Origin: a virus | Virus record (IMG/VR): IMGVR_UViG_3300037502_001142 | Location: 1-21,826 of that record | DNA: 21,826 nt | Direction: 5' to 3' (one strand) | Part shown: piece after piece, positions 1 through 21,826 of the stretch | How positions within the stretch are numbered: the stretch's first letter is position 1 | How the letters are laid out: the number at the start of each line of letters is the position of its first letter | Notes under the pieces: generated by a model | What the model was told of the DNA's origin: nothing | Seen by the model: only the letters and a program-made list of their open reading frames with translations | Database searches by the model: none | Translations under genes and position numbers: made by a program

Positions 1-36
1 TATAACTTGATGTATCAAGCTCGTCGAGGACAGTAA
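1..36 (+). CDS. 3' end of an upstream gene (partial), probably tail-associated
   Basis: Frame 1 is open from the first base to a TAA at 34-36 and encodes eleven residues ending ARRGQ. It stops two bases before the tail fibre ATG, and a GAGGA ribosome-binding sequence for that fibre lies inside it. This spacing is usual for adjacent late phage genes. Only the last codons are present, so no function can be assigned. The position before a tail fibre suggests a tail component. Confidence 0.4.
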   Translation, partial: YNLMYQARRGQ

Positions 37-38
37 TC

Positions 39-1202
39 ATGGCAAAGAACAAGATTAGCGAATACAGCGCAACAGCGGCTAATAACACTGACATTGGTGG
101 GATTAACATTGCTGAAGGTTGTGCGCCATCAAACATCAATAACGCGATTCGTGAATTGATGTCTCAGCTAAAAGACCAGCAAGCAGGGTCTGATGGGGAT
201 AACTTTACTGTTGGCGGTAACTTGTCTGTTAGTGGCACTGTAACCCTAACGAATGCTTTGCCGATAGCTCAGGGCGGTACTGGAAACACTACAGCACCTA
301 CAGCGATTAACGCTCTGATGCCTTCTCAGACAAGTAACTCAGGTAAATACCTAACAACTGACGGTGTTAGCGTTGCTTGGGGTACTGTTACTCCGGGAAC
401 AGGTACGGTTACTAGCGTAGGTATAACATCTAATCTATCAGGTATTACGGTTGCTGGCTCTCCTGTAACGTCATCTGGTTCTATATCACTTAATGGCACA
501 TTAAACGTAGCTGCTGGTGGTACTGGTGTAGCTTCACTATCCACAGGTGCGGTATTGGTGGGTAACGGTACGTCTGCCGTATCGTCAGTAGCCCCTAGTT
601 CTAGCGGTAACGTCCTAACTTCTAACGGTAGCTCTTGGGCATCATCTGCTTTGCCTGTAGCCTCATCATCGGTGTCTGGTGTTGTTAATACTGGTACTCA
701 GACCTTTGCAGGGTCTAAGACATTCAGCACAGGCGTAACGTCAGCCAATGGCTATAACTTTACGTCGAATAGTTCGTTATTTTGGACTGGTGCTGAGGCT
801 CAGATTCGTATCGCTGGCAATATGCGCTTATTCGTAGGTGCTACATCGGCTGGTTTCGACTTGTCAGACGTTCAAAAGGTCGGTGGTGGTACGTTTAACA
901 GTTACTCAGACTCACGTTACAAGCAGGACATTAGTGCCTACAATAAAGGTCTAGCGGAACTAAAGCAGGTTGAGCCTAAAAACTACCGCTTTACCGCTGA
1001 GTTCATGAAGTCTGATAGCCCATCACAGCAGTTTGTGGGTATTATTGCTCAGGAACTAGAAGGTACTGCCTTTGCTAATTGTGTAAAAACTGACAACAAT
1101 GGGTTTAAGATTGTAGATACTTCAGAACTCACGTTTGCTCTGATTAATGCAGTAAAAGAGATGAGCCAGCGTATCGAACAACTTGAGGCTAGAAATGGTT
1201 GA
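39..1202 (+). CDS. Tail fibre protein with C-terminal S74 chaperone domain
   Basis: This 387-residue protein probably forms a trimeric receptor-binding fibre. Residues 1-60 form an N-terminal segment likely to attach to the virion. Residues about 70-215 are Gly/Ser/Thr/Asn-rich with repeated AxGGTG motifs, the low-complexity pattern of beta-structured phage fibres. Residues about 285-387 match the Peptidase_S74 intramolecular chaperone of endosialidases: SDSRYKQDI, an LKQVEPKNYRF-like segment, FVGIIAQEL, then a final helix before EARNG. In this family the chaperone assists trimerisation and cuts itself off at the serine of the SD motif, here near residue 288; cleavage is inferred. A GAGGA precedes the ATG, and the stop overlaps the next gene by 8 nt. 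Confidence 0.9.
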   Translation: MAKNKISEYSATAANNTDIGGINIAEGCAPSNINNAIRELMSQLKDQQAGSDGDNFTVGGNLSVSGTVTLTNALPIAQGGTGNTTAPTAINALMPSQTSNSGKYLTTDGVSVAWGTVTPGTGTVTSVGITSNLSGITVAGSPVTSSGSISLNGTLNVAAGGTGVASLSTGAVLVGNGTSAVSSVAPSSSGNVLTSNGSSWASSALPVASSSVSGVVNTGTQTFAGSKTFSTGVTSANGYNFTSNSSLFWTGAEAQIRIAGNMRLFVGATSAGFDLSDVQKVGGGTFNSYSDSRYKQDISAYNKGLAELKQVEPKNYRFTAEFMKSDSPSQQFVGIIAQELEGTAFANCVKTDNNGFKIVDTSELTFALINAVKEMSQRIEQLEARNG

Positions 1203-1395
1203 CATAGGTAAAGCATCTACTGCGGCGACTTACGGCGGTTCTGCGACTGCCGTTTTTTTTGGTCTTACAGCTAATGAATTCGCTGCGCTTGGTGGTCTAG
1301 CAATCGGTGTTATAGGCTTGTTAATTGGTACTTGGTTTAAGCACCAGCATTTACAGATTGCTAAGAAGAATCAGAAGCCTGATCCAGAGGAATAA
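1195..1395 (+). CDS. Putative class II-like holin
   Basis: This small 66-residue membrane protein starts at ATG 1195 inside the fibre stop region; an in-frame TTG at 1183 is less likely. It has a short N-terminus, a hydrophobic stretch TAVFFGLTANEFAALGG and a second hydrophobic segment IGVIGLLIGTWF, followed by a charged tail (KHQHLQIAKKNQKPDPEE). This layout fits HP1-type or class II phage holins, which form inner-membrane lesions that release or activate endolysin. Its place just ahead of the GH19 endolysin and spanins supports a lysis role. A second candidate holin-like protein lies at 3025-3447, so which of them sets lysis timing is open. Confidence 0.7.
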   Translation: MVDIGKASTAATYGGSATAVFFGLTANEFAALGGLAIGVIGLLIGTWFKHQHLQIAKKNQKPDPEE

Positions 1396-1503
1396 ATCGA
1401 TCCGCTAACGCTACTTGCTGCTGCTAATGCTGCTGTTGCGGCTGTAAAGAAAGGTTGTCAACTTTACAAAGAGATCAAGGGTGCGGCAGGTGACGTTAAG
1501 GAT

Positions 1504-2085
1504 GTGCTGGATGATCTGAAGGCACAGTATCAGAAGATTGTTGACCCGACTCCAGTACAGAAACAGCAATATAACGCTGAAGTCCAGAGGGTTCAGGAGA
1601 TAGCCAAGGCTGACCCTAACGATGTATTTACTGACATCGGCAACCAGCTAGGCGCATTGATGGATGCTTATGACTCTATCAGCAAGCTATTCCTCAAAGA
1701 GCAGTTAGAAGCCAAACAGGTTTATAAGGGTGAAGAATCGATAGGTAGGAGAGCATTAAAGCGGATATTGATTACGTCTAGGCTTGATGCGATGTTAGCT
1801 GAGATACGCGAAACGATGGTTTACAAGGCTCCACCAGAGCTAGGATCATTGTGGAGCAAGTTCGAAGAAATGTGGCAGCGTATCGTCAAAGAGCAAGATG
1901 AAGCTCATGCGGAAGAACTTAGGCTAGCTCAGATAGCATCATGGCGACGCAAAAAAAGAATAGCGGAAATCAAGTCAAAAGTGGCATGGGTCTCGGCAGT
2001 GGTGTTCGTAGTTATATGGGCGGTGGGTCTAATGTGGCTGACGACAAGAAGCGCGATGATGAAAACATCCCTTGGACTTTATTGA
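1504..2085 (+). CDS. Membrane-anchored phage protein of unknown function (true start probably upstream)
   Basis: From the GTG at 1504 this encodes 193 residues, mostly charged alpha-helix, with one transmembrane segment near the C-terminus (about 165-187, VAWVSAVVFVVIWAVGLMWL) preceded by a basic RRKKR patch. The reading frame is open back to the holin stop and looks coding from 1396 (IDPLTLLAAANAAVAAVKKG), a start I recall from related phage proteins that begin M(I)DP. There is no ATG, GTG or TTG between 1396 and 1504, so translation may begin at ATC 1396 behind an AGAGG. The last 145 nt overlap the next gene in another frame. Function is unknown; the position is between holin and endolysin. 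Confidence 0.65.
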   Translation: MLDDLKAQYQKIVDPTPVQKQQYNAEVQRVQEIAKADPNDVFTDIGNQLGALMDAYDSISKLFLKEQLEAKQVYKGEESIGRRALKRILITSRLDAMLAEIRETMVYKAPPELGSLWSKFEEMWQRIVKEQDEAHAEELRLAQIASWRRKKRIAEIKSKVAWVSAVVFVVIWAVGLMWLTTRSAMMKTSLGLY

Positions 2086-2246
2086 TTACTGTCATGGCGG
2101 TGTTATTAACTTTCTTTATCGTAATGCCTATTCTGGCTTTCATGTACTACGATATGTACTACGCTCATCAAGCCGCTATCATCGAGATTAGGAAGATGAA
2201 AGAACTCCGGCGAGAGATACTGATAGAGAGGATGTATCGTGATTGA
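1941..2246 (+). CDS. Small single-pass membrane protein, out-of-frame overlap with upstream gene
   Basis: This 101-residue protein has a hydrophilic, Gly/Ser-rich N-terminus (GMGLGSGVRS and YMGGGS), an acidic/basic DDKKRDDEN patch, one strong transmembrane helix (about 45-67, TLLITVMAVLLTFFIVMPIL), and a charged helical tail. Its first 145 nt lie inside the previous gene in a different frame. The Shine-Dalgarno signal before 1941 is weak, so ATG 1986 or 2016 could be the real start; both keep the transmembrane helix. The stop overlaps the endolysin GTG by 8 nt. The function is unknown; a lysis accessory or internal membrane role is possible from context only. Confidence 0.65.
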   Translation: MATQKKNSGNQVKSGMGLGSGVRSYMGGGSNVADDKKRDDENIPWTLLITVMAVLLTFFIVMPILAFMYYDMYYAHQAAIIEIRKMKELRREILIERMYRD

Positions 2247-2877
2247 CCGCAATGCTTTCAGGAAGTTTATTCCTCATTCTAAGTACGCAGATCAATGGTA
2301 TGAGGCTCTATTTAGCCAGCAAACAGAACTCAGTGGTAAGTCTCTCCTGCAAGAATACGAAATAACCACTCCTAACCGTATAGCGGCTTTCCTAGCCCAA
2401 TGTCATCACGAATCAGGTGGGTTCGTATGGCTAACGGAAAACCTGAACTACTCTGCTTCAGGACTCCTTAAAGTATTCCCTAAGTATTTCTCTACAGACG
2501 CTCAAGCTAAGGCTTACGCTAAACAGCCGGACAAGATTGCGAACCATGTTTACGCCAACCGCATGGGTAACGGTGACGAGGCTAGCGGAGATGGGGCTAG
2601 ATACAAGGGCAGAGGACTGATCCAGCTAACGGGCAAGGATAACTATTTCTGGTTCGCTGCTAGCCTTGAGATGACTCCAGAACAAGCCTCAGAGTACACA
2701 CAGACGTTTGAAGGTGCTGCCCAATCTGCTTGCTGGTTCTGGGAGACTAACAAGCTCAATCGATTCGCTGATGCCACAGACTTGCGAGGCATGACTAAGG
2801 TCATTAACGGTGGTTACAAGGGTATGGAAGATAGAGAGGCTCAGTATGCGCGCGCTTTGGCTGTTGTTCATTCTTAG
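2239..2877 (+). CDS. Endolysin, glycoside hydrolase family 19 (chitinase-like muramidase)
   Basis: This 212-residue protein degrades peptidoglycan at the end of infection. The GH19 signature is plain: AQCHHESGGF around residues 53-62 carries the predicted general acid Glu58, LTENLNYS has the second acidic residue Glu67, and ARYKGRGLIQLTGKDNY near 120-137 is the conserved substrate-cleft segment. There is no signal peptide or anchor, so it should depend on a holin for access to the wall. It starts with GTG 2239, overlapping the previous stop by 8 nt; GAGAGG upstream can serve as ribosome-binding site. The full catalytic domain is present, without a separate binding domain. Confidence 0.92.
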   Translation: MIDRNAFRKFIPHSKYADQWYEALFSQQTELSGKSLLQEYEITTPNRIAAFLAQCHHESGGFVWLTENLNYSASGLLKVFPKYFSTDAQAKAYAKQPDKIANHVYANRMGNGDEASGDGARYKGRGLIQLTGKDNYFWFAASLEMTPEQASEYTQTFEGAAQSACWFWETNKLNRFADATDLRGMTKVINGGYKGMEDREAQYARALAVVHS

Positions 2878-3028
2878 TCTCGTAGGCTGTGAGGATAGGT
2901 TCCGTTATCCTTGCCAAGATAACAAAAACTGGAATAAACCTGAGTGCCAGCGTCCTACTTGTGCTGTAACGGGAACCTGTCCAGATCAATTAGTACCTGC
3001 TGCCGACTTTAAGCCGGAGGAAAAATGA
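2846..3028 (+). CDS. Small lipoprotein, Cys-rich, unknown function
   Basis: Translation from ATG 2846 gives 60 residues: a basic start (MRALW), a hydrophobic stretch and a lipobox LVGC with Cys15 as the lipidated residue. The mature part contains EDRFRYPCQ and three further cysteines (CQRPTCAVTGTC). An in-frame start at 2810 exists but would hide the signal peptide, and an AGAGAGG stands before 2846. The gene overlaps the endolysin 3' end by 32 nt. I recall CEDRFRYPCQD-like lipoproteins in other phages near lysis or tail genes, but none with a known role. An outer-membrane job in lysis or superinfection exclusion is inference. Confidence 0.75.
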   Translation: MRALWLLFILSLVGCEDRFRYPCQDNKNWNKPECQRPTCAVTGTCPDQLVPAADFKPEEK

Positions 3029-3447
3029 AGTGGAGTCCTGACCAGATTGATTCAGTCATTAAGCTAGTCATTGGCACTACCTTTTGTATGGTGCTTTTGA
3101 TGATGTCTAGCCTAGCGATGTACTCGGTTGTTTTCGTCACTCAGCCGATGAACGCTATAGCACCAGCGGATAAACAGTTCTTTATGCTGCTGTCGGACAT
3201 GAGCAAGTACATATTAGGCGCATTGGCAACATTGCTTGCCATTAAAGGTAAGGATGGGGTTGCTAAGTTGATCGATCCACCACCCGGAGTATCTAAGGCG
3301 AGTGACTGGACTGATCCACCTAAAGCGCCACCACCTTCACCTACACAGGCTCCTGTTCGTATGGAACCAACGATTGCACCAATAGCCTCAGCAGGTTATA
3401 ACGGTAAAGCAGCACCCGAACAACCACCACACCCGGAGATCACATGA
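3025..3447 (+). CDS. Two-TM membrane protein with proline-rich C-terminal tail, holin-like candidate
   Basis: This 140-residue protein has two hydrophobic segments, about 13-38 (VIKLVIGTTFCMVLLMMSSL) and about 60-75 (YILGALATLLAIKG), separated by a short loop. A hydrophilic tail follows that is strongly Pro/Ala-rich (KAPPPSPTQAPV). The start ATG overlaps the lipoprotein stop by 4 nt (ATGA), and GGAGG lies just upstream. Two helices with a charged tail between endolysin and spanins would suit a holin or antiholin, but I cannot assign a named family. The proline-rich tail is unusual for a holin. Confidence 0.65.
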   Translation: MKWSPDQIDSVIKLVIGTTFCMVLLMMSSLAMYSVVFVTQPMNAIAPADKQFFMLLSDMSKYILGALATLLAIKGKDGVAKLIDPPPGVSKASDWTDPPKAPPPSPTQAPVRMEPTIAPIASAGYNGKAAPEQPPHPEIT

Positions 3448-3623
3448 TTGCATTACGAATGGTTGGAACTGTCGTTCTTAGTCTTCTACTTGTGTTTAAC
3501 ATTCACGCTGGCGAGACAAAGAAGGTCTGTCACGCTGAGAAAAGACAGGGTAAAGAGGTACAGGTATGCCGTGAGGTCAAGATTCACAAGAAACTTGATG
3601 GCACAAAAGTACCGCCGAAATGA
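3444..3623 (+). CDS. Small secreted protein with signal peptide
   Basis: An ATG at 3444 (overlapping the previous stop) opens a 59-residue ORF that ends in a TGA overlapping the i-spanin ATG. It has a basic start (MIALRM), a hydrophobic core VGTVVLSLLLVFNI and a likely signal peptidase I site after HAG or IHA. The mature part is about 38 residues, very basic and has two cysteines (KVCHAEKRQGKEVQVCREVK). The tight coupling on both sides and the clear signal peptide support a real gene. The function is unknown; a periplasmic role during lysis is inferred from its neighbours. Confidence 0.7.
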   Translation: MIALRMVGTVVLSLLLVFNIHAGETKKVCHAEKRQGKEVQVCREVKIHKKLDGTKVPPK

Positions 3624-4081
3624 ACCCTTACGTCATCATTGGCGTTGTAGCAGCCATAGGCGTTGCAGGAGCCGGAGGTCTATATCAAGGACACCAGCTA
3701 GGAAAGGCTGAGGTTCAACAGGCTTGGGATAAAGAGAAAGCCGAGCAATATGCTCAGTACGCTAAGGCTCAGGAAGAAGCTAGGGCTAAGGAGCAGGAAC
3801 TACAGGCTAACGCTGACCAGTTAAGGAAAGAGAAAGATGCGGAAATCAGGAATATTAACGCTCGGGCTAATGCTCTCTCTAACAGCTTGCAGCAGCGTCA
3901 AACCCGCCCCTCCGAAACAAGTTCCTTGCCCAGTTCCTCCGGTGCTAGATCAACATCCTGTAGCGGAAAAGAGCTTTACAGAGAGGATGGAGAGTTTCTT
4001 GTCAGGGTCGCTAGAGAAGCCGACGAACTCAGGTCAGCCCTCAAGCAGTGTTACACCCAATACGAAGCCCTAAGAAAGTGA
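3620..4081 (+). CDS. Rz: i-spanin (Rz-like)
   Basis: This 153-residue protein has an N-terminal transmembrane anchor (about 4-24, YVIIGVVAAIGVAGAGGLY), then a long charged, Ala/Glu/Lys/Gln-rich coiled-coil region (about 25-95), and ends in a soluble C-terminus. That is the layout of Rz-type inner-membrane spanins, which join an outer-membrane partner and fuse the two membranes in the final lysis step. A second gene with a lipoprotein signal lies entirely inside it in another frame, the classic nested Rz/Rz1 arrangement. The last 12 nt overlap the 3' end of the convergent minus-strand gene. Confidence 0.88.
   Translation: MNPYVIIGVVAAIGVAGAGGLYQGHQLGKAEVQQAWDKEKAEQYAQYAKAQEEARAKEQELQANADQLRKEKDAEIRNINARANALSNSLQQRQTRPSETSSLPSSSGARSTSCSGKELYREDGEFLVRVAREADELRSALKQCYTQYEALRK
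3837..4073 (+). CDS. Rz1: o-spanin lipoprotein (Rz1-like), nested in the i-spanin gene
   Basis: This 78-residue ORF is wholly contained in the i-spanin gene in a different frame. It begins with a lipoprotein signal (MRKSGILTLGLMLSLTAC) whose lipobox LTAC places the lipidated cysteine at residue 18. The mature protein is rich in proline (KPAPPKQVPCPVPPVLD), as in Rz1 proteins. Lipidation would put it in the outer-membrane inner leaflet, where it binds the i-spanin C-terminus. It stops 8 nt before the i-spanin stop. The combination of position, lipobox and proline content makes this assignment firm. Confidence 0.9.
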   Translation: MRKSGILTLGLMLSLTACSSVKPAPPKQVPCPVPPVLDQHPVAEKSFTERMESFLSGSLEKPTNSGQPSSSVTPNTKP

Positions 4082-4264
4082 CTTCTGAGCCTCTGTAGCG
4101 ATCTCTGAGGCTGTTTTTATCATCTGGTCATAGGTCTGACCACTACCCCTAGCAATTAAGCCTCCTAGAGCCGCTGCGAAGAAGATACGCCAATCGTCAT
4201 TAACTGGGCTTTCTTTTGTTTCCTGCCACTTAGGATCATCAGGATTCTTTCTAGGTCTGCCCAT
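4070..4264 (-). CDS. Small hypothetical protein
   Basis: This 64-residue protein is the last gene of the leftward unit. It starts with a basic GRPRKNPDDPKW segment, like an AT-hook or terminase-small N-terminus, then has a short hydrophobic stretch (FFAAALGGLIARG) and an Ala/Glu-rich end. The start overlaps the upstream zinc-protein stop by 14 nt, with GGGAAC ahead of ATG. Its 3' end overlaps the convergent i-spanin gene by 12 nt. No family is recognised. Confidence 0.6.
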   Translation of the reverse strand: MGRPRKNPDDPKWQETKESPVNDDWRIFFAAALGGLIARGSGQTYDQMIKTASEIATEAQKSLS

Positions 4265-4460
4265 TTCGTTCCCTTAGCTGTCTTGCAATTCTGTTAATGT
4301 GGTTTACTGGAGTCGGCTTCCCGGACATATTTCGGTAGATGCTCGGAGACTTCTTCTCGATACAAGACTTGCATATCCAGCGGTTAGTGCGGTTACCTCG
4401 CCTAAATACCCCACCTTCTTCATCTCTAATGGCTTGGCAACTGGTGCAAAATTTAGTCAT
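4251..4460 (-). CDS. Small zinc-ribbon-like protein
   Basis: Read from ATG 4460 this gives 69 residues. Two CxxC pairs (FCTSCQAIRDEEGG and WICKSCIEKK) about 30 residues apart form a probable four-cysteine zinc site. The tail is basic (NRIARQLRERNG). A start at 4475 is also in frame, but the 4460 start puts the first CxxC right at the N-terminus, as usual for these phage zinc ribbons. The gene touches the membrane-protein gene upstream by a 4-nt overlap. It may bind nucleic acid or a host protein; the target is unknown. Confidence 0.65.
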   Translation of the reverse strand: MTKFCTSCQAIRDEEGGVFRRGNRTNRWICKSCIEKKSPSIYRNMSGKPTPVNHINRIARQLRERNGQT

Positions 4461-4651
4461 AGTCTGCGCTGGCAAGTAAATGCTTGGATGTCTACGCGAA
4501 ATGCCCCTGCGAACTTGCAGTCAGAAGCAATCCGAGATTCTGTCTGTATACCGCCGACATACCATCCGATCACGCAGAGCAGGATAGCGACGATAGACTT
4601 AGCCCACCAGCCATTGACCATATCGATAGCTTTAGCAATGTCATTTGTCAT
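4457..4651 (-). CDS. Small single-pass membrane protein
   Basis: This 64-residue protein has one transmembrane helix at about 19-36 (SIVAILLCVIGWYVGG), a short amphipathic start and a polar tail with two cysteines. It overlaps its neighbours on both sides (11 nt and 4 nt), which suggests coupled translation. No family is recognised. A small early membrane protein could affect host uptake or exclude other phages, but nothing in the sequence decides this. Confidence 0.55.
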   Translation of the reverse strand: MTNDIAKAIDMVNGWWAKSIVAILLCVIGWYVGGIQTESRIASDCKFAGAFRVDIQAFTCQRRL

Positions 4652-4949
4652 CTTTAACGAATACTCCTTCCTTATTCAGAAAGCCTTTGCGATCCTTGAT
4701 CTGATCGTATGCTGACTGAAAACAGTGTTTTAGATCGACATCTTCAATAGCAGCAACCATAGTGAGGCATACAAGAACGTCGCCAAGTCCGTCAATAATT
4801 GATTCACGATCTCGTTTGGTAATCGCATCTGCTAATTCCCCCATCTCAGAGAAAGCCTTGAGAAGCTGCGTCTTAGCGTCTGAGTTCTGGATGATTCCTC
4901 TAGCCTCACCCCAACGGACTACTAACAATTCGGTTGCTTCATAGCTCAT
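4641..4949 (-). CDS. MazG-like nucleotide pyrophosphohydrolase
   Basis: This 102-residue protein has the all-alpha NTP pyrophosphohydrolase pattern. SEMGELADAI at about 34-43 supplies the ExxE metal ligands (Glu35, Glu38), and IIDGLGDVLV at about 51-60 supplies the matching acidic residues (Asp53, Asp57). Enzymes of this family hydrolyse NTPs or dNTPs to the monophosphate and pyrophosphate; phage forms are thought to adjust nucleotide or alarmone pools in the infected host. It is a single-domain MazG, shorter than the two-domain bacterial enzyme. It lies between a Cro/CI-type HTH gene and small ORFs, overlapping the HTH gene by 4 nt. Confidence 0.8.
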   Translation of the reverse strand: MSYEATELLVVRWGEARGIIQNSDAKTQLLKAFSEMGELADAITKRDRESIIDGLGDVLVCLTMVAAIEDVDLKHCFQSAYDQIKDRKGFLNKEGVFVKDDK

Positions 4950-5137
4950 AGGAAACTCTCGATTTCTTCAATAGGCATGGCAAAGGTCTTGTGAATGGCG
5001 ATCATCATGCTAGCCGATACGCCATATCGCTCGTTACGAATCTTGCTAATGGTAGGAGTTGATACGCCTAGCGTTAGGGCTAGTTGGCGGTCATTCTTAA
5101 TGTTGTAGGTCTTTAGTAAATAGTCCAGCAATTCCAT
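4946..5137 (-). CDS. HTH DNA-binding protein, Cro/CI (XRE) type
   Basis: This 63-residue protein is little more than one helix-turn-helix domain. RQLALTLGVSTPTISKIRNERYGVS (about 17-41) matches the XRE/Cro pattern, with GVSTPTISKIR as the turn and recognition helix. It probably acts as a transcriptional regulator of phage genes. AGGAGA lies 5 nt before its ATG, and a 5-bp inverted repeat sits just upstream at 5156-5171 as a possible operator. No integrase is present in the window, so this need not be a lysogeny repressor; a Cro-like lytic switch is as likely. Confidence 0.78.
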   Translation of the reverse strand: MELLDYLLKTYNIKNDRQLALTLGVSTPTISKIRNERYGVSASMMIAIHKTFAMPIEEIESFL

Positions 5138-5342
5138 GTTTTCTCCTGAGTTAATGCCCGTCTTTCCGGGCTGTCAACATACTCACACAGAGGGGAGAAA
5201 CCTACCTGATAGGAGACTGTGCGTATGCTGCGTAGGTTATGTGCGCCACCTATCGCTAGGCTTAAGGGTGAGGTACTCGCTACACCAGTTCTATCCTTGA
5301 CGATTTGTTAATCGAAAAGCTGGCATCTGCTTTCCCTCATAA
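5138..5342. other. Non-coding leader upstream of the HTH gene, with inverted repeats
   Basis: No convincing gene is seen in these 205 bases on either strand. It contains a 5-bp inverted repeat with a 6-nt centre (5156-5171), a 7-bp inverted repeat AACCTAC/GTAGGTT (5199-5238), and a GATAGG/CCTATC pair. On the minus strand TTGACA (5177-5172) stands 17 nt from a weak TTAACT. It probably holds control sequence for the HTH-MazG genes, or a structured leader RNA. Confidence 0.5.
5156..5171 (-). promoter_or_regulatory. Inverted repeat upstream of HTH gene, possible operator
   Basis: GCCCG and CGGGC flank a 6-nt centre. On the minus strand the repeat fills the spacer after a consensus TTGACA (5177-5172), and the position opposite a -10 reads TTAACT, a poor match. 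A start there would fall inside the ribosome-binding site, so the promoter reading is weak. Autoregulation by the adjacent HTH protein is an inference. Confidence 0.35.
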
Positions 5343-5489
5343 TCAAAAGCAACTTGTATTGCAGTTGCCACCATAACAGCAGGTTGTACAGGTCACATAC
5401 CGACCATCGTAGTAATAGCTATGTGTCGAGCAGCTAGCCCAAACGAGAGGGGCTGTAAGAGCTAACCAGAGTGCGAATAAGTATTTCAT
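5343..5489 (-). CDS. Small cysteine-rich secreted protein
   Basis: A 48-residue ORF starts at ATG 5489, 5 nt behind a strong AAGGAG. Residues 1-18 form a signal peptide (MKYLFALWLALTAPLVWA) with a likely signal peptidase I cut after VWA. The 30-residue mature part has six cysteines (20, 34, 37, 38, 43, 47) plus Tyr and Gly, suggesting a disulfide-bonded mini-protein in the periplasm. It lies just downstream of SSB on the same strand, 9 nt from its stop, so it is probably in the recombination operon. Cys20 does not fit a proper lipobox. No family with a known function is recognised. Confidence 0.72.
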   Translation of the reverse strand: MKYLFALWLALTAPLVWASCSTHSYYYDGRYVTCTTCCYGGNCNTSCF

Positions 5490-5498
5490 AGTTTCTCC

Positions 5499-5909
5499 TT
5501 AGAATGGTGCGTCACTAAGATCATCGTCTTGAAACTCTACTTTCTTTGCTGGTTTCTTTGGTTCTTTGCTTTCCGTTGCTTTCCCAAGCATTTGCATAAA
5601 GTCGCAATTAATGCCATAACTAACACGCTCAATGCCTTCTTTGTCTATGTACTTATTGCTTTTAATCTTTCCTTCAATATATACCTCAGAGCCTTTAGTA
5701 AGGTACTGCTGTGCGATTTCTGCAAGTTTCCCAAACGCAGTTATTTTGTGCCATTCAGTTGATTGCTTTTTTTCCTTAGTGACTTTATCTGTCCATTTCT
5801 CATTTGTCGCTAGGCTAAATGTGGCTACTGAATCTCCACTGCTTTGATAGCGTATTTCTGGGTCTTTGCCAAGAGTTCCAAGCAAAATTACTTTATTTAC
5901 TGATGCCAT
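5499..5909 (-). CDS. ssb: Single-stranded DNA-binding protein
   Basis: This 136-residue protein is a standard SSB. The OB fold covers about 1-110, with NKVILLGTLGKDPEIRY, FSLATNEKW, STEWHKITAFGKLAEIAQQYL and EVYIEGKIKS as recognisable strands. The C-terminus is acidic and ends DDDLSDAPF, close to the D-D-D-I-P-F tip through which bacterial SSBs recruit partner proteins. It should coat ssDNA in phage replication and recombination, and it follows the ERF annealing protein by two bases. It is shorter than E. coli SSB (about 178 aa) because the linker is short. Confidence 0.95.
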   Translation of the reverse strand: MASVNKVILLGTLGKDPEIRYQSSGDSVATFSLATNEKWTDKVTKEKKQSTEWHKITAFGKLAEIAQQYLTKGSEVYIEGKIKSNKYIDKEGIERVSYGINCDFMQMLGKATESKEPKKPAKKVEFQDDDLSDAPF

Positions 5910-5911
5910 AT

Positions 5912-6562
5912 TTACCCCTTAGTAAATTTCTTAATTGCTGATCGCTGCTTGCTATCCAACTGGCTCCAGAGTGCAGTCTTCCAATCTGCATCTAGCTCCA
6001 GAGAATTGATGTACTCCACTGCCTCGCTTACCTGATCTTTGTGAATCAGCATAATTACGTCGGCTGCGTAGCTTTTAATTTCTTCCTGTGACTGTTCGTC
6101 TAACGTATCAAATACGGACTTAGTAATAGGCTTAGATGACTTAGGTTCTTCTGAGCCTGTTGTAGCGTCTAACTCATCATGCTCACAGATAGCTAGAGCC
6201 ATTACCAGAAGATAACGAGTAATGTAGGTAATCGATGCGCCTAGATTCTGGACATCGTGACAGCCTTTCAATTGAGCCGAAGCCATAGGGCAGGTGAACT
6301 TAGCGCAGCCACCATTAACCGTATCAATGACTCGCATTGTCGCCAGATCGTTGGTGAACTCTAGCGTATGGCAAAGACCTAGTTTAGCAAATATCGAGTT
6401 GACTGTAGGTAGGAAGTCGGTCAGTTCAAAGTAGCGATACCCTGCGAACTTGTTATGTCCTGACTTCTTTAGCTCGATATTCTGGAGCTTGACTCTGGCT
6501 TGCTGGAGTTGTGCGTACACAAGCCATTGGCGATGTTCCTCTTGTTCCTGCTGGTTGTTCAT
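5912..6562 (-). CDS. erf: ERF family single-strand annealing protein
   Basis: This 216-residue protein matches the ERF superfamily of phage recombinases. KKSGHNKFAGYRYFELTDFLP (about 32-52) is the family hallmark, followed by PMASAQLKGCHDVQNLGASITYITRYL (about 91-117) and EHDELDATTG. ERF proteins anneal complementary single strands and act in recombination-dependent replication, repair or genome circularisation. The partner SSB is directly downstream. Residues 125-216 form a charged, helical C-terminal region that is less conserved. The gene starts at ATG 6562, close behind a small conserved-looking ORF. Confidence 0.9.
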   Translation of the reverse strand: MNNQQEQEEHRQWLVYAQLQQARVKLQNIELKKSGHNKFAGYRYFELTDFLPTVNSIFAKLGLCHTLEFTNDLATMRVIDTVNGGCAKFTCPMASAQLKGCHDVQNLGASITYITRYLLVMALAICEHDELDATTGSEEPKSSKPITKSVFDTLDEQSQEEIKSYAADVIMLIHKDQVSEAVEYINSLELDADWKTALWSQLDSKQRSAIKKFTKG

Positions 6563-6565
6563 TAC

Positions 6566-6736
6566 TTACCCCTTAGCGAATTTTTTATTGAAGATGATAT
6601 TGTTAGGTTGTGCTTTCTCATTAGCTTGTATCTTTGCAGCCTCCTTTTGCTCTTTGCGAATACGGTCAAAAGTCTTACGAATGTTTGTTTTGCCAGACGA
6701 GACATATTTGAATGATGGGTCTAGGATTGATGTCAT
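6566..6736 (-). CDS. Small basic protein upstream of ERF
   Basis: This 56-residue ORF begins MTSILDPSFKYVSSGKTNIR and continues with KTFDRIRKEQKEAAKI. It is basic, helical and has no membrane segment. Its ATG overlaps the upstream stop (ATGA), and its stop lies 3 nt from the ERF start, so translation is likely coupled. I recall similar (M)xSILDPSFKY ORFs beside recombination genes in other phages, without a known role. It may be an ERF or SSB accessory factor, which is inference. Confidence 0.65.
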   Translation of the reverse strand: MTSILDPSFKYVSSGKTNIRKTFDRIRKEQKEAAKIQANEKAQPNNIIFNKKFAKG

Positions 6737-6843
6737 AAGCTATCCAATAACAAAGCCAGTAGAAACATTAGAAAGATGACTTTACCAGAATGACGGTCGA
6801 TGAAGTCAGCTAGCTTATCGTCTGTCCTGAATAGTTTGTTCAT
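6733..6843 (-). CDS. 36-residue single-TM protein
   Basis: A short ORF from ATG 6843 has a charged start (MNKLFRTDDKLADFIDRHSG) and a C-terminal transmembrane helix (VIFLMFLLALLL). It overlaps the upstream gene by 4 nt and the downstream ATG by 4 nt, and GAAAG lies upstream. The coupled ATGA junctions on both sides are the main support. The function is unknown. Confidence 0.55.
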   Translation of the reverse strand: MNKLFRTDDKLADFIDRHSGKVIFLMFLLALLLDSL

Positions 6844-7169
6844 GCTTCTTTCCCCTTAAAGTAGTTTTCTGCTTCCCGGTCTTTGTGTTCCTGATACAGC
6901 CTGTCTTGATGCTCAAAATGCCGATCCTCGTCCGTCTCATCGTATTCAGGCAAGTTCTTAGCCTTCACAGTACGGTTAATCATGTTGATAATGAACCGTT
7001 GCATACTGTCTCTCAATTGGATAGGATTTTGATGATGCTGCGACCAAACCCATAACATCTGTGAAAACTCCTCGCCAATATCTGCGGCTGTCATGTGGCA
7101 AAGCACATCATCTGGATGACCGTCTAACAGTTCGTAAAGTAAAAACTGCTCGAATTCCTGTGCGTTCAT
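6840..7169 (-). CDS. Hypothetical early protein, first gene of the leftward unit
   Basis: This 109-residue acidic protein has many His, Asp and Glu residues (DDVLCHMTAADIGEEF, WSQHHQNPIQ, DETDEDRHFEHQDRL). It has no membrane segment or recognisable motif and is predicted mostly helical. It is the promoter-proximal gene of the leftward recombination unit, with AGAGGA before the ATG. Early position and acidic composition would suit a host-interaction or DNA-mimic role, but that is only a guess. Confidence 0.65.
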   Translation of the reverse strand: MNAQEFEQFLLYELLDGHPDDVLCHMTAADIGEEFSQMLWVWSQHHQNPIQLRDSMQRFIINMINRTVKAKNLPEYDETDEDRHFEHQDRLYQEHKDREAENYFKGKEA

Positions 7170-7234
7170 ATTTATCCTCTAGTAAGTTACCGCCCCGAAA
7201 TAATGCCATACCTTAACAGATAGGTGTAAAAACA

Positions 7235-7248
7235 TTTCTATAGATAAA
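7235..7248 (+). promoter_or_regulatory. Candidate operator, copy 1
   Basis: TTTCTATAGATAAA here matches the reverse complement of 11502-11515 (TTTCAATAGATAAA) at 13 of 14 positions. Both copies lie in intergenic DNA before operons, which suggests a shared regulator-binding site. Confidence 0.4.
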
Positions 7249-7253
7249 TCAAA

Positions 7254-7263
7254 TCCTATAGGA
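7254..7263. promoter_or_regulatory. Perfect 10-bp palindrome, candidate operator
   Basis: TCCTATAGGA is its own reverse complement and lies between the divergent early genes. A similar imperfect site, TTCTATAGAT, is centred 17 bp to the left. Paired palindromes between divergent genes are typical of repressor binding sites. The regulator could be the HTH protein at 4946-5137. Confidence 0.4.
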
Positions 7264-7297
7264 ACATTCTATTACCAAACAACAACATTATGAGACA

Positions 7298-7456
7298 ATG
7301 AAATACGAGAAAACATTAAAAAGATTGCAAGAAACGCAACCTAAGCTAGAGAAGTACCCTGAACCTAGAAAGACAACTCCTAGAGGGCAACCAGTTGAAA
7401 GAAGAACCTTCAAAACTCTCAGTTCCAACGTTAAGCGACAAAACTGGAACGATTAA
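7298..7456 (+). CDS. Possible 52-residue basic protein
   Basis: An ATG opens a short Lys/Arg/Pro-rich ORF (MKYEKTLKRLQETQPKLEKY at the start, ending KRQNWND). No Shine-Dalgarno sequence is visible, and its 3' part overlaps the zinc-finger ORF in another frame. The first half has plausible coding composition, but the support is thin. It may be part of a leader rather than a gene. Confidence 0.3.
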   Translation: MKYEKTLKRLQETQPKLEKYPEPRKTTPRGQPVERRTFKTLSSNVKRQNWND

Positions 7457-7571
7457 GAAATACCACCATGGGCTGAGATATTGCGCTGGCTGCAAGAAGT
7501 CCAGATCGTCAATGCAGTTCAAGGAACACAATGTTTGTAAGATTTGTCAGTTGAGAAACATTACGGTATAG
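7395..7571 (+). CDS. Small zinc-finger protein with TTG start
   Basis: A 58-residue ORF starts at TTG 7395, 7 nt behind AGAGGG. Two knuckles, YCAGC (Cys30, Cys33) and VCKIC (Cys48, Cys51), 15 residues apart, form a probable four-cysteine zinc site. The intervening KKSRSSMQFKEHN is basic. There is no ATG before the first CxxC, so the TTG is the best start. It would be the first gene of the rightward early unit and may bind nucleic acid or regulate transcription; this is inferred only from the zinc site and position. Confidence 0.55.
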   Translation: MKEEPSKLSVPTLSDKTGTIKKYHHGLRYCAGCKKSRSSMQFKEHNVCKICQLRNITV

Positions 7572-7581
7572 TTCACAGGGA

Positions 7582-7659
7582 ATGGCTAGGGTAGCTCCTG
7601 AAAAGACGATTCGTTACCGTCCTGCCAAACCCACCCTTTTAAGTAACGACAGCCAATAA
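7582..7659 (+). CDS. Possible 25-residue leader peptide
   Basis: An ATG at 7582 encodes a short basic peptide (MARVAPEKTIRYRPAKPTLL onwards) ending 12 nt before the initiator gene. CAGGGA stands too close to the ATG for a good ribosome-binding site. It may be a translated leader, or chance. Confidence 0.25.
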   Translation: MARVAPEKTIRYRPAKPTLLSNDSQ

Positions 7660-7671
7660 CGTGAGGCTAAT

Positions 7672-8346
7672 ATGCACTACTACCAGCACCATATCGGTGA
7701 CTTCATTAAGGCTACTTCACGCCTAACAGATTCTCAGGCAATGGCATATTTGCGCCTGATCTGGATGTACTACGACTCTGAAAAGCCCCTTCCTAACGAT
7801 ATAGACGTTCTTGCTTTGCAAGTCGGGTTACCAGCCGACCAAGTCGAGCTACTGCTCAGAGCCTATTTCCGGCTTGAAAATGGTGTCTGGAGGCAGTCAC
7901 GTTGTGATGCAGAACTTGAGGAATATCGTAGCTTTGTTAGCAAGAAATCACTAGCTGGCAAAGCATCTGCTGAACAACGGAAGAACAAACGCTTAACGTC
8001 TGCTGAACAGGTGTTGAACGAGTGTTCAACGGACGTTCAACTAACCAATAACCATAAACCAATAACCAATAACCAAATAAAAGAAAGGAAACCCGTCGTT
8101 CCTACGGAATTACCTGATTGGTTGAATAAAACTGATTGGAACGACTTTGTTGAAATGCGGAAAAAGTTAAAGAAGCCGATGACAGACCGAGCCGTAAAGT
8201 TAATGATTTCTAAATTGGAAACAATGAAGAACAAGGGCATCGATACGTCAGAGGTATTGCAAAAGAGCATCCTTGCTAACTGGTCTGACGTTTACGAACC
8301 TAAAGTTCAGGTTCAACAAAATTCTATGGGGAGACGAGTTCTATGA
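7672..8346 (+). CDS. Replication initiator-like protein with DUF1376 (YdaU) domain
   Basis: This 224-residue protein starts with the DUF1376 domain (about 1-75: YYQHHIGDFIKATSRLTDSQ, AYLRLIWMYYDSEKPLP, LALQVGL), a winged-helix-like module of phage replication regions. A low-complexity linker (about 105-140) follows, then a second helical domain (WNDFVEMRKKLKKPMTDRAV, ILANWSDVY) like the C-terminal part of phage O/DnaT-type initiators. Such proteins bind the origin and load the helicase. A tandem heptamer array lies inside the linker coding sequence, as the lambda origin lies inside gene O. GTGAGG precedes the ATG, and the stop overlaps the next ATG. Confidence 0.82.
   Translation: MHYYQHHIGDFIKATSRLTDSQAMAYLRLIWMYYDSEKPLPNDIDVLALQVGLPADQVELLLRAYFRLENGVWRQSRCDAELEEYRSFVSKKSLAGKASAEQRKNKRLTSAEQVLNECSTDVQLTNNHKPITNNQIKERKPVVPTELPDWLNKTDWNDFVEMRKKLKKPMTDRAVKLMISKLETMKNKGIDTSEVLQKSILANWSDVYEPKVQVQQNSMGRRVL
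8044..8078 (+). repeat. Five tandem heptamers inside the initiator gene, candidate origin iterons
   Basis: Five consecutive 7-bp units start at 8044: ACCAATA, ACCATAA, ACCAATA, ACCAATA, ACCAAAT. They encode the NNHKPITNNQ linker and are followed by an A/G-rich run (AAAAGAAAGGAAA). The 7-bp period is not a codon multiple, so selection on DNA rather than protein is plausible. The likely role is initiator binding at the replication origin. Confidence 0.55.
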
Positions 8347-8771
8347 TTGGAAACTTGCTAAACAAACTCGAAAAGGTCAAAGGTTCTAAAGGTCGCTGGA
8401 CTGCTTGCTGTCCTGCTCATGGCGACAAATCACCAAGCCTTGCCATAACGGAAACTGATGATGGTCGAATCCTGCTCAAGTGTTTTGCCGGATGTTCAGC
8501 GCATCAAGTCGTTGAAGCCGTAGGAATGGACTTGACAGACCTATTTCCTAACGACAACAATATCAATTGCCTTAAAGAACAACATTTCAATAAACCAGTA
8601 CGCAGACCGTTTTACGCAACAGACCTGCTGAAAATAATCCAATTTGAGGCACTTATTACGTCCATAGCGGCGTTTGACGTAAGCGAGGGTAGGGAAGTAT
8701 CAGCCGAGGATAGAAAACGGCTTAAAACGGCTGTATCCAGAATCAACGAAGCAGTAAGTTATATTAACTAA
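8343..8771 (+). CDS. CHC2-type zinc-finger protein (primase-like, no catalytic domain)
   Basis: This 142-residue protein begins with a primase zinc-binding fold: WTACCPAHGDKSPSLAI (Cys22/Cys23, His26) and ILLKCFAGCSAHQVVEA (Cys47, Cys51), followed by VGMDLTDLFP. This is the CHC2 domain that recognises template DNA in DnaG and phage primases. No TOPRIM or polymerase domain follows; residues 75-142 are a charged helical tail. It may work with the initiator and the helicase at 10061, with host DnaG making primers. It is coupled to the initiator by an ATGA overlap. Confidence 0.8.
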   Translation: MIGNLLNKLEKVKGSKGRWTACCPAHGDKSPSLAITETDDGRILLKCFAGCSAHQVVEAVGMDLTDLFPNDNNINCLKEQHFNKPVRRPFYATDLLKIIQFEALITSIAAFDVSEGREVSAEDRKRLKTAVSRINEAVSYIN

Positions 8772-8779
8772 GGGAAACT

Positions 8780-9178
8780 ATGACCATCACACTAACCCGC
8801 GAGGAAGCGCAGCAGGTGCTAGATGCGTTGCAATGCGCTACACCGCCGACGTTCAGCGCAAAGATAGTAGAGGATTGGCAGAATGCAGTCGAATTTCTCC
8901 GCGCCCGACTTGCGCAGCCTGAACCGGAGCCGGTGGCGTGGGTGTACGACAAATTTAATTGGGAAAGCTGGGGTGATGGAAGTTGGCAAATAACCGTGAC
9001 GCAAAACAAAGAGCAAGACGATCAACAGCCACTCTACACCGCCCCACCACAGCGCGAATGGCAGGGGCTGACGGATGAGGAGATTATGTCGCTGTTGCCC
9101 GGTGCAGTCAGGCTGCCGCCGGGATGGTCTGAAACTGTTCGCGCCATTGAAGCCAAGCTGAAGGAGAAGAACACTTGA
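8780..9178 (+). CDS. Accessory phage protein, GC-rich, paralogue of the next gene
   Basis: This 132-residue protein starts MTITLTREEAQQVLDAL and ends with a LTDEEI helix and IEAKLKEKN. The middle part (EPEPVAWVYDKFNWE, QQPLYTAPPQREWQGLTDEE) is a string I recall from many Burkholderiales phage proteins of unknown role. Its codon use (CGC, GCG, CCG) is clearly more GC-rich than its neighbours, which suggests recent transfer. The start and end match the next gene, so the two are paralogues. GGGAAA stands before the ATG. Function is unknown. Confidence 0.7.
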   Translation: MTITLTREEAQQVLDALQCATPPTFSAKIVEDWQNAVEFLRARLAQPEPEPVAWVYDKFNWESWGDGSWQITVTQNKEQDDQQPLYTAPPQREWQGLTDEEIMSLLPGAVRLPPGWSETVRAIEAKLKEKNT

Positions 9179-9450
9179 CTATCGAGCTAACGAGAGATGA
9201 GGCTGAGGAGCTACTAAAGATTCTAAAGCTGATGTACACAAACCATGCCTTAACGAAAGCCCTTGCTGATCGACTAGCCGGAGAGCCGCTGATTGAGTTC
9301 CCGAAAGAGCCTGAGCCAGAGGAGCCGGTTGAGTCTGGATGGAAAGAGCTTTCTACCGCAGAGATCAAGGCGATTTGGAACCTAACGAAAAAGCCTAGCG
9401 ACTTCTCGACACTGCTCTTGGCAAAGATTAAGGAAAAGAACTATGTCTGA
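9175..9450 (+). CDS. Accessory phage protein, shorter paralogue of the previous gene
   Basis: This 91-residue protein starts at TTG 9175, overlapping the previous stop by 4 nt, with AAGGAGAAG upstream. It shares MTIxLTRxEAxxLLxxL at the N-terminus, a W-x2-L-x3-EI segment, and IKEKN at the end with the gene before it. It lacks the PLYTAPPQREW middle. Its base composition is like the rest of the phage. Most likely it is an older copy of the same family. Function is unknown. Confidence 0.65.
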   Translation: MTIELTRDEAEELLKILKLMYTNHALTKALADRLAGEPLIEFPKEPEPEEPVESGWKELSTAEIKAIWNLTKKPSDFSTLLLAKIKEKNYV

Positions 9451-9661
9451 CATGGTGAACAATCCTCCGCATTACAAGACAGGCGGTATTGAGGCTATCG
9501 ACTACATTGAAGCGAAACGGCTTGATTTTCATCTTGGAAACGCTGTGAAATACATAAGCAGGGCAGAACACAAGGGTACATATACGCAAGACTTGCAAAA
9601 GGCTATCTGGTATCTAAATCGTGCTATTGAGGTCAAAGAGAAAAATGACCTTTCACGATGA
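9443..9661 (+). CDS. DUF3310 family protein
   Basis: This 72-residue protein has the DUF3310 pattern: NPPHYKTGGIEAIDYIEAK, then HLGNAVKYISRAEHKG, then QDLQKAIWYLNRAIE. The domain forms part of T7 gp1.7, a nucleotide kinase-related protein, and occurs alone in many phages with replication genes. A role in nucleotide metabolism is possible but not shown for the standalone form. The start overlaps the previous stop by 8 nt. Confidence 0.85.
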   Translation: MSDMVNNPPHYKTGGIEAIDYIEAKRLDFHLGNAVKYISRAEHKGTYTQDLQKAIWYLNRAIEVKEKNDLSR

Positions 9662-10064
9662 CCTAAGCCGAGGCGTAGCCATTGAAATGCAGGTGCTTTC
9701 GAATATTCGGAAGAAATATCCATGCGCTACGTTGATTGAAGGTTACAAGGGCTACGACATCTGGATACCGGAGACAGGCACAGGCGTTGAGGTGAAGTAC
9801 GACCCGATGTCTAAAGAGACAGGCAATCTGGTCGTTGAAGTCGAGATGTCTGGCAACCCATCGGCATTGTTGGCAACCGAGGCTAAGTGGTGGGCTTTTT
9901 ACGATGGCGACGTTTTTTTATGGGTCAGACCTAGAGACATTATTCACTGCATTATCGAGAATAAATTGGTATATGTAGAGTTTGTAGGTGCTGGCGATAG
10001 GAACAAAAAGAAAGCGTTTTTGATTAAAAAAGAACTGCTGTTCAAATATGGGGAGAAACGATGA
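9645..10064 (+). CDS. PD-(D/E)XK-fold nuclease
   Basis: From ATG 9645 the protein has 139 residues. GYDIWIPETGTGVEVKYD gives the catalytic pattern: Asp38, Glu49 and Lys51, with Glu13 in the first helix as a likely fourth member. NLVVEVEM follows as the next core strand. This is the restriction-endonuclease-like fold used by Holliday-junction resolvases and other small phage nucleases. Its place between DUF3310 and the helicase suggests branch or end processing in replication. The gene overlaps DUF3310 by 17 nt and the helicase ATG by 4 nt. A start at 9621 is possible but unsupported. Confidence 0.72.
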   Translation: MTFHDDLSRGVAIEMQVLSNIRKKYPCATLIEGYKGYDIWIPETGTGVEVKYDPMSKETGNLVVEVEMSGNPSALLATEAKWWAFYDGDVFLWVRPRDIIHCIIENKLVYVEFVGAGDRNKKKAFLIKKELLFKYGEKR

Positions 10065-11059
10065 GCATTGAAGCAAGGGCGATTGAACTGGACGAGGCTA
10101 GGAAAGCCAGAATCCTGAAATCCGAGACTATTGACGTTGAGAAGTACCTTCATGCCAACGATGTGACGATTCGGGTAAGGAAGGCTAGGGATTGGCTGGA
10201 GTCGGTCAAGGAGTCTTACCTATCGGAAACGGTAGAACGAAAAGTTGTTATGCCTTGGACTAAGACGCATGATTCTTTTGCCTATCGTGAGGGTGAGGTA
10301 ACGGTTTACGCTGGTAGCAACGGTGGCGGTAAGTCGCTTATAACTGGTCAAATCGCGCTGCACTTGGTCAAGCAGAATCAGTCGGTCTGCATAGCGTCAT
10401 TCGAGATGAAGCCAGAGAGGACTCTACAGCGGATGCTCCGACAGTTCTCCGGTGAATCGCTGGATGATCCGCTAACCCATGACAGGGCAGGATTCATCAC
10501 GAAGATGGTTGACCGGATGGATAAGTTTCTAGGTAGTAATATGTTCCTTTACGACCAGCAGGGAACTACTTCACCAGAGAAGGTGATAGCCATGACTCGG
10601 TATTGCGCCACAGAGCTAGGCGTTAAGCACATCATCATTGACAGCCTAATGAAGTGCGTGAAGAACGAGGATGACTTCAACGGTCAGAAGTCTTTTATCG
10701 ACGAGTTAACAGCATTGGCGAGAGATCATAACGTTCATGTTCATCTAGTCCACCATATCCGCAAACAACAGACGGATGAGACTCAGCCGAACAAGAACGA
10801 CTTGAAGGGTTCGGGGTCTATCTCGGATCAGGTGGATAACGTCTTTTTGGTGTGGCGTAACAAGAAGAAGGAAAACGCTAAGAACCGCGGTGAGCAGATA
10901 GACGAGACTCAGCCAGATACCTACCTAATGTGCGAGAAGCAGCGGAACGGTGACGGTCAGGAGTGGTACGGGTTATGGTACGACAGTCTAAGTCAGCAAT
11001 TTGTAGAAAGAATAGGGGCAAGATGTGACTTTGACAACCGAGGAAGTTTTAGAGCATAG
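10061..11059 (+). CDS. DnaB/RecA-type replicative helicase
   Basis: This 332-residue ATPase has a Walker A motif GSNGGGKS (85-92, Lys91), a SFEM motif (113-116) with the catalytic Glu115, and a Walker B HIIIDSL (190-196, Asp194). HLVHHIRK (228-235) and SGSISDQVDNVFLVWR (251-266) follow, matching motifs of DnaB and T7 gp4-like helicases. Residues 1-70 form a short N-terminal region with no primase. It should unwind the fork as a hexamer, loaded by the initiator at 7672. It is shorter than DnaB (about 470 aa) because the N-terminal domain is reduced. No DNA polymerase is nearby, so the host enzyme is probably used. Confidence 0.88.
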   Translation: MSIEARAIELDEARKARILKSETIDVEKYLHANDVTIRVRKARDWLESVKESYLSETVERKVVMPWTKTHDSFAYREGEVTVYAGSNGGGKSLITGQIALHLVKQNQSVCIASFEMKPERTLQRMLRQFSGESLDDPLTHDRAGFITKMVDRMDKFLGSNMFLYDQQGTTSPEKVIAMTRYCATELGVKHIIIDSLMKCVKNEDDFNGQKSFIDELTALARDHNVHVHLVHHIRKQQTDETQPNKNDLKGSGSISDQVDNVFLVWRNKKKENAKNRGEQIDETQPDTYLMCEKQRNGDGQEWYGLWYDSLSQQFVERIGARCDFDNRGSFRA

Positions 11060-11231
11060 GCACAGGTGCGAGGTGCGCCAAGTCTTAGCATGGAGAGTAG
11101 AGGACAGGGGCAAGGCGATGGATTATCTGTCTAGGGTCAAGGGTGATAGGCGGGATAAGCTGGAGAAAGATTGCCGAACTCAGTGGGAACGTGGGAACCG
11201 AGGCGAGAAGGGGGATTGGCGTGGTCTATAA
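11025..11231 (+). CDS. Conserved small phage protein (DUF7696-like)
   Basis: This 68-residue, highly charged protein starts at GTG 11025. EEVLEHRHRCEVRQVLAWR and a C-terminal KDCRTQWERGNRG match a small family I recall between replication genes in many siphophages and podophages. GGGGCAAG precedes the start. It overlaps the helicase 3' end by 35 nt and the VRR-NUC gene by 11 nt. The function is not known. Confidence 0.65.
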   Translation: MTLTTEEVLEHRHRCEVRQVLAWRVEDRGKAMDYLSRVKGDRRDKLEKDCRTQWERGNRGEKGDWRGL

Positions 11232-11499
11232 ACGGGTGGATTCCAATCAAGTCGAGATTGTCAAAGAGCTAAGACGCTTGGGGATGGAGGTCGAGCATCT
11301 CCATGCGGTAGGCAAGGGTTGCCCGGATATTCTTGTTGGGTACAAGGGAAAAAACGTCCTGCTGGAGATAAAACGGGATGAGAAAGCCAAGTTAACCCCG
11401 GATCAAGTCTTATGGCATCACAGTTGGAAAGGGCAGGTTGCGGTGGTTACTAACGTAATCGACGCAATAAAAGCGGTGAAAGAGGTTTGCAGGGAATAG
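11221..11499 (+). CDS. VRR-NUC domain nuclease
   Basis: From GTG 11221, behind AAGGGGGA, the protein has 92 residues, almost all VRR-NUC domain. GKGCPDILVGYKGKNVLLEIK carries the catalytic Asp36, Glu49 and Lys51, with Gln10 and His28 in the expected preceding positions. KLTPDQVLWHHSWKGQVAVV is the conserved C-terminal half. Standalone viral VRR-NUC proteins cut branched DNA such as Holliday junctions or flaps. It is the second small nuclease in the replication module. An in-frame start at 11143 lies inside the previous gene and adds a non-family N-terminus. Confidence 0.82.
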   Translation: MVYKRVDSNQVEIVKELRRLGMEVEHLHAVGKGCPDILVGYKGKNVLLEIKRDEKAKLTPDQVLWHHSWKGQVAVVTNVIDAIKAVKEVCRE

Positions 11500-11606
11500 G
11501 TTTTATCTATTGAAAATGGCATTTCCCGATAGAAATTATTTAGTTTACCGATGGAAACCTTTTATGAGAGTATCTGTCCATCGACAACGTAACACAGGGG
11601 AACGAG
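11500..11606 (+). promoter_or_regulatory. Intergenic control region with repeated CCGATRGAAA elements
   Basis: Between VRR-NUC and the next gene lie CCGATAGAAA (11526-11535) and CCGATGGAAA (11548-11557), 22 bp apart, about two helical turns. The motif shared with 7235 stands just before them (11502-11515). The region is AT-rich and probably carries a promoter for 11607-12379. TTGAAA at 11511 with AATTAT 18 nt on is a weak candidate. Confidence 0.5.
11502..11515 (-). promoter_or_regulatory. Candidate operator, copy 2
   Basis: Read on the minus strand this is TTTCAATAGATAAA, 13 of 14 identical to 7235-7248. It lies at the start of the only other sizeable gap in the rightward unit. Confidence 0.4.
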
Positions 11607-11807
11607 ATGATTACAGAGAAAACGATTCGCGGTGACAGCCAATGGGTAAAGATTACCCGTGACAGCAAGAACCGCACATTTACATTTGCGCGTGGGTACA
11701 AAGGTGAATTCCAAGCGCATGACATCGATACATGGGGGTTTGAGTGGGTAAGAACTTGGAACGATGCGATTGAAAAAGCCAACGATAAATTAGTAATTTA
11801 CGCTTAA
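11607..11807 (+). CDS. Hypothetical small protein
   Basis: This 66-residue protein begins MITEKTIRGDSQWVKITRD and contains many aromatic and charged residues (FTFARGYKG, WGFEWVRTW). It has no membrane segment or cysteine pair. GGGGAACGAG precedes the ATG. It is the first of three small genes separated by near-identical hairpin leaders. No family is recognised. Confidence 0.65.
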   Translation: MITEKTIRGDSQWVKITRDSKNRTFTFARGYKGEFQAHDIDTWGFEWVRTWNDAIEKANDKLVIYA

Positions 11808-11814
11808 TCAACCA

Positions 11815-11832
11815 GCCGGGGGAAACCCCGGC
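11815..11832 (+). terminator. GAAA-tetraloop hairpin, copy 1
   Basis: GCCGGGG, GAAA, CCCCGGC: a perfect 7-bp GC stem with a GNRA tetraloop, 7 nt after the stop of 11607-11807. No clear T-run follows (CGTTATAGGGG), so it may be an RNA-stability or processing hairpin rather than a terminator. The flanking sequence ATCAACCA is shared with copy 2. Confidence 0.55.
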
Positions 11833-11848
11833 GTTATAGGGGAACAAA

Positions 11849-12157
11849 ATGCAAACATTGACCAATCATGAAAATGTCAGGAATCGTACTAATCGCGCAA
11901 ATATGTGGAACGATGCGCTTAACATTGACGAATTGCGAGTCACATTAGAAAACATCAGCAATGATGACAAGAGAACCCTTGAAAGTTATACGCGCAAAGA
12001 AGTTGCTTCCGAAGCAAAATATGTTTTATCAACTTTTTTTGAATCTGGTCATCTTAATAACGAATCGTATATTGGAGAATTAGGACAAGCAGAATACGAA
12101 TGGGCAGCATTGGAAGTTGCAAAACTTCAACAATTCATTCAAAACTTTGGTAAATAA
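11849..12157 (+). CDS. Hypothetical protein between hairpin leaders
   Basis: This 102-residue, polar protein is Asn/Glu-rich (MQTLTNHENVRNRTNRANMW at the start, later EYEWAALEVAKLQQFIQ). It is predicted helical with no membrane segment. AGGGGAAC precedes the ATG. A GAAA hairpin stands on each side of it. No known domain is recognised. Confidence 0.65.
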   Translation: MQTLTNHENVRNRTNRANMWNDALNIDELRVTLENISNDDKRTLESYTRKEVASEAKYVLSTFFESGHLNNESYIGELGQAEYEWAALEVAKLQQFIQNFGK

Positions 12158-12168
12158 AAATCAACCAT

Positions 12169-12189
12169 CCGGGGGAAACCCCGGTTTTT
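12169..12189 (+). terminator. GAAA-tetraloop hairpin followed by T-run, copy 2
   Basis: CCGGGG, GAAA, CCCCGG forms a perfect 6-bp GC stem, followed at once by TTTTT (12185-12189). This is the form of an intrinsic terminator, yet the next gene's ribosome-binding site (AGGGGG) begins right after it. It could attenuate or protect the transcript. It repeats the hairpin at 11815 with the same upstream ATCAACCA. Confidence 0.65.
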
Positions 12190-12199
12190 AGGGGGAAAT

Positions 12200-12379
12200 A
12201 TGAAAGTTGAAGGAACAACCCAACACACAGCAATTTTCGTCGATACGGTTGGCAAGAACGTCTGGATTAACGTTATGTTGTCCAACGGCAGCGCAAACCT
12301 ATCTATCTCGCCTGAAAACGCTGAGAAGCTGATTGAGGCAATCCGAGTTTCCATTACTGAGGCTCAGTATGCAGGTTAA
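12200..12379 (+). CDS. Hypothetical 59-residue protein
   Basis: An ATG behind AGGGGGAA opens this ORF (MKVEGTTQHTAIFVDTVGKN at the start, then VWINVMLSNGSANLSISPEN and an amphipathic helix AEKLIEAIRVSI). The alternating strands followed by a helix suggest a small alpha/beta fold. It overlaps the next gene by 11 nt. The ribosome-binding site, the leader hairpin and the overlap all support it as a real gene. Function is unknown. Confidence 0.65.
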   Translation: MKVEGTTQHTAIFVDTVGKNVWINVMLSNGSANLSISPENAEKLIEAIRVSITEAQYAG

Positions 12380-12695
12380 CCCACACGATGCCATCGATTT
12401 TATTTATCAAAATTCTATGGCTTACGCCAAGGCTAAAGCCGAGGTTACTTACCTAGAGGAGTTTCGGAAAAGCAAGAAAGCAATCCTGTTTAGTCAGGCA
12501 ATAGGAAATACGGTCGCTGACAGGGAGAATCAGGCTTATGCACATCCAGAGTACCAAGCCTTACTAAAAGGGCTTCAGGCGGCTGTAGAGGCTGCTGAAG
12601 AACTGAGGTGGAAGCTGATAGCAGCACAGGCTCGGATCGACGTATGGCGGTCTCAGGAGGCTTCTAATCGAACAATGGATAGGGTGACACAATGA
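12369..12695 (+). CDS. Conserved phage helical protein of unknown function
   Basis: From ATG 12369 the protein has 108 residues. MQVNPHDAIDFIY, KAKAEVTYLEEFRKSKKAIL, AYAHPEYQALLKGLQAAVEA and LRWKLIAAQARIDVWRSQEA form a pattern I recall from a widespread phage family near replication genes. It is all helical and likely a coiled-coil oligomer. No function is known. A start at 12333 is possible but would put 12 extra residues inside the previous gene. Confidence 0.72.
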   Translation: MQVNPHDAIDFIYQNSMAYAKAKAEVTYLEEFRKSKKAILFSQAIGNTVADRENQAYAHPEYQALLKGLQAAVEAAEELRWKLIAAQARIDVWRSQEASNRTMDRVTQ

Positions 12696-12883
12696 ACGAG
12701 ATCGATGATAGCAATTTGGCACAATGTGAGTATTGCGGTTGGGTAGTAGATTGGGATGAGGTTCCGAGGGCTAGGGATATGTCTGGCGAGATCGTTACCT
12801 GCTGCGAGGAGTGCAACGAGGGCGAGAGTTTCGTAAATTATCCGGCTAAGAACTTTAATGTACAGAAACAAGAAGCTACTTGA
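12692..12883 (+). CDS. Small acidic zinc-finger protein
   Basis: This 63-residue protein has QCEYCGWVVDW (Cys12, Cys15) and VTCCEECNEG (Cys37, Cys38, Cys41), which fits a four-cysteine zinc site. Around the cysteines it is acidic, unlike most DNA-binding zinc ribbons, so a protein partner is possible. It overlaps the previous stop by 4 nt and the next gene by 26 nt. Function unknown. Confidence 0.65.
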   Translation: MNEIDDSNLAQCEYCGWVVDWDEVPRARDMSGEIVTCCEECNEGESFVNYPAKNFNVQKQEAT

Positions 12884-13145
12884 AAAGGCTAGAGACCTAC
12901 CCTGTCAGCATTGCGGCAGGGAGGACGGAACAGTAGTCGCAGCCCACTCGAATCAGTTGCGAGATGGGAAAGGAAAGGGTATAAAGGCTAGTGATTTTAG
13001 GATTGCTAGCCTTTGTTTTTTATGCCATTTTGAGCTTGACCAAGGCAAGAATCTTTCCAAGCAGCAGCGGTTAGAAATGTGGGAAGAAGCTCATAGAAAG
13101 ACCATCGGCTTACTTTTTGAACGTGGTTATCTGGAGGTCGTATGA
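12858..13145 (+). CDS. HNH-like nuclease, DUF1364 type
   Basis: This 95-residue protein has LPCQHCG (Cys16, Cys19), VVAAHSNQ with His30 and SLCFLCHFELDQG (Cys53, Cys56, His57). This zinc-bound beta-beta-alpha pattern is that of DUF1364 and related HNH proteins in lambdoid phages, some of which act as recombination nucleases. KGKGIKASDFRIA matches the family segment before the second zinc pair. It closes the replication and recombination block. The start overlaps the upstream zinc-finger gene, and TTTAATG-like spacing leaves only a weak ribosome-binding site. Confidence 0.75.
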   Translation: MYRNKKLLEKARDLPCQHCGREDGTVVAAHSNQLRDGKGKGIKASDFRIASLCFLCHFELDQGKNLSKQQRLEMWEEAHRKTIGLLFERGYLEVV

Positions 13146-13309
13146 AAAAGATGTCTAAGGCTCAGAAGAAGGTCGGTAAGGTCATGGGCGAGTTTAAAGA
13201 GGGTACTTTGCATAGCGGTAAGGGTGGCAAGGTGGTCAAGTCCAAGGATCAGGCGATTGCCATTGCTTTGAGCGAGGCTGGTATGGCTAAGAAGGGCAAG
13301 AAGAAATGA
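13142..13309 (+). CDS. Small Lys-rich protein, DUF6496-like
   Basis: This 55-residue ORF contains SKAQKKVGKVMGEFKEGTLH, SGKGGKVVKSKDQAIAIALS, and a tail MAKKGKKK. The AQKKV-x-KVM-x-EFK-x-G-x-LHSG-K pattern followed by KSx-x-QAIAIALSEA is that of DUF6496 proteins common in phages. It is strongly basic and probably binds nucleic acid. It opens a run of four coupled Lys-rich genes, with GGAGG ahead of its ATG and an ATGA junction to the next gene. Confidence 0.72.
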   Translation: MKKMSKAQKKVGKVMGEFKEGTLHSGKGGKVVKSKDQAIAIALSEAGMAKKGKKK

Positions 13310-13458
13310 AGCCCGGACTCTATGCGAATATCGCTGCTAAACGGAAACGTATCGCTGAGGGTTCTGGCGAGAAAATGCGTAAACCGGGTGCTAAAGGTGC
13401 GCCAACTGCTCAGGCGTTTAAGGAATCAGCTAAGACAGCCAAGCCGAGGAAGAAATGA
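13306..13458 (+). CDS. Small Lys-rich protein, conserved-looking
   Basis: This 50-residue ORF (MKPGLYANIAAKRKRIAEGS at the start, then GEKMRKPGAKGAPTAQAFKE) ends in KPRKK. The GLYANI-x-AKRxRIxxGSGEKMRKPG pattern is one I recall from phage ORFs next to DUF6496 and DUF6321 proteins. ATGA junctions couple it on both sides. It is basic and lacks hydrophobic core segments, so it is likely disordered or nucleic-acid-bound. Function is unknown. Confidence 0.68.
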   Translation: MKPGLYANIAAKRKRIAEGSGEKMRKPGAKGAPTAQAFKESAKTAKPRKK

Positions 13459-13613
13459 AGAACGGTCAAAAGAAATCTGACAAAGAGTTGCTAAAAGAGT
13501 ATCTCGACGAAGAAAAAGAAAAGAAAAAGAACGGGGTCAATGAAATAGAAATCGAGATCAAGATTCCTATGGGCAAGCAAAAACGGGGTAAAAATGGGCG
13601 CAGCATGGACTAA
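13455..13613 (+). CDS. Small Lys/Glu-rich protein
   Basis: This 52-residue ORF has a mixed-charge stretch (KELLKEYLDEEKEKKKNGVN), an alternating IEIEIKIPMG segment and a basic end ([10 protein letters not shown]). It is joined by ATGA to the gene before and overlaps the next ATG by 20 nt. Low complexity limits inference. The coupling is the main evidence for a real gene. Confidence 0.5.
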   Translation: MKNGQKKSDKELLKEYLDEEKEKKKNGVNEIEIEIKIPMGKQKRGKNGRSMD

Positions 13614-13893
13614 GAAGGCTGGCAAGAACCCTAAAGGTGGCTTAAATGAGAAGGGCAGGAAGTCTTACGAGGCTGCAAATCCCGGCTCTGATCTTAAGCC
13701 TCCTGTTAAATCTGGCGATAATCCTCGTCGTGCTTCATTTCTAGCCCGGATGGGTAATATGCCGGGAGCAGAGCGTAAGCCTAACGGTGAGCCTACTCGA
13801 TTGCTCCTGAGTCTAAAGGCATGGGGAGCCAGTTCTAAGGCTGATGCAAAGTCTAAAGCAGCCGCTATATCCGCAAGAAACAAGAAAAAATGA
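13594..13893 (+). CDS. DUF6321-like protein
   Basis: This 99-residue basic protein has [57 protein letters not shown] and [20 protein letters not shown]. This matches the DUF6321 family I know from environmental phages and large viruses. Family members are of similar size and function is unknown; conserved Gly, Arg and Lys suggest nucleic-acid contact. GGGGTAAAA stands before ATG 13594, and the stop overlaps the acetyltransferase ATG by 4 nt. Confidence 0.78.
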
Positions 13894-14399
13894 GATACAG
13901 CTACGGGCTGGAAAACATTACTGTCCGGCATTGGGGCGAAAAGGCTGACGTTTTAATTGGGGCTTTCTGCTCAATTGGCGATAACGTCGAGATATTTCTA
14001 GGTGGAAATCATCGGACGGATTGGGTAACGACTTACCCTTTCGGACATATCAATGAGGACGTATTCCCTTGGCATGGCGAGGGTCACCCAGCGACTAAGG
14101 GTGATGTAATCATCGGGAATGATGTCTGGATCGGCTCAGGCTGCACGATTATGTCCGGGGTGACGATAGGCGATGGTGCTGTTTTAGCGGCTAAGTCTGT
14201 GGTGACTAAGGATGTTCCTGCTTATGCTGTAGTCGGTGGAAACCCTGCTCAACTCCTAAAGTACCGTTTTAGTTGGGATCAGATAAAGAAGCTGCAAGAA
14301 AATCCTTGGTGGGAGCTTCCAGAAGCCCGTATAAACGAGTTAATTCCGTTATTGTGTTCAGACAAGGTAGAGGACTTAATTGCAGCCCTTAACGCTTAA
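13890..14399 (+). CDS. Hexapeptide-repeat acetyltransferase (CatB/Vat type)
   Basis: This 169-residue left-handed beta-helix protein shows the xenobiotic acetyltransferase pattern: [22 protein letters not shown] with the predicted catalytic His41, TTYPF, then hexapeptide repeats ([33 protein letters not shown]), VVGGNPAQ and a C-terminal helix. Such enzymes form trimers and acetylate a hydroxyl on a small molecule or sugar, using acetyl-CoA. The methyltransferase and glycosyltransferase that follow point to a sugar substrate. It is shorter than CatB (about 210 aa), so drug resistance is unlikely. Confidence 0.85.
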
Positions 14400-14913
14400 T
14401 TTAGGCTCCGGCAAGGATTGGCGGGATGACTGCCTAAACGCTGACATTCAGGCTAGGGTAAAGCCGGATTGGGAAGTGGATATATCGAAAGTTAGATATG
14501 GGGCGATAGTCCAGACCAGATTTGGTGAGGTTGAGATTAAGCCAGAGATGTTCGATAAGATCATTGCTAACGACGTTCTGGAGCATATCCCGGACTTGGT
14601 AGGGGCGATGACGAACTGCAAGAATCTGCTAAAACCGGGGGGCGAGTTCCATATTCATGTGCCTTACGAGCTAAGTCTAGGGGCTTGGCAAGACCCGACC
14701 CATGTAAGGGCGTTTAACGAGAATAGCTGGCTGTACTACACTGATTGGCACTGGTACTTAGGATGGGAAGATCGGTTTCACTTGAAGCAGATGGCGTTTA
14801 ACCTGTCTGAGTATGGTAATGAGTTAGCAGAAAAGAAATTAACTGACGCAGAAATCCTGAGAACTCCGAGGGCTGTAGATTCGATGAGTGTCATTTTATG
14901 CAAGCAATCGTAA
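14380..14913 (+). CDS. SAM-dependent methyltransferase
   Basis: This 177-residue class I methyltransferase starts at TTG 14380, inside the acetyltransferase end. [18 protein letters not shown] (about 6-23) is motif [16 protein letters not shown] (about 59-73) is motif IV, and [15 protein letters not shown] follows as the next core strand. [13 protein letters not shown] is typical of methyltransferases found in glycan clusters. The likely substrate is a sugar or glycan, given its neighbours; DNA modification is less likely because no DNA-recognition region is present. Confidence 0.82.
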
Positions 14914-15605
14914 TCTGTACGGTAAACAACGTCGGCATAACGGTGCTGCTGGAGTCTATTCGCGTTTATGGTGACAAGTTGCCCGTTTACTTATGTAGTA
15001 ATAATTTGGGATTATGGGCAAGAGCAAGAGAAATCTGCGACAGTCTCATCTACCGACCCAATCCTGCTACCAATTTCGGAGATGCTTATAACGCAGCCAT
15101 CGACTATGCCTTCGAGCATGGAAAGTTTGACTCATTAATTTTAGCTAACGATGATGTGGTTCTTAATCCAAATACGCTATCGTTAATGAGAGAAGATACT
15201 GAGGTTTTGAGAGAAAGAGGCTTCAAAGTCGGGTTTCTGGGGGCTAGGAGCGACTATGTATTGCCGGATCAGAACATTAGGTTCCCGGTCGATGGGGATA
15301 GACGCAGTGCGCTAGGGTGGGAAAGTGAGCAGCAGATCAAGGTTGCTCCGGTCATTGCTCCTATTTGGGCAAGCATTAGCCGGGAAGCATGGAACGTAGC
15401 CAAGTTCCCGTCAACTAATTGGTATTCAGATAATATAATATGTCATGACTTAAACGTGGCGGGTTATCAGCATTTCGTCAGCAGGGCTTATGTGCATCAC
15501 GCAGGTAGCCAGACGATAGGCGTTGATTTCAAGAAAAGCCATGAGGAACCGAGGGCGTGGATATTAGAGAACCGCCCAGATATGTACGAGGCTATCTATG
15601 GCTGA
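14898..15605 (+). CDS. Glycosyltransferase, GT-A fold (family 2-like)
   Basis: This 235-residue protein has a GT-A nucleotide-sugar-binding core: an N-terminal strand [50 protein letters not shown] and LILANDDVVLNP with the metal-binding NDD. Later HDLNVAGYQHFVSRAYVHH supplies the expected acidic and histidine residues. It should move a sugar from a nucleotide donor to a glycan or protein. With the two genes before it, it forms a three-gene modification cassette. It overlaps the previous stop by 16 nt and the next start by 8 nt. Confidence 0.82.
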   Translation: MQAIVICTVNNVGITVLLESIRVYGDKLPVYLCSNNLGLWARAREICDSLIYRPNPATNFGDAYNAAIDYAFEHGKFDSLILANDDVVLNPNTLSLMREDTEVLRERGFKVGFLGARSDYVLPDQNIRFPVDGDRRSALGWESEQQIKVAPVIAPIWASISREAWNVAKFPSTNWYSDNIICHDLNVAGYQHFVSRAYVHHAGSQTIGVDFKKSHEEPRAWILENRPDMYEAIYG

Positions 15606-17691
15606 GTTTCGCAAATTGCCTACACAGGCAGAGCTACAGCAAATGCTCTTTATGGAGTCTATGCGGGTAAAAAGTCCGCAGGAGATTGCTCAGGAAGCAT
15701 TGGCGGCAGGAACGACTATCAAGCCGATTCCTGAGAACGTATTTCAGAAAATGGCTGGCGGTGCTAGAACGGCTGGAGCGTTTGTTAATCGTGCTGGAAC
15801 TGCGGCAGACGTAGCGAAACTATTTCCCGGTTACACAGGTCAGAGTACCGTAAATATTCCGACTAGCTTTAACTTTGCGCCTAAGCAAGCTCCTACGGGT
15901 GAGATTATCCCCGGTGGATTGCAGACTCAGCCTGTTAATGTGAATCAGTTGCTTCAGGCGATCAAACCTGCTGATGTGCTTGGTATTTCAGGGGCTGAGA
16001 GGGCTTATTCAGACGTTGGTATAGGTAAGGCTCCACAGCCGCTAGATGTTTTGGACGTAGCTGGGCTAGGTGCTACAGGGTTAGTCGGTGGTAAATCAGC
16101 TATAAATGCTGTAAAAAACGTCGCTAGGACGGGGATGGATACGACTGGTATCCCGTCTTTAATTGGAAAAGGTGTCAAAGATGGGCAAAACTACAAAATC
16201 AGTCAAGAAGGCGGGTTCTACAACGTCACTCCCAGAGAGCTTGCAGAAAGCGGAGATGCTTTTAAGCAAGTACAGGGAATCGGGCTATACCCCGGAACAG
16301 CCGCTACCACAAGAGGAAAGGGACAAGCTGTATATGGCTTTGATGAACAAGAAGCGAACAGGCAAGTTCTCTCTAGACTAAGCAACCCGCAACAGAACCC
16401 GTTACTTAATGTTGCTAGCAGTTACACTCAAAGTGTCTTAGGCAAGCCGTATGATCTGAATTTCTCTATGCCTGAGAGCAGCCTTGCAAAGCAAAGCGGA
16501 ATTGGTAGGTCTTACGAGATAATGGTTGATGCGTCGAAACAGCAAAAGGATGCTGTGTTCAATGCTTATGCGAATGATCCTGAATTTGCGCCAATCATTC
16601 AGCAATTTAAGATTAAAGATTACGATGATTTGGTAGCAAAGTCTTACCAGCAACTAGAAAAAGAAACCGTCCAGCAGTTTAGGAAGCTACCGTTAAGGCT
16701 GCAATTCCACAGTGGAGAGGGGAATTATTTAGATTCTCCTGAAGCGGTCAGAGATATGATCCTGCATAGGAATTTGACTGTTTACAAAGGTGGAGACAGG
16801 CACGAATTCCTGCATAACATAGATAAAGAGACTGGTCTAAACTCAAACGAGATGTTTAGGGCTGTTCACGATGCTTTCGGGCATGGGATCAGAGGGAACA
16901 GTTTCGGCGCGTTAGGTGAAGAAATAGCGTGGGGGTCACACTCTCAGATGTATTCTCCACTTGCCAGAATTGCAATGACAAGTGAAACGCGAGGACAAAA
17001 TAGCTTTGTAAATTACACTCCGGTCAATGCTGCACTGACTCGCGCTATGGAGGATTTGAGAGAAATCCAGTGGAATAAGAGGCGTGAAGGTGATTCGGCT
17101 GCGGTTGAAGAAATCGGAAAAGCTATTCGTGAGCTTGGTAATGATTGGAAATATGCGAAACAAGGTTCAATTGTTCTGCCGCCTGAATTTACGAGAACTG
17201 ACTTTGCAGGCGGGATGCCGGAGTATTTGCTTACCACTCAAAAAGTACCGCTAGAAACTGCGCCAGAGCAGCTAACGCATTTCAGCAGACAGGCAGGATT
17301 ACTTGGTCTTGATCCTACAAAATACGGAACTGGCATCAAAGGTTCTGAGGCTGCACGATTAGCGCAAACAAGAAACCCAGTCATTGACAGAACTTATTTT
17401 TATCGTGGTGAGCCGGGATCGGTAACGCCAGAAGCAGGATTAGGCACTAACGTCTATACGGCATCATTGCCAAATTTATATGATATAACTGCTGACCCGT
17501 TGCGGTTGGGGCAGTTGGCAAATATACGCAATATGACAAGTTATGCCGCAAAATATGGTCAGGGCAGACGAGATCAGGCTCAAATGCTTACAGACTTAGA
17601 GCGTCTAACGAAAGAATACGGTTACGGTGGACTACTCGACCCAACAAAAGCTGTTATATGGAACCCGACACAAGTACAGCAGGTAAGATGA
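15598..17691 (+). CDS. Large multidomain (polyvalent-like) protein with HD-x-x-GH domain and ART-like C-terminus
   Basis: This 697-residue protein has at least three parts. Residues 1-180 are Ala/Gly/Pro-rich, with a helical start and little predicted structure. Residues about 300-475 carry FRAVHDAFGHG (419-430), GEEIAWGSHSQMYSPLAR (440-457) and TSETRGQNSFVNY (461-473), a conserved block I recall from large phage and mobile-element proteins. Residues about 558-697 (LTHFSRQAGLLGLDPTKYGT, YFYRGEPG, GTNVYTASL, then YGYGGLLDPTKAVIWNPTQV) resemble ADP-ribosyltransferase-like domains of polyvalent proteins. Such proteins may enter the host with phage DNA and act on host targets; that role is inference. 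It lies between the sugar cassette and TerS. GGCTATCTATGG precedes the ATG without a strong ribosome-binding site. Confidence 0.72.
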   Translation: MAEFRKLPTQAELQQMLFMESMRVKSPQEIAQEALAAGTTIKPIPENVFQKMAGGARTAGAFVNRAGTAADVAKLFPGYTGQSTVNIPTSFNFAPKQAPTGEIIPGGLQTQPVNVNQLLQAIKPADVLGISGAERAYSDVGIGKAPQPLDVLDVAGLGATGLVGGKSAINAVKNVARTGMDTTGIPSLIGKGVKDGQNYKISQEGGFYNVTPRELAESGDAFKQVQGIGLYPGTAATTRGKGQAVYGFDEQEANRQVLSRLSNPQQNPLLNVASSYTQSVLGKPYDLNFSMPESSLAKQSGIGRSYEIMVDASKQQKDAVFNAYANDPEFAPIIQQFKIKDYDDLVAKSYQQLEKETVQQFRKLPLRLQFHSGEGNYLDSPEAVRDMILHRNLTVYKGGDRHEFLHNIDKETGLNSNEMFRAVHDAFGHGIRGNSFGALGEEIAWGSHSQMYSPLARIAMTSETRGQNSFVNYTPVNAALTRAMEDLREIQWNKRREGDSAAVEEIGKAIRELGNDWKYAKQGSIVLPPEFTRTDFAGGMPEYLLTTQKVPLETAPEQLTHFSRQAGLLGLDPTKYGTGIKGSEAARLAQTRNPVIDRTYFYRGEPGSVTPEAGLGTNVYTASLPNLYDITADPLRLGQLANIRNMTSYAAKYGQGRRDQAQMLTDLERLTKEYGYGGLLDPTKAVIWNPTQVQQVR
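16181..16381 (+). CDS. Candidate nested gene inside the polyvalent-like protein
   Basis: In another frame, ATG 16181 behind AAAAGG opens a 66-residue ORF (MGKTTKSVKKAGSTTSLPES, then LQKAEMLLSKYRESGYTPEQ and LPQEERDKLYMALMNKKR). Its composition, a basic start followed by amphipathic helices, looks like a real small phage protein and unlike a random alternate-frame product. It lies in the weakly conserved linker of the host gene, where overlap is tolerated. It could also be chance; no known family is certain. Confidence 0.4.
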   Translation: MGKTTKSVKKAGSTTSLPESLQKAEMLLSKYRESGYTPEQPLPQEERDKLYMALMNKKRTGKFSLD

Positions 17692-17723
17692 GCAAGGCAT
17701 GACACCCGAAAGGTAATGCAAAA

Positions 17724-18059
17724 ATGGAAACAGAAATCACTAAAGATGAAGAAAATAAATATCCCGGCTTAACTAACGCAGGGAAGGGCAGACCAGCAGG
17801 AAGCCTTAATAAGTCCACTACAGTAGTGCGTAACGCTATAGCGACTCTGCTAGAGAAGAACGTGCCTTACATGGACAGATGGCTACAGAGGGTCGCTGAA
17901 GGCGATGAGGTGCTAGGGTTAAAGCCTGATCCGGCTAAGGCACTAGACCTAATGCAGAAGCTCTCGGAGTACCACATACCTAAGCTGGCAAGGACTGAGG
18001 TGACAGGTAAGGACGGGGAAGCTCAGGAGATGGTTATCAGATGGGGAGGGAAGAAATGA
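17724..18059 (+). CDS. Terminase small subunit-like protein
   Basis: This 111-residue protein carries GKGRPAGSLNKSTTVVRNAI, the basic helix-turn segment of phage small terminases, then helices and KLARTEVTGKDGEAQEMVIR near the end. TerS recognises the packaging site and stimulates TerL. Its place directly before a zinc ribbon and TerL supports this call. AAAGG stands before the ATG. It is short, without an obvious separate oligomerisation domain, so some uncertainty remains. Confidence 0.78.
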   Translation: METEITKDEENKYPGLTNAGKGRPAGSLNKSTTVVRNAIATLLEKNVPYMDRWLQRVAEGDEVLGLKPDPAKALDLMQKLSEYHIPKLARTEVTGKDGEAQEMVIRWGGKK

Positions 18060-18139
18060 GCTATAAGCCAGTGAATTGCCCAAGTTGCAGCGCGTTCCTA
18101 GTGAACAACAAATGCCTGAACTGCGGATACGTTAAGTGA
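18056..18139 (+). CDS. 27-residue zinc ribbon between TerS and TerL
   Basis: ATG 18056 overlaps the TerS stop. The peptide (MSYKPVNCPSCSAFLVNNKC, then LNCGYVK) is nothing but a four-cysteine zinc ribbon, CxxC-x8-CxxC (Cys8, Cys11, Cys20, Cys23). Its stop overlaps the TerL GTG. Double coupling and the perfect cysteine spacing make a real gene likely despite its size. It may help packaging or translation coupling; the function is unknown. Confidence 0.68.
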   Translation: MSYKPVNCPSCSAFLVNNKCLNCGYVK

Positions 18140-19392
18140 CAGAGATTGTCATTCCTTACGATCCGAGAGATCAGCAGCTAGAGATACATGATGCGATTGA
18201 GCAGCATCGTTTTACTGTGGTGGTTGCCCATCGTCGCATGGGAAAGACTGTTTCGGCAATTAACCATCTCATCAAGTCCGCTATCGAGTGCGACAAGCCA
18301 GACCCACGATTTGCCTACATTGCGCCTACTTACGGACAAGCCAAAAGGGTAGCGTGGGATTACCTTCAGAAGTACACACGGTCATTAGGAGCTACCTACA
18401 ATGTCTCTGAGTTACGCGCTGATTTTTATGGGCGTCGGGTTAGTCTATATGGGTCTGATAATCCTGACAGTCTTAGGGGGCAGTATTTTGATGGCGTGGT
18501 TATCGACGAAGTTGGCGATCAGAACCCACGCATTTGGAACGAAATCGTCCGACCTGCTCTTGCCGACCGTATTGGGTGGGCTTGTTTCATTGGCACTCCT
18601 AAAGGTAATAACCATTTCGCTGAGTTAGCGGACAGGGCTAAGACCGAGGAAGGCTGGCGATTCCTACAGTTCAAGGCTAGCGAAACAGGAGTCTTGCCGG
18701 ACGCAGAGCTAAAGGCTGCTTATCGAGAGATGGGCGAGGACAGGTATAACCAAGAGTTCGAGTGTTCCTTTAACGCAGCAGTCGAAGGGTCTTACTATGG
18801 CAAAATTATTAATGACCTTGAAAGGGATAGCCATATTACTGACTTTCCTCGTGATGATCTGTGCCGTAGCTTTGTTGCATGGGATCTTGGCATCAGCGAC
18901 TCTATGTCTCTCTGGGTTGCACAACTGGCTGGGAAAGAGGTTAGATTGCTTGATTGCGTCGAAAATCATGGACAGGGGCTAGACTGGTACGTCCGATGGC
19001 TTAAAGAGAACGACTATGCAGGGTTTACCCAAATCCTGCCTCATGACGTACAGGTGAGAGAGCTAGGCACAGGCAAGAGCCGTAAGGAAGTCTTAGAGGA
19101 AGCAGGGCTATCGATAACGGTTGCGCCTAGATTGTCGGTAGCTGATGGGATACAGGCTGTTAGACGATTGCTGCCTAGATGCTGGTTTCACCCAAGGACT
19201 AAGCTGGGGCTAGATGCGCTTAGGAACTACCGCCGGGAGCATGACGAGCGTAGGCAGATATTCTATGAGAAGCCATTGCACGACTGGTCTAGCCACATGA
19301 GTGACGCTTTCCGGTATCTGGCTATAGGTCTTGACGAATCAGATAGTTCATGGCAGACAACGTTGCCAATTTCGACCAAATGGATTGTATAA
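18136..19392 (+). CDS. terL: Terminase large subunit
   Basis: This 418-residue packaging motor has an ATPase Walker A AHRRMGKT (31-38, Lys37), a Walker B VVIDE (121-125, Asp124, Glu125) and a coupling motif FIGTPKG (151-157). The nuclease domain shows AWDLGISDSMS (Asp250, Asp255) and HMSDAFRY (Asp390), the expected acidic triad. It pumps DNA into the prohead and cuts the concatemer. GTG 18136 overlaps the zinc-ribbon stop. It is a little shorter than most TerLs, but all motifs are present. Confidence 0.95.
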   Translation: MTEIVIPYDPRDQQLEIHDAIEQHRFTVVVAHRRMGKTVSAINHLIKSAIECDKPDPRFAYIAPTYGQAKRVAWDYLQKYTRSLGATYNVSELRADFYGRRVSLYGSDNPDSLRGQYFDGVVIDEVGDQNPRIWNEIVRPALADRIGWACFIGTPKGNNHFAELADRAKTEEGWRFLQFKASETGVLPDAELKAAYREMGEDRYNQEFECSFNAAVEGSYYGKIINDLERDSHITDFPRDDLCRSFVAWDLGISDSMSLWVAQLAGKEVRLLDCVENHGQGLDWYVRWLKENDYAGFTQILPHDVQVRELGTGKSRKEVLEEAGLSITVAPRLSVADGIQAVRRLLPRCWFHPRTKLGLDALRNYRREHDERRQIFYEKPLHDWSSHMSDAFRYLAIGLDESDSSWQTTLPISTKWIV

Positions 19393-19418
19393 TCAGCAAA
19401 ACCCGTTAAGGATTTGCT

Positions 19419-21545
19419 ATGAAGATGGATGACGGTCAGATCAAGAGTATTATCGAAAATGAAATCGATAACTCTATTGGGTACATTGATACCGAGACAA
19501 CAGATCAACGGGCTAAAGCCCTAGAGTATTACTTACGCTACCCATACGGTAACGAGATTGAAGGGCGTAGCCAGATTGTCACTGGAGAGGTAGCCGAAGC
19601 GATAGATGGCGCGTTACCGCAACTTATCCGAGTCTTTACGACTACAGAGGATATTGTCTCTTTTGAGCCGCAGACCCCAGAAGATGAAGCGTCTGCTAAA
19701 CAGGCTACGGACTATTGCAACTGGGTGTTCTACCGCGAGAATGACGGTCTAATCATCCTGCATAACTGGTTCAAAGACGCGCTGATGATGAAGGTCGGCG
19801 TAGTCAAGGCATACTGGGAAGCCAAAGAGGACGTTAACAAAGAGTCCTACAAGAACCTGACCGAAGATGAATTAGCCCTGCTGCTGTCTGATCCTGCTAT
19901 CGAGGTGGTCAGCCAGAACGTCGAGTTTATCGATGGTGGCGTTGATCCGATGGGCTTTCCGATCCAAATTCCGTTGTACTCGGTCAAGGTCAAGAAGGTC
20001 AAGAAATACGGCTGCGTCAAGATTGAGAACGTGCCGCCAGAAGAATTCCTGATTAGCAAATCGGCAAGAACTATTGAAGATAGCCCGTTTGTGGCTCATC
20101 GTCGGTTGCTGACTCGTAGTGAGTTGGTAGCGATGGGCTTTGACAAGGATGTGGTCGAGGGATTGCCTTCTTACGACGATCTTCAGTACACAGTCGAGCG
20201 AGTAGCCCGATTCTCTCAGGGTGAGCAGCCGGATGAGAATATCAGCCTTGACCCTACGATGCAGGTCTGTGAGGTCTATGAGTGCTATATCAAGATCGAC
20301 GTTAATGGCGACGGTATCGCTGAACTGCGTAAGATTGTTTATGCAGGTAGCGAAATCCTAGATGACGAGGAATGTGACCTAGTTCCGTTCCATAGCCTGT
20401 GTCCGATCCCTATTCCGCACAAGTTCTTTGGTCAGAGCTTGGCAGACCGGACAATGGACATTCAGCTAATCAAGTCTACGGTTACTCGTCAAATGCTCGA
20501 TAACCTGTACCTAACGAACAATGCTCGTCTGGGTGTGGTTGACGGTCAGGTGAACTTGGATGACGCGCTAAACGCTACTCCGGGTGGGATTATTCGCATG
20601 AAGTCTCAGGGTGCGATTATGCCTGTCGAGGTTCCTGCGGTAACGGCTCAGGCTTTCCCAATGCTTGAGTACATGGATCAGGTTCAGGCTAAACGTACAG
20701 GCGTTAGCGACCAGCAACAGGGTCTTGACCCGGATGTACTCAATAACGTGAGTGCTACGGCTATTGCCGCGATGATGAAGTCGAACTCTGGCAAGCTGGA
20801 GTTGATCGCTAGAATCTTTGCTGAGACAGGCGTTAAATCGCTGTTCAAGGGCATTTTGCACCTATTAGGCAAGTATCAGGATCAGGCAAAGATTGTCCGT
20901 ATGCGTGGCAAGTTTGTGCAGTTTGATCCTCGTACATGGACAAATCAGTATGACGTTGCCATTAACGTAGGCTTGGGTTCAGGTGATCGGGATCAAAAGC
21001 TAGCCATGCTCCAGATGATTCTAGGCAAGCAGGAGCAAGCCTTGACTCAGTTCGGTCCAAGTAATCCTCTGGTATCTGTGGCTCAGTACCGGGATACCTT
21101 GGCTAGACTGATTGAGTCGGCTGGTTTCAAGGATGCTAAGGCTTTCATTAACGAGATCAGCCCTGAGCAGAACGCAGCATTGTCGCAACCAAAAGAGCCT
21201 GAACCAGATATGCAAGCAGAGGCTACTCGTCTAATCGCAGAGGTTGAGCGTGAAAAGACTGAGGCTAAGGCTCAGATTGAGGCTGCTAAGTTACAACTAG
21301 AGAAACAATCGCTTGAGGCTGAATATACTCGTAAGGGTATTGAGATGGCGATGAAGGCAGAGCAGAACGCAGCAGATATGCGGATTCGTGAGGCAGAGCT
21401 AGCGGTCAAGCAGTTGCAAGCGATTCTGGCTATGGACTTGGCTGACGAGGATAGCCGCAACAAACAGGCTGATATTGTCCTGAAGGCTATCAGGGAACTT
21501 GGCAATCTGACTAAGGGTTCAAATGGACAAGTCTTTATGGGCTGA
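19419..21545 (+). CDS. Portal protein (P22/SU10-like)
   Basis: This 708-residue protein forms the dodecameric portal through which DNA enters the capsid. RAKALEYYLRYPYGNEIEGR, SQIVTGEVAEAIDGALPQLI and RVFTTTEDIVSFEP near the N-terminus match portals of podoviruses such as SU10 and P22. ENVPPEEFLISKSA and SDQQQGLDPDVLNNVSATAI are further family segments. Residues about 600-690 are a long Ala/Glu/Lys/Gln coiled coil, like the P22 barrel. AAGGA lies 8 nt before the ATG. It overlaps the next gene by 23 nt. Confidence 0.93.
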   Translation: MKMDDGQIKSIIENEIDNSIGYIDTETTDQRAKALEYYLRYPYGNEIEGRSQIVTGEVAEAIDGALPQLIRVFTTTEDIVSFEPQTPEDEASAKQATDYCNWVFYRENDGLIILHNWFKDALMMKVGVVKAYWEAKEDVNKESYKNLTEDELALLLSDPAIEVVSQNVEFIDGGVDPMGFPIQIPLYSVKVKKVKKYGCVKIENVPPEEFLISKSARTIEDSPFVAHRRLLTRSELVAMGFDKDVVEGLPSYDDLQYTVERVARFSQGEQPDENISLDPTMQVCEVYECYIKIDVNGDGIAELRKIVYAGSEILDDEECDLVPFHSLCPIPIPHKFFGQSLADRTMDIQLIKSTVTRQMLDNLYLTNNARLGVVDGQVNLDDALNATPGGIIRMKSQGAIMPVEVPAVTAQAFPMLEYMDQVQAKRTGVSDQQQGLDPDVLNNVSATAIAAMMKSNSGKLELIARIFAETGVKSLFKGILHLLGKYQDQAKIVRMRGKFVQFDPRTWTNQYDVAINVGLGSGDRDQKLAMLQMILGKQEQALTQFGPSNPLVSVAQYRDTLARLIESAGFKDAKAFINEISPEQNAALSQPKEPEPDMQAEATRLIAEVEREKTEAKAQIEAAKLQLEKQSLEAEYTRKGIEMAMKAEQNAADMRIREAELAVKQLQAILAMDLADEDSRNKQADIVLKAIRELGNLTKGSNGQVFMG

Positions 21546-21753
21546 GAATCTGCTGAAAGATGAGTGGTTCCAACAAATGATGTCGGAACTAAAGGCAGCA
21601 GAAATTAACAAGTTCGCAATGAGCCAGTATGATGACATCTCGAGTAGAGAACAGGCATACATGACGCTTCGGACGTTAGAGATTGTCGAGACGTACCTTG
21701 AAGGACTATCGGCACAGAAGAAGATTGATGCTAAAAAACTAAAGATTTTGTAA
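21523..21753 (+). CDS. Small helical protein downstream of portal
   Basis: This 76-residue charged helical protein (MDKSLWAENLLKDEWFQQMM at the start, EAKK-like end IDAKKLKIL) overlaps the portal end by 23 nt. Small ORFs of this kind often stand between portal and scaffold genes in podoviruses and may assist head assembly. REQAYMTLRTLEIVETYLEG is the most conserved-looking part. No function is known. Confidence 0.7.
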   Translation: MDKSLWAENLLKDEWFQQMMSELKAAEINKFAMSQYDDISSREQAYMTLRTLEIVETYLEGLSAQKKIDAKKLKIL

Positions 21754-21759
21754 TCCGAG

Positions 21760-21774
21760 TCGGGCGGTTCCCGA
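21760..21774 (+). terminator. Short hairpin before the scaffold gene
   Basis: TCGGG, 5-nt loop CGGTT, CCCGA forms a 5-bp stem followed by TATAATTTA. The T-content is too low for a strong terminator. It sits between the small head gene and the next ATG, so it may tune expression at this junction. Confidence 0.35.
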
Positions 21775-21793
21775 TATAATTTAGGAAATATAT

Positions 21794-21826
21794 ATGAGCG
21801 ATACTGGAAGTATGACCCCGGAAGGG
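21794..21826 (+). CDS. Start of a probable scaffold or head gene (partial)
   Basis: ATG 21794 behind TTAGGAAAT opens a frame that runs to the window end (MSDTGSMTPEG). In phages with this gene order the scaffolding protein follows the portal and a small helical gene, and the major capsid protein comes next. Only eleven codons are visible, so the call depends on order alone. Confidence 0.45.
   Translation, partial: MSDTGSMTPEG

Follow-up and report, generated by a model that had tools for sequence, protein, structure and literature searches.

A small exported six-cysteine protein encoded by an accessory cassette in the early operon of environmental phages

What does a gene for an exported, disulfide-rich peptide do among the recombination genes of a phage? 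The question arises from a short ORF in a virus record of the IMG/VR type (here the window, meaning the whole stretch of 21,826 bases analysed), to which a sequence-only reading had ascribed a strong ribosome-binding site, a signal peptide, a 30-residue mature part with six cysteines and an operon shared with SSB and ERF genes. The ORF is present on the minus strand at 5343-5489, where 48 codons and a stop encode MKYLFALWLALTAPLVWA (signal) followed by SCSTHSYYYDGRYVTCTTCCYGGNCNTSCF (mature). Residues 1-18 form the signal peptide (5436-5489, minus strand), ending at a VWA/S cleavage site, and the mature domain is encoded by 5346-5435 (minus strand), with its six cysteines spaced C-13-C-2-CC-4-C-3-C; both of the patterns singled out beforehand, CxxCC and CxxxC, are found in it. 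The Shine-Dalgarno sequence AAGGAG, read from the sequence at 5495-5500 (minus strand), lies 5 nt from the ATG and overlaps the stop codon (5499-5501) of the upstream SSB gene (5499-5909, minus strand; PF00436, E 1.7e-34), beyond which lies the gene for an ERF single-strand annealing protein (5912-6562, minus strand; PF04404, E 4.7e-14).

A conserved gene for an exported protein

Scanning IMG/VR with the mini-protein of the window gave 522 relatives, 80 of which were kept, and scans with divergent members gave at least 566, at least 466, and 538 matches, the counts from the separate scans overlapping. Reading of the loci with a profile HMM gave 277 with the mini-protein gene, among which contigs fetched by more than one scan are unmerged, and 152 distinct proteins, the safer number. 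An alignment of 134 rows, one of them a diverged tandem paralogue from L052, has no invariant columns other than the six cysteines; loss of the cysteines among related phages had been set in advance as the refutation of the initial proposal, and this refutation fails. A18, T35, T36 and T45 are likewise invariant in an alignment of 130 rows, and divergent members found later (for example that of locus L390, with CTVCC) keep the cysteines but not T36.

The translation, its conservation and the pattern of substitution identify the ORF as a gene. Mature dN/dS is 0.136 (867 of the 14,365 pairs of 170 distinct sequences) and that of the signal peptide 0.454 (3,958 pairs), saturated pairs and pairs with fewer than two synonymous changes having been dropped. 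That the ORF is a chance reading frame, or arises incidentally from a conserved nucleic-acid element, is extremely improbable: its frequent absence from close relatives would suit such an origin, but mature dN/dS is low, both cysteine codons are in use at all six sites, a Shine-Dalgarno-like site is kept upstream at 225 of 232 family loci, and the other frames over the gene are interrupted in 130-168 of the 170 sequences. Promoter- and terminator-like sites, such as morons of temperate phages have for themselves, were no commoner at the gene than in shuffles, and a terminator-like hairpin across its last codons (5348-5369) was dropped, two sites being found against 2.7 expected.

We also screened 437 loci mechanically (3.31 Mb, both strands; 234 of the loci had been fetched via the mini-protein gene itself) for ORFs combining a Shine-Dalgarno site, a signal peptide and at least four cysteines at 10% density. 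This returned 287 ORFs of the mini-protein type, six of one second family and seven of one lysis-region lipoprotein, with no other kind of ORF on either strand, which is more than chance. The window has a small cysteine-rich, lipoprotein-like ORF at 2849-3028 on the plus strand (CEDRFRYPCQD...), between endolysin-like and holin-like genes; it had no PHROG match, and its relatives are seven ORFs in the screen.

Every one of the 152 distinct proteins has an AxA-type signal peptidase I site before the first mature cysteine, and none has a strict lipobox. A more permissive lipobox pattern, which we take to be of the PROSITE type, matches 75 of the 152. A lipoprotein reading was dropped in view of the strict lipobox and signal peptidase I counts. 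The permissive matches may explain, without supporting it, the name 'Lipoprotein' given to UniProt entry A0A6J5M8Q5 from an uncultured Caudovirales phage, a protein of 49 amino acids with 73% identity over the mature part and a TM score of 0.97 between predicted structures. This entry is a member of the family and its name is automatic.

Searches of Pfam, PHROGs, NCBIfam and PADLOC gave no convincing match for the mini-protein, the best E-value of 0.0089 falling far short of the cut-off. The candidates YoaP (E 0.13; 0.0089 for the best of 99 mature parts), CopI (E 0.05) and phrog_4446 (E 0.36) were rejected as chance-level. PDB sequences held no relative; two contig scans of bacterial genomes with narrow peptide patterns found none either, a result that does not establish absence. 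By tblastn against 50,697 phage records only MW202462 and MW202544 matched, equal in length and both 100% identical over the gene. In MW202462, a complete environmental phage record, the gene (755-895 of that locus) is unannotated, its place being taken by an annotated ORF on the opposite strand. Open-licence PMC papers yielded no account of the family, which may have been overlooked because the gene has only about 48 codons. The mini-protein would thus appear to be new as a family and as a predicted fold, while a small, early, exported phage protein is of a known sort.

Predicted fold and disulfide pairing

AlphaFold2 on 99 mature sequences (mean pLDDT 90.6) places three strands at residues 2-9, 12-21 and 24-29 of the mature numbering, and a full-length run gave the same three strands. 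In structural comparison by Foldseek and VIA-align the only matches were weak ones, to small sheets (best VIA Z 3.5), the search with the full-length model being confounded by the signal helix. If the two-residue turns are put at 10-11 and 22-23, the six cysteines fall at the non-hydrogen-bonded cross-strand pairs 2-19, 16-29 and 20-25. Among all placements of two two-residue turns, the predicted one alone pairs all six cysteines at non-hydrogen-bonded positions, and six random positions would fit such pairing with a probability of 6e-5. The predicted disulfides are C20-C37, C34-C47 and C38-C43, a pairing derived from strand limits and register rather than read from model coordinates.

Since the AlphaFold model may have been guided by the cysteines, three observations from the alignments count as further facts. 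Among the 151 distinct proteins with the full pattern, an eight-cysteine variant has Cys26 and Cys31 together in 28, and neither residue occurs singly as cysteine in any; these positions (mature 8 and 13) fit the same register as the other six. No two positions of the mature protein are coupled more strongly than 26 and 31. Ten of the 151 vary in length, each time between cysteines on either side of a predicted turn, and their extra residues can be read as turn insertions. Taken together these observations make a disulfide ladder very likely, and the initial claim of an exported, disulfide-rich product has strong support from the sequence, its conservation, covariation and modelling.

Since metal-binding proteins can have cysteines in CxxCC and CxxxC spacing, those of the mini-protein might bind metal instead of forming disulfides. 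We regard this as highly improbable for a protein that is exported and has an even number of mature cysteines, with Cys26 and Cys31 gained as a pair and a unique in-register pairing of the six.

An accessory cassette beside a structured RNA

Gene neighbourhoods were read at 186 of 234 loci after removal of identical close flanks, with mechanical ORF calling. Of the 180 loci with an ORF upstream, 155 have the nearest one on the strand of the gene (median gap 10 bases). Genes that recur nearby encode annealing proteins (Sak- or ERF-type and RecT-like), small SSBs, YqaJ exonuclease, O-like replication proteins and Cro-like regulators; a reading of the maps gives at least five arrangements, and the recombination-gene neighbourhood recurs across several phage lineages. 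In the window the right flank of the slot is a conserved CI-like HTH gene (4946-5137, minus strand; PF07022, E 2.2e-7), followed on the same strand by a MazG-like pyrophosphohydrolase gene (4641-4949; PF03819, E 4.7e-9).

Among 80 loci found through the ERF of the window, 44 carry the mini-protein gene, 25 have the HTH flank without it and 11 are cut. The junctions of empty sites are clean in the ten loci aligned: the gene is bounded by the SSB stop codon on one side and by a conserved stretch on the other, and the SSB-HTH gap is about 213 bases without it versus about 365 with it. The 25 empty records, several of which are fragments, held no copy of the gene elsewhere, and five of five positive controls were found. 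On an ERF tree of 69 rows, the presence of the gene needs at least 16 changes, eight of them forced by starred branches, and the six-cysteine, eight-cysteine and empty states together need 19; this is a quick tree with 21 of 56 inner branches weak, on which near-copies cluster (by shuffles). Two identical ERF proteins differ in the state of the slot, and the same mature mini-protein occurs in unrelated flanks, as at L206 and L209 (95.9% gene identity). At three loci (L244, L274 and L275) the slot is filled by an ORF of 146-148 amino acids that looks HNH endonuclease-like by eye. The clean presence or absence between close relatives that characterises moron-type genes was found, and the gene is an accessory cassette in the phage early operon. 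Of the proposed operon with SSB and ERF, the shared strand, the spacing, the Shine-Dalgarno site over the SSB stop codon and the recurring recombination neighbours bear out the arrangement; the tie to recombination gives way to a cassette that lies in the early operon and outside the recombination machinery.

The SSB seems to be exchanged at this locus too. That of the window is a full OB-type protein, most same-flank relatives having a short SSB-like protein that shares only its C-terminal tail with it. At L052 (2856-2999 and 3087-3230; also at L054 and L059) the mini-protein gene is tandemly duplicated; in the L052 pair the upstream copy has kept the cysteines but diverged almost everywhere else, and an RNA core lies ahead of each of the two.

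This core belongs to a conserved structured RNA that lies beside the slot, at 5138-5342 on the minus strand of the window (core 5274-5334), and was identified by covariation and by core matches. An alignment of 40 sequences, comprising the window and the 39 of 59 HTH-flank loci that hold the core motif within three mismatches, supports a structure of 42 pairs in which 98.9% of cells pair and 14 pairs show changes on both sides, with a covariation score of 0.278; shuffles score 0.138, and sliding gives 0.073 at most. The minus strand is suggested by the many G-U pairs, such as columns 31-73 and 136-174. Its core reads GAAAGCRGAUGCU-stem-GCAGCGAGUA, with a hypervariable stem. Rfam has no family at threshold for the window RNA and gave only chance matches for the copy at L033 (3606-3707); further copies lie at L145 (4144-4250) and at loci from L318 to L437. 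From these alignments and searches the RNA is possibly a new class of phage RNA. At L305 the variable stem, upstream of the mini-protein gene (1558-1725), has a stretch that resembles a tRNA T-arm by eye (GGTTCAACTCC).

The core is found within 200 nt and on the same strand at 91 of the 277 gene-bearing loci, and 84 of 95 core hits start 0-19 nt past the stop codon. A pattern for the RNA alone matched at least 120 loci, and among the 120 listed the mini-protein gene lies within 150 nt in 12, on which count we dropped the possibility that the RNA goes with the gene. In most of the loci listed the RNA follows SSB-like or ssDNA-annealing-like genes by about 10-17 nt (by eye). As in most of these loci it occurs without the mini-protein gene nearby, the RNA marks the site independently of the gene.

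The second family returned by the screen, newly found here, consists of secreted proteins of about 42 amino acids with four cysteines and the motif CPxGxxYxC..NGKxxCGC. Members lie at L325 (3368-3493, minus strand), L340 (1515-1637), L364 (990-1115), L426 (4888-5013) and L438-L501. The six from the screen are all on the strand of the RNA, at a distance of 11-217 nt. Scanning with an alignment of the six gave 64 loci, 63 with the ORF and all 63 of these with exactly four cysteines; the RNA lies within 250 nt in 24 of the 63, and the fetched flanks of 44 encode relatives of annealing, SSB, exonuclease or MazG proteins. The family resembles the mini-protein in its signal peptide, even cysteine number, early neighbourhood and place beside the RNA, but differs in having four cysteines in another spacing and a mature part without evident similarity. 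That one early slot accommodates two unrelated secreted disulfide mini-proteins argues for a role, common to both, that is directed at the envelope.

Candidate roles in the envelope

The Rz-like and Rz1-like spanin genes of the window, which also holds holin- and endolysin-like genes, imply a Gram-negative host with an outer membrane and a periplasm. Among cultured phages with a named host, Methylophilales phage Venkman has the nearest terminase (63.6%), from which we would guess at a methylotroph; Venkman itself has no copy of the mini-protein (best HMM hit 14 residues, E 0.005).

From gene position and sequence features we infer early timing, a periplasmic location and an oxidised state. The protein would leave the cytoplasm through the Sec pathway, lose its signal to signal peptidase I and fold in the host periplasm into a three-stranded antiparallel sheet of 30 residues, stapled by the three predicted cross-strand disulfides and, in the eight-cysteine variant, by a fourth (C26-C31). 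Made early, it may bind an envelope target and thus block entry or genome injection by later phages. Early position, export, size, disulfides and the behaviour of an exchangeable gene lead us to favour, with a probability of roughly 0.45, a periplasmic protein of superinfection exclusion or of the envelope, acting in the manner of T4 Spackle, T5 Llp or Rtp45, with exclusion and its target a best guess by analogy.

Among small, early, periplasmic phage proteins whose role is known, several are exclusion factors. T4 Spackle (gp61.3) is early, periplasmic and very small, with a cleaved signal and one disulfide, and inhibits the gp5 tail lysozyme as a 75-residue helical bundle (PMC7677548); T5 Llp is a small periplasmic superinfection-exclusion lipoprotein with a disulfide (PMC9586334), Rtp45 of phage Rtp is an exclusion lipoprotein of about 6 kDa with a disulfide and a beta-hairpin (PMC12685063), and exclusion proteins are often made early (PMC9586334, PMC12685063). 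The mini-protein resembles Spackle in its early-operon position, signal peptide, very small size and predicted disulfide bonding, but is a predicted sheet of 30 residues with three disulfides rather than a bundle of about 75 with one, and the two show no sequence family match. With Llp and Rtp45 it would share small size, phage origin, a periplasmic location and disulfide bonding, but Llp, Rtp45 and Cor, which act from the periplasm by binding a receptor of the outer membrane, carry a lipid anchor, and a strict lipobox is absent from all 152 mini-proteins; family searches, as distinct from direct comparison, gave no similarity to Llp or Rtp45. The mini-protein fails a defining feature of each of Spackle, Llp and Rtp45 and is assigned to none of them. 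Two findings weigh against exclusion: these functional relatives Llp and Rtp45 are lipoproteins and the mini-protein is not, and its mature sequence is unusually conserved for an arms-race factor (T35, T36 and T45 invariant in 130 rows), although such conservation would also suit a conserved host target.

A protein that acts on the host would share several of these features. Made early for host takeover or counter-defence, it could inhibit an envelope enzyme, a stress sensor or a membrane-anchored anti-phage defence from within the periplasm, and its early position, the three strongly conserved threonines on the sheet, its occurrence in unrelated phages and its ready gain and loss fit this role. 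The lack of a PADLOC match tells against it weakly, as that library lists defence proteins; we consider this role somewhat unlikely. Periplasmic tuning of lysis, for which T4 RI is the model, would have the protein act with holin, endolysin or spanin so as to delay or protect lysis; a periplasmic, predicted disulfide-bonded protein and the lysis-like genes of the window suit it, but the gene lies in the early operon on the strand opposite to those genes and moves between phages with unrelated backbones, and such a role is unlikely. Release as a toxin, bacteriocin-like peptide or signal for other cells is very unlikely. Beta-hairpin antimicrobial peptides are disulfide-laddered, and a secreted protein with a ladder, only predicted here, is reminiscent of them, but the mature part has no net charge in 45 of the 152 distinct proteins and a net charge of +1 in the other 107, unlike the strong positive charge of cationic membrane-active peptides. 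Phage integrase (PF00589) was found in none of 34 records, fragments included, which makes a lysogeny signal unlikely, and no immunity gene was recognised.

Returning to an exclusion or envelope protein, we tentatively extend the proposal from the gene to its site. Environmental phages may share a dedicated early 'secreted mini-protein slot', positioned after ssDNA-binding or annealing genes and beside the new structured RNA, in which unrelated disulfide-stapled families (the six- or eight-cysteine sheet and the four-cysteine family) could be exchanged as envelope weapons and be interchangeable in phage-phage competition, and the RNA may serve expression or exchange of the cassette. Phages that differ in nature by a full or an empty slot can be compared as near-isogenic pairs, and a scaffold of 30 residues, its turns variable and its fourth staple optional, is simple to make and test. 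If these proposals are right, one of the smallest disulfide-stapled phage folds would be widespread among environmental phages as an exchangeable factor of exclusion or of the envelope.
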